Shown piece by piece: positions 1-64,000 of a stretch of 64,000 bases of DNA. This DNA is from Thiosulfatimonas sediminis (GTDB lineage: Bacteria > Pseudomonadota > Gammaproteobacteria > Thiomicrospirales > Thiomicrospiraceae): positions 2,046,001 to 2,110,000 of the forward strand of contig NZ_AP021889.1 in NCBI RefSeq assembly GCF_011398355.1. Reading direction: 5' to 3'. The translations under genes were made by a program, and so were the position numbers. Below the pieces are notes generated by a model. That model saw only the letters and a program-made list of their open reading frames with translations, was not told the DNA's origin and searched no databases. The stretch's first letter is position 1; each line of letters starts with the position of its first letter.

Positions 1-244
1 CAGCATTAATTAAGAGCGCACGCGGCGCTTGTGTCGCCAAATGCGCTTTGGCCAAAGTGACCGGTGCAGCACAAAATTGGTTGGTCGTAAAGGTTGCCGC
101 GGTGCGAGTGCCTTCAGCCAGTTCGATAATAACCAAATCTGGTTTACCATTCTTTCTGATTTTTGCGGCGGTGGTGCCCAAATAGATACCACTAATCGGA
201 TGCAGGGTTTCGGTTTCGGTTTCGGTTTCGGTTGCAGTGCTCAT
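1..244 (-). CDS. argJ: ArgJ, bifunctional ornithine acetyltransferase / N-acetylglutamate synthase (N-terminal part only)
   Basis: Arginine biosynthesis: ArgJ moves the acetyl group from N-acetylornithine to glutamate, and in bifunctional forms also acetylates glutamate from acetyl-CoA. Only the first 81 codons are present; the gene runs off the left edge. The visible part has family features: a G-I-Y-L-G start of the fold, DLVIIELAEG, a FTTNQFCAAPV segment and RALLINA just before the edge. The ATG at 244 follows an AAAGGAG ribosome site. Residues 5-13 are a Thr-Glu repeat encoded by a hexanucleotide repeat, a family-atypical acidic N-terminal extension. It lies downstream of secA in the same direction but behind a terminator. 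The autocatalytic cleavage site is outside the window. Confidence 0.9.
   Translation of the reverse strand, partial: MSTATETETETETLHPISGIYLGTTAAKIRKNGKPDLVIIELAEGTRTAATFTTNQFCAAPVTLAKAHLATQAPRALLINA
208..231. repeat. Hexanucleotide tandem repeat (TTTCGG x4) in argJ start
   Basis: Four perfect copies of TTTCGG on the plus strand, read on the minus strand as alternating Thr (ACC) and Glu (GAA) codons at the start of ArgJ. The unit is 6 bases, so slippage would change protein length without shifting frame. Confidence 0.85.
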
Positions 245-313
245 TTTTTCTCCTTTGCAACTTGGCTCTGGCACTCTAGCGGCCAAAGCAAAAACAGCGT
301 GCTTAACGAAAAA

Positions 314-345
314 ACCCATCGTGAGAGTCGTCTCAGCGATGGGCT
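314..345 (-). terminator. Rho-independent terminator after secA
   Basis: On the minus strand an inverted repeat (AGCCCATCG ... CGATGGGT) with inner GAGA/TCTC pairing is followed directly by a T run. It begins 24 bases past the secA stop and separates secA from argJ. Confidence 0.85.
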
Positions 346-368
346 TCGGTCTAAATTTGACAGTTATC

Positions 369-3104
369 TTAGCTTAATTTGCCGCAACACTGTTTATATT
401 TTTTGCCCGAGCCACAAGGACAAGGATCATTACGCCCAACCTTTGGTTCATCACGGCGATAAGTGCTTTCATCTTGAACATCCACGGCAGACGCTTCCGC
501 ACTACCGTTAATCGCGTCCGAAATACTCGCCGCTGCAGGATGATTGGCTTGCAATGTTTGCGGTTGATGAGGTTGATCTTCATAATCCGCAACATCTTGC
601 TGACCACCAATTTGCACAAGTGACAGAATTTTCACCGTCTCGCTCGTCACTTCATTCAAGAACGCTTTAAATAATTCGCTCGACTCACGGCGATACTCTT
701 GGAACGGGTCTTTTTGTGCGTATCCGCGCAGGTGAATCCCTCGACGCAGATAATCCATTTCGGAAAGATGCACACGCCATTGTTTATCTATGGTACGTAA
801 CAGCACTTCTTTTTCAAAATGGTGACGAGTTTTCTCATCCACCACCGACATTTTAGTCAAATAAATCTCTTTTAATTCAGCAACCACTTTTTCAATCAGC
901 GTTTCTTCGTACAGATTTTTATCTTCTTCCAACCACTGCGCTAAAGGCAGACGCACACCTAATTCCTCATGCAAGGCATTTTCCAAGTTCGGAATATCCC
1001 ACTGCTCATGCAAAGAACCGGCCGGAACATAAATGCCCACCAGCTGTTCGACCACTTGCTCACGCAAACCATCGACCACATCGGTCACTTCAGCCGCATC
1101 GGCCGACATCAACTCATTACGCTGGGTATAGACCACTTTACGTTGTTCGTTCGCAATATCGTCAAACTTAAGCAAATTAGCGCGTTCATCTTGATGTAAA
1201 CGTTCAACTTGTTTTTGTGCACGTTCAATCGACTTGGTGACCATAGTGTGCTCAATCGCTTCATGCGATGTCATACCAAGACGTTTCATCATGCCCTTGA
1301 CCTTGTCAGAAGCAAAGCGGCGCATCAAATCATCATCTAAAGATAGATAGAAACGAGTCACACCGACATCCCCTTGACGACCAGAACGACCGCGCAACTG
1401 GTTATCAATACGACGTGATTCATGGCGCTCAGAAGCAATAACTTTTAAACCACCTAAGGCTAAAACCTGATCATGACGCACTTTCCATGCGGCTTTTACT
1501 TCCGCAATCTGCTCAGCTGTGGCCTCGCCCAACTGTTCAATTTCCAACTCCAAATTGCCGCCTAAAACAATATCCGTTCCACGTCCCGCCATATTGGTGG
1601 CGATGGTAATGGCGCCCAGCCGACCAGCATCGGCAATAATATTGGCTTCTTGTTCGTGGTGTTTGGCGTTCAATACACTGTGTTTGATTTTTTCTTTGTG
1701 GAGTAAGCGCGACAAAAGTTCTGACATTTCAATCGACGCGGTTCCGACTAAAATCGGTTGGCCAGTTACATTGGTTGCACGAATATCTTCAACAATAGCG
1801 GCAAACTTGCCCTCCATATCCAAGAACACTAAATCCGTTAAATCTTGACGCTGTGGCGTTTTATTCGGCGGAATGACTACCACTTCCAAACCGTAGGTAG
1901 AAAGAAATTCACCGGCTTCAGTATCGGCAGTCCCTGTCATCCCCGCTAATTTGTTGTACTGACGGAAATAGTTTTGGAACGTAATCGACGCAAAGGTCTG
2001 ACTCTCTTGCTGAATTTTTACGCCTTCTTTTGCTTCAACGGCTTGGTGCAGACCTTCCGACCAACGACGTCCTTGCATTTTACGGCCAGTAAATTCATCG
2101 ATAATCACCACTTGGCCATCTTCAACAATATAATCTTTGTCTTTTTCAAACAGAATATGAGCGCGCAAAGCGGCATTAATATGAATCATTAAACCGATGT
2201 TGGTCGCATCATAAAGTGAATCTTCGGCCTCAAGCAGCCCTACCTCAATCAACAACGCTTCAACTTTCGCATGGCCGTCATCGGTCAGAAAAATCTGACG
2301 CGATTTTGCGTCCACAATATAATCGCCGCTCTGCTCTTTGGTTTCTGGATCCTCTTCACCCTCTTCCAACTGACTGATTAACGGATTAATTTTCTGATAC
2401 AGTTCGGCCTTATCTTCTGCCGGACCGGAAATAATTAATGGGGTACGCGCTTCATCAATCAGAATCGAATCAACCTCGTCAACCACCGCAAAATGTTGCG
2501 CACGCATCACGCGCTCTTCAGCAAAAATTGCCATATTATCGCGCAGATAATCAAAGCCAAATTCGTTATTCGTACCGTAGGTAATGTCCATCGAATAGGC
2601 AATTTGCTTTTCTTGCTGACTTTGTCCAGAAAGAATAACGCCGGTGCTTAATCCTAAAAAACCGTACAGCTGTCCCATCCATTCAGCATCACGCTTAGCG
2701 AGATAATCGTTGACGGTAATCACGTGCACGCCCTTACCTTCCAAGGCGTTAAGATAGGTTGGCAAAGTCGCCACTAAGGTTTTACCTTCACCGGTACGCA
2801 TCTCGGCAATTTTACCTTGGTGCAAAGCCATGCCACCAATCATCTGTACGTCATAATGACGCATTCCAAATACACGTTTTCCAGCTTCACGCACCACCGC
2901 AAAAGCTTGCGGAAGAATATCATCCAAGGTTTTACCGGCCGCTAAAGCCGCTTTAAACTCTTCGGTTTTCGCTTGCAACTGAGCATCACTGAGGGACTCA
3001 AAATCGGCTTCCAGCACATTAATAGTTTGCACTTCTTTACGATACTGTTTAAGCAGACGATCGTTGCGGCTACCGAAGATTTTCTTGAAGATATTGAACG
3101 CCAT
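369..3104 (-). CDS. secA: SecA, preprotein translocase ATPase
   Basis: Motor ATPase that pushes unfolded preproteins through SecYEG across the inner membrane. 911 residues, normal for the family. Visible: Walker A MRTGEGKT at about 102-109, the [11 protein letters not shown] helicase box near 209-219, NMAGRGTDI and [11 protein letters not shown] motifs of the second nucleotide-binding fold, and the C-terminal SEC-C zinc motif with cysteines 895, 897, 906 and 907, which binds SecB and lipid. The ATG at 3104 gives the standard [14 protein letters not shown]-type start. It is divergent from dciA and ends in a strong terminator. The order lpxC, dciA, secA matches other gammaproteobacteria, although here dciA is on the opposite strand. 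Confidence 0.98.
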
Positions 3105-3319
3105 GGATTAATTCATTCCGGTTTTTTAATGAGGGTTAACAATTAGGGTGTCAAATTTCGAACGGTTAAGTTCGGGCAAAACAGGGCAAATACCATCGCT
3201 TTTTAAGGACGATATACGGATTTTCAATGCAAACCGCAAATTATAGAGACTTGTTCAGTGTCTCCTTAATTGTTATAAAATTATTTTGCCCATCTAATTT
3301 ACTGATTTTATACGGTAAA

Positions 3320-3790
3320 ATGAGCGAATATTCTAGCACAATAGAAGTTGAGCACAGAGTGAAACCACTATTAAATCAAGCACGCGGCAATTTAAAAAAC
3401 TTATTGGAAAGCGCGCAAGTTTATCAAGCTTTACTTGATACCGGACGCGATCACTTGCCCTATGAAATGCAAGCGCATCTTTTAGGGGTTGGCTTTGAGG
3501 GCCAGGAGCTGCTGTTGCAGATTGACTCGCCAGCATGGGCAACACGGATGCGCTTTTACGAACCGACAATTTTAGGGACATTCCAACAGCACTTTCCGCA
3601 TCTGCAACTGCGTAGCGTTAAGGTAGCGGTCTTACCGAATGAGGAGCGCCCCAAACCTAAAAAAGTCATGCAAAGCCACCCAAGTCAAAGCGACGCACTG
3701 GCCATGCAACAGCTCAGTCAAAACGTCGAATCTAAAGAGTTACGCGACGCCTTAATTAAATTAAGCCAAAGAGCGCAGAAGCCGCGCTAA
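3320..3790 (+). CDS. DciA-like DUF721 protein (replicative helicase loader family)
   Basis: 156 residues from the ATG at 3320; the frame is open from 3227, but the first 31 codons look non-coding. The N-terminal 100 residues fit DUF721: a helix with LKNLLESAQVYQALL, then a KH-like region (GQELLLQIDSPAWATRMRFYEP) and LRSVKVAVLP. DUF721 proteins are now called DciA and help load DnaB helicase in bacteria lacking DnaC or DnaI; the name rests on that family knowledge. The C-terminal third is polar and probably flexible. Genes of this family commonly sit between lpxC and secA in gammaproteobacteria. Here it reads rightward, against both neighbours, from a promoter in the 215-base divergent gap with secA. 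Confidence 0.75.
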   Translation: MSEYSSTIEVEHRVKPLLNQARGNLKNLLESAQVYQALLDTGRDHLPYEMQAHLLGVGFEGQELLLQIDSPAWATRMRFYEPTILGTFQQHFPHLQLRSVKVAVLPNEERPKPKKVMQSHPSQSDALAMQQLSQNVESKELRDALIKLSQRAQKPR

Positions 3791-3810
3791 AAGCCAACGA
3801 AACCAAATAA

Positions 3811-3830
3811 AAAGCCCGCTTTAGCGGGCC
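3811..3830 (-). terminator. Terminator after lpxC
   Basis: Perfect 6-bp stem GCCCGC/GCGGGC with a 4-base loop. On the minus strand it is followed by a T-rich run (GGGCTTTTTATTT), so it serves lpxC. It also lies just past the dciA stop and may act in both directions. Confidence 0.75.
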
Positions 3831-3863
3831 ATTCAATCGGGTGAAACATCTAGTGGAACTTAA

Positions 3864-4781
3864 TTAAACAACCATCGTACTGGCATAGCTGACTGGCGGT
3901 TTCGCATCTTCGTAAGTCACCAATTCAAACGCATCTTCATGCGCGATTAAAGCGCGAATCAGTTGATTGTTTAAAGCGTGTCCCGATTTAAAGGCGTTGA
4001 ACTCACCAATTACCGGATGACCCAGCATATATAAATCCCCTACTGCATCAAGGATTTTATGGCGTACAAATTCGTCTTTATCCCGCAAACCTTCAGCATT
4101 TAAGACGCCATCATCATCCAATCCAATGGCGTTTTTAAGACTGGCACCCAAACCCAAATTATTCGCGCGCAGCAAATCAATGTCCTTCATAAAACCAAAG
4201 GTACGCGCGCGTGAGACTTCTTTAAAGTAGGCTGTCGAGGAGAAGTCTAATGTCATGCTTTCTGCGGTATTGTCAAAGGCCGGATGTGAAAACGAAATAG
4301 CGAAATTCAAACGATATCCATCGTAAGGAACAAACTCCGCCCAACCACCTTGCGTATTTTCAACTCTAACCGGCTTGGTAATACGCACAAACTGTTTTGG
4401 CGCCTGCTGACGCTTAATCCCAGCAGACTGCAACAAAAACACAAAATGCGAAGAACTGCCATCCATAATCGGCACTTCATCAGAGGTAATATCGATATAC
4501 AGATTATCAATCCCGACGCCCGCCAAAGCCGACATCAAATGCTCTATAGTGGCGATTTTCTGCAGATCATCATTATCTTGATTGATAATCGTAGTACACA
4601 AAGTGGTTTCGCCAACAATGTGTGGCGACACTTTAAATTCGATGTTGGGTTCCAAATCGATACGGCGAAAAACAATGCCGGTATTTTCTGCTGCTGGACG
4701 CAACGTCATAATCGACTCATGCCCGGTATGCAATCCGATACCGCGCGCCTTTATAGAATTTACAATGGTTCTTTGATTCAA
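3864..4781 (-). CDS. lpxC: LpxC, UDP-3-O-acyl-N-acetylglucosamine deacetylase (probable TTG start)
   Basis: First committed step of lipid A synthesis: a zinc hydrolase that deacetylates UDP-3-O-acyl-GlcNAc in the cytoplasm. Visible: ARGIGLHTG near the start, the zinc-ligand segment IEHLMSALAG, the SSHFVFLLQ region after IMDGS, and HKILDAVGDLYMLGHP with the second zinc-site residues. The frame is open to an ATG at 4910, giving 348 residues, but the extra 43 residues resemble nothing in the family. The TTG at 4781 gives exactly 305 residues and a NQRTIVNSIK start that lines up with known LpxC proteins, so I prefer it. LpxC normally follows ftsZ; here ftsZ is absent and ftsA is the upstream neighbour, 400 bases away. 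Confidence 0.93.
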   Translation of the reverse strand: MNQRTIVNSIKARGIGLHTGHESIMTLRPAAENTGIVFRRIDLEPNIEFKVSPHIVGETTLCTTIINQDNDDLQKIATIEHLMSALAGVGIDNLYIDITSDEVPIMDGSSSHFVFLLQSAGIKRQQAPKQFVRITKPVRVENTQGGWAEFVPYDGYRLNFAISFSHPAFDNTAESMTLDFSSTAYFKEVSRARTFGFMKDIDLLRANNLGLGASLKNAIGLDDDGVLNAEGLRDKDEFVRHKILDAVGDLYMLGHPVIGEFNAFKSGHALNNQLIRALIAHEDAFELVTYEDAKPPVSYASTMVV

Positions 4782-5180
4782 GGTAAAACTCGTTTTCGTT
4801 TTTAGCCGATACAAAATACCGACAATAATGGCATTCAAAATAACTGCACATTGTTTTTTATTACCGAAGAATTTCGTCAATTTCTCGACTGAAACCCCGT
4901 TAGCGTTCAAACAGAGCGCTATTCGCTATCGCTTATGTGTGCAAAATTAAATGCAGATATTACCACAAGTTCGATACAGCCTGAGCAAATTCCCTTTCAG
5001 ACAAACGTTCGACATCACCAAGAAAGAAAGCTTGCGGTAAGTACTGAGTGCCTCGAAATTGCTCCTGACCATGTATGACACGCCTCGTACTATTTGCCGT
5101 GCTTGAAATCCATTGGACGGTTTGTGTGGTTAGCAAGTAAGATTTACCGAGCAGCATTCAATCAAAATGGCCGGTCTATT
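4782..5180. other. Gap between ftsA and lpxC where ftsZ is normally found
   Basis: About 400 bases with no convincing gene. In most gammaproteobacteria ftsZ lies here. A 65-codon minus-strand frame (4960-5157) has no clear ribosome site and no recognisable family, and I see no leftover FtsZ motif. The gap probably holds the lpxC promoter. Confidence 0.7.
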
Positions 5181-6467
5181 TTAGAAACTTTTCTTAAACC
5201 ACTCTTTTAACGAACGCATCGAATCGAAAATGCTGTCTAAAAACCCTGGGCTATCCGATACAGCCACTGGGTAAATGTGGTTTGGATTGTGGTAGTCGAA
5301 ATTTTGCGATGCGTACTGCAATAATCCAAGTGCCGAAGAGTACTCCGCATTACTCACTTCGTTCAAAATCCCGCCAACAAACATGTCATTTTTTGGCGAG
5401 CCTATTCGCACCGGCATATCAAAAATTTCTTCCGCGAGCGGATTACTGCCAAACATCATTGAAGAACCGCCAGTTATGACAATCCCTGCACCAAACATCT
5501 CTTTCGAAAAACCGTCGCGACGTAAACGTTGCTCGACACTTTCAAATATTTCTTCCATACGTGGGCGAATCACTTCTGAAAGCAGACGTTGATTCAATTT
5601 AAACGGTTCGCGTTCACCGACACGCTGCACATCAAATTCAAAATTTTCTTTGATAAGACTTGGCATTGCACAGCCGTAACGTACTTTAATCTCTTCTGCC
5701 GAATCGGTCGGTGTATTAAAAGCAATCGCAATATCGTTGGTGACGTAGTTACCGGCAATCGGCAGCACCGAGGTATATTGCATCGAACCATTCCGATAGA
5801 CGGTGATGTCGGTCGTGCCGCCGCCAATATCGACCACACAAACCCCTAAAGCTTTTTCGTCATCGCTCAACACCGCTTCACTGGCTGCGTATTGCGCCAA
5901 AACCGGAGTCGCATTTTTTAGCCCAGCGGATTGCACGCATTTTTCAATGTTTCGCACCGCGCTTTCGCTGGCGGTAATAATGTGGGTTTTTACCTCCAAG
6001 CGCTTGCCCACCATACCAACTGGCTCGACAATTCCTTCCTGCATATCCAGAGTAAACTCTTTAGGTAACACGTGCAGCATACGCTCTTCAGACTCAGAGT
6101 ATTTGCCAGTATGAGCTTGCTCGTTAACCCGTCGAATGTCCTCATCGGTCACTTCATCATCAATGGTGATAACCCCATGTGAATTAATGCTTTTTATATG
6201 ACCGCCAGTAATGCCAATATAAGCAGTATCAACGATATCAACACGATAACCAGCCACTTCCAAAGCCTCATGCAAGGCGGTTTCAATCGACTTTTTGGTC
6301 CCTTCGATATGAATCACCACTCCGTTACGCAATCCTTTAGTGCGCACCGATTTGTATCCGCGCACATTAATTACATTACCGGTAATCTCGCCAACAACCG
6401 CTTTGATTTTTGAGGTGCCAATATCCAAACCGACAATGGTTTTTGTACCCGATTGATTACTCGCCAT
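5181..6467 (-). CDS. ftsA: FtsA, actin-like cell division protein
   Basis: Tethers FtsZ to the inner membrane and recruits later divisome proteins. 428 residues, somewhat longer than E. coli FtsA. Visible: the phosphate-1 loop VGLDIGTSKIKAVVGE near residue 13, the phosphate-2 loop CVVDIGGGTTDITVY near 210, an adenosine motif GIVITGGSSMM near 330, and a C-terminal amphipathic membrane helix (SLKEWFKKSF). It follows ftsQ after 87 bases in the usual ddlB-ftsQ-ftsA order. The expected partner ftsZ is not downstream but about 39 kb away at 44712-46094, so FtsA and FtsZ are not co-transcribed here. Confidence 0.97.
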   Translation of the reverse strand: MASNQSGTKTIVGLDIGTSKIKAVVGEITGNVINVRGYKSVRTKGLRNGVVIHIEGTKKSIETALHEALEVAGYRVDIVDTAYIGITGGHIKSINSHGVITIDDEVTDEDIRRVNEQAHTGKYSESEERMLHVLPKEFTLDMQEGIVEPVGMVGKRLEVKTHIITASESAVRNIEKCVQSAGLKNATPVLAQYAASEAVLSDDEKALGVCVVDIGGGTTDITVYRNGSMQYTSVLPIAGNYVTNDIAIAFNTPTDSAEEIKVRYGCAMPSLIKENFEFDVQRVGEREPFKLNQRLLSEVIRPRMEEIFESVEQRLRRDGFSKEMFGAGIVITGGSSMMFGSNPLAEEIFDMPVRIGSPKNDMFVGGILNEVSNAEYSSALGLLQYASQNFDYHNPNHIYPVAVSDSPGFLDSIFDSMRSLKEWFKKSF

Positions 6468-6554
6468 CCGTGTGACTCCGTCCTACCTTAGCTAGAGTGT
6501 AAAATTGATTGCCGTATTTTTGAAAACACAAAAACCGACCTTTGACGCTATTGC

Positions 6555-7331
6555 TTAATCGCCTTTTTGGGCAATAACAAAACCATTACTATATCTTAAA
6601 TCAAAGGTTTGTGCCGACTTTCTAACAGCCTCAGTTAGCTGCGGATAAGCCTGAAAAAACTGCTGTAATTTGGCTTCCCAATCGACTTCTTTAAGAATAA
6701 GTTGTTGTTGATTGGCCAATTCGATGCGCCAAATATCGCCGTTTTTTTGACTCAAACCAATCACCATAAAACCCTGTTCTTGAAACAAGGGCGCTATTTC
6801 TTGAAAGCGCTGCAAGATGGCGCGACTGTTTTTTAACTCACCATCCAACACCATATAGTTTTCATAACCGCTTAAACTGCGCGGAAAAAACACACGACCT
6901 TCTTGATTAATCAAACCAGCCTCGCCCCAGCGTGCCAATGGCTGCTGCTCAAAGATATGGATTTTTAACTGGTTCGGCCAAACTCGAGTCACTTCGGAGG
7001 TAACCACCCAATCCAGTTGATTCAGTCGCCCCTGAATCACCTCAATCGGTACATCCCAAAAAGAAGCCCCCATATAATCTTGCAGAATCGCATCGACATC
7101 TTCGGGGGAAACTTCATTTAAACCCGCGCTAGACACAATGCTGTATTCGGTAACGCTTTTAGAAAACCAATTATCCGCTGGCTTATTCGGCAATAAAACC
7201 CACGCCAGCATCAACACCACCAACCCAAAAGTCAGCAACCAAAACGCCACTTTCGGCAATTTCGAAGGTTCTGAAGCAGACTCTTCGGATGCTGGCTCCG
7301 CAGCAAGAAGTTCGGCGGTCTTATTTTGCAT
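6555..7331 (-). CDS. ftsQ: FtsQ, divisome bitopic membrane protein
   Basis: Periplasmic scaffold that links FtsA/FtsK to FtsL-FtsB during septation. 258 residues: a short cytoplasmic tail with several Glu and Ala, one membrane segment at about 29-48 (VAFWLLTFGLVVLMLAWVLL), a POTRA domain from about 62 to 132 ending in VTRVWPNQLKIHIFEQQPLARW, and a beta domain to the end. This is the standard FtsQ layout. It starts 14 bases after ddlB, so the two are probably translated from one message. Confidence 0.95.
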   Translation of the reverse strand: MQNKTAELLAAEPASEESASEPSKLPKVAFWLLTFGLVVLMLAWVLLPNKPADNWFSKSVTEYSIVSSAGLNEVSPEDVDAILQDYMGASFWDVPIEVIQGRLNQLDWVVTSEVTRVWPNQLKIHIFEQQPLARWGEAGLINQEGRVFFPRSLSGYENYMVLDGELKNSRAILQRFQEIAPLFQEQGFMVIGLSQKNGDIWRIELANQQQLILKEVDWEAKLQQFFQAYPQLTEAVRKSAQTFDLRYSNGFVIAQKGD

Positions 7332-7345
7332 AAGCCCTCTCTTTT

Positions 7346-8263
7346 TTAACTCGCGGTTAATAGTATCTGCTTAACCAACTGCTCAAAGCTGATTCCTGCT
7401 TGCTTGGCCGCCATCGGCACTAAAGAGTGATCGGTCATTCCCGGTACCGAGTTCAACTCAATCAGCCAAGGTCGGTTTTGCTCATCCAACATCAAATCCA
7501 CCCGCCCCCAAGTTTGCGCACCGACCACCGAAAACGCACGTAATATCAACTGCTGCAACTGCTGCTCCTGCTCAGCGGACAAGTCCGTTGGGCAGAGATA
7601 TTGCGTGTCATTGGACTGATACTTCGCCGAGAAATCATAAAAACTATGGCTGGTGCGTAACTCAATCAACGGCAAAGCCTCGCCATTCAACACAGCCGCA
7701 GTATATTCTCGTCCGGTAATCCACTGCTCAATCAACACTTCGTCATCATATTGTTGCGCGGTCTGTACTGCCGCCGCTAACTGCTCGCGGTGATCCACTT
7801 TCTGCATACCAATACTGGAGCCTTCGTGAATCGGCTTGACGATAACTGGAAAATCCAACGTAAAATTCGTTAAATCCAATGGGTTTTGCGCATTCACCCA
7901 AACAAAATTCGGAGTTGGCAAACCGGCACCTAACCACATCCACTTGGTTCGTAGTTTATCCATCGCAATCGCCGACGCTTGCATTCGACTGCCAGTAAAC
8001 GGCATTTGCAAATCATGCAAAATGGCCTGTACTGTTCCATCCTCACCCCAACGACCATGCAATGCGATAAATGCTACATCATACGCTTCTGCAATCTCTG
8101 CCAGCTGATGCAAACTGCTCACGTCAATAGCGTCCGCCGCAATCCCCTGCGCTTGCAAAGCGGCCGTTACCGCTGCGCCGCTGCGCAATGACACTTCGCG
8201 TTCGGCCGCCTTGCCGCCCATCAAAACCGCAACTCGACTCTGTTCCGTCAATTGAAAACCCAC
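7346..8263 (-). CDS. ddlB: DdlB, D-alanine--D-alanine ligase
   Basis: Joins two D-alanines with ATP to make the dipeptide that MurF adds to the peptidoglycan precursor. 305 residues, typical of DdlB. Visible ATP-grasp features: VAVLMGGKAAEREVSLRSG at the N terminus (with the catalytic Glu and Ser region), FPVIVKPIHEGSSIGM for ATP binding near 135-150, and ARVDLML-like WGRVDLMLDEQNRPWLIELNSVPGMT with the magnesium ligands. It lies 28 bases after murC and 14 bases before ftsQ. No murB lies between murC and ddlB in this window. Confidence 0.96.
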   Translation of the reverse strand: MGFQLTEQSRVAVLMGGKAAEREVSLRSGAAVTAALQAQGIAADAIDVSSLHQLAEIAEAYDVAFIALHGRWGEDGTVQAILHDLQMPFTGSRMQASAIAMDKLRTKWMWLGAGLPTPNFVWVNAQNPLDLTNFTLDFPVIVKPIHEGSSIGMQKVDHREQLAAAVQTAQQYDDEVLIEQWITGREYTAAVLNGEALPLIELRTSHSFYDFSAKYQSNDTQYLCPTDLSAEQEQQLQQLILRAFSVVGAQTWGRVDLMLDEQNRPWLIELNSVPGMTDHSLVPMAAKQAGISFEQLVKQILLTAS

Positions 8264-8291
8264 GACTTATTCCTTTCTTCTTATTATCCGT

Positions 8292-9689
8292 TCAATGCGC
8301 GCTATCGACTGCTGACTGCGACCATTTTTTAGCTACTTGGCCTATATCTCCAGCCCCCATCACCAATAGCAAATCATCATTCGCAAGAATATCGCTGCAC
8401 AATTGTTCTAACTCATTCAAGCTTTCGGCATAAAATCCGTGACCACCACGCATCCGGAAAGCTTGCAACAAGGACTTGGAATCAAAGTTCGCCAATGGGG
8501 TTTCACCGGCTGCATAGACTTCGGTCAAAATAACCAAATCGGCCATAAGTAAGGCTTGCACAAAATCATCAAACAAATCACGCGTACGACTGTAACGATG
8601 CGGCTGAAAAACCAGCACTTTACGCTGCTGCACAAAGGCGTTGGCCGCGGTGTCTAAAGTCGCTTTTAACTCGGTCGGATGATGCCCATAATCATCGACC
8701 AAAATGACCGATTTACCGCCAATCCAACGCTGCGGATAAACCTCAAAACGACGCCCAACACCGGCAAATTCTAGTAACGCTTGTTGCATCGCCTCGGTGG
8801 AAGCCCCTAACTCCAAAGCAACACTAATCGCTGCCAATGCATTCAACACATTATGTTTACCAGGGATATTCAAACAGACTGGCAACAACGCCTGCTGCCC
8901 AGGGAGCAACACATCAAAAAACATCTGTGTGCCTTGCGAACGCACATTCAAAGCGCGCACATCCGCTTCTTCACAAAACCCATAGCTGATGAATTTCCGG
9001 CTGATCTTCGGCAGCAATTTACGAATATTGTCATCTTCAAAACAGACGATCACCTTGCCGTAAAATGGCAGGCGGTGAATAAACTCAACAAAGGTATTTT
9101 CCAGCTGTAGATAATCACCGTGATAAGTCTCCATGTGATCTTCATCGACATTGGTGATTACCGAAAGCATAGGCATAAGATGTAAAAAGGAGGCATCAGA
9201 CTCATCGGCTTCGGCCACCAAATAATTACTGGTGCCTAAACGCGCATTGCTGCCGACTTGATTGAGTTTACCGCCAATCACATAGGTTGGATCTAAACCG
9301 GCTTGGGTTAAAATCGCCGCGGTTAAACTGGTCGTAGTGGTTTTACCGTGCGTACCGGCAATGGCAATCCCAAAACGCATCCGCATTAATTCAGCCAACA
9401 TTTCAGCGCGAGGAATAACGGGAATACGCATTTCACGAGCCCACTCCACCTCTGGATTGCCCTTGCCGATTGCGGTCGAAATCACCACCACATCAGAATT
9501 TTTAACGTGCTTGGCTGCGTGCCCGATTTGAATTTGTGCGCCTAAGGCACTGAGATGTTCTACCGATGGGTTCTGCCGGATATCCGAACCACTAACGCAA
9601 TACCCTAAATTAAGACAAACTTCGGCGATACCCGCCATGCCGACACCGCCGATGCCGACAAAATGAATCTGTTTTACCTGATCTTTCAT
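8292..9689 (-). CDS. murC: MurC, UDP-N-acetylmuramate--L-alanine ligase
   Basis: Adds L-alanine to UDP-MurNAc, the first peptide step of the peptidoglycan precursor. Visible: HFVGIGGVGMAGIAE near the start, the ATP P-loop GTHGKTTTTS near 109-118 of the shorter form, EADESDASFLHL, and the domain-3 DDYGHHPTE motif. The frame is open to 9761, but the ATG at 9689 gives 465 residues beginning MKDQVKQIHFVGIGG, matching the family start, so I chose it. It restarts the dcw order (murC, ddlB, ftsQ, ftsA) after an approximately 24-kb interruption from murG and presumably has its own promoter. Confidence 0.95.
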   Translation of the reverse strand: MKDQVKQIHFVGIGGVGMAGIAEVCLNLGYCVSGSDIRQNPSVEHLSALGAQIQIGHAAKHVKNSDVVVISTAIGKGNPEVEWAREMRIPVIPRAEMLAELMRMRFGIAIAGTHGKTTTTSLTAAILTQAGLDPTYVIGGKLNQVGSNARLGTSNYLVAEADESDASFLHLMPMLSVITNVDEDHMETYHGDYLQLENTFVEFIHRLPFYGKVIVCFEDDNIRKLLPKISRKFISYGFCEEADVRALNVRSQGTQMFFDVLLPGQQALLPVCLNIPGKHNVLNALAAISVALELGASTEAMQQALLEFAGVGRRFEVYPQRWIGGKSVILVDDYGHHPTELKATLDTAANAFVQQRKVLVFQPHRYSRTRDLFDDFVQALLMADLVILTEVYAAGETPLANFDSKSLLQAFRMRGGHGFYAESLNELEQLCSDILANDDLLLVMGAGDIGQVAKKWSQSAVDSAH

Positions 9690-9864
9690 GTGCGAAAAGA
9701 CATTCCCGAGAAAATTAACAATGGATGAAATTACGCATATGATACATGGCTTAAAGAACAAAAGCGGGCCTAAATTCGCACCAAAAGTCTCACTAAGAGA
9801 GCATCGTGTCGGGCTTTGAGGCCATTTGGACTTGTGCAGAGCGCCTTAAAGCGAAAAAAGGCGA

Positions 9865-10215
9865 CTATTGCAAACGGGGCTTAGGTGCATCGTCATCAGA
9901 TGGCGTCTCGTGCGGCGCTCGCACCGGCTCTGGCACAACCCAATATACCTTCGCTAAAATCACCGCCAACTGCGATGGCACTCCGAGCGGGTCAGTAATT
10001 TCATACACTGAACCCGCATTTTCAACCTTACCGTCAGCGAGAGCTAAATCCACCATCGCCATAATTTTTTCCGTGCCGTCACCTCGTAGCTCTCGGTTTT
10101 CAGGATTCCACCACAACAATAGACGCGGCTCATCACTGAGATGCGGTAAGGGAATCAATTCCAACTGAATCCACTGCAGTGGCGATTTGGTTGAATCACT
10201 CGATTTATCAGACAT
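9865..10215 (-). CDS. Hypothetical protein, 116 residues
   Basis: I do not recognise the family. The protein is acidic at the ends and has a compact central part: a PLQWIQLELIPLPHLSDEPRL-like start of strands, LLLWWNPENREL, a helix around TEKIMAMVDLALADGKV, and AVILAKVYWVVPEPV before a charged tail. There is no signal peptide, membrane segment or known catalytic motif. It lies between the suf terminator and murC, same strand, with about 175 bases to the murC start. The protein-like composition and isolation of the frame support a real gene; a plus-strand frame over the same bases (9806-10168) looks like its shadow. Confidence 0.6.
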   Translation of the reverse strand: MSDKSSDSTKSPLQWIQLELIPLPHLSDEPRLLLWWNPENRELRGDGTEKIMAMVDLALADGKVENAGSVYEITDPLGVPSQLAVILAKVYWVVPEPVRAPHETPSDDDAPKPRLQ

Positions 10216-10327
10216 AATCAGCTCGCCATCATCATTAAATTACCCGCTATCTTAACAGCCAAGCTAAATCCCTTTGGATGAAACCCTCTTAAAAGCGAGC
10301 AAAATCAATTTTTTGGAACCCATAAAA

Positions 10328-10360
10328 CAAAAAGCCCCGCAACCTATTGGCTCGGGGCTT
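10328..10360 (-). terminator. Terminator after sufS
   Basis: Perfect 8-bp stem AAGCCCCG/CGGGGCTT with a 13-base loop; on the minus strand it is followed by TTTTTGTTTT. It ends the suf operon 27 bases past the sufS stop. Confidence 0.9.
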
Positions 10361-10386
10361 AATGCGCTTTACAAGAAAAGACAGCC

Positions 10387-11607
10387 TTACAGCAACATCT
10401 CTTTAGCTTCTTCGATCGATGTGACCAAACGGTCAATATCGTCAAAACTGTTATAGACACCAAACGAGGCGCGCACCGTTGCAGGGACATTAAAATGCTG
10501 CATCACAGGCATGGCGCAATGATGACTCGCGCGGACAGCAATCCCATCTTGATCCATCAACGTCGCCATATCATGCGGATGGACGCCATCAATAATAAAC
10601 GACAGGACGCCACCTTTATGCTCCGCCTCACCAATAATCCGCAAACCCTCAATCTGCTTGAGTCGCTCAGTCGCATAAGCCAGCAATTCAGCTTCATAAG
10701 CCGCAACGTCCGACAAACCGATGTCATTTAAAAAACGCATCGCCTCTGCCAAACCAATCGCCCCTTCAATATGCGGTGTACCTGCTTCAAATTTATAAGG
10801 CAGGACATTGTATTCAGTCTTATCAAAGGTCACCGAATAAATCATATCGCCCCCCCCCTGGTAAGGCGGCATCGCCTCCAACAAAGCCTCTTTGGCATAG
10901 AGCACACCAATGCCAGTCGGGCCGTACATTTTATGGCCAGAAAGCGCATAAAAATCGCAGTCGATATCCTGCACATCCACCGTCATATGCGGTGTCGCTT
11001 GCGCGCCATCAACCAATATCTTCGCGCCAACCGAATGCGCAATTGCCGCCATCTCTTTGACCGGATTAATGCTGCCTAATGCATTCGACATTTGCGTGGT
11101 GGCAATCAACTTGGTTTTTTCCGACACCATGCCCTTTAAGGCATTCATACAGACTTCACCACGTTGATTGATGCGCAACACCGATAATCGAATACCAATC
11201 TGATCACGTAATAACTGCCAAGGCACAATGTTCGAGTGGTGCTCCATTTCGGTGATAATAATTTCATCGCCAGCCTGCAAATTGCTGCGCGCCCAAGATT
11301 GAGCCACTAAATTAATCGCCTCAGTCACACCGCGCACAAAGACAATTTCACGGGTAGATTTCGCATTTAAGAAAGTACGTGAAACTTCACGCGCCCCTTC
11401 ATACAGTTCCGTTGCGCGCTCACTCAGACCATAAACACCACGATGCACATTGGCATTTTGCCAACGGTAATAATCGTCAATCGCTTTAATGACGCGTTCC
11501 GGTTTTTGCGATGTGGCACCATTATCCAGATAAACCAACGAATGACCGTTTTCAGTCTGTTGCAGGATTGGGAACTGCGCGCGAATTTGTGCAAATTTTT
11601 GTTTCAT
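10387..11607 (-). CDS. sufS: SufS, group II cysteine desulfurase
   Basis: PLP enzyme that takes sulfur from cysteine for iron-sulfur cluster assembly by SufBCD. 406 residues as in E. coli SufS. Visible: MEHHSNIVPW, DGAQATPHMTVDVQDIDCDFYALSGHKMYGPTGIGVLY with the PLP lysine in SGHK near residue 226, and RASHHCAMPVM with the active-site cysteine near 364. It is the last gene of sufB-sufC-sufD-sufS, 24 bases after sufD, and is followed by a terminator. No sufE or sufU partner lies in the window, so the sulfur acceptor must be elsewhere. Confidence 0.96.
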   Translation of the reverse strand: MKQKFAQIRAQFPILQQTENGHSLVYLDNGATSQKPERVIKAIDDYYRWQNANVHRGVYGLSERATELYEGAREVSRTFLNAKSTREIVFVRGVTEAINLVAQSWARSNLQAGDEIIITEMEHHSNIVPWQLLRDQIGIRLSVLRINQRGEVCMNALKGMVSEKTKLIATTQMSNALGSINPVKEMAAIAHSVGAKILVDGAQATPHMTVDVQDIDCDFYALSGHKMYGPTGIGVLYAKEALLEAMPPYQGGGDMIYSVTFDKTEYNVLPYKFEAGTPHIEGAIGLAEAMRFLNDIGLSDVAAYEAELLAYATERLKQIEGLRIIGEAEHKGGVLSFIIDGVHPHDMATLMDQDGIAVRASHHCAMPVMQHFNVPATVRASFGVYNSFDDIDRLVTSIEEAKEMLL

Positions 11608-11631
11608 CTAGTTACTCTTTACCCTGTGAGC

Positions 11632-12960
11632 TTAAGCGGACTCAAGATGCGTTTTCGCTAAAGCGATTTCCAACTGCGCCGTCACCCATTGACGAATTTG
11701 TGGATTGCCAATTTCTTCCACCGGCTCTAACAAAAACGCCTTAGTAATCATCTGCATTGCCGCAGCTTTACTGATGCCGCGTGCTTGCAGATAAAAAATC
11801 TGATTATCATCAATTTGGCCGGTCGCAGAACCGTGCGAACAAAGCACATCATCGGCATAGATTTCAAGCTGTGGCTTCGCATCCATTTTCGCTTTATTCG
11901 AAAGAATCAGGTTTTTATTATCCATCTGCCCATCGGTTTTTTGCGCTTGCTGATCAACCCGAATCATGCCGTTAAAGACACCCACCGCACTATCGTCTAA
12001 AACAAACTTATGTAACTGGCGACTAAAACCGTGTTCATCGTTATGTTCGGTATACGTACGTGAATCAACGGTTTGCGACTTACGCGCAACACAAGCACTG
12101 TTTTGCGTATTTTCAATATGCTGACCATCCATGTACAGATGATTTTGTTGACGTGAAAGCATGCCACCAATCGATGCAAAGAACGTATCAAAGTGACTGT
12201 TGTCGGCCTGAGTAACAAACTGATTATTGAAGTAGAAACTGTCATCATGCTGCTGCTGCACAATAATTTGCTTAACGCGCGCCTGCTTCGCAATGTCGAT
12301 TTCCGTCACGATATTATTGCAAGCAGCACCATCGCCATAGACCGAAACATAATGCTCAACCAGCGTCACTTCGGCATTCTCGCCCACGCTAATAGCGTTG
12401 CGTATCGTACACAAACTGTCTGGCTTGCTCTGTAAATGCAAAATAAACAGCGGCAATTCTAAAGCCGTATTCGCGTTGACTTGCAACGCAAAACCGTCTC
12501 GCATCAACATGGTATTTAAGCTACCAAATGGCTCTGTCAAAACACGGGCTTGATTTGCGAATACACGTTCAAGCTCACTGTTCATACTCAGAGAGTCCGC
12601 AAAAGACTCTAAGCTGACGCCCTTGGGCAACTCGCTTAAATCGTCAGACAGCGACTCGCTAAAACGACCATCTACAAAGACCAGCTTAATTACTGGAAAA
12701 CTCGGCATATAAGCGGCAATTTTATCGGCGACGTTCTCAGAAGCGGCCACCGCACTAAAATGATGCTGGATAAACCCAGTCAACTTAGTGTACTGCCAAT
12801 CCTCGTCTTTGGCGGTTGGAAAAGCTTGTCCTGCAAACGCTTGCTGCGCCTGCTCACGTACTGCTTTTAAAACGCCGTTTTCAGTTTCGCTTACCCGACT
12901 CGCTTGTTGCAGATAAAAATCACGCGCTTGTTGCGCGACTGGAGAGAGTTTCTTCGCCAT
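11632..12960 (-). CDS. sufD: SufD, Fe-S cluster scaffold subunit
   Basis: Part of the SufBC2D scaffold that builds iron-sulfur clusters. 442 residues from the ATG at 12960, which follows a GAGAGGG ribosome site by nine bases; an in-frame TTG at 12978 lies upstream of that site and is rejected. The C-terminal half has the SufB/SufD beta-helix signature: SCVARKSQTVDSRTY-like segment, DDSAVGVFNGMIRV, NKNLILSNKAKMDAKPQLEIYADDV and CSHGSATGQIDDNQIFYLQARGI. It lies 18 bases after sufC and 24 before sufS. Confidence 0.94.
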   Translation of the reverse strand: MAKKLSPVAQQARDFYLQQASRVSETENGVLKAVREQAQQAFAGQAFPTAKDEDWQYTKLTGFIQHHFSAVAASENVADKIAAYMPSFPVIKLVFVDGRFSESLSDDLSELPKGVSLESFADSLSMNSELERVFANQARVLTEPFGSLNTMLMRDGFALQVNANTALELPLFILHLQSKPDSLCTIRNAISVGENAEVTLVEHYVSVYGDGAACNNIVTEIDIAKQARVKQIIVQQQHDDSFYFNNQFVTQADNSHFDTFFASIGGMLSRQQNHLYMDGQHIENTQNSACVARKSQTVDSRTYTEHNDEHGFSRQLHKFVLDDSAVGVFNGMIRVDQQAQKTDGQMDNKNLILSNKAKMDAKPQLEIYADDVLCSHGSATGQIDDNQIFYLQARGISKAAAMQMITKAFLLEPVEEIGNPQIRQWVTAQLEIALAKTHLESA

Positions 12961-12978
12961 TTGCTTATTCCCTCTCAA

Positions 12979-13743
12979 TTATGCGTCTTGGTGCTGCTTG
13001 ATGATCTCATCGTAACCGTTCTCTTCGAGTTCCAACGCCAATTCAAAGCCGCCAGACTTCACGATTCTGCCGTTATACAACACATGAACATGATCCGGTT
13101 TGATGTAGTCCAACAAGCGCTGGTAATGGGTCACGATAATAAATGAACGCTCAGCGGTTTTTAAGGTGTTCACCCCGTTAGCCACTAGACGTAAGGCATC
13201 GATATCCAAACCGGAATCGGTCTCATCCATAATGCACAGTTTCGGTTCAAGCAGCGCCATTTGGAAAATATCGTTACGTTTTTTCTCGCCGCCGGAAAAG
13301 CCAACATTCACCGAACGCTCAAGTAAATCAGCACGCATCTCTAATAAATCAATTTTTGCTTTGGCATATTCATCAAAGTCAAACATATCCAGTTCCGGCA
13401 AACCGCGCTCAGCGCGCATCGCGTTCACCGCTGTCTGCATAAACAATTTATTTGAAACCCCAGGTATTTCGACCGGATATTGAAACGCTAAAAACAAACC
13501 TTTGCGCGCACGTACTTCTGGATCCATATCCAGCAAGTCTTCGCCATCAAACTGCACTGAGCCTTCGGTGACAGCGTAGTCTTCACGGCCGGCTAACACG
13601 CTGGCCAAAGTACTTTTACCCGCACCGTTTGGTCCCATAATGGCGTGCACTTCACCAGGGTTAACCTGTAGATTCAACCCTTTCAAAATCTGCTTGTTGG
13701 TCTCTTCCACTTCGGCTTGTAAATTCTTAACATCTAATAACAT
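12979..13743 (-). CDS. sufC: SufC, ABC-type ATPase of the Suf Fe-S system
   Basis: Soluble ATPase whose dimer drives conformational change in SufB-SufD during cluster assembly. 254 residues. Walker A GPNGAGKST near 38-46, ABC signature VGFSGGEKKR near 147-156, Walker B LCIMDETDSGLDIDALR near 169-182, and the switch histidine in IIVTHYQRLL. The MDETDSGLD version of Walker B is characteristic of SufC as opposed to transport ATPases. It is second in the operon, 91 bases after sufB. Confidence 0.97.
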   Translation of the reverse strand: MLLDVKNLQAEVEETNKQILKGLNLQVNPGEVHAIMGPNGAGKSTLASVLAGREDYAVTEGSVQFDGEDLLDMDPEVRARKGLFLAFQYPVEIPGVSNKLFMQTAVNAMRAERGLPELDMFDFDEYAKAKIDLLEMRADLLERSVNVGFSGGEKKRNDIFQMALLEPKLCIMDETDSGLDIDALRLVANGVNTLKTAERSFIIVTHYQRLLDYIKPDHVHVLYNGRIVKSGGFELALELEENGYDEIIKQHQDA

Positions 13744-13834
13744 TTCTTAAAACCTTTGACTTTATTCACGGCCAATGCCTTAGGGCACTTGGCAGTCTGA
13801 AAATAGTATTGTTAATTTCAATTGTTGTGGCAGC

Positions 13835-15337
13835 TTAACCGACCGACCCTTCCAGACTGATCGCCAAGAGCTCTTCCGCCTCTTGCGCAAACTCCAGCGG
13901 CAATTCGGAAAACACCTCTTTACAGAAACCATTCACAATCATCGAAATCGCATCCTGTTCGGAGATACCGCGTTGCTTGCAATAAAACAACTGATCTTCG
14001 CCAATGCGCGAAGTTGTTGCTTCATGCTCAACCTGTGCGGTTGGGTTTTCCACTTCGATATACGGAAAAGTGTGCGCGCCACATTGGTCGCCAATCAACA
14101 TCGAATCGCACTGCGTGAAGTTACGTGCGCCCTGTGCGCTTGGCAAAATTTTCACCTGACCGCGATAGGTATTATCACTGCGCCCAGCAGACAAGCCTTT
14201 AGAGATAATGGTGCTGCGGGTATTTTTGCCAATATGAATCATCTTGGTGCCGGTATCCGCTTGCTGACGGCGGTTGGTTAAAGCGACCGAATAAAACTCG
14301 CCAATCGAATTATCACCTTTCAAAATGCAGCTTGGGTATTTCCAAGTAATTGCCGAACCGGTTTCAGCCTGGGTCCAAGAGAGCTTCGAATTTGCGCCTT
14401 CACAAATACCGCGCTTAGTAACAAAGTTCAAAATACCGCCTTCGCAGTCATCGTCACCCGGATACCAGTTCTGCACAGTGGAATATTTCACCTCTGCATC
14501 TTCATGCACAATAACTTCGACCACCGCAGCGTGTAACTGATAGGTGTCACGCACCGGTGCAGAACACCCCTCCAGATAAGAAACGTAAGCGCCTTTTTCC
14601 GCGACTAGGATGGTTCGCTCAAATTGCCCGGTTTTCGCTTCGTTGATACGGAAATACGTGGATAAATCAATCGGGCATCGCACCCCTTCAGGGATATACA
14701 CAAAGGTCCCGTCTGAGGCGACCGCCGAGTTCAACGCAGCGAAGAAGTTATCGTGATACGGCACCACCGTGCCGATGTATTTCTGAACTAACTCAGGATA
14801 ATCTTGCACCGCTTCCGAGAAAGAACAGAAAATGATACCGTATTTTTCCAACTCTTCGCGCTTCGTTGTCGAAACGGAAATCGAATCAAAAATCGCATCA
14901 ACAGCGACATTCGAGTCATCACCGGTAATCGGCACACCCAGCTCAGCAAATGCTTTGGCCACTTCTGGATCAATCTCTGGCTCGCCGCCGTCACTGGAAC
15001 AAGCGTCGCCACAAGCTCCGCATTCAGGGGCTGAATAGTAAGAATAATCTTGATAATCAATCGGCGTGTATTTTGATTTCGCCCAGTGAGGTTCTGGCAT
15101 GGTCAACCAATGGCGAAAAGCTTTTAAGCGAAAATCCAACATCCATTGCGGCTCGTTTTTCTTAGCCGAAATCGCGCGAACCACATCTTCGTTCAAACCA
15201 TTGGCAAAAGTCTCTACCTTCGTTTTGGTCTCAAACCCTTCACGATAAGTAAACTTCTTTTTCAGAATTTGGTTAATTTCTTCATATTCGGTCTCAACCT
15301 GTGGGGTTAAGTCGACCATTTGATCAGTCTGAGCCAT
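13835..15337 (-). CDS. sufB: SufB, Fe-S cluster scaffold subunit
   Basis: Core scaffold of the SufBC2D complex that receives sulfur from SufS and assembles the nascent cluster. 500 residues from the ATG at 15337 ([13 protein letters not shown]); the frame is open through a GTG at 15388, but that start lacks support. Visible: the Cys-rich [17 protein letters not shown] segment near 110, [33 protein letters not shown] with a conserved Cys, [10 protein letters not shown]-like region and [20 protein letters not shown]. First gene of the suf operon; the 160-base upstream gap holds its promoter. No iscR-like regulator is in the window. Confidence 0.96.
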
Positions 15338-15498
15338 ATCAATAACGCCTAATATTTTAATTTCGGAGCATTTTAGTAGGTTATTCACCTAAAGTCTATT
15401 TCACCAGCGGATTTGCCAGTATTAAAGGGTATCTCAACCCTGTTAATTAAGGGGTTATTTTTCATTAAAATTCAAAGGGTTATAAACTTTATCGACGA

Positions 15499-16218
15499 TT
15501 AAGAGAGACACGCGGGTAACATCGCCTCAAACCAACCCTTATCCAACTCAATCCCCTGAACCCACAAACGGTTTTGCCAAATATCGACTTCATCCGACTG
15601 AGCAGCAAAACAGTCCCAACGATAAGGCGAGCCTTCTAGCATCACCAAATTACTGTATTCCTGAGTGTGTAAAACCCCTTTGGCACGCAATAACTTTGCC
15701 CCTAAAGCGCTCTTTGCATTGTCCAACACCATCATTAGCTGCTCTAAATTGACTTTTGGCAACTCAAACTCCCATTCCTGCAATGGCGCACTCAACGTTA
15801 TTTGCGGAAAAGCTCGCCCCTGCGCTTGTGTTAAGAGTGCAGGAAGTCGCTCAGGAATAGCCTGTTGCACACTCATCAACAGTGGCTGTGCAGAACCGCG
15901 CAGGTGGTTTTTCCAATAAAGCTGTTGTTCAAGTGACGCTGCCTCAAGAAAATTCAGCAGCACCGCATCCGCCTGTGACAACAAAGTATTCAATACCGCT
16001 AACAACCACTGATCACGCGGTAACTGCGGCATGGAGCGCGCATCCAACACCAATAAATTAAAACCCGGCTCAGCAGCCGACGTGGCATGAATGGCAGAAA
16101 ATGGCACGTCTTGTAACGCATTTGGCAGGCTCGATTGCCAAGCCCGCTGCAAACGACTCACCCCACAGCCGGGCAAACCAAATAAGCGCAATGGCAAATG
16201 CGTCACGACATTACTCAT
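15499..16218 (-). CDS. Degenerate CobW/COG0523-like protein coupled to znuA
   Basis: 239 residues from the ATG at 16218, which overlaps the znuA stop by eight bases, a sign of translational coupling. The sequence reads like a CobW-family (G3E GTPase, zinc metallochaperone) protein that has lost its GTPase: FGLPGCGVSRLQ stands where GxxGxGKT is expected, and ADAVLLNFLEAASLEQQ stands where the NKxD guanine motif would be. The C-terminal part (LLRAKGVLHTQEYSNLVMLEG, then YRWDC) looks like the CobW C-terminal domain. The CxCC metal motif is absent. The znuA partnership suggests a zinc-handling role without GTP hydrolysis. The assignment is from pattern reading, so it is moderate. Confidence 0.5.
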   Translation of the reverse strand: MSNVVTHLPLRLFGLPGCGVSRLQRAWQSSLPNALQDVPFSAIHATSAAEPGFNLLVLDARSMPQLPRDQWLLAVLNTLLSQADAVLLNFLEAASLEQQLYWKNHLRGSAQPLLMSVQQAIPERLPALLTQAQGRAFPQITLSAPLQEWEFELPKVNLEQLMMVLDNAKSALGAKLLRAKGVLHTQEYSNLVMLEGSPYRWDCFAAQSDEVDIWQNRLWVQGIELDKGWFEAMLPACLS

Positions 16219-17242
16219 GCGCGGCACCTAAACACGCCACAAAAGCAGCGGTTAACTGCTCACTAAATTGGTCATACAACATGTATGCCTCTTGCGGTTC
16301 AGCCGACTGCTTTATGTAAAGCGTCCCCATTGGATCAAGTATACCGAGCTTGGCAGAAGTGCCCGCAGCGAGGCGTTGTAATGGCTTACTTGGAAATTGC
16401 GGCTCTTGAAAAATACACGCCACCTTACCGGCAATCATGCGCTCGCGCAGCTCAGCAATACGCTTTAAACTCGGCGGTACATCGGGATTTAAACGGACTG
16501 AACCCACACCATTTAAGCCATATTGATGCTCGAAATACTGAAACGCATCATGCAACACTAAAAACGCTTTATCCTGTACGGCTTGAAGACGCGCTCTGTT
16601 TTGCTCATCTTGCGCTTGCAATTGCGCCAACCACTGCTCTTGAGCTAACGCAATCTGCTGTGCTTTATGCGGTTTCAAAACCCTTAACACCTGCGCGGTT
16701 TGCATAATTAACTGGCGCGCATTGGACATTGACATCCAAAGGTGACCATCAAAACTCAATGGATTCGAGTGGTCATCATGCTCATGATCATGCCCTGCAT
16801 GTTTATCACCGAGTGACTTCTCCCAAATCCCACCAATTCGCATTGGCAGTTTTTCGACGGCGGTTAAGTCTGCTAGACGCAGCTGCTTGGCTTGGATGCG
16901 CGCGGCAAATTTAGTCACCCAAGCATCGACCGGTGTGCCGACGCTGAGCAGCAGATCGGTTTTTTGTAACACAGCCAACTGTGACGGCTTTAACTGAAAA
17001 CCATGAGGACTGACACCGGGCTTTAACAGTACCTCAATGTGATCTTCTTGATCTAACAGTGGCGCAATCATTCCCGCTAAAGGCGGAACCGTCACCGTAA
17101 TCTGTAATGCCTGCACCGGCGCAGCCAGTAAAAATCCAAACAAACTGCTTGCGAAAACAAAAAAATAGATTGGACTAAACACGGCACGCTGCAACCAAAC
17201 ACGCGCAATTTTAAGAAGAGGTTTCACAAATTTTTCTCTCAT
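16211..17242 (-). CDS. znuA: ZnuA, periplasmic zinc-binding protein
   Basis: Captures zinc in the periplasm for the ZnuBC transporter. 343 residues: a long N terminus and signal segment (about 20-46, ending APVQALQ), then TVPPLAGMIAPLL, a zinc histidine in SPHGFQLKPSQ, a His/Asp-rich loop at about 148-157 (HAGHDHEHDD) typical of zinc rather than manganese binders, a second histidine in SFDGHLWMS, a third in VLHDAFQYFEHQYG, and the Glu/Asp region IFQEPQFPS. It is divergent from znuC across 125 bases. I looked for a classical Zur box in that gap and did not see one. Confidence 0.93.
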   Translation of the reverse strand: MREKFVKPLLKIARVWLQRAVFSPIYFFVFASSLFGFLLAAPVQALQITVTVPPLAGMIAPLLDQEDHIEVLLKPGVSPHGFQLKPSQLAVLQKTDLLLSVGTPVDAWVTKFAARIQAKQLRLADLTAVEKLPMRIGGIWEKSLGDKHAGHDHEHDDHSNPLSFDGHLWMSMSNARQLIMQTAQVLRVLKPHKAQQIALAQEQWLAQLQAQDEQNRARLQAVQDKAFLVLHDAFQYFEHQYGLNGVGSVRLNPDVPPSLKRIAELRERMIAGKVACIFQEPQFPSKPLQRLAAGTSAKLGILDPMGTLYIKQSAEPQEAYMLYDQFSEQLTAAFVACLGAAHE

Positions 17243-17367
17243 TTAACGGGGGGATTAATCAATTCATCGCGCAAAAAAACGTAAAATATCGAACTTATTT
17301 ATTTCGCAAGACACCGAAGCAGCCATAAACTGTTTCTGTCTTTTTAGTTTAGCAAAGGTGTCAAGCC

Positions 17368-18291
17368 ATGCCGTCAGCCTCCGCCGACTCTATTACCCAA
17401 TCTGCCACAAACCTGCTGCTCGCGGCACATCACCTACGTCATCATTTTGCTGGGCAAACCGTACTAGAAGATATTTCGCTGGAACTGCATCAAGGTGAAG
17501 TCATTACCTTAATTGGTCCGAACGGTGCCGGCAAATCAACGCTGTTAAAAATCCTGCTTGGCTTACTTACGCCCAGCGAAGGCTCAGTTTGGCGTCGTCC
17601 CGAATTACGCATCGGCTTTATGCCGCAAAAAATTCAAATCGACCCGACCTTACCGATGACAGTCCGCCGCTTTCTGGATTTAGCTCGCAAACCATCTCAA
17701 AAAACAGGGATTGCAAACAAAACCATTTTGTCACGCGAGCAGATTCTACAAGATTTAAATATGAATCTCCTGTTAGATAAGCCGATTCAGAAAATTTCCG
17801 GCGGCGAGATGCAACGCGTACTCTTAGCGCGCGCGCTCTATACGCAACCGCACTTACTGGTATTGGATGAACCAGTGCAAGGCGTGGATATTCAAGGACA
17901 GTCAGAACTGTATCAGTATCTCAACCAAATTCGACTCCGCCATGGCTTTGGTATTCTAATGGTCAGCCACGATTTGCATATCGTGATGAAACACACCGAT
18001 CAAGTACTCTGCTTAAATAAGCATTTGTGCTGTTCTGGACCGCCTTTAGAGGTCAGCCAATCGCCGGATTTCATCACCCTGTTTGGCGCCCAAGAACCTG
18101 GGATTGCGGTATACGAACATCACCATAACCCGCAGCAATGCGAACACAGCCATGGTGAGAGCCACATTCATTTGCCGGCAGAACAGCGCTTTACCCACCG
18201 TGCCTCAAAGCCAAAAACATTTGGTACACACGCCCACGATGCCGACTGCAATTGCGACACAGACACAGACGCCCCCTTAAATAAATCTTAG
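17368..18291 (+). CDS. znuC: ZnuC, zinc ABC transporter ATPase with His-rich tail
   Basis: ATP-binding subunit of the high-affinity zinc importer. 307 residues. Walker A GPNGAGKST near 51-59, signature KISGGEMQR near 146-154, Walker B LLVLDEPVQGVD near 166-177, and the switch histidine VSHDLHIV. After about residue 245 comes a tail rich in His, Cys and Asp (EHHHNPQQCEHSHGESHIH, later THAHDADCNCDTD), which probably binds zinc. The ribosome site and start at 17368 follow the divergent promoter region shared with znuA; znuB follows after 12 bases. Confidence 0.94.
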   Translation: MPSASADSITQSATNLLLAAHHLRHHFAGQTVLEDISLELHQGEVITLIGPNGAGKSTLLKILLGLLTPSEGSVWRRPELRIGFMPQKIQIDPTLPMTVRRFLDLARKPSQKTGIANKTILSREQILQDLNMNLLLDKPIQKISGGEMQRVLLARALYTQPHLLVLDEPVQGVDIQGQSELYQYLNQIRLRHGFGILMVSHDLHIVMKHTDQVLCLNKHLCCSGPPLEVSQSPDFITLFGAQEPGIAVYEHHHNPQQCEHSHGESHIHLPAEQRFTHRASKPKTFGTHAHDADCNCDTDTDAPLNKS

Positions 18292-18303
18292 GCTCAACGC
18301 ATA

Positions 18304-19143
18304 ATGGATAACACAATTGATTTAATCAACCACTTTTTACTGAACGAGATAGGGCTTAACGCACTCGGTTTTTTAGGCATGGCACTATTGGGCGGTATCG
18401 GACTGGCACTGATTTCTGCGCCGCTTGGGGTCTTTGTGGTTTGGCAGAGACAATCCTATTTTGGCGCAACCTTGGCGCATTCCGCGCTGCTCGGCGTCAG
18501 TATCGCGCTACTCTTGCAAACCAATCTGAGCCTGACGATTATCGTGGTGTCATTACTGATTGCTTGGGGAATATACAGCTTAAGCCACACCAAGCAACTT
18601 TCCAGCGACACACTACTCGGCATTTTAGCGCACAGCTCTCTCGCACTAGGGCTGATTCTCATCAGCCTGCAAGACTCCGTTCAGATTGATTTAATGAGCT
18701 ATCTATTTGGAGATATTTTGAGCATCAATGCCTTTGATATATTGTTAATTGTAGCGATTGGTTTACTGATTGCCCTTTTTTATCAACGCCACTGGCGTGA
18801 TTTACTCAATATCACCCTTAATGCAGAACTGGCGCACGTAGAAGGCACTCAAGTCAAAAAAATTCAACTGCAATTTGTTCTGTTACTGGCCTTAATGATT
18901 GCCCTGTCGATGAAAATCGTTGGGGTATTGCTAATCACCTCACTGCTGATTATTCCAGCTGCCGCTGCGCGCCGTTTAGCGCAAACACCGGAACAGATGC
19001 TGGGCTGGAGTTTGATTCTCGGTATGATTGCGGTTCTGCTTGGAATAGGCGCCTCTTATCAATGGGATTTACCAACGGGCCCAGCCATTGTAATGGCAGC
19101 CACCCTGTTATTTTTAGCGCTGCTCAGCAAAAAACCGCGCTAA
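18304..19143 (+). CDS. znuB: ZnuB, zinc ABC transporter permease
   Basis: Inner-membrane channel of the zinc importer. 279 residues, strongly hydrophobic, with about eight membrane segments. Family features: GVFVVWQRQSYFGATLAHSALLGV near 40-65, DLMSYLFGDIL near 128-138, and the C-terminal LLITSLLIIPAAAARRLAQTPEQM segment with the coupling helix. It starts 12 bases after znuC and the pair forms an operon. A chemoreceptor with a zinc-binding domain ends convergently just downstream. Confidence 0.94.
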   Translation: MDNTIDLINHFLLNEIGLNALGFLGMALLGGIGLALISAPLGVFVVWQRQSYFGATLAHSALLGVSIALLLQTNLSLTIIVVSLLIAWGIYSLSHTKQLSSDTLLGILAHSSLALGLILISLQDSVQIDLMSYLFGDILSINAFDILLIVAIGLLIALFYQRHWRDLLNITLNAELAHVEGTQVKKIQLQFVLLLALMIALSMKIVGVLLITSLLIIPAAAARRLAQTPEQMLGWSLILGMIAVLLGIGASYQWDLPTGPAIVMAATLLFLALLSKKPR

Positions 19144-19146
19144 CAA

Positions 19147-19176
19147 AAAAGCCGAGCAAACAACTGTTTGCTCAGC
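19147..19176 (-). terminator. Terminator between znuB and the CZB chemoreceptor
   Basis: 11-bp stem GCYGAGCAAAC/GTTTGCTCRGC with one wobble pair; on the minus strand a T run (GGCTTTTTTG) follows, so it mainly terminates the chemoreceptor gene. It lies just past the znuB stop and may stop that transcript too. Confidence 0.8.
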
Positions 19177-19202
19177 TTACATCCAAAATAGTGAACGCAC
19201 TC

Positions 19203-21704
19203 TTAACGCCTTACACGCTTGTCCTTGGTTAGCTGGTCAATCATTTGATACAGCAATTCCACGACCTTCTCACTCTGCTCATCAACCTTCATTAAGCCTT
19301 GTTCTACACTGCGCATATCGTCGACTGACTTGGCGTCCATCACTTGCTTAATGCCTTGATGCATCTGCAAATGCTCCTCACCCAGCTGCTTCATTGAAGG
19401 CAAATGCATAAAGGCTTGGCCTTCACCGTAGTACCATTTACCCAACACACAAGCTTGATGGTTGGTGGCGGTTTGATAACTCACGCCAATATCTTTGCCA
19501 TCCACAAACGAGCGAATCTTTGCTTTCCACGCCAGATGCGCCTCAATCATTTTTTCAAATTGGTTACCCTCGACAGAATTTGCAATTTGTAACATCCGAT
19601 TTTTAATCTGAGCGTCAATCTTAAAACGCTCAACTTGATGTTGTAAGGCATTCGCGTTGCCCAATACGTGTTTAGATTGCTGAGCAATCTGCTTCACAAT
19701 ACTTGCGTTACTTTGGGTTAGAGCATCCATATTGCTAATCGTCTGATTAACCTGTTCAATCCCTTGCGTCTGCTCGGAACCGGAGCGCGAAATATCGGTA
19801 ATCATCTCCGCCATTTGACCAATCGAAGCATTAATTACCTGCAACGCCTCACTGGTTTGTGACACATATTGGCCACTCTTTTCAGAAATCGCTACCGAGT
19901 TTTCAATCAACAATTTAATTTCACCCGCCGCCTGTGCAGACTTACCTGCCAGATTGCGGACTTCACCAGCCACCACGGCAAAACCACGTCCATGCTCACC
20001 GGCACGCGCTGCTTCGACTGCGGCATTCAGCGCCAACAGATTGGTCTGAAACGCGATACTATCAATCATACTAATGATTTCGTTAATCTTATGATTGGCT
20101 TGCGCCATCTCTTGAGTTGAGGTTAACGCCAATGCCATCGACTTTAACCCCTCTTGCAAATGATTACGCGCCTCTACGGTAATCTGCTTCGCTTGATGCG
20201 AACTCTGTTCATTCTGGCGTACAGCATGGGTCATCTGCTCCATCGAACTGGATGTCGTCTCCAACGCTTGCGACTGATCACTGACACGCTCGGCAATATC
20301 TGCATTACCTCTAACCAGTTCACTAATTTCATTGACTACCGATTGAGTGACCGCATCCACTTTCGCGACCATACTCGCGGTATTACGCACCGAACTATTC
20401 AATGAATCTTTTAAAATCCCCATTTTTCCAGGATACTTGCCCGTAACTAACTTGGTTAAATCGCCATCACTGATACGGGCCTGCACCAGCGAGACCTCAT
20501 TCACAAAATCTTCTAAATCCCCCAATGCCGCATTCAAACTCAGCTGAAGAGGGACAAAATCACCCAGAATTAACGCCTTGTTACGGGTTGAAAAATCACC
20601 GTGCGCCAGACGTGTAATGGTCTCTGAAATAGACAACACCGTCTGCTGCATATTTTGCGCCGATGCCTCTAAATCCTCGACCACCGTTAAAAACGCACCC
20701 GACAAACTTAAATTTGCGTGTTTTGGCGTACGTAACACCCCTTGGCGGAAATTATGCGCGCTCTCTTGTAACAGGGTCACCACGGACTGCATCTGCCGAA
20801 CACCTAAGTTAACCTGTTTGCTCATCACCGCAAAATCCCCTTTTAAAGTAACATTGATTTGCGTGTCGAATTTACCACCGGCTAAATCTTGCAATACATA
20901 GGTTACGCTATTGGTCGAGAGCTGAATCGAATTAAGGAGCGTATTAATCGCCTCAGCCATTACCGACAACTCATCTTTACCGCTGACTTCCACTCGCTGG
21001 CTTAAATCACCCTCTCGCGCCACCAGCAACAACACTTTTTGCATCGCGTGAATCGGTCTAATTAAACTGCGCGCGACCAAACCTCCGACCAGAGAAAACA
21101 GCACCACGCTCACCAATAAACCTATCCACATAAATTGACTACTGCGTTGCTGGCTTTGTTTAAGCTGATTGACCGCCACTGCACTCTGCTCGGTCTCATA
21201 TTGCAAAAATTGATTCACAATAGAGGCAAAATCTTTATATTTTGGGCGAAACTCGTTATGCAAAATCGCAATCGCCTCATCGCGAAAGCCTTCGGTAATG
21301 GCAACATTAAAATTCGCAAAAGCCAGATTGGCGCTCGCCACATTAGCACGCAACCGCTCATAAATGGCCTGTTCCTCAGTCGATAATTTGATTTGGTTTA
21401 CCGCTTCAAAAATCGTAAAAATCGTCTTTGCGGTACTCTCCAAGCCAGAGCGCAAAAGCGCCATTTTTTCCGTGTAGTCGTCCTGCTGTTCTTCGAGCAG
21501 CACCATATCTAATAACAACACTTCACGCTCATCAGCCGTGCTTTTTAGCTTATGAATCAAGCCCACTTTATGCTCGTTTTGATACACCACTTGACTAATC
21601 ACTTCATTAGTTTGCGCAATCAAATACTGAGTGGCGAGATTACTGATAAGCAACAAGACTAAAGCAGCGACAATAGCCGCTGCCATCTTTAACTTAATCG
21701 ACAT
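19203..21704 (-). CDS. Methyl-accepting chemotaxis protein with C-terminal zinc-binding (CZB) domain
   Basis: Transmembrane chemoreceptor signalling through CheA/CheW. 833 residues: membrane segment at about 7-29, a helical periplasmic domain to about 190, a second membrane segment near 193-213, a HAMP domain with further HAMP-like repeats to about 430, and the signalling hairpin tip ([40 protein letters not shown]). The last 110 residues are a CZB domain: histidine in [25 protein letters not shown] with Cys, and EEHLQMHQG with histidines, the usual 3-His/1-Cys zinc site. CZB receptors respond to zinc or zinc-reactive oxidants. It sits next to znuB, which supports a zinc-linked role. Confidence 0.93.
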
Positions 21705-22183
21705 GATACTTCCCTCTAAATAACTAAGCTGATCAAATCCATAATCAACTCATTTTGTATTACTCTTCCACAAGCCAGGTTAAACACTTAAGAAGACACA
21801 GAACTTAATCCACATGGCTTAAAGCACAGAACAACGACTCAAGACCGCTACAGTCGAGATTGGCATAGGCTCCCGTCATTCATCGCTTTCGCTAGGCACT
21901 TGAAGAGAAACCTAAAATTAACTCATAACAATACCTCGCTACAGTCAATCCGCACAAATTGTGTGCTAGCCTCAGTTTGAAAGCCAATATATGCAAATAT
22001 CAATAGCATACAGAGTGAAACTCAAAGGAAATTATTTAAGGTTAATTTACGAACCGAAGTAGTCAGTAAATTTTCTTGAGAAAAAACAACGGGAAATAAA
22101 GGCAGACGCAAATCATCGCGGACAAAAAAGTTGGCGTCCGATTCAAACACGTCTAAAAATCGATATTGTGTTTTAAGATACTT
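21705..22183. promoter_or_regulatory. 479-base gap upstream of the CZB chemoreceptor, possible structured leader
   Basis: No gene is seen. On the minus strand this is the leader of the chemoreceptor. It contains a small hairpin GCACA-CAATT-TGTGC, a GCGAAAGC tetraloop-like element, and two direct copies of CGCTACAGTC (plus strand 21846-21855 and 21937-21946), 91 bases apart. I could not match it to a known riboswitch. It is longer than a simple promoter needs. Confidence 0.35.
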
Positions 22184-22837
22184 CTAACGCAGAAGGTTGC
22201 CGTCTTGCAAATGCCAGCTTTCAAAGTCGAATGCTTGCCAGTCGTGCGGGTCATGACTGGCGACAACAAGCGTGAATTTGCGCATTTGCCACTCTTGATG
22301 TAGCCACGTTAATAGCCGTTGCCGAGTGTGGATATCCAACGCACTCAGCGGTTCGTCGAGAAACAGAATCGGCGGCGAACGCATTAAGGTTCGCGCTAAA
22401 GCGACCCGTTGTTGTTGCCCACCGGAAAGCTGTTGCGGATAACGCTTCTGCAAGCCGTCCAAACCGAACACAGTTAATAAAGTTTGCAGCCGTTGAGAAC
22501 AGTTGTAAGCAAAAAGCAGCTGCTCTTCCACCGTTTGGCGCGGAAAAAGCGCATACTGTTGCCACATAATGCCGATTGGTCGTTGATACACCGGACAGTA
22601 CTGCTTTTTTAAATCCTGCCACAGGGTTTTGCCCCACTGCACTCGCCCTTGCACCTGTTCGCTCAAACCACACAAGGCACGCATCAAAGTGGTTTTGCCA
22701 CTACCGGATTCGCCCGTCAGCAAAATCATTTTCTGCGCTGGAATTTCGCCCTGCCAACTAACCGGCTGCATACCGATTCCGCTAAACAGATCGCCTTGCA
22801 GGTTAAACAACAAATTTTCCGCTGGGAAGTTTTGCAT
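22184..22837 (-). CDS. modC: ModC-like molybdate ABC transporter ATPase, short form
   Basis: ATP-binding subunit of the molybdate importer. The ATG at 22837, four bases after the modD stop, gives 217 residues (MQNFPAENLLFNLQGD); a longer frame to 22972 overlaps modD and is rejected. Walker A GESGSGKTTLMRAL, signature LSGGQQQRVALARTL, Walker B PPILFLDEPLSALD and switch histidine VASHDPHDW are all visible. Typical ModC proteins are about 350 residues with a C-terminal molybdate-binding (TOBE/Mop) domain; this one ends right after the ATPase core. A separate Mop protein is encoded at 26553-26765. Confidence 0.88.
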   Translation of the reverse strand: MQNFPAENLLFNLQGDLFSGIGMQPVSWQGEIPAQKMILLTGESGSGKTTLMRALCGLSEQVQGRVQWGKTLWQDLKKQYCPVYQRPIGIMWQQYALFPRQTVEEQLLFAYNCSQRLQTLLTVFGLDGLQKRYPQQLSGGQQQRVALARTLMRSPPILFLDEPLSALDIHTRQRLLTWLHQEWQMRKFTLVVASHDPHDWQAFDFESWHLQDGNLLR

Positions 22838-22841
22838 TACA

Positions 22842-23690
22842 TCACGCCTGCAACAGTTCGATGCGTACACCCAAATCCGCCGGCTTAGCGTGATACACCG
22901 AACTGAGCACAATGCCGTCGACACCAGATTGCGCATAGGCCTGCACATTTTGCGGATTAATCCCGCCGGCAATCACGATTTTTAACGCCGGATAATCTTG
23001 TTTTAAGGTTTGTACCCATTGCTGCAAAACGTCCAACGGCACCTTATCGAATTGAATCAAATCGCTACCTGCCTGCGCGGCTTGTTGCGCTTGCTCTAGG
23101 GTGTCACATTCGACCGAAATTTTCTTTTCACAAGCCGCCGACTGCATGGCCGGAATCTTGTCGTGTAAAGCGTCGCGCCCGCCAATCAAATTCAAATGGT
23201 TTTCAAACACCAGAATGGTTTCCGACAACCCCAAACGATGCGGGTGCGCGCCCCCATTCAAGATCGCTTTGGTCATCGGCTTTTTCATCCCCGGAAGATG
23301 TTTGCGCGTGACTAACAATGGAATGTCCGCCACCGCTTTAACCTGCTCAACCATTTGTGCGGTATGCGTCGCCACACCGCATAGGTATTCGAGCAAGTTC
23401 ATCGCCACTTTCCAGCCGCGGTGCAATGCATCCGCACGTCCAACCGCCTGTAAAATCACCGCACCTTCGGCAACGTCTTGACCGGATTGCGCACAGTGCA
23501 GCACTTGTGCACCCAAGATTTCAAAAATACGCGCGGCCTCTTCCATCATTGTCAAACGGGTCGCGTGACGGGTTCGCATAGTCAATTCTGCCGTTTGCGA
23601 CTCCACCCCAAGCAAATGCCCGGTTAAGTCCACTAAGGCCGCATCTTCGTTAATCCACGCTTCGATTTCATGGGTTTGGAAAAATATCAT
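22842..23690 (-). CDS. modD: ModD, quinolinate phosphoribosyltransferase-like protein of molybdate loci
   Basis: 282 residues resembling nicotinate-nucleotide pyrophosphorylase (NadC fold): LTGHLLGVESQ near the start, EYLCGVATHTAQMV, TRKHLPGMKKPMTKAILNGGAHPHRLGLSETILVFENHL, ECDTLEQAQQAAQAGSDLIQFDK and IVIAGGINPQNVQAYAQSGVDGIVLSSVYHAKPADLGVRIE. The TRKHLPGMKK segment differs from NadC's TRKTTPG and is characteristic of ModD. Its biochemical role in molybdenum metabolism is not settled in my knowledge. It lies between modB and modC, 12 bases after modB. Confidence 0.88.
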   Translation of the reverse strand: MIFFQTHEIEAWINEDAALVDLTGHLLGVESQTAELTMRTRHATRLTMMEEAARIFEILGAQVLHCAQSGQDVAEGAVILQAVGRADALHRGWKVAMNLLEYLCGVATHTAQMVEQVKAVADIPLLVTRKHLPGMKKPMTKAILNGGAHPHRLGLSETILVFENHLNLIGGRDALHDKIPAMQSAACEKKISVECDTLEQAQQAAQAGSDLIQFDKVPLDVLQQWVQTLKQDYPALKIVIAGGINPQNVQAYAQSGVDGIVLSSVYHAKPADLGVRIELLQA

Positions 23691-23702
23691 TTAACTTCCT
23701 TT

Positions 23703-24365
23703 CTAATAATTTCTACGCCCCAAGCGACGCAATACGAAAAACAGCGTTAAAGCGATGCCGGCAAGTATCCAAGTGAATTGCATCGCACAAGCAAAATCAC
23801 CATCCATTACCGAGTTATAAATCGCCAGCGATAAGGTATCGGTCTGCCCAACCAAGTTACCGCCAAGCATTAAGCTCATGCCCACTTCGCCCATACCGCG
23901 CCCGACACCAAGTGTCAAACCGGCCGCCACCGCCGGCGCAATACTGGGCAAAGTCACCCGCCAAAAAGTGACCAATGGCGGCTTGCCTAATCCATAGGCC
24001 GCTTCGACCAGAGAATGGGTTTCGTTTTGCCACGCGGCTTGAATCGGTTTAATCATCAACGGCAGTCCGGCTATGACGCTGGCGAGCAATAGTGCCGCAA
24101 ATGAAAAAACCAACTCCACCTGAAAACCATCTGGTAGCCAGTGATTGAGCCAGCCGTCGCGACCGAGCAGCAACAGCAGAAAAAAACCGATCGCAATTGG
24201 AGGAAACACCAGCGGCAAGGTCACCAGAATTTCCAATGCACCCTGCCCGAACCAACTACGTCGACTCAGTAGCCAAGCAAGCGGTAGCCCGAGAACAATC
24301 AATAACAGACTGCTCCAAAACATGACTTGCAAACTAATCCAAATCGGCTCTAAACCGCACTGCAA
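23703..24365 (-). CDS. modB: ModB-like molybdate ABC transporter permease
   Basis: Inner-membrane permease of the molybdate importer. 220 residues with about five membrane segments. Family features: WISLQVMFWSSLLLIVLGLPLAWLLSRRSW at the start, a LPLVFPPIAIGFFLLLLLGRDGWLNH segment, and the coupling-loop motif EAAYGLGKPPLVTFWRVTLPSIAPAVAAGLTLGVGRGMGEVG near 122-163. The start at 24365 lies 24 bases after modA. Confidence 0.93.
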   Translation of the reverse strand: MQCGLEPIWISLQVMFWSSLLLIVLGLPLAWLLSRRSWFGQGALEILVTLPLVFPPIAIGFFLLLLLGRDGWLNHWLPDGFQVELVFSFAALLLASVIAGLPLMIKPIQAAWQNETHSLVEAAYGLGKPPLVTFWRVTLPSIAPAVAAGLTLGVGRGMGEVGMSLMLGGNLVGQTDTLSLAIYNSVMDGDFACAMQFTWILAGIALTLFFVLRRLGRRNY

Positions 24366-24389
24366 AGACCGTCTCCTGTCAGCAAGCGG

Positions 24390-25127
24390 TTACAGGCCAT
24401 AGCGAGTGAAAATTTCTTTCGCCTGTTCACTTTGCAAGAACTGCAAAAACGCTTGAAGTTCGGCATCTTGCTCATGTCCGGCCACTGTTGCCGCGACGAT
24501 TTTGATCCGCTCGTAACCGCTTTCTAACAGGGTGTAACCGCCAATACGATCGCCCAAACCGATGGCGTCGGTGAGATTGATAAATCCGGCGTCGATTTCA
24601 CGCGCGACCAAATAGGAAGACACCTGCGGCACGGTCGATAATTGCATGACGGTTTCGGAGATGGCGTCCGTTAGGTGATTCGACTGTAGCCATTCCACCG
24701 CTGCACGACCGTAAATCGCTTTTTTGGCGTGCGGATGGCCGATGCGGGTAATCGCCGGATTGGTCAGATCTTGTGCGTTTTTAATTTGCGGACGGCCTTG
24801 CGCCCAAGCAATCACCAATTTACCTGTACCAATCGGTTGCGTAGCTGCGAATAATTTGCCACTTTGACCGAAGAATTTTTCGTCACCGATTGCCAGTGCG
24901 ATCTTGCTCGACGCTTGCGCCTGCGCAGTGATTTGGCGCATATTGCCGTAGCTCGCATCCACCTGTTTACCGCTTACGGTTTGATAGGCCTGAATCACTT
25001 GTTGCATCGGTTTTTTGTAACCGCCGCCGGAAACAATCAGTAAGTCCGCTGCGTAAACCAAGGAGGATGCACTGAGCGCAAACACACTCAGCGCAATAAT
25101 GAATAGTTGTTTCATTGACTTCATCAC
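24390..25127 (-). CDS. modA: ModA-like periplasmic substrate-binding protein
   Basis: Periplasmic oxyanion-binding protein of the molybdate importer. 245 residues: Sec signal peptide with hydrophobic core at about 8-24, cleavage likely after LVYA-A near 27. The mature part begins DLLIVSGGGYKKPMQQVIQAYQ, where most ModA proteins have a VFAAASL-type strand; IGTGKLVIAWAQGR and VSSYLVAREIDAGFINLTDAIG correspond to later binding-cleft strands. The family (SBP type 11) is clear; molybdate rather than tungstate or another oxyanion is inferred from the mop, modB, modC and modD neighbours. It starts 3 bases after the porin stop. Confidence 0.83.
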   Translation of the reverse strand: MMKSMKQLFIIALSVFALSASSLVYAADLLIVSGGGYKKPMQQVIQAYQTVSGKQVDASYGNMRQITAQAQASSKIALAIGDEKFFGQSGKLFAATQPIGTGKLVIAWAQGRPQIKNAQDLTNPAITRIGHPHAKKAIYGRAAVEWLQSNHLTDAISETVMQLSTVPQVSSYLVAREIDAGFINLTDAIGLGDRIGGYTLLESGYERIKIVAATVAGHEQDAELQAFLQFLQSEQAKEIFTRYGL

Positions 25128-25130
25128 GCT

Positions 25131-26474
25131 TTATAGTCCTTGCTTAAACTTGTATTGAACTTGGAAAAATGCCGAGTAAGCGGTGTCGTCGGTGAGATTC
25201 GCCTGAGCGTTATCGACCGCTTGTTTTATCGCATCGCCCGGCATAAACACACCCAAACCGAGTTTAAGATCCAGCTGCTTACTGTAGCGATAAGAGGCAA
25301 TCAGATCGATTTCGTTACCGTAATGCTGGCTTTGTGCATTCAACCCCGATTTATAAGCCTTCCAAGCATCGTCGATTTGATCGGCATAAAACTGATGATA
25401 TTCCGCTTCGATTTGCCAATCGCGATGCGGGCGATAATTGGCAATCAACGCATAATCCGCTAAGTTTGACCACGCCATAACATTCATCTGCCCGTAATAC
25501 TTGGCGGCTGCACCGTAAGCACCGTCGAAACGCTCATTGGCAGCGGTCGATTTGTCGTCCCCGCTGGCAAAGGCGTGAGTAAAGCCCAACATCCACTGCG
25601 GTGAGAAACGATAAGTAGCATCCAGACTGTAGGCGTAGGCATCCATATCGAGATTCTGCCCTCTGTTATCGGTCAACTCGCCAACTTGCTTAAGGGCGGT
25701 GGCATCAACTTTAAAACCGTAGTCTTTATAGACCACGCGCGCACCGTAATTTAGTTGGTCTTTCTCTTGATAGCTCAAGCTGTCATCATTGAACTTAGTA
25801 AAAACCATCGGCTCGATTAACCATGCAGGCGTCAATTTGTAATGCCCGTACAGTCCGCTTCCGGTGAAGCCATGGCGATGTGTCAAACTGAATTCGTCCG
25901 GATCATGAATTTTGGTTTTGCCGTAAAAAGCCTCCAACCAGTTCTGGTCCTGTTTGATGCGTAATTTCGCAGCATCCCAAATCCATTTACCGGAATTCTT
26001 CCAAGCCCCCGGCCCGAAAACACGTTGATCACCATAGGCGATCGACTGGCGACCGATCTTTGTCTCCCAAAATTCATCCTGATAATGCAACCAAGTATCG
26101 CCAAGCTCGAGCGGGTCTTGTTGCGGATCATTGACCAAGCCGCCAAACTCGGCACTGCTCCAATCGGCATCGGCAAATCCCCAGCCGAAAACACGACTGT
26201 CCTGCAAGCTGACACGCCCGCTCCAATGGTCGTCAAACTGGTGATTCAGCCCGATCCGAATTCGGCTTAAGAGGTAACTGTCGCTGGATTCACCCACTTT
26301 TGGATTCGCGCCGTAGAACTTATCATTTAGGTTCTCTTGCTGTTCGGCACGTTCGCGAATTTCAAAAAACAGCTCGCTGTTTGCATAACTTAGGCTTGGG
26401 ACTAGCAATAGTTGCCCGGCGACTAAACCGCTAAACCAAACCCCTTTTGTATTTGCTAATAGATTCACTTTCAC
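25131..26474 (-). CDS. Alginate-export-type outer membrane porin of the mod operon
   Basis: 447 residues: signal peptide (hydrophobic core about 14-29, likely cleavage after SYA), then alternating aromatic-rich strands typical of a beta barrel ending in the final strand AYSAFFQVQYKFKQGL. LLSRIRIGLNHQFDDHWSGRVSLQDSR and TKIGRQSIAYGDQRVFGPGAWKNSGK-like segments match the alginate_exp (AlgE-like) porin family. It is the first gene of a tight run with modA (3-base gap), modB, modD and modC, so it probably passes molybdate or a related anion across the outer membrane. Three GAATTC sites lie inside it (25890, 25993, 26258). Function is inferred from context; the barrel assignment is firm. Confidence 0.75.
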   Translation of the reverse strand: MKVNLLANTKGVWFSGLVAGQLLLVPSLSYANSELFFEIRERAEQQENLNDKFYGANPKVGESSDSYLLSRIRIGLNHQFDDHWSGRVSLQDSRVFGWGFADADWSSAEFGGLVNDPQQDPLELGDTWLHYQDEFWETKIGRQSIAYGDQRVFGPGAWKNSGKWIWDAAKLRIKQDQNWLEAFYGKTKIHDPDEFSLTHRHGFTGSGLYGHYKLTPAWLIEPMVFTKFNDDSLSYQEKDQLNYGARVVYKDYGFKVDATALKQVGELTDNRGQNLDMDAYAYSLDATYRFSPQWMLGFTHAFASGDDKSTAANERFDGAYGAAAKYYGQMNVMAWSNLADYALIANYRPHRDWQIEAEYHQFYADQIDDAWKAYKSGLNAQSQHYGNEIDLIASYRYSKQLDLKLGLGVFMPGDAIKQAVDNAQANLTDDTAYSAFFQVQYKFKQGL

Positions 26475-26477
26475 CCT

Positions 26478-26501
26478 GATAACTACTTTAGTATATAACG
26501 A
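26478..26501. promoter_or_regulatory. Palindromic operator candidate before the porin-mod operon
   Basis: The core ACTTTAGTA, flanked by AT-rich bases and ending TATATAACGA, lies just upstream of the porin start. The same core, within a longer palindrome, lies upstream of mop at 26793-26817. The sharing suggests one regulator of both units. The TCGTTATATA half also resembles a ModE half site, but the other half does not fit well. Confidence 0.5.
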
Positions 26502-26507
26502 AAATCA

Positions 26508-26536
26508 AAAAAATAGCGGAGTCTAAAACTCCGCTA
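26508..26536 (-). terminator. Terminator after mop
   Basis: Perfect 9-bp stem TAGCGGAGT/ACTCCGCTA with a 5-base loop. On the minus strand a TTTTTTTGATTTT run follows. It separates mop from the porin-mod operon. Confidence 0.9.
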
Positions 26537-26552
26537 AATTCGTTAGAGAGCC

Positions 26553-26765
26553 TTAGTCGACCGCAACCATCACATTTGATGCCTTGATAACCGCATATGC
26601 CTGTTTACCGACCTCTAAACCAAGCGACTCAACCGAACTGTTGGTAATAATTGAAACCACTTCAACACCTTGTGCGATTTCAATCACAACTTCACTGTTT
26701 ACAGCCCCTGTTTCAATTGCTTTGATTGTGCCTTTCACTTGATTACGCGCACTAAATTTCATCAA
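26553..26765 (-). CDS. Mop, single-domain molybdate-binding protein (molbindin)
   Basis: 70 residues, one Mop domain: SARNQVKGTIKAIETGAVNSEVVIEIAQGVEVVSIIT, then VESLGLEVGKQAYAVIKASNVMVAVD. Such proteins form cytoplasmic hexamers that bind and store molybdate or tungstate. An AAGGAG ribosome site precedes the start; either of two adjacent ATG codons (26765, 26762) could be used. It is a single-gene unit with its own operator-like palindrome upstream and a terminator downstream. It may make up for the missing Mop domain in the adjacent short ModC, which is inference. Confidence 0.9.
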   Translation of the reverse strand: MMKFSARNQVKGTIKAIETGAVNSEVVIEIAQGVEVVSIITNSSVESLGLEVGKQAYAVIKASNVMVAVD

Positions 26766-26792
26766 TATTCTCCTTGAAATACCTTAAAAAAC

Positions 26793-26817
26793 ATCATTTA
26801 CTTTAGTAAATATCGAA
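26793..26817. promoter_or_regulatory. Palindromic operator candidate before mop
   Basis: ATTTACTTTAGTAAAT is a near-perfect palindrome, 28 bases or more upstream of the mop start, followed by ATCGA. It shares ACTTTAGTA and the downstream A/T-CGA end with the site at 26478-26501. Confidence 0.5.
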
Positions 26818-26822
26818 AATGA

Positions 26823-26868
26823 TAAAAAAAGGAATAAGGCAATTTGCTGTTCACAAAAACGTTATTCC
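26823..26868 (-). terminator. Possible terminator of thyA-folA
   Basis: Inverted repeat GGAATAA/TTATTCC with a 24-base loop. On the minus strand a run of T follows. It lies 135 bases past the folA stop; the long loop makes it a weaker candidate. The bases between it and folA (26869-27003) hold nothing I recognise. Confidence 0.45.
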
Positions 26869-27003
26869 CTTTTATACACAACGAAATTCGTCCATAATTT
26901 AATTCAATTCTTATATGAATGTCAAACTAAAATGGAATCATTCAAGATTAGAGAAGAAAAATGCTGACTCGGTATAGAAAAACCAAGTCATTTTCACTGC
27001 GAA

Positions 27004-27513
27004 TCAAAGACGATCTAACACCACGAAATCAAACGCATAGGCGTGGCGTTCATCGGCAGGATGATGTTCGCGCGACACTTCGAACCACTCGCCTGCTTGC
27101 GTCCAGTCCGGAAAATACGTATCGCCGTCGATTTCGGCATCAATCAAAGTCAAATACAGACGATCCACCTGATCGACCATTTGGCGATAGAGCTGACCGC
27201 CGCCCATAATCACCACTTCTTGCGGATTATCTTGCTTAATGTCTTTAAGCGCCGCTTCAACCGAAGCAAATACCGGCACGGAATAACCTAAATCCGTTTG
27301 GCGACTAATCACCAGATTCGGACGCTTCGGCAGAGGACGGCACCCTAGCGATTCAAAGGTTTTGCGCCCCATAATCACCGGCTTGCCCAGCGTATTCTTT
27401 TTAAAGAATTGCAGATCATCCGGCAGATGCCACGGCATATCGTTGTCTTTTCCGATGACGCGGTTCCTAGTCATCGCCGCAATCATCGACAATTTGATTT
27501 CGTTTTCGTTCAT
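27004..27513 (-). CDS. folA: FolA, dihydrofolate reductase
   Basis: Reduces dihydrofolate to tetrahydrofolate with NADPH, recycling the folate oxidised by ThyA. 169 residues. Visible: SMIAAMTRNRVIGKDNDMPWHLPDDLQFFKKNT with the catalytic acid at Asp33 (equivalent to E. coli Asp27), IMGRKTFESLG with the NADPH-binding Arg/Thr, and VVIMGGGQLYRQM near the cofactor. It starts 12 bases after thyA, so the two form an operon with matching biochemistry. Confidence 0.97.
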   Translation of the reverse strand: MNENEIKLSMIAAMTRNRVIGKDNDMPWHLPDDLQFFKKNTLGKPVIMGRKTFESLGCRPLPKRPNLVISRQTDLGYSVPVFASVEAALKDIKQDNPQEVVIMGGGQLYRQMVDQVDRLYLTLIDAEIDGDTYFPDWTQAGEWFEVSREHHPADERHAYAFDFVVLDRL

Positions 27514-27525
27514 CGTGATTAGCTC

Positions 27526-28359
27526 CTAGACCGATACTGTCGCTTTAATATGCGGATGAGATTCATAGCCAACGATTTCGAAATCATCGAACTGGTAGTC
27601 GAAAATCGAGTCCGGCTTGCGCTTAATCACCAGTTTTGGCAATGGCATCGGTTCACGAGTCAATTGCAACTTTGCCTGCTCGATGGTGTTGTTATAGAGA
27701 TGCACATCACCACCGGTCCAAACAAATTCACCGACATCGAGATCACATTGTTGCGCAATCATATGCACTAAAAACGCATAGCTGGCGATATTGAACGGCA
27801 CGCCGAGGAAAGTATCGGCACTGCGTTGATACAGCTGACAAGACAGTTTGCCCCCAGCAACATAAAACTGGAAGAAGGCGTGACACGCCGCCAACGCCAT
27901 GCGCCCTTGTTGGACATTCGCTTGTGGTGCAATCGACTCGTCCGGCAAATCTGCCGGGTTCCACGCGGAAACAATCATCCGACGGCTGTTCGGATTGGTT
28001 TTCAGGGTTTGAATCACTTCTTCAATCTGGTTGATGGTGTCGCCGTCCGGCTTCTGCCAAGCGGTCCACTGCTTGCCGTACAACGGGCCGATTCGCCCGT
28101 CCTCAGTCGCCCACTCATCCCAAATGCGCACGCCGTGTTGTTTCAGATACCCAATATCAGTATCGCCTTTTAAGAACCACAACAGCTCGTGCAAGATGGA
28201 TTTGGTATGCAGTTTTTTGGTAGTGACCAACGGAAAACCGTCTTGCAGGTTAAAGCGCATTTGATAGCCGAAAACCGATTTAGTACCTGTGCCGGTGCGG
28301 TCGCCCTTATCAAAACCGTTATCTAAGATATGTTGCAGAAGGTCAAGATACTGACGCAT
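27526..28359 (-). CDS. thyA: ThyA, thymidylate synthase
   Basis: Methylates dUMP to dTMP with methylene-tetrahydrofolate. 277 residues, 13 more than E. coli; the extra residues fall around 139-152, before the active site. Visible: [15 protein letters not shown] start, FGYQMRFNL, the catalytic Cys159 in [12 protein letters not shown] (most enzymes have PCH), [17 protein letters not shown], and GDVHLYNN. In many gammaproteobacteria thyA directly follows lgt; here about 2.5 kb of integron remnant and R-M genes separate them. Confidence 0.97.
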
Positions 28360-28436
28360 AAAAAAATCCCCAAACGTAAAGTTGCCGCCATTTTAACCGA
28401 TTCACTACAGCGACAAAGAGGAACTGTGTGTTTCCC

Positions 28437-29423
28437 TTACTCTGACACCTTTATTTTTTTATTTTTCACTAAAATTCTAAAATAGGGGTGCTTTCCATTA
28501 ATAGATAAATCCTTATCGTCATCCCCCTTTCTAAACTTTATTATTTCAAACTGATCAGGGTTGAATTTATGAAGAAATGTTATTGGTACACCCATAACAC
28601 CTTCATAATCTAAAGGTATGTCTTTTGTTTTGTTTACATTAATGCCATCGTAATTATCATACTTAGGATATTCATTTTCGTTGCCATAATACTTTTTAAC
28701 CAACTGAATATCTTCATGCCGCTTGAATGAATCTAAGTTCGTAAGCCACAAGCAATTATTTGGCGACACAATCCTGTTTCCCGACTCATCAATTCTTGCT
28801 TCAGTTCCATAAAGTTCGTAATGTTCAGGAACTATAAATCCAGACACCCCTCTGCCTAAATTAATACCTAGCCATGCCATATTTTCTTTGATTAATTTGA
28901 AAATTTCTTTATAAGTTATCGCATTAACATTTCCGATTATTAAGAACTTCTTATCATGACTAACAAGTTGCTCAACATACTCTCTAAACAGTGAGAATGG
29001 AGGATTTGTAACCACAATATCCGCTTGCTTTAGAAGCTCTAAACTCTCAGCGCTACGAAAGTCACCGTCGCCTTTGAACGGAATAACCTTTATAGATTCT
29101 ATGCTGGACTTCTGCTTAGGCGTATTTTCGTACTCATAGAAAAAACCTCTTTCTGACGATATTTGATTAAATAGGTCTTCGGACTGTTCTCTATAGCAAG
29201 AGGCTATGACTTTTTTAAGCCCTAACTCGTCAAAATTAGAGGCGAAGTATTTGAAAAAATTGCTTATTCTGGGGTCATCACAATTACAAAAAACAACCTT
29301 ATCTTTAAAATGAGGCTTATAGTGCTTCAACTCACTTTCAATATCACAAAGCTGCGTATAGAACTCATCACTCTTTGATTTCTTTGCTTTTTGAAGAAGC
29401 TTATTGGTTGCTTTTCTTGCCAT
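28437..29423 (-). CDS. EcoRI-type adenine-N6 DNA methyltransferase
   Basis: Protects host DNA by methylating the inner adenine of GAATTC, as inferred from the family. 328 residues against 326 for M.EcoRI as I remember it. The start MARKATNKLLQKAKKSKSDE, NCDDPRISNFFKYF, the catalytic motif IV at 140-143 (NPPF, in VVTNPPFSLFREY), RGVSGFIVPEHYELYGTEA, Cys224 in SPNNCLWLTNL and the run NVNKTKDIPLDY all match that protein closely. It follows the nuclease gene by 38 bases, in the same R-then-M order as on the EcoRI plasmid. The region is AT-rich compared with its neighbours. 77 bases separate its stop from thyA, with no attC seen there. Confidence 0.93.
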   Translation of the reverse strand: MARKATNKLLQKAKKSKSDEFYTQLCDIESELKHYKPHFKDKVVFCNCDDPRISNFFKYFASNFDELGLKKVIASCYREQSEDLFNQISSERGFFYEYENTPKQKSSIESIKVIPFKGDGDFRSAESLELLKQADIVVTNPPFSLFREYVEQLVSHDKKFLIIGNVNAITYKEIFKLIKENMAWLGINLGRGVSGFIVPEHYELYGTEARIDESGNRIVSPNNCLWLTNLDSFKRHEDIQLVKKYYGNENEYPKYDNYDGINVNKTKDIPLDYEGVMGVPITFLHKFNPDQFEIIKFRKGDDDKDLSINGKHPYFRILVKNKKIKVSE

Positions 29424-29461
29424 TAAATGTTTGCCTTAAAATTCTATCTTGTGTATCACTA

Positions 29462-30295
29462 TTATTCAGACGTGATCTGAGTAAATAGATCGCTACCTAA
29501 TACTTTTAGTGATGTTTTTGAAACCTCTAACATTATCTTAAACATATCTTCAGTGGCCCACTTCTCTCCAGTCCCTTGAGTATAGATAGAGGCCGCTTGA
29601 AGCATAATGGTTTTATTTTTGTGTTTAACAAACTTGTTAACGCATAAATTCTTGTTTATAGGCATTCCATAATTTGCAGATGTCAACCTATCTAACCTAT
29701 TCAGCATGCCAGAATTATACTCAAGGGTTACAACTCTACCGTCAGGCCTAGATATTGAAATTGTTTCTATAAGAAAATTTGATCCTTCCAAGAATAATAT
29801 ATAAGGAAAATGATTTTCAGATAGCATGAAGTTTGCTATTTCTGAAATATTTTTATGAGATCGCTCTATAGCATTGCCCGCTGCCATTAGATCTTGGTTG
29901 TTTTTAGCTCCTACCAACTGGCCATTCTGGATATTTTCTATATCCTTACCTTGGTGCTTGGCTTCTGTTACCAGAATTACCCTCCACTCGTCATTATCAT
30001 CTTTTACTTCAATAATTCCGCCGTCAGGTTTAATGCTTGAATTAACAACAAATAAAGTCTGCCCCAATTCAGGATCAACTTTTCTTAGTGATTCATTTAT
30101 TTCTTCTTTCTTTAAGCTATTTCTATACCGAAAAGATAGGCTTGGGTATTCCTTATCAAGCTCTTCCATAACCAACTTGGATATTTTTCCAACAGTTAGA
30201 TCGTGTGATTTGGCCTGTTCTCCAAATATACCAACAACACCTTGAGATTGCTTATGTTGGCTGGTTAGTCTATTCGACTGATTCTTTTTTGCCAT
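29462..30295 (-). CDS. EcoRI-type restriction endonuclease
   Basis: Type II nuclease predicted to cut GAATTC. 277 residues, exactly the length of EcoRI. Catalytic residues fall at the same numbers: Asp91 (KPDGGI), Glu111 and Lys113 (TEAKHQG). The base-reading segment AAGNAIERSH places Asn141, Glu144 and Arg145, with Met137, Ala138 and Ala142, as in EcoRI; Arg200 and Arg203 are also kept. Substitutions are mild (for example Met197 for Ile). From memory I judge the two proteins to be well over half identical, closer than RsrI. A sampled stretch (29461-29520) is 19/60 G+C against 32/60 in nearby lgt, a sign of transfer. It follows an attC site by 46 bases. Confidence 0.95.
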   Translation of the reverse strand: MAKKNQSNRLTSQHKQSQGVVGIFGEQAKSHDLTVGKISKLVMEELDKEYPSLSFRYRNSLKKEEINESLRKVDPELGQTLFVVNSSIKPDGGIIEVKDDNDEWRVILVTEAKHQGKDIENIQNGQLVGAKNNQDLMAAGNAIERSHKNISEIANFMLSENHFPYILFLEGSNFLIETISISRPDGRVVTLEYNSGMLNRLDRLTSANYGMPINKNLCVNKFVKHKNKTIMLQAASIYTQGTGEKWATEDMFKIMLEVSKTSLKVLGSDLFTQITSE

Positions 30296-30341
30296 TTTAT
30301 AAAATTCCGTTATTTATCGACTGAAATTTGAGCTCTTGAGC

Positions 30342-30402
30342 TTATAACGTTTACGCTAACCGGCCGCGCGTTAGCGCGGTCGGGTTGAGTGAATTGTTAG
30401 GC
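30342..30402 (-). repeat. attC site (integron cassette recombination site)
   Basis: 61 bases. On the minus strand it starts GCCTAAC (fits RYYYAAC) and ends GTTATAA. The inside is an imperfect inverted repeat: TTCACTCAACCCGACCGCGC against GCGCGGCCGGTTAGCGTAA, with one unpaired base as expected for attC strand choice. It begins three bases after the stop of the upstream cassette gene, the usual cassette layout. The end box departs from GTTRRRY but resembles boxes of marine chromosomal integrons. Confidence 0.82.
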
Positions 30403-30405
30403 ATC

Positions 30406-30636
30406 TCAGCCTTTATAAACCAAGAATTTTGATGCTTTTCTATTGCCAGCAATATGCAAAAGTAAATACAAACGCTTTCCGCCAAGAGCTTTGTGCCCCC
30501 AGTCAAAATGGTATTGTTCTCTAAAACTTAATATGATGCTTGAATGAGCTGGAATGCATTTATCACTTACATCGTCTTCTGGGTTTTCATTTCTATAAGG
30601 AACCCATTTCATTCCTTTTTTCTTACAAAACAACAA
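30406..30636 (-). CDS. Small cassette gene, unknown function
   Basis: Up to 76 residues from a TTG at 30636, or 68 from the ATG at 30612 (MKWVPYRNENPEDD). I do not recognise it. It is a soluble-looking basic and aromatic protein (FREQYHFDWGHKALGG, LYLLLHIAGNRKASKFLVYKG). The stop lies three bases before attC, which marks it as a cassette gene. Neither start has a well-spaced ribosome site, and the frame stays open upstream to 30685 across the junction with the integrase remnant, so the 5' end may have been lost or altered by the rearrangement. Confidence 0.5.
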   Translation of the reverse strand: MLFCKKKGMKWVPYRNENPEDDVSDKCIPAHSSIILSFREQYHFDWGHKALGGKRLYLLLHIAGNRKASKFLVYKG

Positions 30637-30653
30637 TTCCCAGTAAGTTACTA

Positions 30654-30671
30654 TAATAAAGGTAATAAAGG
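30654..30671. repeat. 9-base tandem repeat at the integron junction
   Basis: TAATAAAGG occurs twice in tandem, directly beside the point where integrase similarity begins (30673). It may be a scar of the deletion that removed the integrase 5' end. Confidence 0.6.
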
Positions 30672-30672
30672 T

Positions 30673-30762
30673 GTCGGAGTAAAATTAACGATGATTTATA
30701 CCCATGTGTTAAATCAGGGTGGTCAAGGTGTCATTAGTCCTTTTGACCAACTTTACATTTAA
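30673..30762 (+). pseudogene. intI: Integron integrase (intI) C-terminal remnant
   Basis: 29 codons in frame to a TAA stop. The segment TMIYTHVLNQGGQGVISP is the C terminus of IntI tyrosine recombinases; the Tyr in MIYTHV is the nucleophile position (Tyr312 of IntI1), and the GGxGVxSP tail is typical of integron integrases. Everything upstream of about 30673 is unrelated sequence, so at least nine tenths of the gene is gone. The Arg-His-Arg catalytic residues are lost, so it cannot be active. Confidence 0.85.
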
Positions 30763-30834
30763 TCCTTCAAATTTAGAAGGTGCGTTCCCATTCGGGCGCA
30801 TAGGAACGAGCAAAGCAGCTAAATACTGTTGCAT
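30709..30834 (-). other. 41-codon frame after lgt whose start resembles thyA
   Basis: It begins four codons past the lgt stop region with MQQYLAALL, close to the start of ThyA (MRQYLDLLQ here), then runs into sequence antisense to the integrase remnant. Since thyA is the usual neighbour of lgt, this may be the leftover first codons of an ancestral thyA cut by the insertion. The match is only about five residues, so chance is quite possible. Confidence 0.3.
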
Positions 30835-30840
30835 TTTTTC

Positions 30841-31635
30841 TTAACCTTTAGCCTGTTTGCGATAGGCATACCCAATTAAGCCAGCACCGATAAGAATCAT
30901 CGGCGTCGAGAGTATCTGCCCCATGGTCACCCAATCAAACAGCAGGTAGCCGAGTTGTTGATCAGGCACGCGCCAGAATTCGACTATAAAACGGAAGGTG
31001 CCGTAACCGACTAAGAACAAGCCGGCAACACTGCCTGCCGGACGCGGTTTGCGCGCGAACCATAAAAGCAGAATCAGTAGCACCAAGCCTTCCAGTAAAG
31101 CTTCGAGCAGTTGCGTCGGATATTTGGTCACCGTCGCTTGCAGATAAGGGTCATACACTGCCATGCCCAGCGGTGAGTCGGTGACCTTGCCCCAAAGTTC
31201 GCCATTGATGAAATTGCCGATTCTTCCCGTCAGCAGACCGATCGGCACTAAAGGCGCGACAAAATCGCCGACCTGTAACAGGCTTTGATGGGTTTTACGT
31301 GCAAACAGAATCAATGCGATTGTCACTCCAAGCAGACCGCCGTGGAAGGACATTCCGCCCTGCCAGACTTTGAAAACATCCAGTGGCGCTTCAATATAGT
31401 GCGCCAAATCATAAAATAGGATATAGCCGATACGACCGCCAGCAATCACCCCTAAGGCAACATAAAACAACAGGTCACCAACCATCTCGCTGTTCCAAGG
31501 TGCGCGACTTTTGGCGCGGTATACACCCAGCGCCCACCCGCCGACAAAGGCGATCAAGTACATCAAGCCGTACCAATGAATTTGCAAAGGCCCCAAAGCC
31601 AGCGCGACCGGATCAATTTCAGGATAAGACCACAT
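30841..31635 (-). CDS. lgt: Lgt, prolipoprotein diacylglyceryl transferase
   Basis: Transfers diacylglycerol from phosphatidylglycerol to the lipobox cysteine of prolipoproteins at the inner membrane. 264 residues from the ATG at 31635 (MWSYPEIDPVALALGPLQIHWYG), the usual Lgt start; an upstream ATG at 31722 would add 29 unrelated residues. Seven membrane segments; the signature GRIGNFINGELWGKVTD near 130-146 and MSFHGGLLGV near 95-104 are visible. A GAATTC site lies at 30976. Downstream of it is the integron remnant instead of thyA. Confidence 0.95.
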   Translation of the reverse strand: MWSYPEIDPVALALGPLQIHWYGLMYLIAFVGGWALGVYRAKSRAPWNSEMVGDLLFYVALGVIAGGRIGYILFYDLAHYIEAPLDVFKVWQGGMSFHGGLLGVTIALILFARKTHQSLLQVGDFVAPLVPIGLLTGRIGNFINGELWGKVTDSPLGMAVYDPYLQATVTKYPTQLLEALLEGLVLLILLLWFARKPRPAGSVAGLFLVGYGTFRFIVEFWRVPDQQLGYLLFDWVTMGQILSTPMILIGAGLIGYAYRKQAKG

Positions 31636-31749
31636 AAGCTGTTTACATCCAACTAAAGCATAAAAAATGTTATCGGCATAATACCAAAAAAGCGCAAAAC
31701 CCGAGACAGGCATTGCGCTCAAGAGCCCAAAAAACGGGCTGATAGAGGA

Positions 31750-33813
31750 TTAAATTTTAAACTGACCGACCAACTTCTCTAGACGCAAAGCCAACTGCAT
31801 AAGATTTTCTCCAGCCCGTTTGGTGCGGCTTGCTCCGTTTAACGAATCCTCGGTGACTTGATGAATATCGGATATATTGCTGTTAATTTCTTGCGCCAAC
31901 TGTGTTTGAGCGTGCGCAGCCTTTAACATATGTCCAGACATCTGGCTGATATCCTGCATCAAAACCGTTACCGGCTGCAAGGTATCACGCGATTGATTGA
32001 CACTGCGCATTGAGCTTTGCGCCGCTTGCTGCCCTTTATCGACAACCTGCACCGTGGCTTCGGTTGCAAGAATAATTTTAGTAATAATCTGTTCAATTTC
32101 ACTGGTCGAATCTTGTGTTCGTTTTGCCAGTGATCGGACCTCATCAGCAACCACCGCAAATCCTCGGCCATGTTCACCGGCACGCGCCGCTTCGATTGCT
32201 GCATTCAATGCCAATAAATTGGTCTGTTCGGCAATCTCACGAATCACATTAACCACCATGCCAATCGATTTACCGTCTTCGCGCAGCGCCATGACCGAAT
32301 CAATCATCGCTTGCATATTGTCCGACAACCGCAACATTTCTTGTGCTGTCTGCTGTACTGTCTGACCACCTTCAAGAACCCGCTCTGCCGCTTGTGCAGT
32401 GGCACGCGTTGTATTACTCGAATAATCTTCAACGCTTTGTGCCTGATTGGTCATTTCCAAGATCGAACGACTTAAACCACTGGTGGCTTTCATCTGCTGT
32501 TGCACGCCGTTATTCATCGACAGAGTAATCTGTTGCAGATGTTCAGACGACGATTCCAACTCATATAACGTCTGGCTAATTTGCGACAACAGGGTTTGAA
32601 TGCGGCCAATAAATTGATTGAAATGCAACGCCAAATCGCCAATTTCATCGCGACTCTGAATCGGCAAACGCTGGGTTAAATCACCAGAACCTTTGGCAAT
32701 CGCTTCCATCGCTTCAGAAATTTGCGCCACCGGCTCAACCACCGCATCGGTCACTTTGCGTGAGATGAACATACCAACCAATTGACCGGTCACCGATAAC
32801 AGCAGCAGCAACACCAGATTCCAAAAACTGCCATTGGCTAATTCTTCACCAGATTCCCGCGTATGGGTTTGCGCTAAGGTTTTAAGCCCGCTAAAACTGC
32901 TTTGCAAATGCTGATAAATAGGCGCAATCTGTTTTTCCATCAACTGTAAGTCATGACGCCAATATTCCCCCTGATGGAGCATTTTGGCGGACAGATAATT
33001 TTGTTGATAATCGGCAAACGCCTGTTCAATTTGCTCGATGGCCAACTCCTCTTCAAGGGTTAGGCTCGCCGCCTTAGCATCCATAGCGTTTGCAAGTGAC
33101 GATTCAGACTGCGCTTTGAGTTGCCCCAATAAACCGGAGAACTGCAATAAATAGCGTTCCACTTGCGTCGCCATTTCATCACTGCGAAACGCCAAATAAC
33201 CTCGGAAATTGCTAATGACATTCAACCAAGCCGCCTCCATTTCTAAGACAAGATTCAAGGTTGGCGCACGCTCGGCACTTAATATCGCCATTTCAGAATT
33301 ACGCATCAATAAAATCGATTGCTGAATCACACGACTTAGCGGCAAAATTTGATTTTCTGCATACGCATAAGCAGGATATTTTTGACTGGGGGAACTCTGC
33401 ATTTTTTGTACTTGCAGAATCAATGGCGGCAACTTTTGTAGCTGCGCTTCAATATCGGAAAGATAAGGGAGATATTCGCTGCTGCGCTCGCTCTTAATGA
33501 GTAACGCTTGCAAAACGTTGATTTTAGATTTGCTCTGCTCTTGCTGCTGCAAATAGATTTGTAAATCGGTCAGATTACCACTTAACACATACCCATTCAG
33601 TAAGGTGATGCTTTGCTCTAAATGCAACGCCAAATCTTGCGCGGCGTTTTCCAGTGGCTGAGTTTCATTAACCAATTCGACGACATTATTACGCACAATC
33701 AAAAGATTGACGACAGCCTGAATGGTGATAATCGCCAACGCCAACCAGATGACCCCAAAACCGAATTTCATCTTTTTGCGCAGGCTAAGATTGTTCAATA
33801 TCTGTTTCATCAT
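31750..33813 (-). CDS. Methyl-accepting chemotaxis protein
   Basis: 687 residues. Membrane segment at about 17-38, a four-helix-type periplasmic sensor domain to about 325, second membrane segment near 330-350 ([20 protein letters not shown]), HAMP domain to about 405, and the cytoplasmic signalling hairpin with tip [41 protein letters not shown]. There is no C-terminal tether peptide and no extra sensor domain. The ligand cannot be read from the sequence. It lies between murG and lgt, 80 bases after murG, and is unrelated to both. Confidence 0.94.
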
Positions 33814-33893
33814 AATTTTTACAAGCGAGTGAGAACGAGAATTGCATTACAGCAAATAACGAACCAAGTTGTAAAAACCAATGAAATTTTAGC

Positions 33894-35021
33894 TTAAAGT
33901 TGGGTGGACGACTCTCCATCGCCATTTAACATCATTAACAGCTGTGCGGTGATTTTCTCTCTGGCTTGAGTCGCAGCCTGTTGACGAATTTTTTGTGAAG
34001 CCTCCGCACGACGAGTTCCTTGGAACCAGGCGCTTAATGACTGCGCCAAAGAAACCGCGTCCAAACTGTCTTGCTGAATAATCTCTCCACCACCAATATC
34101 GACTAACGCTTGCGCATTGGCTGTTTGATGATCGTCTACCGCGTGAGGATAAGGCACCATTATCGCTGGACGCGCCGCCGCCATTAACTCGGAAACCGTC
34201 AAGGCCCCAGAGCGACACACCAAAAGCGTCGCCTCGGCATAGGCGCGATTCATATCATCTATAAAAGGCACCACCTCAGCATCAACGCCCGCATCGGCAT
34301 AAGCTTGTTGCGCATCAGCCAACGTTTTAGCGCCGGTTTGATGCACCACTTGAATCGGCAAGGTATCTTGCAATAATGCCAAGGCTTTTGGCACCGTAAT
34401 GTTTAACGCTTGCGCGCCACGGCTGCCGCCCAAAACCAAAAGACGACATGGGGCTTCTTGACTCACTGGCATAATCTGCTCCAAGCCCTCACGCACCGGA
34501 TTGCCAAACAATTGACAATTTGCGTCCGCCGGAAAAGTATGCGGACTCTCATCCGTGGTCGGAAAAGCCTGCATCACCAAAGCCGCTTTTTTTGCTAACA
34601 GACGATTCGTCAATCCTGGAATCGCATTTTGTTCGTGAATCACCAACGGAATCTGCAAACTGCGCGCCGCTAAACCACCAGGACCACACACAAACCCCCC
34701 CATACCCAACACCAAATCGGGTTGCACTTGACGCAAAATGTGTTGCGCTTGGCGGTAAGCTCGCCAAACATTCAGCGGCGCTTTTAACCAGCCCAGCAGG
34801 CCGTTACCACGCAAACCGCGAATCTTGATTTCAGAAAATGGCAGCTGCGCTTTCTCGACCCAGCTTTTCTCCATACCACCAACCGTGCCTAGCCAATGAA
34901 CCTCAACCGTTACACCATTCAATTGATGCTTTTGTAACTCTTGAGCAATGGCAATACCCGGAAACACATGACCGCCGGTTCCACCGGCCATTATCAAGAC
35001 TTTTTTTGCCGCTTTATTCAT
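33894..35021 (-). CDS. murG: MurG, lipid II-forming GlcNAc transferase
   Basis: Adds GlcNAc to lipid I on the cytoplasmic face of the inner membrane to make lipid II. 375 residues. Visible: KVLIMAGGTGGHVFPGIAIAQEL at the N terminus, WLGTVGGMEKSWVEKA, GMGGFVCGPGGLAARSL, LLVLGGSRGAQALN at the start of the C-terminal domain, and the UDP-GlcNAc-binding VCRSGALTVSELMAAARPAIMVPYPHAVDDHQTANA. It is the last gene of the first dcw segment; murC, normally next, lies about 24 kb downstream. Confidence 0.97.
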   Translation of the reverse strand: MNKAAKKVLIMAGGTGGHVFPGIAIAQELQKHQLNGVTVEVHWLGTVGGMEKSWVEKAQLPFSEIKIRGLRGNGLLGWLKAPLNVWRAYRQAQHILRQVQPDLVLGMGGFVCGPGGLAARSLQIPLVIHEQNAIPGLTNRLLAKKAALVMQAFPTTDESPHTFPADANCQLFGNPVREGLEQIMPVSQEAPCRLLVLGGSRGAQALNITVPKALALLQDTLPIQVVHQTGAKTLADAQQAYADAGVDAEVVPFIDDMNRAYAEATLLVCRSGALTVSELMAAARPAIMVPYPHAVDDHQTANAQALVDIGGGEIIQQDSLDAVSLAQSLSAWFQGTRRAEASQKIRQQAATQAREKITAQLLMMLNGDGESSTQL

Positions 35022-35116
35022 TGTTTCTTTCTAACCTTTGACTAGAGACGGTTGACAATTCAATAACGTGAGCCCACGAGTCGTGCTTAAAAAAGCACAC
35101 ATTTATGTTTACCGAT

Positions 35117-36520
35117 TTATGTATGCCGAGCTAGCCGTGCGCTCAGTCGTGCGAACCGTGACGCTTTCATTTGAGAAGTCATTTTGCCCGAACCCGCCCG
35201 AGTATTCGACGAGCCTGCGGATGGACTCACCGCACGCACTTTTGCAACCGGCTTGTCGCCCGTCCTTGCTGCGCCAGCTTTATTGTGCGATTTGGACTTG
35301 CTGGATTTTACCGCATTCGACTGCCCCATCACCTCGGGCTCTAAAGCCTGCTTTTCATCATAATCATCGCTGTTTTTCGGATCAGGATAAAAGCGTGAGA
35401 CATGTTCTATTTTTAGCACCACCGCGAAAGCAATTAAAAACAGAATCATGCTCGAACCACCATAACTAAACAGCGGAAGTGTCAAGCCTTTAGTGGGCAT
35501 GAGTCCGAAATTGGAGCCGACATTAATAAAAATCTGCAGTGCGACCCAAAAACTGACGCCATAAACAAACAGAGCCCCAAATTGATAGTTAGCACGCTTC
35601 GCCTGATCGGCAATACGGAACAATTTATAAATAATTGCCATATAGGTCATCAGCAACAGCAAAATGCCAATAAATCCAAACTCTTCAGCAAAAATGGAAA
35701 TAATAAAGTCGGTATGAGCATCGGGAAGATACAGCATTTTTTGCACACTCTGCCCTAATCCTACGCCGGTCCAACCACCGGAACCTTGTGCAATCAGCGC
35801 TTGAATGAGCTGATAACCAACACCAAATGGATCTTGCCAGGGTTCATAAAAATTCAACATCCGCTCGATACGATAATGATCTTGTATAAAAAACAAACCC
35901 AAAAACAGAAAAAGCGGCATCATAACAACCACAAAAATCGACAAGGGTGCGCCGGAAATCAAAAGCATTCCAGCAAGAATCATCGCCACCACAAAAATAC
36001 TGCCAAAATCCGGCTCAAGAAACAGTAAAAACGCCATCAAGCCAAAAGGCAATGAGAGGCGGAAGATGGCACTGATGCCCTTTTCAACTTCATTTTTATG
36101 AATCGTTAAAAACGCCGCCATGAAGACAATCGCAGTAAATTTCATCAATTCCGAGGGTTGGAAATTAAAAATGCCCAACGGCAACCAACGTTTTGAACCG
36201 TTGATTTCAGTACCGATCAAAAGTACCAAAACCAATAACACTAGACTAAACAGCAACAGATAACCGCGTTTGCGAATCCACAGCGACAAGGGAATTTGAT
36301 AAGCGATATAGGCGGCGATTAAACCTATGAAAATAGCAAAAGACTGACGTATTAAAAAGAAAAACTCATTGCCGTATTTCATCTCGGCGTAACTAACCGA
36401 AGCGGAAAACAACATCACCAGCCCAACAAACATGATACCGGCCAATAAGCTAATCAGGCCATAATCCAATTTATCTTGCGGTTGCGTCGAGCCCAGCGAA
36501 GGAGGTTTTATTGTCTGCAT
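35117..36520 (-). CDS. ftsW: FtsW, septal peptidoglycan polymerase (SEDS) with long C-terminal tail
   Basis: SEDS-family glycosyltransferase that polymerises lipid II at the septum with FtsI. 467 residues with about ten membrane segments. Visible: LVMLFSASVSYAEMKYGNEFFFLIRQS near the start, KRWLPLGIFNFQPSELMKFT near 120, FAEEFGFIGILLLLMTY near 285 and GLTLPLFSYGGSSMILFLIAFAVVL near 345. After about residue 385 comes an 80-residue Ser/Ala/Lys-rich cytoplasmic tail, longer than usual and probably disordered. It lies 15 bases after murD and 95 before murG. Confidence 0.96.
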   Translation of the reverse strand: MQTIKPPSLGSTQPQDKLDYGLISLLAGIMFVGLVMLFSASVSYAEMKYGNEFFFLIRQSFAIFIGLIAAYIAYQIPLSLWIRKRGYLLLFSLVLLVLVLLIGTEINGSKRWLPLGIFNFQPSELMKFTAIVFMAAFLTIHKNEVEKGISAIFRLSLPFGLMAFLLFLEPDFGSIFVVAMILAGMLLISGAPLSIFVVVMMPLFLFLGLFFIQDHYRIERMLNFYEPWQDPFGVGYQLIQALIAQGSGGWTGVGLGQSVQKMLYLPDAHTDFIISIFAEEFGFIGILLLLMTYMAIIYKLFRIADQAKRANYQFGALFVYGVSFWVALQIFINVGSNFGLMPTKGLTLPLFSYGGSSMILFLIAFAVVLKIEHVSRFYPDPKNSDDYDEKQALEPEVMGQSNAVKSSKSKSHNKAGAARTGDKPVAKVRAVSPSAGSSNTRAGSGKMTSQMKASRFARLSARLARHT

Positions 36521-36535
36521 TCGATAACCTAAAAA

Positions 36536-37918
36536 TTAATTGCGTGTGTGCTCGGCAATCCGGTGACTCGATTCGGCATCGCCCGAGACGCCAGGAGAAG
36601 CGAACTGCTGCTGCACAATCTCTTTAAAAATTTCGCCGCGTTGCGCATAGTTTTTAAATTGGTCAAAACTGGCGCAAGCAGGTGAAAACAAGACGCAATC
36701 GCCGCTCTGCACACGGCTTGCCGCCATGGCAACGGCTTCCGCCAAGGTTTCCACCAAGCAAACATCGCAATGCTCGCGCAATGCCTGAGCAATGATTTCA
36801 CGATCACGCCCAAACAAAATGGTGACCGAACAATACGCTTGCACAGTGGGTAATAGCGATGAAAAATCCGCGTCCTTACTGACACCACCAGCCAAAAGTA
36901 CAATTTTTCCATCAATTTGCGGCCCAAATGTCTGCAAAGCGGTCAAGGTTGCGCCAACGTTTGTCCCTTTGGAATCATTAATCCACTGTACCGAATTAAC
37001 TTCTGTCACCAACTGCGTACGGTGCGGCAAACCGGAAAAATTCGTCAGCACTTGCGAAAAAACTTGCTTGGAAACTTCGAAAGGTTCGCACAGCGCCATC
37101 ATCGCTAAGGCGTTTAATTGATGATGCGCCCCTTGTAATAGCATTTGCGCACAGTTCACCAAAGGCTGCGCCCCTTTCGCCAAGTAGACTTGCCCTTCGC
37201 GCTCCATTAAACCGTAGTCATGCTCACTTTGTGGCGGCTCTATTCCAAAACGAATTTGGCGCACTGCGCCTAAACCGGTCAAATTTAAATCCGTCGGTAA
37301 AACCGCCAATTCAGTATCATCAAACACTTTACATTTGGCTTGTGTGTACGCGGCCATATGATCGTAGCGATCCATATGATCTTCACTGATATTCAACACC
37401 GTGGCTGAAATACTGTGCAATGAATAGGTGGTTTCCAGCTGAAAGCTCGACAATTCCAGTACATAGACTTCATAGTCACGCTCATCTAACAAAGCGTCCA
37501 AAGCAGGTAAACCAATATTACCGGCTACCGCGACTTCATAACCCGCCGTTTTAAGCGCTTCGCCAATCAAGGTTGTGACTGTGCTTTTGCCATTAGAACC
37601 GGTAATCGCCACCACCGGAACACCGACGGCTCTGGCAAACAGTTCAATATCGCCAATCACTTCAACGCCTTGCTTAATCAGCTGTTGCACCCAAGGTTCG
37701 CGCTGATCAATGCCTGGACTGAGCACCAAGGTTTTCACTTGCTCACGCCAGCGTTTGGGCAGTTCACCACAAGCAAACTGCACCTGTGGAAACTGCAAAC
37801 GCAAAGGCCGAATATCAAAATCCGCACGAGTGTCAAATGCGTAACAGCGTTCTTGCTGTGTCTGCAGGAAACGCAATACCGACTGCCCTGTAATTCCTAA
37901 ACCGGCGACCATGATCAT
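36536..37918 (-). CDS. murD: MurD, UDP-N-acetylmuramoyl-L-alanine--D-glutamate ligase
   Basis: Adds D-glutamate to UDP-MurNAc-L-Ala. 460 residues. Visible: VAGLGITGQSVLRFL at the N terminus, the ATP loop ITGSNGKSTVTTLIGEAL near 105-120, ELSSFQLETT near 155, NISEDHMDRYDHM, WINDSKGTNVGATL near 315 and LLAGGVSKDADFSSL. It lies 29 bases after mraY and 15 before ftsW. Confidence 0.96.
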   Translation of the reverse strand: MIMVAGLGITGQSVLRFLQTQQERCYAFDTRADFDIRPLRLQFPQVQFACGELPKRWREQVKTLVLSPGIDQREPWVQQLIKQGVEVIGDIELFARAVGVPVVAITGSNGKSTVTTLIGEALKTAGYEVAVAGNIGLPALDALLDERDYEVYVLELSSFQLETTYSLHSISATVLNISEDHMDRYDHMAAYTQAKCKVFDDTELAVLPTDLNLTGLGAVRQIRFGIEPPQSEHDYGLMEREGQVYLAKGAQPLVNCAQMLLQGAHHQLNALAMMALCEPFEVSKQVFSQVLTNFSGLPHRTQLVTEVNSVQWINDSKGTNVGATLTALQTFGPQIDGKIVLLAGGVSKDADFSSLLPTVQAYCSVTILFGRDREIIAQALREHCDVCLVETLAEAVAMAASRVQSGDCVLFSPACASFDQFKNYAQRGEIFKEIVQQQFASPGVSGDAESSHRIAEHTRN

Positions 37919-37947
37919 GCTATGTAATTCCTTTGCAAAATGAGGGC

Positions 37948-39030
37948 TTAGCGTAATTTAAGCGATGCCAATCCAATCAAGACTAAAATGATGGTGATAA
38001 TCCAAAAGCGCACAATGACTTGTGACTCGTGCCAACCCTTTTGTTCATAGTGATGGTGCAATGGCGCCATCAAAAAAATCCGTTTTTTACGTAATTTAAA
38101 AGACGCGACTTGGAGTATCACCGATAAAGTCTCGGCGACAAAAACACCGCCCATAACCACCAAAATCAACTCTTGTTTAACCGCAATTGCCATGGTTCCT
38201 AGCGCAGCCCCAATCGCCAAAGCCCCGACATCCCCCATAAAGACCTGAGCCGGATGGGCATTAAACCAGAGAAAGCCTAATCCAGCACCTGCGAGCGCAG
38301 CGGCAAAGATAGTGACTTCACTCACCCCGGGGATAAACGGAATATTCAGATAATCAGAAAACACCGCATTGCCGGACAAATAAGCAAATACGCCCAAGGC
38401 AGCAGAAATCATGACCGTTGGCATGATTGCCAAACCATCCAAACCATCCGTTAAATTGACCGCATTGGATGTGCCAACAATCACAAAATAGCTAAGCAAG
38501 ATTGTCCAAGCGCCTAAATGAATAACCGTGTCTTTCATATAGGGAATGAGTAATTCACTTTCCGCCGGCACGGTCGCATACGCGTAGAGCGCATAGGCGG
38601 CGACAAAGCCGACCAAAGATTGCAACAGGAGTTTCAAGCGCGCGCTCATGCCATTCGGATCGCGATAGACCACTTTTTTGTAATCATCCCAAAAACCAAT
38701 CGCGCCAAAGCCTAGCATGGTGAGAGTGATGATTAGCAAATAATGGTTGCTTAAATCGCCCCACAGCAACACCGACACCGCGACCGAAAACAGAATCAAG
38801 GTTCCGCCCATTGTCGGGGTGCCTTTTTTAGCCAAATGGGTTTGTGGACCATCTGTACGAATCGCTTGGCCGCACTTAAGATGGGTTAGCCAACGAATCA
38901 TCGCCGGCCCCATGACAAAGGAAAGCAGTAAAGCAGTCAGCACACTCATAATGGTTCGCATAGTGATATAACTAAATACCGCGAAGCCGGAAATATACTG
39001 TTGTAGATATTCGGTTAAATAAATAAGCAT
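37948..39030 (-). CDS. mraY: MraY, phospho-MurNAc-pentapeptide translocase
   Basis: Transfers phospho-MurNAc-pentapeptide to undecaprenyl phosphate in the inner membrane to make lipid I. 360 residues, as in E. coli, with ten membrane segments. Visible: [14 protein letters not shown] near 68-81, GFWDDYKKV with catalytic aspartates near 114-122, [17 protein letters not shown] near 190-206, [15 protein letters not shown] near 265 and [13 protein letters not shown] near 324. It lies 47 bases after murF. Confidence 0.97.
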
Positions 39031-39077
39031 CTCAAACTCAACTCTGTCTTTATTTTTGTTTTTATCTATATTCGTGG

Positions 39078-40568
39078 CTAGCCGTGATGTCTTGCGCTCA
39101 GGAATTGCACAACCTGCTCCATCCGGCTACTACGTGAACCTTTAACTAAAATATTTATTGGCGTTCCGCGCTGCTGCATCCACTGCGCTAACAAATGAGT
39201 AAGATGCTCGTTCAAGGCCGCGTGTTCACTAAACGCCGCACTCTGCTGCCCATCCAAACACCCATTAGCCTCTAAAGCTTGCAAAAAAATCGGTGCCATC
39301 GGCTGTGCCGCTTCGCCATACACCAAAAGCGCATCAATCCCAATTTTAGCGGCAAACTCAGCCACTTCGCGATGCCCAGCGGCACTGTATTCACCCAGTT
39401 CTGCCATCGCCCCCAAACACGCTATCGAACAGCCAGGTAAGGCGGCCAACGATGCCAATCCAGCCTTGACCGATTCAGGGTTGGCATTATAACTGTCATC
39501 CAATAATAGACCGCAATCAATTTGCGTCTGCTGCAAACGCCCAGGCACACCGCTAAACGCCTGCAAAGCGGCCAAAATTTGAGGCATTGCTAAACCGGCG
39601 GACAACGCAACCTGACAGACCGCAGCCGCATTCATTGCATTATGCTCACCCAAAACCGGCATCTGCACGCTAACCGCAGCTTGCTGTTCGGCTTGCAACT
39701 CAAATTGAATGGCCGCATTCTGCGTGTGCACTGCAGAATACGTCACCCTTGGCAACGCTGGATAGGGCACACTTAGTTGTTCTATGGCAAACAATTTCAC
39801 CTGCTCAATACCAAGTGTTTGTGCTTTTTCGAGCCAAAAATCCAACCCTGGCATATCGGCATTAAAAATGGCCACTCCGCTCTCTGGTTTCAACCCTTCG
39901 ATAATCTCGCCTTTGGTTTCAATCACCCCTTGCAGAGAACCAAATCCCTCCAAATGCGCGCCAGCAACATTGGTTATCACGGTAATATCCGGCTCAGCAA
40001 TCTGAGTTAAATAACGAATTTCGCCGCGATGATTAGCGCCCATTTCAATAATGGCGTATTCATCGTCAGGACGCAGACATAACAAAGTGCGCGGCACGCC
40101 AAAATCGTTGTTTAAATTTCCCACGGTTGCCAACGTTTTACCCGCACGCGCAAAGACCTGCGCCAAAAGGGTTTTCGTGGTCGTTTTGCCATTGCTACCG
40201 GTGACCGCAATCAGTTTTTTTAACGGCATTTGGCGGCGGTGCCAACGTGCAAAATCCGCTAAAGCGAGACGTGTGTCAGCCACTAAAATGACCGCCGGCT
40301 GCTGCGCAAGCGGCAAGCGTACAGAGAGCGCCTCCCACGCGGAACGCTCAGCGATTAACAGGACTGCCGCACCTGCGGTTACGACCTGCGCTAAAAACTG
40401 GTGCGCATCAAAATTCTCACCACGCAACGCAATAAACAGTGTCTGCGCATCAACTTGGCGCGAATCGGTACTCACTTTATCGAAAGTTCGCGCTCCCACT
40501 TCTGGGTTTAGCTGTTCGCCATTGACCGCTTGCACGAGCTGTTGTTCTGTCCAGTAAAATGTTTGCAA
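39078..40568 (-). CDS. murF: MurF, UDP-MurNAc-tripeptide--D-Ala-D-Ala ligase
   Basis: Adds D-Ala-D-Ala (made by DdlB) to complete the UDP-MurNAc-pentapeptide. 496 residues, some 40 more than E. coli, spread through the C-terminal domain. Visible: [29 protein letters not shown] loop [19 protein letters not shown] near 119-137, [12 protein letters not shown] near 172, [16 protein letters not shown] near 352 and [20 protein letters not shown]. It starts 2 bases after the murE stop. Confidence 0.96.
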
Positions 40569-40570
40569 CC

Positions 40571-42175
40571 TTATTTACCTATTGTTTCGGCTTGCTCAGC
40601 AAACCACTCTTGAACCACTGCCGCATCGCTAAAAGGAAAGCGCTGAGCGGCAATTTCTTGATAATCTTCATGGCCTTTACCAGCTATCACCAACACCGCA
40701 TTTTCCGTTACGCTCAATTGTTCTAAGGCGCTACGAATCGCGCTACGGCGGTCGATTTCAATTTGGGCTTCAGCCGGTTTTTGTAAGCCGGCAACAATCT
40801 GCTCAATAATCTGCTGCGGGTCTTCGTAACGCGGGTTATCTGAGGTGATAAACACTTTATCCGCATACCGCTCTGCAACCTGTGCCATCAGCGGGCGTTT
40901 CTGTTGGTCACGGTCGCCACCGCAACCAAACAGTACCATTAACGAACTATCTTGTTGATGCTGACTTAGGGCCTGTAAAAGTTTCTCTAGGGCATCGGCG
41001 GTATGCGCAAAATCAACCACCACAGTGGGTTGACGATGCACAATTTGCATCCGTCCGGCAACCGAACGAATTTGCGACATCGCCGCCAGCACAGCATCTT
41101 GCGCAAAATGATTGGCCAATACACAGCTAAGCGCGCACAACAAATTTTCCGCATTAAACGCGCCGAGTAAAGGAACTTCAAGGGTAAAGGTTTGCGCCGC
41201 ATGGCGCAGAGTAAAACGCACTCCTTGCGGACTGAGTTGCAAATCGTAGGCACTGAGTAGACAAAGGCTTAACCACTCTTTGGGTTGTGGTTCTATGTGG
41301 CTATGATGACCTTGCAAGGCATAACCCCAAAACTGACAATCTTGCCCATGCAGGCAATGTGGATGACAACGGTTCACCAAGCCTTGGCCAATATGGTCAT
41401 TCAAATTAACCACTTTATGTTCAGCGACATAGTCGCGGAAAAGTTTGATTTTAGCGGCTTCATACGCCTGCTGTGTGCCGTGAAAATCCAAATGGTCGCT
41501 GGTCACTTGAGTCAGCGCTAAGGTAGTGAAATGCAAATGCGCAATCCGCCCTAATTCAATCGCGTGTGAACTGACTTCCATAACAACAAAGTCCGCTTGC
41601 ACGGCGACAAAGCGCGCCAACAAACGTTGCACTTGCAAAACATCCGGCGTAGTGTTCATGCCTTTTTGCAAATCATCCAAAAGACCGTATCCCAAAGTGC
41701 CAATCATCGCGACCCGCTGACCGAGAGCTTGTAGCAACTGTGCGCAATAAAACGCTGTTGATGTTTTGCCGTTAGTGCCGGTGATGCCTATCACTTTAAG
41801 CTGACGACTTGGGTGATCAAAAAACTCCGCTGCCAAGTACGCTTGATGCGCAGCCAGACTGGCTATCACGATAACCAAGGCCTTTTGCGCTTGGCACGCC
41901 TGTTGTTCTGCTGGTGTTAAGGCGCGATCGCTTAGAATCAAGCGTACGCCTTGGTGAAGTGCTTTAGTTAGATAATCCAGCGCATGGCTTTGCACCCCTT
42001 GCAAAGCGATAAAAATGGCTCCGGCAGTGACTTGACGAGAATCATTCGTTAAGTCATGGAGGCACATAGCCTCTGGCGTCAAATCACCCAGTTCAACCAT
42101 TAGTTGCGCAAGCTGCTGAGATTCCAGCAGTTGCCGCTGCTGTAAAAACGCGAGAATTTGAGCGAGTGTTTTCAT
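40571..42175 (-). CDS. murE: MurE, UDP-MurNAc-L-Ala-D-Glu--meso-DAP ligase
   Basis: Adds the third amino acid to the peptidoglycan stem. 534 residues. ATP loop GITGTNGKTSTAFYCAQLL near 135, MEVSSHAIELGRI near 200, VDFAHTADALEKLL near 370 and TSDNPRYEDPQQII near 425. The DNPR motif is the known marker for meso-diaminopimelate rather than lysine, so the organism has DAP-type peptidoglycan. The start overlaps the ftsI stop by 4 bases, so the two are translationally coupled. Confidence 0.96.
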   Translation of the reverse strand: MKTLAQILAFLQQRQLLESQQLAQLMVELGDLTPEAMCLHDLTNDSRQVTAGAIFIALQGVQSHALDYLTKALHQGVRLILSDRALTPAEQQACQAQKALVIVIASLAAHQAYLAAEFFDHPSRQLKVIGITGTNGKTSTAFYCAQLLQALGQRVAMIGTLGYGLLDDLQKGMNTTPDVLQVQRLLARFVAVQADFVVMEVSSHAIELGRIAHLHFTTLALTQVTSDHLDFHGTQQAYEAAKIKLFRDYVAEHKVVNLNDHIGQGLVNRCHPHCLHGQDCQFWGYALQGHHSHIEPQPKEWLSLCLLSAYDLQLSPQGVRFTLRHAAQTFTLEVPLLGAFNAENLLCALSCVLANHFAQDAVLAAMSQIRSVAGRMQIVHRQPTVVVDFAHTADALEKLLQALSQHQQDSSLMVLFGCGGDRDQQKRPLMAQVAERYADKVFITSDNPRYEDPQQIIEQIVAGLQKPAEAQIEIDRRSAIRSALEQLSVTENAVLVIAGKGHEDYQEIAAQRFPFSDAAVVQEWFAEQAETIGK

Positions 42176-44232
42176 GGCACACTCGCCGCGAGAGAACCAC
42201 TCTGGGCAATTTGTCCTTTGAACAAATTAGGCGTTTGCTCATAAAAATGCGGATGTTCAGCCGGTAAAATATCTGGAGGAATTTGACGCAGACGCAAGGC
42301 GTGTTGCATCACTTCTTTAAAAACCGGTGCCGCCACTTTGCCGCCGTAGTAATCGCCACGCGATGGCTCGTCAACGGCAACCACCATAATCATATCGGGA
42401 TTGCTGGCCGGTACCAAACCAGCAAACATCGACATGTAAGTGTTTTGTTGATAACCGCCTTTTTGCGAAGTCTTATGTGAAGTACCGGTTTTGCCGGCAA
42501 CTTGATAACCCGGAATATGCGCTTGCACGGCAGTACCACCGCTTTTGGTCACATGGGTCATCATCTGTAAAACTTGCTGCGCGACAGCCGGTGAAAAAAC
42601 TCGCTGTTCTTCGCTAACCGGGGTTTGTGCGGCATTTAGCTTGGTGAACATCGAAACTTCTTTGAGCACGCCATTATTGGCAAACACGGTATAGGCTCGG
42701 GCTAAACTTAACAAATTGATGTTAAAACCATAACCGTACGACATACTGGCTTGGTCAAGTGGCTGCCAAAAATCGGAATGCTTTAGGTGTTTGGCCACCT
42801 CTCCCGGAAAATAAACACCGCTGTCACGTTCAAATCCAAGTTGTTTGTAAAGTTCGTACTGTTGCTGCTTATCCATCATCAGCGCAACTTTGGCAGTGCC
42901 GACATTACTGGATTTCTGGATAATACCTTCCGGCGTAAGAACACCATGGCGCGAGGTGTCTTTGATTCGCTTACCTTGCAGTATCATGACGCCGTTTTTG
43001 GTGTCTATTTCGCTGTTTTTATGAATTAATCCTAAATCCATGGCTTTGGCGATAATAAATGGTTTAATCGTTGAACCCGGTTCAATGAAATCGGTGACTG
43101 CACGATTACGTAAACCACTCCCTTTGCGATCTGCAATTCGATTGACGTGATAACTAGGCACATTCGCCATCGCCAGAATTTCACCTGTTTTCGCATCCAA
43201 TACAATCGCACTGGCGCTTTTTGGCTGATGTTTGTACATCACCTGCATCAATGCTTTGTAGGTGTAATACTGAATATTTTGGTCAATGCTGAGCTGAATA
43301 TCACCACCATTAGCATAGGCTTTATCGTTCGTGCCTTCGCCCTGCTTGTAACTGGCTTTAATGGTGTTAATGACGTTCCCACGAACATCTTTAATCACCA
43401 ATTTTGCGCCATCTTGCCCTTGTAAATAACTATCGTATGCGCGCTCTAAACCATCTCTACCCAAACCGTCGATATTCGTAAAGCCGATCAAATTGGCATT
43501 CACTTCACCATTCGTATAAAAGCGTTTGTATTCGTTACTAACAAAAACATACGGCAGTTTTAAACTTTCAACTTTGGCTCGATAATCTGGGGTTAATTGG
43601 CGCTTGATATACAGATGGCGATCTTTGTCGGCATAGACCGCACGATAGATTTGCTTGGGCGGGATACCTAACGCCTTGCCAAGCCGCTCGAATAGATAGA
43701 GATAACTGGAAACTGTGGATTCTTGTACCCACAGTGACAGCTTGGCATCCGTGACCGTCACAAATGGCGCTTGAGTATCGCCACCAACATGAAAACTATG
43801 CGCAATTTTTTTTATAAAAACCCCTGGGAGGTTTAAAGCGTTGATTCGCTCTTTTAAGTCTTCAGACTCGATATAACCGACAAAACTGAGTTTTTTATCA
43901 CGATTATCGCGCACTAATTGCATAAAACGGCTGCTATTAAGATTCAGCAGAGCCATCAATTGTTGATAATCAGACAACGCTTGCTTGATTTTTTTTGGAT
44001 CGACTTGCACCGCGACCATCGGGGTACTCAAAGCCAGTAGGTTGCCATTGCGATCGTAAATTTCACCACGTACCGCAGGAATACGATAGGTTCTTTCGTG
44101 GCGATCATCTGCCTGCTCGCGCATCGTGTCTGCTTCGATAATTTGATTATGAAACGCTCGCGCCACCAATCCCAGCATCACCGCACTGATCAGCAAAAAA
44201 ATCAGAATATCGCGGCTAAAAAAAGTTTTCAA
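42172..44232 (-). CDS. ftsI: FtsI (PBP3), septal transpeptidase with duplicated pedestal segment
   Basis: Class B penicillin-binding protein that crosslinks septal peptidoglycan with FtsW. 686 residues, about 100 more than E. coli. Membrane segment near 9-26, RGEIYDRNG near 55-63, transpeptidase motifs Ser387-Thr-Ile-Lys390, SSN (in QKSSNVGT) and KTGTS. The extra length comes from a tandem repeat: residues about 92-153 and 183-244 align at an offset of 91, for example NLPGVFIKK against KLPYVFVSN and RDKKLSFVGYIESED against KDRHLYIKRQLTPD. Only one such unit, leading into the GFTNIDG segment, is normal. The start overlaps ftsL by 4 bases. Confidence 0.95.
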   Translation of the reverse strand: MKTFFSRDILIFLLISAVMLGLVARAFHNQIIEADTMREQADDRHERTYRIPAVRGEIYDRNGNLLALSTPMVAVQVDPKKIKQALSDYQQLMALLNLNSSRFMQLVRDNRDKKLSFVGYIESEDLKERINALNLPGVFIKKIAHSFHVGGDTQAPFVTVTDAKLSLWVQESTVSSYLYLFERLGKALGIPPKQIYRAVYADKDRHLYIKRQLTPDYRAKVESLKLPYVFVSNEYKRFYTNGEVNANLIGFTNIDGLGRDGLERAYDSYLQGQDGAKLVIKDVRGNVINTIKASYKQGEGTNDKAYANGGDIQLSIDQNIQYYTYKALMQVMYKHQPKSASAIVLDAKTGEILAMANVPSYHVNRIADRKGSGLRNRAVTDFIEPGSTIKPFIIAKAMDLGLIHKNSEIDTKNGVMILQGKRIKDTSRHGVLTPEGIIQKSSNVGTAKVALMMDKQQQYELYKQLGFERDSGVYFPGEVAKHLKHSDFWQPLDQASMSYGYGFNINLLSLARAYTVFANNGVLKEVSMFTKLNAAQTPVSEEQRVFSPAVAQQVLQMMTHVTKSGGTAVQAHIPGYQVAGKTGTSHKTSQKGGYQQNTYMSMFAGLVPASNPDMIMVVAVDEPSRGDYYGGKVAAPVFKEVMQHALRLRQIPPDILPAEHPHFYEQTPNLFKGQIAQSGSLAASVP

Positions 44233-44588
44233 TTAGGTCGCTCCTTCTCAACAATAAAGATGGTCTGCTTATTTTCCTGAATAGCCTTCATGCCCAATTT
44301 CTCTTTGGCTATTTTCTCAACACGGGCGGGGGCGGTTAAATGCGAATACTCAATCATCAGTTCACCACGCTGGTCGCGTGCTTCCAGAAGTTGGTCATGG
44401 GTTTTGTAATACTCTTTTTGTAAGCCTCGAATCTCATGGCCAAGCAAAACATTGCCAACCAATAAAGCAAACAAAAGCAGCATTAAAAAAAACAATAAGA
44501 AAAGCCCACTACGCTTTGTTTCAGAAAGATTCGTGGGCTTGGCTGAAGCGTGCATCGAGACTCCAATAGAGGTAAGAAGTTGCGTCAC
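44229..44588 (-). CDS. ftsL: FtsL, divisome bitopic protein
   Basis: Forms a complex with FtsB and FtsQ and helps activate FtsWI. 119 residues from the ATG at 44588, or 108 from the ATG at 44555. One membrane segment at about 29-49 (LFLLFFLMLLLFALLVGNVLL), then a coiled coil (EIRGLQKEYYKTHDQLLEARDQ) and a LTAPARVEKIAKEKLGM stretch shared by FtsL proteins. Upstream lies ftsZ across a 123-base gap containing a strong hairpin; downstream it overlaps ftsI by 4 bases. Confidence 0.9.
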   Translation of the reverse strand: MTQLLTSIGVSMHASAKPTNLSETKRSGLFLLFFLMLLLFALLVGNVLLGHEIRGLQKEYYKTHDQLLEARDQRGELMIEYSHLTAPARVEKIAKEKLGMKAIQENKQTIFIVEKERPN

Positions 44589-44662
44589 ACCCTAAGAAAA
44601 ATAATCGGTGCGCAATTTTCACACTCTGACGATACGAACAGGACCGGGGTGTTTTCCAACGA

Positions 44663-44698
44663 TTCGGCTCTGGAAGACAGAGAAACTCCAGAACCGAA
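44663..44698 (-). terminator. Strong hairpin between ftsZ and ftsL
   Basis: 12-bp stem TTCGGTTCTGGA/TCCAGAGCCGAA (one wobble) with a 12-base loop, 13 bases past the ftsZ stop. No T run follows, so it is more likely an mRNA 3'-end stabiliser, attenuator or weak terminator than a classical rho-independent terminator. Confidence 0.6.
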
Positions 44699-44711
44699 CA
44701 GCGTCACTAGG

Positions 44712-46094
44712 TTAGTCTTTTTGACGACGCAAGAAAGCCGGAATATCCAAAAGTGCGCTTTGCGGAACACCATTGGCTCTTTCTACCATTGCGGCACTAA
44801 CTTGCTCTCTGGCTTCTTGATCAATGCGTTGTTGTTGAAGCGTTGTGTTCACTTCCGTACGCATTACAGGATTCCCGTGAACATTGTAAACCGGCTCCTG
44901 CATAACAACTCGTTCAGCTTGCGGTGCATAGGACGCTTGCATCGGTTCTACTGAGTGCTGCATCACCGGCTGAGTCTGATAATTTGGCGTTACGGCTGCA
45001 CCAGACTGCGTATGGTAGCTAGGTGGCTGATGGACTGGTGCTTCGGCTTGCGAGTTTTGGTGCATTTGCGTGACCGCGCTGTTAAGACCAGTACTTCGTG
45101 CCGCCATTTGTGGGGCCACAACTTGCTCTTCGCGCTTGGTCAAACCAGTTGCAACCACGGTAACACGAATTTCATCATTCATGCTCTCGTCCAGTGAGTT
45201 ACCAATAATAACCTTTGCATCTGGCGCCGCGACTTGGTCAATGACATCACCAACTGCATTGAACTCTGCAATCGTCAGATTAGGGCCGGAGGTAACATTA
45301 ATCAAAATACCTTTCGCGCCGGAAACTTCAATGTCATCAAGCAGAGGATGAGCAACGGCTTTTTTGGTCGCTTTAATCGCACGGTCTTCACCCGTTGCAT
45401 GACCAACACCCATCAACGCCATACCACGCTCCGACATTACGGTACGCAAATCTTCAAAATCGACATTGATTAAACCCGGACGAGTCACCAATTCGGTAAT
45501 CCCTTGCACAGCAGATAACAGAATTTCGTTCGCGTAGTTAAAGGCGTTATTTAGGGTAAAGTCATCACCAACAATCTGTTGTAGCTTGTCATTTGGAATG
45601 GTAATCAACGAATCAACGTGTTGCGTCAGCTCTTCAATACCCGCTTCCGCGGCACGACCGCGACGCTCATAGCTAAATGGCTTAGATACAACACCGACAA
45701 CTAAAACACCCATTTCGCGAGCCAATTGAGCCACGACAGGAGCAGAACCCGTCCCTGTTCCACCACCCATACCGGCGGCCAAGAACAACATATCCGCGCC
45801 TTCAATTTCACGTTTCAACAACTCAAGAGAATCGCGTGTTGCCATGCGACCTTTTTCAGGATCAGCACCCGCACCTAGCCCTTTCTCGCCCAACTGAATA
45901 CGCTTTTGGACACGTGAATGAGCAAGCGCTTGCGCATCGGTATTCGCAACAAGGAAATCGACACCTTCGATGGTATTTTCCATCATATAGTTGACGGCGT
46001 TACCGCCTCCGCCACCAAGGCCAATTACCTTAATAACCGGCATCCCGGCTTGTCGAATATCGCTCACTGGTGCATCTTCTGAAATAAACTTCAT
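44712..46094 (-). CDS. ftsZ: FtsZ, tubulin-like division ring protein, in an unusual place
   Basis: GTPase that forms the cytokinetic ring. 460 residues. Visible: VIGLGGGGGNAVNYM near 23-37, the tubulin signature GGGTGTG at 110-116, the T7 loop NVDFEDLRTVM at 210-220, a long Gln/Pro/Met-rich linker from about 320 to 430, and the C-terminal LLDIPAFLRRQ peptide that binds FtsA and ZipA. A GAGAGGG ribosome site precedes the ATG, 16 bases after rsmH. In nearly all gammaproteobacteria ftsZ follows ftsA; here it is third in the cluster, behind the MraZ operator, while ftsA lies 39 kb away. No second ftsZ is in the window. Confidence 0.97.
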   Translation of the reverse strand: MKFISEDAPVSDIRQAGMPVIKVIGLGGGGGNAVNYMMENTIEGVDFLVANTDAQALAHSRVQKRIQLGEKGLGAGADPEKGRMATRDSLELLKREIEGADMLFLAAGMGGGTGTGSAPVVAQLAREMGVLVVGVVSKPFSYERRGRAAEAGIEELTQHVDSLITIPNDKLQQIVGDDFTLNNAFNYANEILLSAVQGITELVTRPGLINVDFEDLRTVMSERGMALMGVGHATGEDRAIKATKKAVAHPLLDDIEVSGAKGILINVTSGPNLTIAEFNAVGDVIDQVAAPDAKVIIGNSLDESMNDEIRVTVVATGLTKREEQVVAPQMAARSTGLNSAVTQMHQNSQAEAPVHQPPSYHTQSGAAVTPNYQTQPVMQHSVEPMQASYAPQAERVVMQEPVYNVHGNPVMRTEVNTTLQQQRIDQEAREQVSAAMVERANGVPQSALLDIPAFLRRQKD

Positions 46095-46110
46095 TGCTCT
46101 ACCCTCTCTG

Positions 46111-47061
46111 TCATTCTGAACAATCTTTTGTTAGTCTTTCGGCAATCCGTAACACCGCACTCCGAGATCTCGGATTTAGGTCACATTCCTCTTTAGAAGG
46201 AAATATCGGCTTACCTATTGTTTTTAGTACTGGTTCGATAATCTCTATCTGCACTGGCGAATCCGGAAATAAATCTCGAATTCGCGATTGGTCGCGGATA
46301 AACACCTTGGCTATCCGATCTTCTAATGAGTGAAAGCTGATTACAGCTAATCTTCCGCCGGGAGCCAGCACTTCCAAAGACGCTTCTAAAACGTTCTTAA
46401 GGACATCCAACTCACGGTTGACGGCAATCCGAATCGCTTGAAAAGTACGCGTTGCGGGATGCTTATTTTTCTCTTTTTTAGGCGAGGCTTTATCGACAAT
46501 CTCAGCTAAGTCTTTGGTGGAATGCAATTGATTAGCAGCAATCGCCTCTTTAATCACACGCGCAATGCGCCCAGAAAAACGCTCTTCACCGTAATTTTTT
46601 AAAACCTTCTTTAAGGTTTCTTCATCAACCTTTTGCAACCACTCTTTGGCACTCAAACCCGCCTCAGTATTCATGCGCATATCCAACGGACCTTCGCGCA
46701 TAAAACTAAAGCCACGCTCCGCATCATCCAATTGCGGTGACGAAACACCCAAATCCATCAAGACGCCATCAACCTTACCCAGTAATCCTCGGTCGCGACA
46801 AAAGTCCGCTAACTGTTCAAAACTGCCATAGATAATTTCGAAACGGGAATCTGCAAAATGCTCTTGGGCGTAAGCAATCGCTTGAGGGTCTTGGTCAATA
46901 GCATACAAACGACCATTTTCACCAAGGGCATCCAAAATCTTGCGCGAATGGCCGCCGCGCCCGAAGGTGCAGTCAAAGTAGACGCCATCTTCTTTTATTT
47001 TTAGTCCATCTATCGACTCTTTTAAAAGAACACTAAAATGCTGATTAAATTCTTGATTCAT
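46111..47061 (-). CDS. rsmH: RsmH, 16S rRNA m4C1402 methyltransferase (MraW)
   Basis: Methylates N4 of C1402 in 16S rRNA. 316 residues. Visible: [39 protein letters not shown] with the SAM-binding glycines, [41 protein letters not shown] near 100-130, [15 protein letters not shown] and [15 protein letters not shown] near 255. It lies 23 bases after mraZ and 16 before ftsZ. Confidence 0.97.
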
Positions 47062-47084
47062 TGCTATTCACTTTGTCAGCATTT

Positions 47085-47540
47085 TTAAAAACTAAAATCT
47101 GGCAATAATTCGCCCAATTGTTGTAACTCTTCGGCATTGAGGCTCTCTTCGCCATCTTGATCCCAAATTGCCTTATCCCACAATTCAAAACGCTTGCCTT
47201 GCCCAACTAAAATAACTTCTTTGCTAAAACCCATCCGCTCAATATGTTGCGGCCCTACATTAATGCGTCCCTGGATATCAAGTATCTGCTCATTAACGCG
47301 GCCAATCATCAAACGTTGCATTTTACGAATGGTTGGATTGGTGTTTGGCAAACTCATCAATTTGGCTTCAAATTGCAGCCACTGTTTTTGGGGGTAGATA
47401 TTTAGGCACTCATTCGCGGTATCAAATGAGACGTATAAGGTCGATTCATGTTCATCCTGCAAATAGTCACGATACTTTTTGGGAATCGCAATACGCCCCT
47501 TTGCATCGATATTCAATTTGTGGTCGCCCCTAAATTCCAC
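47085..47540 (-). CDS. mraZ: MraZ, DNA-binding repressor of the dcw cluster (GTG start)
   Basis: AbrB-like transcription factor that represses its own operon. 151 residues with two SpoVT/AbrB-type halves: FRGDHKLNIDAKGRIAIPKKYRD (1st) and RINVGPQHIERMGFSKEVILVGQGKRFELWD (2nd). The start is a GTG at 47540, inside the MEFRGDHKLN-type N terminus; no ATG lies upstream in frame, and GGGGA six bases before it serves as ribosome site. The start codon and ribosome site are both part of the MraZ operator repeats. Confidence 0.94.
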   Translation of the reverse strand: MEFRGDHKLNIDAKGRIAIPKKYRDYLQDEHESTLYVSFDTANECLNIYPQKQWLQFEAKLMSLPNTNPTIRKMQRLMIGRVNEQILDIQGRINVGPQHIERMGFSKEVILVGQGKRFELWDKAIWDQDGEESLNAEELQQLGELLPDFSF

Positions 47541-47572
47541 CTAATTCCCCACAAAGTTCCACTTTACCCCAC
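47535..47572 (-). promoter_or_regulatory. MraZ operator (four GTGGRR repeats)
   Basis: On the minus strand GTGGGG, GTGGAA, GTGGGG and GTGGAA end at 47567, 47557, 47547 and 47535, with periods of 10, 10 and 12. This matches the TGGG-type direct repeats with about 10-base spacing that MraZ binds in other bacteria. The last repeat is the mraZ start codon. Confidence 0.8.
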
Positions 47573-48339
47573 TTGTTGGATGTAATGATATTCACCTACG
47601 CCACTAGAGTCAACTGCGTAACTCTCATAAAACCCTTAGAAAACCTTTTGATGACAATGACTTAGAAGACATTCCATACTCCCTAAAAGCCAAAAACAAC
47701 AAAGAAAATATGTTTTTTTCTCTTTTCTTTCAATCAATTAGGGACATTTCCAACAAACAACCTTAAACAAGGTTAATAAATAAGCAATAATTAACCTGCA
47801 AAAACAAAGGCTATCTCAAAAACGAAAAACTCCATACATATGGGGTAAATTTTCAATGCAAAAACAACATATTGTGTCTATAAAAAAATTTTCAAAAAAA
47901 CACTCTTTTTTTTTAACCTTTTTTTCACCACTTTGCCACTCGATTACTGATACATTTTTCAAAAAAACAGCCAACTTATTACCAGCAGTCGATATAAGTA
48001 AAGAAATCACCCTCTATACGACTATATACCCATTCTTTTTAGGCACAAATGTGCCACAAAACGCCCTACCCAGAACAGCACAATGAGCACGAGCAATCAA
48101 TCGACAAATCACTTAAGTTATTACGGAGAAAAGATAGAGGATTTCTGAGCCGTCTATTCGAACGAATCATTTGATAAGAATCGGTTCAAGAGTTGAGATA
48201 AAACCATACCCTAAAGGCGTAAAAAAACGCCGAGAGGTTTCTAAGAAAGCAATGCCATGAAAATGGCTTAGTGGAAATATAAACTAGAAGGATTTCCCCA
48301 CAGGCACACGGTTTGTATGCCATGCAAGAAAATTGAATG
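47573..48339. other. 767-base intergenic stretch between the mraZ operator and rnpB
   Basis: No gene supported. The stretch 47650-48060 is very AT-rich, with long A and T runs, and short frames on both strands look random. The mraZ promoter must lie at its left end. Near 48220-48235 there is a GGCGT/ACGCC hairpin with a T-rich loop, and near 48255 a GCCATTTTCATGGC hairpin; both lie downstream of rnpB and could relate to its 3' end or termination. Confidence 0.5.
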
Positions 48340-48714
<375 letters not shown>

Positions 48715-48755
48715 GGCGCATCTTACCGGATTTGACTAAATCCGCAAGCCTTGAA

Positions 48756-50033
48756 TTATGGCAGCTGCGCTTTCAAAGATTTTGCCAATTGATTGCGAAA
48801 CCGATAAGGCACTTTTTGATTACTCATAAAGACAAAAGGCAGCCATTGCTGTTGATGCTTGAAGTAACCGGCTAAGGTACTCACCCCCAAGAGAGAACCG
48901 GATTTTGCAAACACGCCCTCCTCAACTTCTGGCAGTAACTCACGCCAAGGTGCAAAGGCCTGCAATACTTGATACAACTGCCGGGCATTGATGCGATTGT
49001 CTCGCGACAGCCCGGCTGCATCAAAAAACCGCACTTCGTCCTCTTGCCAGGCAAACTGCTGTGCTAATTTTTGCTGATACAACTTCTGCACACTCTGTGC
49101 AGAGGCTGGAGCGCCATAAATTTCAGCCGCCAAATTCAACGCTATCTGGTTGGCAATAAAATTGGTCGAATACTTCAGCATTGGTCGAATCATTTCGGCC
49201 AAATTGCGACGATTAAAATGGCGATAACGAAATCGCATTGACTGCGGATTTGCGCTCGATAATGGCTGCTCACCTATTTGCGCAGCAATGCCATTTTGCT
49301 GCAACAAAGTTTGCAACAACTCCAAAGCATACTGCTGATTAAGCCGATAATTCTGTCCGGTGTTAATTCTTTCTTCTTGCGCTATTTTCAAACTCAGGCC
49401 CGCGTTTTCAACAATCGTCTGGGCACTGCGTGTCCAAGGCGTTTGCGGCTCTGCGGACTCCCAACCGGTCAGCGTTTTGCGCACATTAATACTGTTAAAG
49501 TTAGCGACTAAAGCACCGTTAATCGCATCATAGGGATTAAGGCTTCGCTCTGCCCCTGGCATATTCAGGGGCTCGTCAAACCATTGATTGGCTAGATGAA
49601 TACTTTGAATTTGCGTAATTCCTTGTGCCTTAAGTTGCGCGGCGAGATATTCGGCAATAATCGCCCACTCTTCAGAAACCAAAAACGGGTCGCCAAAAGC
49701 GCCTATCTCCAAGCGAGCGCAATTGATCGCTTGCACCTCTGTGCAAGAATACACCGTAAAATCGGTGTGAAAATGATGCTCCGCTCCCCAATGCTGCAAT
49801 GCCAGCAAAGCCGTAATTAACTTGGTGGTCGATGCGGGGACTAACGCTTGCTCAATATTATCGGCATATAATAAGTGGCCTTGTTCATTCGCAATCAGTA
49901 AAGCCGCCGGATGCAATGTCTGATAAAGCGCAAAACTTTTACCAGAAAATTCGAGTGGTTGGCTCACTGAAGAGCCTGCCATTATCGAAAAGGCGTAGCC
50001 TGAAAAAATCAGTATCAATAAACTTTTAACCAC
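48756..50033 (-). CDS. dacB: DacB, D-Ala-D-Ala carboxypeptidase/endopeptidase (PBP4, peptidase S13)
   Basis: Periplasmic low-molecular-mass PBP that trims and opens peptidoglycan crosslinks. 425 residues, somewhat shorter than E. coli PBP4 (477). Signal peptide at about 1-20. Catalytic motifs: Ser-Thr-Thr-Lys in VPASTTKLITALLAL near 68, Ser-Thr-Asn in KYSTNFIANQIAL near 288 and Lys-Ser-Gly in FAKSGSLLGV near 386 (KTG in many PBPs; KSG is accepted in this family). The start at 50033 is an ATG; divergent from the small membrane protein gene. Confidence 0.93.
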   Translation of the reverse strand: MVKSLLILIFSGYAFSIMAGSSVSQPLEFSGKSFALYQTLHPAALLIANEQGHLLYADNIEQALVPASTTKLITALLALQHWGAEHHFHTDFTVYSCTEVQAINCARLEIGAFGDPFLVSEEWAIIAEYLAAQLKAQGITQIQSIHLANQWFDEPLNMPGAERSLNPYDAINGALVANFNSINVRKTLTGWESAEPQTPWTRSAQTIVENAGLSLKIAQEERINTGQNYRLNQQYALELLQTLLQQNGIAAQIGEQPLSSANPQSMRFRYRHFNRRNLAEMIRPMLKYSTNFIANQIALNLAAEIYGAPASAQSVQKLYQQKLAQQFAWQEDEVRFFDAAGLSRDNRINARQLYQVLQAFAPWRELLPEVEEGVFAKSGSLLGVSTLAGYFKHQQQWLPFVFMSNQKVPYRFRNQLAKSLKAQLP

Positions 50034-50128
50034 TTAAGATGACTCACTCTGTTCAAATTTTTTAGAGTCTTACCCAATATTCTTTTAAGATAAGCGCTCG
50101 ATTTTCCGCTCTTTTGGTAGATATTATA

Positions 50129-50500
50129 ATGAAGACAGACGCCAAACACGCTTTTCGCTGGTATCAACAACCATTAAACAAAACCCTATTTTACGGCTTT
50201 GGCTGGGCAATGATTGCCGCACTATTCATTCCACCCAGCTTAATTCCAACTTGGCAATATGGTTATCTATTCGGCTCCGTACCCAGTATGCTGATTTGGG
50301 ACTTGTTTGCGGTTCGCAACAGCACCAGTATTCTGCTGGGCGCGTTATTTAATCTATTGATTTTACTCAGTCCATATCTGTTATATCGAAAAACCGGTGA
50401 ACAACTCTGGTGGTTTTACCTAAGTATTTCCATGTACGCGCTCGCCAATGCTGGACTGGGCATCACGATGATTATTAGTATGCGTAATTTAACCAATTAG
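50129..50500 (+). CDS. Small inner-membrane protein, 123 residues
   Basis: Not recognised. About four hydrophobic segments: near 16-38 (LFYGFGWAMIAALFIP), a short one near 45-60, 68-86 (SILLGALFNLLILLSPYLLY) and 94-118 (WWFYLSISMYALANAGLGITM). It has no signal peptide or catalytic motif. The ATG at 50129 is preferred over a TTG at 50114. It is followed after 8 bases by rsmJ and probably shares its transcript. Confidence 0.65.
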   Translation: MKTDAKHAFRWYQQPLNKTLFYGFGWAMIAALFIPPSLIPTWQYGYLFGSVPSMLIWDLFAVRNSTSILLGALFNLLILLSPYLLYRKTGEQLWWFYLSISMYALANAGLGITMIISMRNLTN

Positions 50501-50508
50501 GCGGCGGC

Positions 50509-51321
50509 ATGCAGGTATTTATTGACGATCGTACTTTTTCCCAACAGGCTCAACAACTGGCTATTGATTTAGCCTTACCGCGTTTAAGTGACGGCGGTTT
50601 TCAAGTGCAGGAAGACGCGTTACTAAGTTGGTCAGCGCCCAAAAAATCCACACACTTACACCTGGCTTTACTGCCACCGGATTCAGGCCCTTTGAGCATT
50701 GATTTTTTTGGCGGCAAAAAAGCCCATCGTCGTCAATTTGGTGGCGGAAAAGGCCAACCTTTAGTGCGCGCAATGGGCCATCTCACAGACAGAATGCCAA
50801 CCATTTTTGATGCCACAGCGGGTATGGGCGGCGATGCTTTTGTGTTAGCCTCTCTAGGCTTTACCGTATGGATGAATGAGCGCAATCCAGTTGTCGCAGC
50901 CTTACTGCAAGACGCTTTGCAACGCGCCAAAGTCAGTCAAGAGCGTAGCGAAATCGATGTTCAAAGTGCACAAATTATTAGCCGCTTGAGCTTCAGCCAA
51001 GGTGATAGCGTGCAAATCATCCGCGAACTGGCTGCACAAGGCACTCATTTTGATACCATCTATCTCGACCCAATGTATCCGCATAAAAAGAAAAGCGCAG
51101 CAACCAAAAAAGAGATGGCCACGCTACAGAAACTGCTAGGCGCAGATATCGACAGTGCGCTGCTGCTGGAAAATGCATTGCAGCACGCAAAATATCGCGT
51201 CGTGGTTAAGCGTCCAAAGGGCGCGGAGCCAATTGCCTATGCAATAAAACCAAGTTCCGCAATTGAAAGCCCAAATACCCGTTATGATGTTTATTCGATT
51301 AAAGCGTTAACGACCGGATAA
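50509..51321 (+). CDS. rsmJ: RsmJ, 16S rRNA m2G1516 methyltransferase
   Basis: SAM-dependent methyltransferase for N2 of G1516 in 16S rRNA. 270 residues. Visible: SGPLSIDFFGGKKAHRRQFGGGKGQPLVRA near 62-90, the SAM motif FDATAGMGGDAFVLASLG near 99-116, MNERNPVVAALLQDAL, and the catalytic-region FDTIYLDPMYPHKKKSA near 183. These are characteristic of the YhiQ/RsmJ family. It lies 7 bases before the response regulator gene. Confidence 0.95.
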   Translation: MQVFIDDRTFSQQAQQLAIDLALPRLSDGGFQVQEDALLSWSAPKKSTHLHLALLPPDSGPLSIDFFGGKKAHRRQFGGGKGQPLVRAMGHLTDRMPTIFDATAGMGGDAFVLASLGFTVWMNERNPVVAALLQDALQRAKVSQERSEIDVQSAQIISRLSFSQGDSVQIIRELAAQGTHFDTIYLDPMYPHKKKSAATKKEMATLQKLLGADIDSALLLENALQHAKYRVVVKRPKGAEPIAYAIKPSSAIESPNTRYDVYSIKALTTG

Positions 51322-51328
51322 ACAGCCT

Positions 51329-51748
51329 ATGAAAGACTGCGCAACACAAGAAAACATCAACGTTTTCGCCGTAGACGATTCGGAGGTTATTTGCTCTCTA
51401 TTGAAAATAACGCTTGAAAAAAGCGGCCTGCACCTTACCCTCAGCCGCAATTTAGGTGATGCCAAACAGATTGTGCAATCGACCCAATTTGACCTTATTA
51501 TTGTTGATTACATGCTCAGTATCGAGGATAACGGATTGCAACTGGTTGAGTTCCTTAAAGAAACCATCAATGCCGCAACCCCGGTCTTGATGCTCAGCGC
51601 AGAAATTGACGAACCCATTAAGCAAAGAGCAAAGCAACTTGGCGTGAAAGCATGGATGAAAAAGCCTTTTTCACCAGACTCCATTACCGAACTTAGTCAA
51701 CGCCTTTTAGCCAATCAAAACATTAAGAGGCCCACTAAGCCTAACTAA
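51329..51748 (+). CDS. Stand-alone CheY-like response regulator
   Basis: 139 residues, one receiver domain and no output domain. Acidic pocket Asp16-Asp17 (AVDDSEV), phospho-acceptor Asp60 (IIVDYMLS), Ser in LMLSAE near 94 and the conserved Lys in MKKPFSP near 112. It could act in chemotaxis or in another two-component relay; the partner kinase is not in the window. It follows rsmJ by 7 bases and is convergent with rsmI. Confidence 0.88.
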   Translation: MKDCATQENINVFAVDDSEVICSLLKITLEKSGLHLTLSRNLGDAKQIVQSTQFDLIIVDYMLSIEDNGLQLVEFLKETINAATPVLMLSAEIDEPIKQRAKQLGVKAWMKKPFSPDSITELSQRLLANQNIKRPTKPN

Positions 51749-51763
51749 AAAGACGTTTTCTGA

Positions 51764-52645
51764 TTATTCGAACGCCGCGTCCTTAAGCTCCAACACGCGT
51801 TGATAAACCTGTTTTTTCTTGACCGATAAAGCCAGAGAAATCACTTCAGAAATCTGTTTAACTGGCAGGTTCTGCTGCAACATCGCGTTAATCCACGGAT
51901 CAAATTCGCTGCTAGCCCTCTCCTCTTGCTGAAGTTGCGCGCCCTGCAACATCAACACAAATTCGCCACGTACCTTACCCGAGTTTGCCTGAAAAAATTC
52001 ATTCACTTCTTGTAGCGAGCCTGATACAAACTGCTCATACTGCTTGGTCAACTCCCGCGCAACCGCTAATTCACGCTCAGCTCCAAAAACCTCAAGCAGA
52101 TCACTCAATGTATCCAGTACACGATGCGGTGACTCATAAAACACTAAGGTTGCCGTTGTCTCCAATAGCGCCTGGAGTTCCAACTTACGCTTATTTGAAC
52201 GCGCCGGTAAAAACCCCATATACCGAAAACTATCCGTTGGCAAACCTGCCGCACTCAATGCAGTGATCACCGCGCTCGGCCCTGGAATCGGCACCACAGC
52301 CACCCCAGCTTGGCGCAGTTTTTTAACCAGCACAAATCCCGGATCATTAATCAAAGGGGTACCAGCATCCGACACCAGTGCGCCGTTCTCACCGGCTAAC
52401 AACTTGACGAGCAGCTGTTCACTGCGCTCCGCTTCGTTATGCTCATGCAGACTAAATAAGGTCTGCTGAATAGCAAAATGTTGCAACAGGGGTTTGGTAT
52501 GGCGGGTATCTTCAGCAGCGATCCAATCGACACTCGCCAAAGTCTCTAAGGCACGCTGAGAAATATCCGCCAAATTACCAATTGGGGTTGCCACTACATA
52601 TAAGATACCGCTGCCGGGTTGACGTTGATCTGAATTGATTAGCAA
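51764..52645 (-). CDS. rsmI: RsmI, 16S rRNA 2'-O-methyltransferase (C1402)
   Basis: Methylates the ribose of C1402, the same nucleotide that RsmH modifies on the base. 293 residues. Visible: LYVVATPIGNLADISQRALETL near 15-36, AAEDTRHTKPLL, SLHEHNE, ALVSDAGTPLINDPG near 92-106, IPGPSAVITALSAAGLPTDSFRYMGFLP near 118-145 and FYESPHRV. It is divergent from lpoA across a 148-base gap that must hold both promoters, as in many gammaproteobacteria. Confidence 0.96.
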   Translation of the reverse strand: MLINSDQRQPGSGILYVVATPIGNLADISQRALETLASVDWIAAEDTRHTKPLLQHFAIQQTLFSLHEHNEAERSEQLLVKLLAGENGALVSDAGTPLINDPGFVLVKKLRQAGVAVVPIPGPSAVITALSAAGLPTDSFRYMGFLPARSNKRKLELQALLETTATLVFYESPHRVLDTLSDLLEVFGAERELAVARELTKQYEQFVSGSLQEVNEFFQANSGKVRGEFVLMLQGAQLQQEERASSEFDPWINAMLQQNLPVKQISEVISLALSVKKKQVYQRVLELKDAAFE

Positions 52646-52793
52646 ATGGATTCCTTCAAATTAAGCGATGCGGCAATTCGTCAACATTCTGCTTTCAAAA
52701 TGCGTCGTGCCGATGAGAGTCGGTTGAATCTTCAACAGACCCTAGGTAAATCTTTTATAATTCGACTATTCTAACTTAAATTATTTTGCTGCC

Positions 52794-54458
52794 ATGTCCA
52801 ATCCTGCCAATTCGTCACACCCCAACGCCTTAACGCTTGCGCTGACCGCTTGTCTCGGGCTAAGTCTTACACTAAGTGGTTGTAGCACCCCTGCGCCTGC
52901 GCCAGTCGAAAAAAAACCGCCCGTGGTTGTGCCAGAAGAGCCTAAAGTGGTGGTCACGCCAATAAAACCAATGCCAATTATGACCGCTATTGACCCCGAA
53001 GAAGAACGCCAAAAGGCGCTCGCAGCACAAGACTGGCAAACGTATTTACAGTTTAGCGATGATCTCTGGCAAGACGCACCGGAAGCACGAAAAATCCAAC
53101 TAGAAACCGAAATTTGGCAAACCCTGCTTCCGCTGGACGATACAACTTTAGCGCTTTTGGAGAACAGTCGCGATATGCGCGTAGACGCCTGGGCCCACTT
53201 AGTACGCGTCTTTCGCCAACAGGGCTTAGCCTTTAAACAAGGCCTGCAAAACTTAAACGAATTTGAACAAGATGCGATTTACCAAGCGCATCTTCTGCCT
53301 CAGCTATTAGCGCAGCTGCCAAGCGAAAAACGCATTTCTCAAATCGCCGTATTTTTACCGCTTAACTCAAAATTCAAACCGGTCGCGGAACAGGTACAAA
53401 GAGGAATTTTAAAAGCCTTTTACCAAAACAGTAACCTGCAGAACCAATTGCAAATCCGATTTTACGACAGCAGTGACGAATCACAAGTAAGCAGCCTGTA
53501 TTTCCAAGCCAAGCAAGATGGTGCTGACGTCGTGATTGGGCCACTGCGCAAAAGCGCTATCGAGCAGTTGCAAGGCTTTGATGACCCTTACATTATCGCC
53601 CTAAACGAAATTGGTAAAGCGACGCCTTTCCCGCAATTCAGTTTAAAAAGCAGCGATAAAATCGGTCAAATGACGGATGGCTTTGTGCAACAACAGTATC
53701 AAAACATTGGTATCATCAATAGCGACAGTCCAGAACAGAGTCTACAAGCCTCCTTACTCATTAATGCTTGGAGCAATCCTCCATTTCACACACAAACGCA
53801 AGTCACTTATTCCAATGAAAAACCGCGTCTGCGAGAAGCTTTTGATCAGCTCCTTAATGCCGAACAGAGCACCGAACGGAAAAATGTTCTAAGCCGCAGC
53901 ATTGGCGAAAAACTGGATTTTTATCCACGCGTCCGTCAGGATCTTGATGCTGTAGTGGTGTTTGACTCGGCGCAGCGTCTTGCGGTTATTAATCCACAAA
54001 AAGCATTGTATCTACTCGACATCCCCATCTATGGCGCAACATCAATGAGCCGTCAAGATTTAGCAACTTTGCAAAACAATCGCGATTTAAAGCAGACGAT
54101 TGTGTTAACCCAACCCTTAGTTCTCAATCCGCAGACATTAAACAGCGCGTTTGAAGCCTTTGGCTGGGATGCACTCATGCTGGCGACAAATCTCGGCGCG
54201 CTGCAACAAGGCGGTTGTTTAAGCAACACCAAAACAGGGCAACTCAGCTTAATCGATAATAAAGTGGTACAAGCATTAGTCTGGGCTAAATTTGATGATC
54301 AAGGGCAACTGCAAGCCTATCAATTGCCACAGGCGACTGAGAAATTCGCAACCAGTAGCGAAACCGAATCCAACATGAGCGATGCTGAGCAAGATTTGCA
54401 ACTCCTTCTACGCCAAGAGATGTTGCAAAACAGTCAACAGCAAAGCATCACGCCCTAA
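52794..54458 (+). CDS. lpoA: LpoA, outer-membrane lipoprotein activator of PBP1a
   Basis: Stimulates PBP1a peptidoglycan synthesis from the outer membrane. 554 residues. Signal peptide with lipobox LSGC, cysteine near residue 30, followed by a Pro/Val/Lys-rich linker. The N-terminal part is helical (TPR-like) and the C-terminal part, from about 185 (IAVFLPLNSKFKPVAEQVQRGILKAFY), is a periplasmic-binding-like fold (LppC family) with DGADVVIGPLRKSAIEQL and VVVFDSAQRLAVINPQ. It is followed by yraN after 13 bases, the usual pairing. Confidence 0.93.
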   Translation: MSNPANSSHPNALTLALTACLGLSLTLSGCSTPAPAPVEKKPPVVVPEEPKVVVTPIKPMPIMTAIDPEEERQKALAAQDWQTYLQFSDDLWQDAPEARKIQLETEIWQTLLPLDDTTLALLENSRDMRVDAWAHLVRVFRQQGLAFKQGLQNLNEFEQDAIYQAHLLPQLLAQLPSEKRISQIAVFLPLNSKFKPVAEQVQRGILKAFYQNSNLQNQLQIRFYDSSDESQVSSLYFQAKQDGADVVIGPLRKSAIEQLQGFDDPYIIALNEIGKATPFPQFSLKSSDKIGQMTDGFVQQQYQNIGIINSDSPEQSLQASLLINAWSNPPFHTQTQVTYSNEKPRLREAFDQLLNAEQSTERKNVLSRSIGEKLDFYPRVRQDLDAVVVFDSAQRLAVINPQKALYLLDIPIYGATSMSRQDLATLQNNRDLKQTIVLTQPLVLNPQTLNSAFEAFGWDALMLATNLGALQQGGCLSNTKTGQLSLIDNKVVQALVWAKFDDQGQLQAYQLPQATEKFATSSETESNMSDAEQDLQLLLRQEMLQNSQQQSITP

Positions 54459-54471
54459 CAAGGACAGCATC

Positions 54472-54909
54472 ATGGGAAAATCACTTGGGCTCTTAGAGCA
54501 AATCAAGGCCAAGCTTTCCCAACCGAAAACCCGCCAACAAGCTGGCCGTGTTTTAAGCAAATGGCTCGGCCAACAAAAAGAAAAGCAAGCACTGGACTAT
54601 TTGCAAAAAAACGGCGTCATCTCAATCGCACAAAACTTCCGTTGCGATCAGTACCAGAAAGGCGAAATTGATTTAATTGGTTTGGATACCAGCAAACAAA
54701 TATTGATTTTTTTTGAAGTCAAATACCGTAAAAATAGCCTCTACGGCCACCCTACCGAAACCCTTAGCGCCGCACAACAGCAACGCATTCGCCGCTGTGC
54801 ACAGGTATTTTTACAAAAACAGCCTCAATACCAAAATCATGACTGCCGCTTTGATGTCATTAGTTTTATCGGCGACAAACCCCCAGAGTGGATTAAAAAT
54901 GCCTTTTAA
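54472..54909 (+). CDS. yraN: YraN/UPF0102 family nuclease-like protein
   Basis: 145 residues from the ATG at 54472, which follows an AAGGA site; the frame is open upstream into lpoA. UPF0102 proteins have an RNase H/Holliday-junction-resolvase-like PD-(D/E)XK fold of uncertain role. Visible: ALDYLQKNGVISIAQNFRC, GEIDLIG near 63-69 (metal-binding Glu/Asp), FFEVKYRKN near 80-88 (Glu and Lys of the motif), and QQQRIRRCAQVFL. An N-terminal extension of about 30 residues (LLEQIKAKLSQPKTRQQAGR) precedes the core. It ends 5 bases from the convergent ppsA stop. Confidence 0.9.
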   Translation: MGKSLGLLEQIKAKLSQPKTRQQAGRVLSKWLGQQKEKQALDYLQKNGVISIAQNFRCDQYQKGEIDLIGLDTSKQILIFFEVKYRKNSLYGHPTETLSAAQQQRIRRCAQVFLQKQPQYQNHDCRFDVISFIGDKPPEWIKNAF

Positions 54910-54914
54910 ATCCT

Positions 54915-57347
54915 TTAATTGGAGCGCTTAGCTTCTGCCTGCAAAATTATCGGTAACGTTTTTAACACCGAATCGGGGTTTAGACTGATGGTATCAATCC
55001 CTAATGCAACTAAAAACTCCGCAAAGTCAGGAAAATCTGACGGCGCTTGGCCACAAATCGAAATATGCTTACCATTGCGTTTTGCACCTTCGATCGCCCA
55101 CTGCACCATTTTCATGACCCCAGGATCACGTTCATCGAAATCGTAAGCGACTTTTTCTGAATCACGGTCAACGCCCAAAACCAATTGCGTTAAATCATTG
55201 GTACCAATCGAAAAACCATCAAAAAATGCTGAAAATTCATCCATTAACAGCACATTATTCGGAATTTCACACATCATATAAACCTGCAAACCCTGCTGAC
55301 CACGCACCAAACCATTAGCGGCCAAATTATCCAACACTGCACGCGCTTCTTCCACCCGACGACAGAAAGGCACCATCACAATAACATTATCCAACCCCAT
55401 CTGTTCGCGTACCAATTTTATCGCCTGACACTCCAGCGCAAACGCTGGTGCAAAACGCTCATCGTTATAACGCGAAGCACCACGAAATCCGAGCATAGGG
55501 TTTTCTTCATGCGCTTCAAACGCCTTACCTCCAATCAGGTTTGCATACTCATTACTTTTAAAATCCGAAAGACGCAGCACGACTGGTTTGGGGTAAAAAC
55601 CGGCAGCCAAAGTACCAATGCCTTCACTGAGTTTTTGCACGAAGAAATCCGCACCACAAGCAAAACCTTGGGTAAGCTTGGCGATTCTCTGCTGTGCCTT
55701 TTCAGAAACCTTATCCGGTTGTAACAAGGCCAGAGGATGCGCTTGAATGGTATTGTTGATAATAAACTCCATGCGTGCCAAACCGACCCCATCGTTAGGC
55801 AACGTATTCAACGAAAACGCCACTTCAGGATTACCAACATTCATCATCACTTCCGTGGTTGGTTTTTGCAAACTGCTCAAATCGGTTTCAATGATTTTAA
55901 AAGACTGCTGTCGATCATAAACGCGCCCCAAATCGCCCTGCGCACAAGAGACCGTTACCATCTGTCCAGTTTGAATCCGCTCTGTTCCACTCGCCGTACC
56001 GACCACTGCCGGAATCCCCAGTTCACGGGCGATAATCGCAGCATGACAAGTCCGCCCACCGCGATTCGTTACTAAGGCGGAAGCGATTTTCATCACCGGC
56101 TCCCAGTCAGGGGTTGTAATGTCGGAGACCAACACTTCGCCAGCTTGAAATTCATGCAAATTTGCCACCGATTCAATCACCCTTGCAGGCCCACAGGCAA
56201 TCTTACTGCCAACCGATCGTCCGGTGACCAGCGGTACTAAAGCGTCAACTTCCGGTGCAACTTGATACTGTTTTAACATCTGTTGTTGAGTTTGCGAGGC
56301 CACCGTTTCCGGACGCGCCTGAACGATAAACAATTCTCCCGTTTTACCGTCTTTTGCCCACTCAATATCCATCGGCCGCGCTTTACCGGCTTTTGCACTA
56401 TAGTGCGCTTCAATCCGGCTGGCGTAACCGGCTAGTAACAACGCTTCCTTATCCGAAATACAGTAAGCTTCACGCTCAAGATGACTGGTCGGCACATTAC
56501 GCACCGGCGTACGATGATTCGAGTCTGATGCGTATACCATCTTGATTTTTTTAGCGCCTTTATGCCGTCTTAGCACCCGACGAAAGCCTTTCGCATAGGT
56601 CGGTTTATGGACATAAAACTCATCCGGATCGACCACGCCTTGCACCACATTCTCGCCCAAACCATAAGCGCCAGTAATCAATACCACATCTTGAAAACCG
56701 GTTTCTGTGTCGATGGTAAACATCACACCCGACGAGGCCATATCGGAACGGACCATCAGCTGTACGCCTATCGACAGGGCCACCTCAAAATGGTCAAAGC
56801 CTTGATCAATCCGGTAGTGAATTGCTCGGTCGGTAAATAGGCTGGCAAAACAGCGTTTGCAGGCATCAATGTAGGAAGGAATGCCGCTGATATTCAAATA
56901 CGTGTCTTGCTGGCCAGCAAAGCTCGCGGTGGGCAAATCTTCCGCCGTGGCCGAACTGCGTACCGCAAATGAAATATCCTCGCCATATTGCTGGGTCAGA
57001 CTGTTATAGGCGGCGACCATCTCATTAAACAATTCGTCAGGAATCTGCGCGCCGTAAATCGCTTCGCGCACTTGCGCACCGCGGCTTTGCAAATCAAGCG
57101 AATCATGCGGGTTCAAAGTATCTAATAATGAGTGTAATCTTGACCAGAGGTGATTATGCTCAAGCAACAAGCGATAGGCCTCGGCAGTAATCGCAAAGCC
57201 ATTCGGGACGGGGATACCCTGCGGCACCAACTCTTGGTACATTTCACCCAAAGAGGCGTTTTTGCCGCCAACCAGCGGTACGTCTTCAATGCGCAACTCG
57301 TTAAAAAAACGAATATAGTTAAATGTCTGGGTTGAAGTCTGATTCAC
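54915..57347 (-). CDS. ppsA: PpsA, phosphoenolpyruvate synthase
   Basis: Converts pyruvate and ATP to PEP, AMP and phosphate for gluconeogenesis. 810 residues. N-terminal ATP-grasp domain (VGGKNASLGEM, VPNGFAITAEAYRLL, FAVRSSATAEDLPTASFAGQQDTYLN), phosphohistidine domain with GGRTCHAAIIARELGIPAVVG near 430, and C-terminal PEP/pyruvate domain with GFRGASRY, MVPFCRRVEEA and FSIGTNDLTQLVLGVDRDS, including the CGQAPSD catalytic-cysteine region near 773. The single long gene has its own 171-base promoter gap. Confidence 0.96.
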   Translation of the reverse strand: MNQTSTQTFNYIRFFNELRIEDVPLVGGKNASLGEMYQELVPQGIPVPNGFAITAEAYRLLLEHNHLWSRLHSLLDTLNPHDSLDLQSRGAQVREAIYGAQIPDELFNEMVAAYNSLTQQYGEDISFAVRSSATAEDLPTASFAGQQDTYLNISGIPSYIDACKRCFASLFTDRAIHYRIDQGFDHFEVALSIGVQLMVRSDMASSGVMFTIDTETGFQDVVLITGAYGLGENVVQGVVDPDEFYVHKPTYAKGFRRVLRRHKGAKKIKMVYASDSNHRTPVRNVPTSHLEREAYCISDKEALLLAGYASRIEAHYSAKAGKARPMDIEWAKDGKTGELFIVQARPETVASQTQQQMLKQYQVAPEVDALVPLVTGRSVGSKIACGPARVIESVANLHEFQAGEVLVSDITTPDWEPVMKIASALVTNRGGRTCHAAIIARELGIPAVVGTASGTERIQTGQMVTVSCAQGDLGRVYDRQQSFKIIETDLSSLQKPTTEVMMNVGNPEVAFSLNTLPNDGVGLARMEFIINNTIQAHPLALLQPDKVSEKAQQRIAKLTQGFACGADFFVQKLSEGIGTLAAGFYPKPVVLRLSDFKSNEYANLIGGKAFEAHEENPMLGFRGASRYNDERFAPAFALECQAIKLVREQMGLDNVIVMVPFCRRVEEARAVLDNLAANGLVRGQQGLQVYMMCEIPNNVLLMDEFSAFFDGFSIGTNDLTQLVLGVDRDSEKVAYDFDERDPGVMKMVQWAIEGAKRNGKHISICGQAPSDFPDFAEFLVALGIDTISLNPDSVLKTLPIILQAEAKRSN

Positions 57348-57518
57348 AAGCGTCCCCTTAACTTGAATTGAGCTTAGAGGATACGCCTTTTTACAAACAT
57401 CAGCAAAACTTCAAACCAGCAATATTTAACTATCGCAAAGCCACTTAAGAGAAATCAAAAATTGCTGCCTTGGATCTGCTCTTACGACTGAATTGCAGAG
57501 CCGAAACCACCGGTAAAA

Positions 57519-58214
57519 TCACTGCGGTTTTTCTGCCACCAATCGCACCATTCTGCCCATGGGCTCCTGTGAAAGCACGACAAACCCGGCACTTTGCAGT
57601 AGATAGATTAAATCTTCGGTATGGTAGCGATTATGCTCTAAAAAATGCTCAAAAACCGTAGCAACTTCATCATTTTGCATAGTTTCTTGCCATAGCTTGT
57701 TGGCCGGAAACTTATGATCCAGATAACTTTGCAAGGGCTGACGCACCAAATCAATAATGCACCAACGACCTCCTGGCTTAAGCCATTGATACACAGCTTT
57801 GATTAAACACACCGGCTGCGGTAATTCATGCAATAACATATTCGCCATCACGGCAGCCACTTGACCATTTACCCCCCAATCTTGTGGCGCAAGTAAATCT
57901 CCACGAAGTAAATGTGCGTTTTTCGGCAAATCCAAAGCCGCGACCAACATATATTCTGCCGCCTCAATACCCAACACACGATTCTCCGGATAGCGCAACG
58001 CCAAGTCGTTGACAAACTGGCCAATGCCCGCACCCAAATCCATCAGCACATCACCGCGCACAATCGGCTCGGCAAGCTGTTGATTCCAAAACGCCCAAAA
58101 ATCCACGTCGTGACGACGCTCATAGCTTTGGGTAATCATCTGCCGAGCAAAATCACCATCACCGCCATGATGACGTAAAATTTGTTGTTGTGTTTTTTCC
58201 ATCATTTTCTCCAA
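57519..58214 (-). CDS. Class I SAM-dependent methyltransferase
   Basis: 231 residues from the ATG at 58214, or 227 from the ATG at 58202 (two close starts). Methyltransferase fold: VLMDLGAGIGQFVNDLAL near 57-74 (motif I), VLGIEAAEYMLVAA near 79-92, AHLLRGDLLAPQDW near 98-112, VAAVMANMLLHELPQPV near 117-133 and LKPGGRWCIIDLVRQP near 145-160. The substrate cannot be read. It ends 171 bases upstream of ppsA and starts 12 bases after the helicase gene, so it may be the last gene of that operon. Confidence 0.78.
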   Translation of the reverse strand: MEKMMEKTQQQILRHHGGDGDFARQMITQSYERRHDVDFWAFWNQQLAEPIVRGDVLMDLGAGIGQFVNDLALRYPENRVLGIEAAEYMLVAALDLPKNAHLLRGDLLAPQDWGVNGQVAAVMANMLLHELPQPVCLIKAVYQWLKPGGRWCIIDLVRQPLQSYLDHKFPANKLWQETMQNDEVATVFEHFLEHNRYHTEDLIYLLQSAGFVVLSQEPMGRMVRLVAEKPQ

Positions 58215-58226
58215 ATTAAGCGCTTT

Positions 58227-61200
58227 TTATTGGGCGTGATTCGCCACCTCTGTCCAAACATCAATGGCCGCTAAATACAAAACCAATTTTTGCGGACGGT
58301 TTTCTTGCGCACGAAAAAGTTCCGCATAGCGATGCAGTTGCGGGGCGTAATACTGTTGCTGCATCTCGATAAATTCCGCGCGCTGAGCAGCACTGTCGCA
58401 CACCTCACAAGCACTGGTTTTATAATCAATAATCCAGCGCACTCCATCATCGTCAATTAAGGTGTAATCGATAATGTGCTGCTCAATTTCTCCCTGTGCA
58501 TTGAGCGACTGGAGTGCATACTCGCTGAGCGCGTGCTGCCGGCTTTGCGACAAGGCCCAACGCATTTGAGGGTTTTCATAGGCATTTTTTAAACAACTGG
58601 CGACTTTCTGCCAAGCACGTTGGGTCTGCGCAGCATCCAAGCCTTGCTGCTGCAGCCAACGCAGATAAAAATCAGTCTGCTTTTGCAAGGCCATATCAGC
58701 AACATGTTCAATACCAGTACGCGCCCACTGTTCTAAGACTTTATGAACCAGATTACCGGCCGCTTTACTGACGAGATTCTCCGCCTGCCAATACTCTGGT
58801 TGCGGCGTTTCTGGCACGACGCCCTGTGTTACAACCGAAGCGATGCTGGGCGCGTCATCCGGCTTGTTCTTATTTTTGAGTAATTGAGGTCTGTCGAGAT
58901 GCGCCAGGTAAGCAAACAAACCCTTTCGCTGTAATGGCAAACGAGCGACCGCAATCGACGGGGCTTGCATCGCAACAGGTTTATCGTCCAATGACGCGCT
59001 GTTGAGTTGTTGTTCAATCGCTGCCACAACCGACGTCTGAACCGCCGGCCAAAGCGCTTCAAGCATCGAGCTTTTCGTCGGCGCAAAAAGCGTAACATCG
59101 GTGTCTTGTTGTATTTTCAACTCGGCAAACAAATGCAACTGCACTTTGGCTCGAGTACACGCCACATACAATAATCGCCCCAACTCATATTGCTGTTTGT
59201 GTGATTCAAACTGGGTTAACAAGCGACTTAAATACGACTTTTCTTGCCCTTTTTGATCAATCGGCGCCAGCACTAAATGCTCTTTTTGCTTGGTATCCAT
59301 AAACTGAAACCAAGACACCAACTCCGGATCTTTATTGCGCGGTTTTTTGTTTAAACCTGGCAAAATCACCGTATCAAACTCCAATCCCTTGGATTTGTGC
59401 ATCGTCATAATTTCAATTTGCTGACTTGCCTCAGAGGCATCCGCACTGGCATAGAGGGTCTCGACCAACGATTCTAAAAGCGTCATACCCAAAACATCGT
59501 GATCAAACTGCGCGAGCACCTCAAAATAGGAGGCAACATTCTGTAAAGCGACCGAGTTTTCAACACTCAAAGCACCATCCAACATCAACCAGCACTCTTT
59601 GATTAACTTGCTAAACGGATGTACACCCAGCTGGGCAATGGCATTCTGCAAAATGGGCCAAGTTTGCATAATACGAGCCTGCCCTTCCGCACTCAGACGG
59701 CTAAAATCAATCAAGCCATTCGGTTGCAAAGCCTGCTCAAGGCAAAACACCACCGTTTTATAAGGCTTATCAGCAATCAAGGCGTGCAAATCATGCAAAT
59801 TCAAACCTACTAAAGGAGAACGCAATAACGCAATCCATGCGGCACGATCACCCAAATGCAAAAACGCTCTGCTCAACGCCAGACAATCCTGCACTTCTTG
59901 GCGATCTTTCAAGGCCTCCAACTCGACCGCACGAAAAGCAATTGCCGATTTTTTCAACTGTTGCGCAATCACCATTAGATGCGAACGGGAACGTCCTAAT
60001 ATCGCAATTTTCCGGCTATAAAGAGCTTCATTTCTTGCCTCTTCTTGCTGACGCAACTCGCTTAAACGCTGCACGATAAACTCAACAATACGTTCGCTTT
60101 GTTGGCCGTCGCCAGCACACTCCCAATGGTGGAATACAGCTGGCTCCAGATCATCTCGTTGGGTCAAGGCTTTACTGAATTTGACCGCTCCTTTAGCCAT
60201 GTCGTCGTTTTTGGGCAAGACTTTTTGAAAGGTGTGATTAACCCAATCAACCACTTGTTTTTGTGAACGAAAATTGACGGTTAAATTCAACGGTTGCAGC
60301 GCCACATTTCCCAAACGTCCTTGCCACGCCTTGAGAAAATTCGCAACCTCGGCTTCACGAAAACGATAGATAGATTGCATTGGGTCGCCCACTATAAACA
60401 GGGTGCGCGCATCGTCCTCCTGCCAACCGGCAACCAATTTCTCGACTAACTCAAACTGTTTGCTACTGGTATCTTGAAACTCATCAATCAGCAAATGTTG
60501 AATCTGATAATCCAGTTGCAACGCCAAATCGGTTGGCTCATCTTTATGCCCCAATGCCTGAGAAGCGGACTGCGCGATTTCGATAAAATCTGCCTCAGCA
60601 CGGCTTTGAAAAACCAGCTTTAAATACCCTGCGCAGATTTTTAACAACTGCATTAAACTTTGCAATATCTGCCACTGCTGATCAGTGTAATGCGGGTCAG
60701 GCAAGTCTTTTAACGCCGCCAATGCACTCACCAAAGTCCCCTGCAAATCATCGGCATCACTAATGCCTTGCAAGACTTGCACCATCTGCTCTTTGCGCTC
60801 CTTAGCTAACCCTTTACCCGTCGGAAACCCTTCATTTTTGGTAAGCCGGGCTCGCACTTTTTTGCTGTCTTTGGTCAAAACCCACGCCGCCAGCACCCGC
60901 CAGGACTCAGTATCATTTTCAGCAAACGGCCATGCGCTGGCAATATTCACTAAATCCGGTTGGTCATTATGCTGTGCATAATCAGCAATATCGCAAACTT
61001 CTGCTAATAAGGCTTCGACTTTACTTAGCGATTGCCGATGCTGGCGCAATTCACTGAGCACAATTTCCTTCAATGCATTTTGCAGCTCTTCTCGAGCGCC
61101 CGAATCGACATATTGCAGATGGTCCATCCACTGATCACGTTTCGCAAGCATCGCACACAATAAATTTTCTGCACGCGTGTAACGCCCATTAACCAGCATC

Positions 61201-61772
61201 AATAAGGGCTCTACTAAAGGAACAAAATCCTCTTCTTGCAATACTTGGCGCACCGCTTCTTGATAGACTTGCTGCGGCTTGTCGCTTAACTTCAATTGCG
61301 TTCCCATTTTGGACAGCACCGGCATCTGGCCAACCAAAAAACTATTAAAACCATCAATGGTTTTAATCCGCAGGCGATTCGGGTTATTTAATAACTGCCA
61401 CCCCAAATTTTGATCTTGCTGCAAAGCTTTTCGTGCCAACTTCCAGGTGTTTCGCTCCACCAAACCGGCGTCTTCTGCTAGAGAATGGGCACCCAGTTGC
61501 AGTGCTTTCATAATCCGTTCGCGCATTTCTGCCGCCGCCTTTTTGGTAAAAGTCATGGCGACAATTTGTTCCGGCGCTTTCACCTGCGACAAGAGCCCCA
61601 AATAGCGCTGCGTCAACAGCGAGGTTTTTCCAGAGCCCGCGGGTGCTTGAACAATAAACGAATGAAAAGGGTCAATCGCCTGTAAACGAGCTTGCGCATC
61701 ATCGAGCTGACCATCTAACTCTAAAGCAAAGATCTGTTGAACATCTGGATAAGTAGGATTCATATTATTCAT
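58227..61772 (-). CDS. RecB/AddA-like UvrD-family helicase-nuclease
   Basis: 1181 residues. Helicase motifs: Walker A QAPAGSGKTSLL near 42, TFTKKAAAEMRER near 75, DEFQDTSSKQFEL near 440 (motif II), GDPMQSIYRFREAEV near 467, LTVNFRSQKQVVDW near 498 and HKSKGLEFDTVILPGLN near 793. The C terminus has a RecB-type nuclease: GNLVHKVLEQW near 1024, then DDDGVRWIIDYKTSACE near 1112 with the Asp and Lys. It probably processes double-strand breaks with the overlapping nuclease-family partner (4-base overlap). It belongs to the gammaproteobacterial variety rather than canonical RecBCD; no recC or recD is present. Confidence 0.88.
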   Translation of the reverse strand: MNNMNPTYPDVQQIFALELDGQLDDAQARLQAIDPFHSFIVQAPAGSGKTSLLTQRYLGLLSQVKAPEQIVAMTFTKKAAAEMRERIMKALQLGAHSLAEDAGLVERNTWKLARKALQQDQNLGWQLLNNPNRLRIKTIDGFNSFLVGQMPVLSKMGTQLKLSDKPQQVYQEAVRQVLQEEDFVPLVEPLLMLVNGRYTRAENLLCAMLAKRDQWMDHLQYVDSGAREELQNALKEIVLSELRQHRQSLSKVEALLAEVCDIADYAQHNDQPDLVNIASAWPFAENDTESWRVLAAWVLTKDSKKVRARLTKNEGFPTGKGLAKERKEQMVQVLQGISDADDLQGTLVSALAALKDLPDPHYTDQQWQILQSLMQLLKICAGYLKLVFQSRAEADFIEIAQSASQALGHKDEPTDLALQLDYQIQHLLIDEFQDTSSKQFELVEKLVAGWQEDDARTLFIVGDPMQSIYRFREAEVANFLKAWQGRLGNVALQPLNLTVNFRSQKQVVDWVNHTFQKVLPKNDDMAKGAVKFSKALTQRDDLEPAVFHHWECAGDGQQSERIVEFIVQRLSELRQQEEARNEALYSRKIAILGRSRSHLMVIAQQLKKSAIAFRAVELEALKDRQEVQDCLALSRAFLHLGDRAAWIALLRSPLVGLNLHDLHALIADKPYKTVVFCLEQALQPNGLIDFSRLSAEGQARIMQTWPILQNAIAQLGVHPFSKLIKECWLMLDGALSVENSVALQNVASYFEVLAQFDHDVLGMTLLESLVETLYASADASEASQQIEIMTMHKSKGLEFDTVILPGLNKKPRNKDPELVSWFQFMDTKQKEHLVLAPIDQKGQEKSYLSRLLTQFESHKQQYELGRLLYVACTRAKVQLHLFAELKIQQDTDVTLFAPTKSSMLEALWPAVQTSVVAAIEQQLNSASLDDKPVAMQAPSIAVARLPLQRKGLFAYLAHLDRPQLLKNKNKPDDAPSIASVVTQGVVPETPQPEYWQAENLVSKAAGNLVHKVLEQWARTGIEHVADMALQKQTDFYLRWLQQQGLDAAQTQRAWQKVASCLKNAYENPQMRWALSQSRQHALSEYALQSLNAQGEIEQHIIDYTLIDDDGVRWIIDYKTSACEVCDSAAQRAEFIEMQQQYYAPQLHRYAELFRAQENRPQKLVLYLAAIDVWTEVANHAQ

Positions 61773-64000
61773 TCTGCATCCTCCTCAGTGTGCGCTTGTT
61801 GCTGCAATACCTCGGGAACTCGCAGCGCTAAATAGGCACTGGCATATTGAATATCGTCCAATTTCGCAAACTGCATTCGTGCATCCCCTTGCTGAATCTG
61901 CCGCGCTAAATCGACAACTTCTGCTTTTAATCCGTCCAATAAATCTTGCCATTGCACCTGAAAAAACTCACTCTTTTCGTTTTCCGACAACTTGCTAAAA
62001 ACCTTCACGCCATTTTTTGGCAAAACCGCTTCTGTATCCACTAAGGCACTAAAACTCACGCCATCATCCGAATGTAAAAGACCATAGCCGATGCCGCAGA
62101 TTTGCTCGCTCAACGGCATAACAATCCGATCCTTAGAGGTTTGGGAAATTTGCGCCAAGGCGTGCAGATAAACCGCCAATTGAGGGGCTTGCAAAGGTGT
62201 TTTTAATAAGTCGTTAATGCTCGCTTTACCGCTTTTATAATCAATAATTAAGGCCTTGCCTTCGACTTGATCGATACGATCTACAATGACCTTAAAGGTA
62301 ATGCCCGCCAAGGTAATATAAACCTCCTGTTCGGTCGCCACATTGATAAAACTGGCTCGCTCTTTTTCCAGTTTCAACCAATCCCAGCAGAGCTGCTTAA
62401 TTCGATTTTGCTCTAGGCGCAATAGACTTTCGCTCAGGGTGTTACGCGCCTCTGAAAACACGCTCTGCAAATGCCCGTCAAGCAATTCGTTCAGTGCATC
62501 GTCATTCAAGGCCAAAAGCGCCGTTTGGGTTTTTAATTCTTCCCAAACCAACTGCAAAACTCGGTGTAGCATGGAACCTTGATTTGTTGACTGTAAGGTT
62601 TCTTCAACCTGCTGCAAACCGTATTTTGCCCCAAGCCGATAATCCAAAAACGCCATCAATGGACATTGACTCTGTGCCTGAAGAATACCGCTGCCGCCGG
62701 GTGCATTATCGCCTTCCGGCACTTGCGGACCACAGGCGTCTAAAGACCATTCGATGTGTGGATTCTCAGGCCATAATGACAACGTCGGTGGCGCGACGCT
62801 TGGCGCCGTAAAGAGCTGTTGTGCTATAGAGTTAAAGGACAATTTTTGCCAAGGCGTTGTTTCAAAGCCCGTCAAAAGCGGGGATGCTAACAGTTCAGCA
62901 TCACCAGAAAAACGCGGATAACTTAAAACCAATTGCGCCGCCGTATTTTTCAAACGCTGGTTAATCTGCTGAGCGTACAACAGTTCGCGATGCCCATCTG
63001 CGCGTGGCATTTTATGCTCACGTTGCAAATGCATTGGTATAAACGGGTTGGGATTGGCTGCGCGCGGCCAGGCTTGGTCACTCAACCCCAGCACCCAAAG
63101 TGCATCAAACGCCTGACCACCAGCTTCCAACATCCCCATAATCTGAATCGGCGGCTCGCCTTTTGTCTGCGGTTGATGAAGTTGCTCAGCAATGTAGCTC
63201 TGCAATAAAGGCAACCACTGTGTAATACTCTGCTCACTGCTCAACCCCTGCATTGCGGCAAAACGATTTAACACTTGCCAAAAAGTTTGCTGTTGCTGAT
63301 ATTCTCGACTGCTCAAAGTACGGGTTCCTGGCCATCCAAGACGATTAAGCGTCTCTTGGCACGCTTCGATAAACTGCTGTTGCGAAAGCTTGCCTGAATA
63401 AGACTGTTTCGCTTGCAGCTCTAAAGCCTGCAATAACCCTTTTGGCAATATCAGCGGCAATAAACGCTCTTCATCTTCCAGATAATCAACACACTCATTC
63501 AGTAAGCGCGGCAAACTAATCTGCGACCACTGCAGGCGACGCAATTGTAAATCTGCCTGCTGACGCTGGGTCAAATCACCTTGCGTATAAGGCGAGATCA
63601 GCCACTGACTCCACTCCGAAAAACGGTACGGTTTATGAGGCTGTAAGAACATTTTTAGACTCAACAATGCGTTTTGAACCATAGGTATGGTGTTCAATGG
63701 CTGGCCGAGTGACAAGTTATACAACTTATCGTCTTCTTTAAGCAGAGCGAATTTCTGCGCGCCTTGGAGCACCAAATACTCATCCAAAGCACTCTGCAAA
63801 GGCTGCTTATAAACTTGCATGTCTGGAGCGATTATGCCGATTTTGCATTGCTTTGTTGTCGCCATCGATTGCAAAACTTGCCAAGCCCAAGCAGCCGCTT
63901 GCTGTACTTCATCGACGACATCTTGCGCGGCAAAAAGCTGGGTACTGTGTGGGATTTTCTCTTCGGCGATTTCTTCAATAATCTGCACACCAGCTTTTGC
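61769..64000 (-). CDS. PD-(D/E)XK nuclease-family DNA repair protein (AddB-like), N terminus outside the window
   Basis: At least 743 codons; the frame is open at the right edge, so the start is not in the window. It matches the gammaproteobacterial repair proteins that pair with UvrD-type RecB/AddA partners. The C-terminal nuclease is visible: QCPLMAFLDYRLGAKYGL near 448 of the visible part, GSMLHRVLQLVWEEL near 480 and DQVEGKALIIDYKSGKASINDLL near 600 with Asp and Lys of the PD-(D/E)XK motif. Upstream is an inactive-helicase-like region. The stop overlaps the start of the helicase gene. Confidence 0.85.
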   Translation of the reverse strand, partial: AKAGVQIIEEIAEEKIPHSTQLFAAQDVVDEVQQAAAWAWQVLQSMATTKQCKIGIIAPDMQVYKQPLQSALDEYLVLQGAQKFALLKEDDKLYNLSLGQPLNTIPMVQNALLSLKMFLQPHKPYRFSEWSQWLISPYTQGDLTQRQQADLQLRRLQWSQISLPRLLNECVDYLEDEERLLPLILPKGLLQALELQAKQSYSGKLSQQQFIEACQETLNRLGWPGTRTLSSREYQQQQTFWQVLNRFAAMQGLSSEQSITQWLPLLQSYIAEQLHQPQTKGEPPIQIMGMLEAGGQAFDALWVLGLSDQAWPRAANPNPFIPMHLQREHKMPRADGHRELLYAQQINQRLKNTAAQLVLSYPRFSGDAELLASPLLTGFETTPWQKLSFNSIAQQLFTAPSVAPPTLSLWPENPHIEWSLDACGPQVPEGDNAPGGSGILQAQSQCPLMAFLDYRLGAKYGLQQVEETLQSTNQGSMLHRVLQLVWEELKTQTALLALNDDALNELLDGHLQSVFSEARNTLSESLLRLEQNRIKQLCWDWLKLEKERASFINVATEQEVYITLAGITFKVIVDRIDQVEGKALIIDYKSGKASINDLLKTPLQAPQLAVYLHALAQISQTSKDRIVMPLSEQICGIGYGLLHSDDGVSFSALVDTEAVLPKNGVKVFSKLSENEKSEFFQVQWQDLLDGLKAEVVDLARQIQQGDARMQFAKLDDIQYASAYLALRVPEVLQQQAHTEEDAE

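Follow-up and report, generated by a model that had tools for sequence, protein, structure and literature searches.

The chromosome of Thiosulfatimonas sediminis holds, between lgt and thyA, what is very probably a former integron cassette with an EcoRI-type restriction–modification (R-M) pair, stranded after the collapse of its integron and probably active. The pair lies in a window of 64,000 nt (GCF_011398355.1, NZ_AP021889.1, positions 2,046,001–2,110,000), the whole stretch of DNA that was analysed, to which the plain coordinates below refer. Its 2.72-Mb genome is labelled G000, and G013 is the sister genome, whose ThyA is 93% identical to that of G000.

The element between lgt and thyA

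Read from lgt to thyA, the locus contains the tail of an integron integrase gene (intI), a copy of a REP-like repeat, an ORF of 76 aa, an attC site, the endonuclease gene (R), the methyltransferase gene (M) and a second repeat copy. The chromosomal flanks thyA (27526–28359; PF00303, E=9.9e-120) and lgt (30841–31722; PF01790, E=2.3e-76) are both located on the minus strand, and the intI tail is on the plus strand. An integrase gene is expected on the strand opposite its cassettes, as the intI tail is here. The GC content is 35% in the element versus 46% in the window. The preliminary description had placed the integrase remnant, a cassette ORF, attC and the R-M pair in the order and orientations of an integron, and profile and model matches confirm this arrangement. 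Elsewhere, the window contains a class A RNase P RNA gene (48339–48712, minus strand).

The EcoRI-type pair

R and M adjoin on one strand, with a profile match to PF02963 next to one to PF13651. R (29462–30295, minus strand; PF02963, E=2.9e-147) encodes a restriction endonuclease of 277 aa, whose residues 2–275 align without gaps with E. coli EcoRI (PDB 1ckq) and which is 75% identical to the E. coli plasmid copies. The PDG...EAK and GNAIER stretches are retained relative to 1ckq, including D91, E111, K113, N141, A142 and R145, which we take to be the residues of catalysis and GAATTC recognition. M (28437–29423, minus strand; PF13651, E=6.4e-135) encodes an adenine methyltransferase of 328 aa with a TNPPF motif. 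Each of the two genes has a complete reading frame; that of M takes its last codons and its stop from the REP-like repeat at 28437–28455. Judged by its sequence, the pair appears to encode an intact GAATTC endonuclease and methylase.

The plasmid-borne EcoRI system of E. coli (PDB 1ckq/1eri) has the same R-then-M order, whereas the window pair is chromosomal and sits beside an attC site and an integrase remnant. A promoter scan found 7 candidates against 8.5 expected in shuffled sequences. EcoRI is described as having its own promoters (PMC3874152), so that a cassette-borne pair could be expressed without an integron promoter. The EcoRI R gene was absent from all 57 other genomes searched, and among 397 other genomes of a phylum sample two were found to carry only distantly related ones.

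The integrase remnant and its site in relatives

The plus-strand ORF ending at 30762 matches positions 291–315 of the 315-position integron integrase profile TIGR02249 (E=8.7e-7). Its true intI part (30689–30762) comprises about 22 codons, with 67 nt aligned at 97% identity to the intI of G013, and the codons preceding it are read from the repeat. The 29-codon remnant noticed earlier does match IntI and aligns with the complete gene that the sister has at the same site, but about 22 of its codons are true intI and the rest come from the repeat. The 5' part of intI, beside which attI lies, is absent from the window. The locus lacks a functional intI. The best TIGR02249 match in G000 reaches 77.3 bits, below the cut-off of 265, and G000 thus shows no sign of an integrase able to move the pair.

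In G013 a complete intI (TIGR02249, 430.5 bits) is located between lgt and thyA in the same direction. Among 24 same-genus relatives searched for thyA, loci were taken for 21; lgt and thyA are adjacent, 14–193 nt apart, in 18 of these, G013 has the integron, and in L043 and L059 lgt falls outside the piece compared. Outside the genus the gap measures 5–327 nt in seven of eight loci, the eighth being a piece (L062) that does not contain lgt. Among the genomes showing both genes together, an integron at this site is found only in G000 and G013. The comparison with relatives that the preliminary description proposed has yielded both the complete integrase gene, in the sister genome, and the two genes side by side, in other members of the genus.

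Clusters of attC sites lacking an integron integrase are defined as CALINs in PMC9892861. Like a CALIN, the window has attC and no working intI; unlike one, it keeps a single attC site and a recognisable intI tail where the sister has the complete gene. The intI genes of G013 (L069) and G011 (L088) are 88% identical in DNA and the thyA genes 77%, which could mean transfer of the integrase between species or its slow evolution. The G013 integron contains about 3 kb of genes (L069, 6299–9226), by eye including sigma-factor-like and cytochrome-like ones. Over this stretch the attC model R1 described below has no more matches after a single one at 6094–6187.

The attC site and the 76-aa ORF

The attC site belongs to the upstream, 76-aa cassette and occupies 30342–30402 on the minus strand, its bottom strand being the plus strand of the window. 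A blastn search with this site found closely similar sites in arrays of same-genus genomes: 98% identical in G027, 94% in G015, 91% in G019, 93–96% among the top five of G030, and down to 80% for the others. Of these, 19 sites from six genomes, 80–98% identical over 44–59 nt, were aligned with the window's own site excluded, and the covariance model R1 was built from them. It matches the window at 30342–30402(+) with 82.8 bits (E=1.8e-22) and gives 0.01 on the other strand. Over the 2.72 Mb of G000, with 150 of 1109 first-look candidates scored, the window attC was the sole match at E<=0.1. When the site is folded by itself, z is -3.1 for its bottom strand and -1.9 for its top strand. The right-hand box of the window site, GTTATAA, is unusual; two R1 training sites start with TTATAAC, and the box therefore occurs in the genus too. 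The attC of the preliminary description is thereby borne out by a model from whose training the window was excluded.

A strict attC pattern scan of ten loci recovered few sites. The second model R2, which has sites from L026, L027 and L036 in its training and whose matches at those loci are circular and were left unused, found the same attC in the window and a weak match at 44900–44995 (E=0.72), which is taken as chance.

The crossover point of the attC site (G|TTATAA) is followed by a 52-nt leader (30296–30347, minus strand) up to the R start; by its sequence, this leader would be the 5' end of the R-M cassette. On the other side of attC, the 76-aa ORF (30406–30636, minus strand, from translation) is in cassette position and possibly cut at its 5' end. 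It has no Pfam or NCBIfam match and one weak relative in the 57 other genomes (39% over 54 aa, G037:C10:13064-13225), which makes its status as a gene less sure.

Repeats at the breakpoints

A 19-nt inverted repeat (28437–28455 and 30664–30682), which the preliminary description does not mention, bounds both ends of a 2.25-kb segment. On the intI side, a repeat search places the 25-nt repeat AATAAAGGTGTCRGAGTAAAATTAA (30664–30688, plus strand) directly beside the intI tail. On the thyA side, its inverted 19-nt copy (28437–28455, minus strand), found by the inverted-repeat search, adjoins the region upstream of thyA and replaces the end of M. The repeat pattern recurs at three further places in G000 with at most 3 mismatches, and at two of these the match is exact. 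In G013 the site between lgt and thyA has two repeat copies 141 nt apart, which precede a gene resembling REP-associated tyrosine transposases (NF047646, E=6.4e-22, 78 bits against a cut-off of 80). Deletions ending at REP-like repeats would be the simplest account of the truncations, as judged by the breakpoints only. We also considered that the segment might have flipped between its inverted repeats and rejected this, because the genes and attC have canonical orientation to intI.

Searches of the window with R1 and R2 found no attC of the pair's own downstream of M. The pair would hence be an ex-cassette that can no longer be moved. The earlier view of it as cassette cargo keeps its integron origin, but the cassette state belongs to the past. 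A decayed integrase is also found in another genome of the genus (L086, G030:C1:963000-982900); at least seven attC sites adjoin it, and the GTCAGAGTAAAATTAAA motif occurs four times among these.

Scarcity of GAATTC sites

Counts of 64 palindromes were compared with Markov expectations in 464 kb of G000 (20 pieces and the window), 168 kb of G013 and 340 kb of G019. GAATTC has the lowest z of the 64 in G000, with 27 sites seen and 107.5 expected (z -9.5, ratio 0.25); AAATTT and ATCGAT follow with z -8.8 each and ratios of 0.73 and 0.62. With the window left out, GAATTC still ranks first (22 seen, 91.0 expected). In G013 it ranks 26th (60 seen, 70.3 expected), or 23rd with one added piece (63 and 75.3). 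Counted in one 28-kb piece of that genome, it has 5 sites against 10.7 expected. In G019 it ranks 41st (27 and 34.9) and is not called avoided by the Markov test.

Whole-genome counts give 220 GAATTC sites in G000 (2.72 Mb) and 947 in G013 (2.8 Mb), the control CTTAAG occurring 600 and 599 times. GAATTC density in G000 is the lowest of 21 same-genus genomes counted, itself included. Low counts per Mb are likewise seen in G019, G017 and G001, of which G019 was the one covered by the Markov test. Site avoidance is described as tracking the lifespan of orthodox type II R-M systems in a genome, and it may be the trace of a lost system (PMC4687349). Taken with the intact frames, the scarcity suggests that the pair is long resident and has long been active, and it is probably active now.

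Other palindromes are scarce in the relatives. In G013 (L069, L087 and L142–L149, 182 kb) CTGCAG has the lowest z, with 17 seen and 57.2 expected, as though this genome had been exposed to a PstI-type system. In G019 (L125–L141, 340 kb) GGCGCC is strongly depleted (45 seen, 133.8 expected); a broken intI and attC sites are present there too (L084).

EcoRI-type pairs in other genomes

A scan of genome contigs gave 13 other EcoRI loci. Searched together with the sister locus (133.7 kb, E<=1), they yielded four R1 matches: L036 (9.5e-8), L026 (3.9e-4), L027 (1.8e-3) and the sister (7.2e-3). In each of the three EcoRI loci, no more than about 50 nt separate the match from the R-M pair. In L026, from a gammaproteobacterial MAG, a divergent integrase of 324 aa (TIGR02249, 436.1 bits) is located 299 nt before the R start, and M ends inside attC. 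This pair apparently holds the place of first cassette behind a full integron integrase.

The two ends of a cassette derive from one recombination site and are expected to be complementary. Complementary ends of 8–10 nt were found in five of the 12 other genomic pairs tested (L026, L027, L029, L031 and L036; p 0.004–0.043 each, uncorrected over 12 tests, mononucleotide shuffles) and were absent in the remaining seven; L028, in which M runs off the contig, and L104 were left out. The window pair, whose downstream end is lost, has 5 nt of complementarity (shuffle p 0.46). The distance from crossover to R is 56–105 nt in the five pairs with cassette ends. In L036 the G before the upstream end is missing, and an attC site therefore seems not to precede that pair. 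Among attC candidates whose bounds were set by eye, those of L031 (z -4.1 and -2.3 on the two sides), L027 (-2.5) and L038 (-2.9) fold well, those of L026 (z -0.73), L036 (-0.14) and L029 (-0.39) are not distinct from shuffles, and that of L030 folds worse than shuffles (z +1.82).

EcoRI R occurs on 19 plasmid records, and six loci from these were searched with R1. None of the six gave a match, the stretches of L096 and L101 ending before one flank of the pair. R1 likewise found nothing at L104, a pair on a viral contig, or at L094 and L095, which are distant relatives. Because the model is tuned to a single genus, missing matches elsewhere are weak evidence. Three plasmid pairs have end complementarity of only 6, 3 and 3 nt. 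In L030, L036, L037 and L038 the R frame is interrupted or short and M aligns over nearly its full length; either R decays before M in these loci or the MAGs contain errors. A tree of 18 R proteins, from which L036, L037 and L038 were left out for their interrupted R frames, resolves little, with a star at three of its 15 inner branches, and we make no claim on the direction of transfer.

The earlier account had singled out an EcoRI-type pair as a distinctive cassette case. It does stand beside a dead integrase, but such cassette pairs are not one-off, as L026 and others indicate. That account had also considered that the same pair might turn up elsewhere among unrelated flanks and without attC; similar pairs were found with attC flanks.

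Discussion

As reconstructed from both genomes, the ancestor of the species and its sister would have had an integron in the chromosome, with lgt on one side and thyA on the other. An EcoRI-type cassette very probably then joined the array, taking its place after one that has left its attC behind. Deletions at REP-like copies would later have taken nearly all of intI together with the attI side and whatever cassettes came first, and on the other side the R-M cassette's own attC with any following cassettes. That lost downstream attC would have begun with the complement of GTTATAAG. Among 57 other genomes and 397 in the phylum sample, no relative has the pair with an intact attC at the lgt–thyA site. 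The cassette state is a reconstruction, since the window pair has neither its own attC nor complementary ends. The pair would now be locked in the chromosome, where no integron integrase above the cut-off is left to move it. Its persistence may be best explained by defence together with self-addiction, in which cells that lost the pair would have unmethylated sites open to attack by leftover endonuclease. Self-addiction is described for type II systems including EcoRI (PMC3874152). Of the earlier picture of a self-addictive module that outlived its carrier, the loss of the carrier is thus supported, but self-addiction is presumed here.

The repeats also allow for another origin, in which pair and repeats arrived together on a mobile segment, REP-flanked or of another kind, which happened to land beside the attC of a decaying integron. 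The inverted 19-nt repeats around the 2.25-kb segment and the missing attC of the pair would fit such an event, as would the pairs elsewhere that show no cassette ends (six of six plasmid loci by R1, seven of 12 genomic pairs by end complementarity). However, the segment also encloses attC and the 76-aa ORF, correctly oriented to intI; R starts 52 nt from the crossover, close to the distances of pairs with cassette ends; the EcoRI pairs of L026, L027, L029, L031 and L036 have such ends; and a tblastn search of other repeat copies (L001, L002, L004, L071 and L072) detected neither EcoRI R nor M. We consider this origin unlikely. That the hairpin and the intI tail resemble integron parts by chance has practically no probability left: the remnant is short, but this reading is refuted by the E-value of attC and by how closely the tail matches the intI that the sister has there.

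The R-M genes might instead be an old, non-functional relic, the scarcity of GAATTC reflecting another cause or past activity. Broken or shortened R frames occur in L030, L036, L037 and L038 (unless these are MAG errors), GAATTC density is low in other members of the genus, and avoidance left behind by lost systems is reported (PMC4687349). Yet both frames are complete in the window, the six residues compared with 1ckq are retained, and GAATTC has the lowest z in G000 and not in the sister, which renders a relic very improbable. A stranded and probably active former cassette is the reading that we retain.

R-M systems as cassettes of chromosomal integrons (super-integrons) were reportedly described by Rowe-Magnus and by Vaisvila in 2001. 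In those, as in the window, an R-M pair stands in cassette position with attC; the window pair differs in being of the EcoRI family, in having lost its own attC and in that its carrier integron is destroyed. The occurrence of R-M systems in integrons is described in PMC4176335, PMC3874152 and PMC9892861, and defence genes are over-represented among integron genes according to PMC7370490, in whose main text the term 'EcoRI' is absent. R-M cassettes are thus already known; we found no description of EcoRI-family ones in integrons in the open-licence literature, and the comparative evidence for the present case is unusually full.

A wider view, which we offer tentatively and regard as possible rather than probable, is that the EcoRI family travels as an integron cassette and has spread in this way across several phyla, with integrons as a main natural vehicle. 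The plasmid EcoRI of E. coli would then descend from a branch that had departed from integrons, while in chromosomes the pair would stay on, together with its site-avoidance footprint, once the integron has died. Three stages can be set side by side, namely an apparent first cassette in L026, a complete intI at the same site without the pair in G013, and in G000 a pair outliving its integron, in a genome where its GAATTC sites are markedly scarce. They give the best-known restriction system a mode of spread not found described in the open-licence literature, and they make testable the old idea that addictive R-M modules outlast their carriers.
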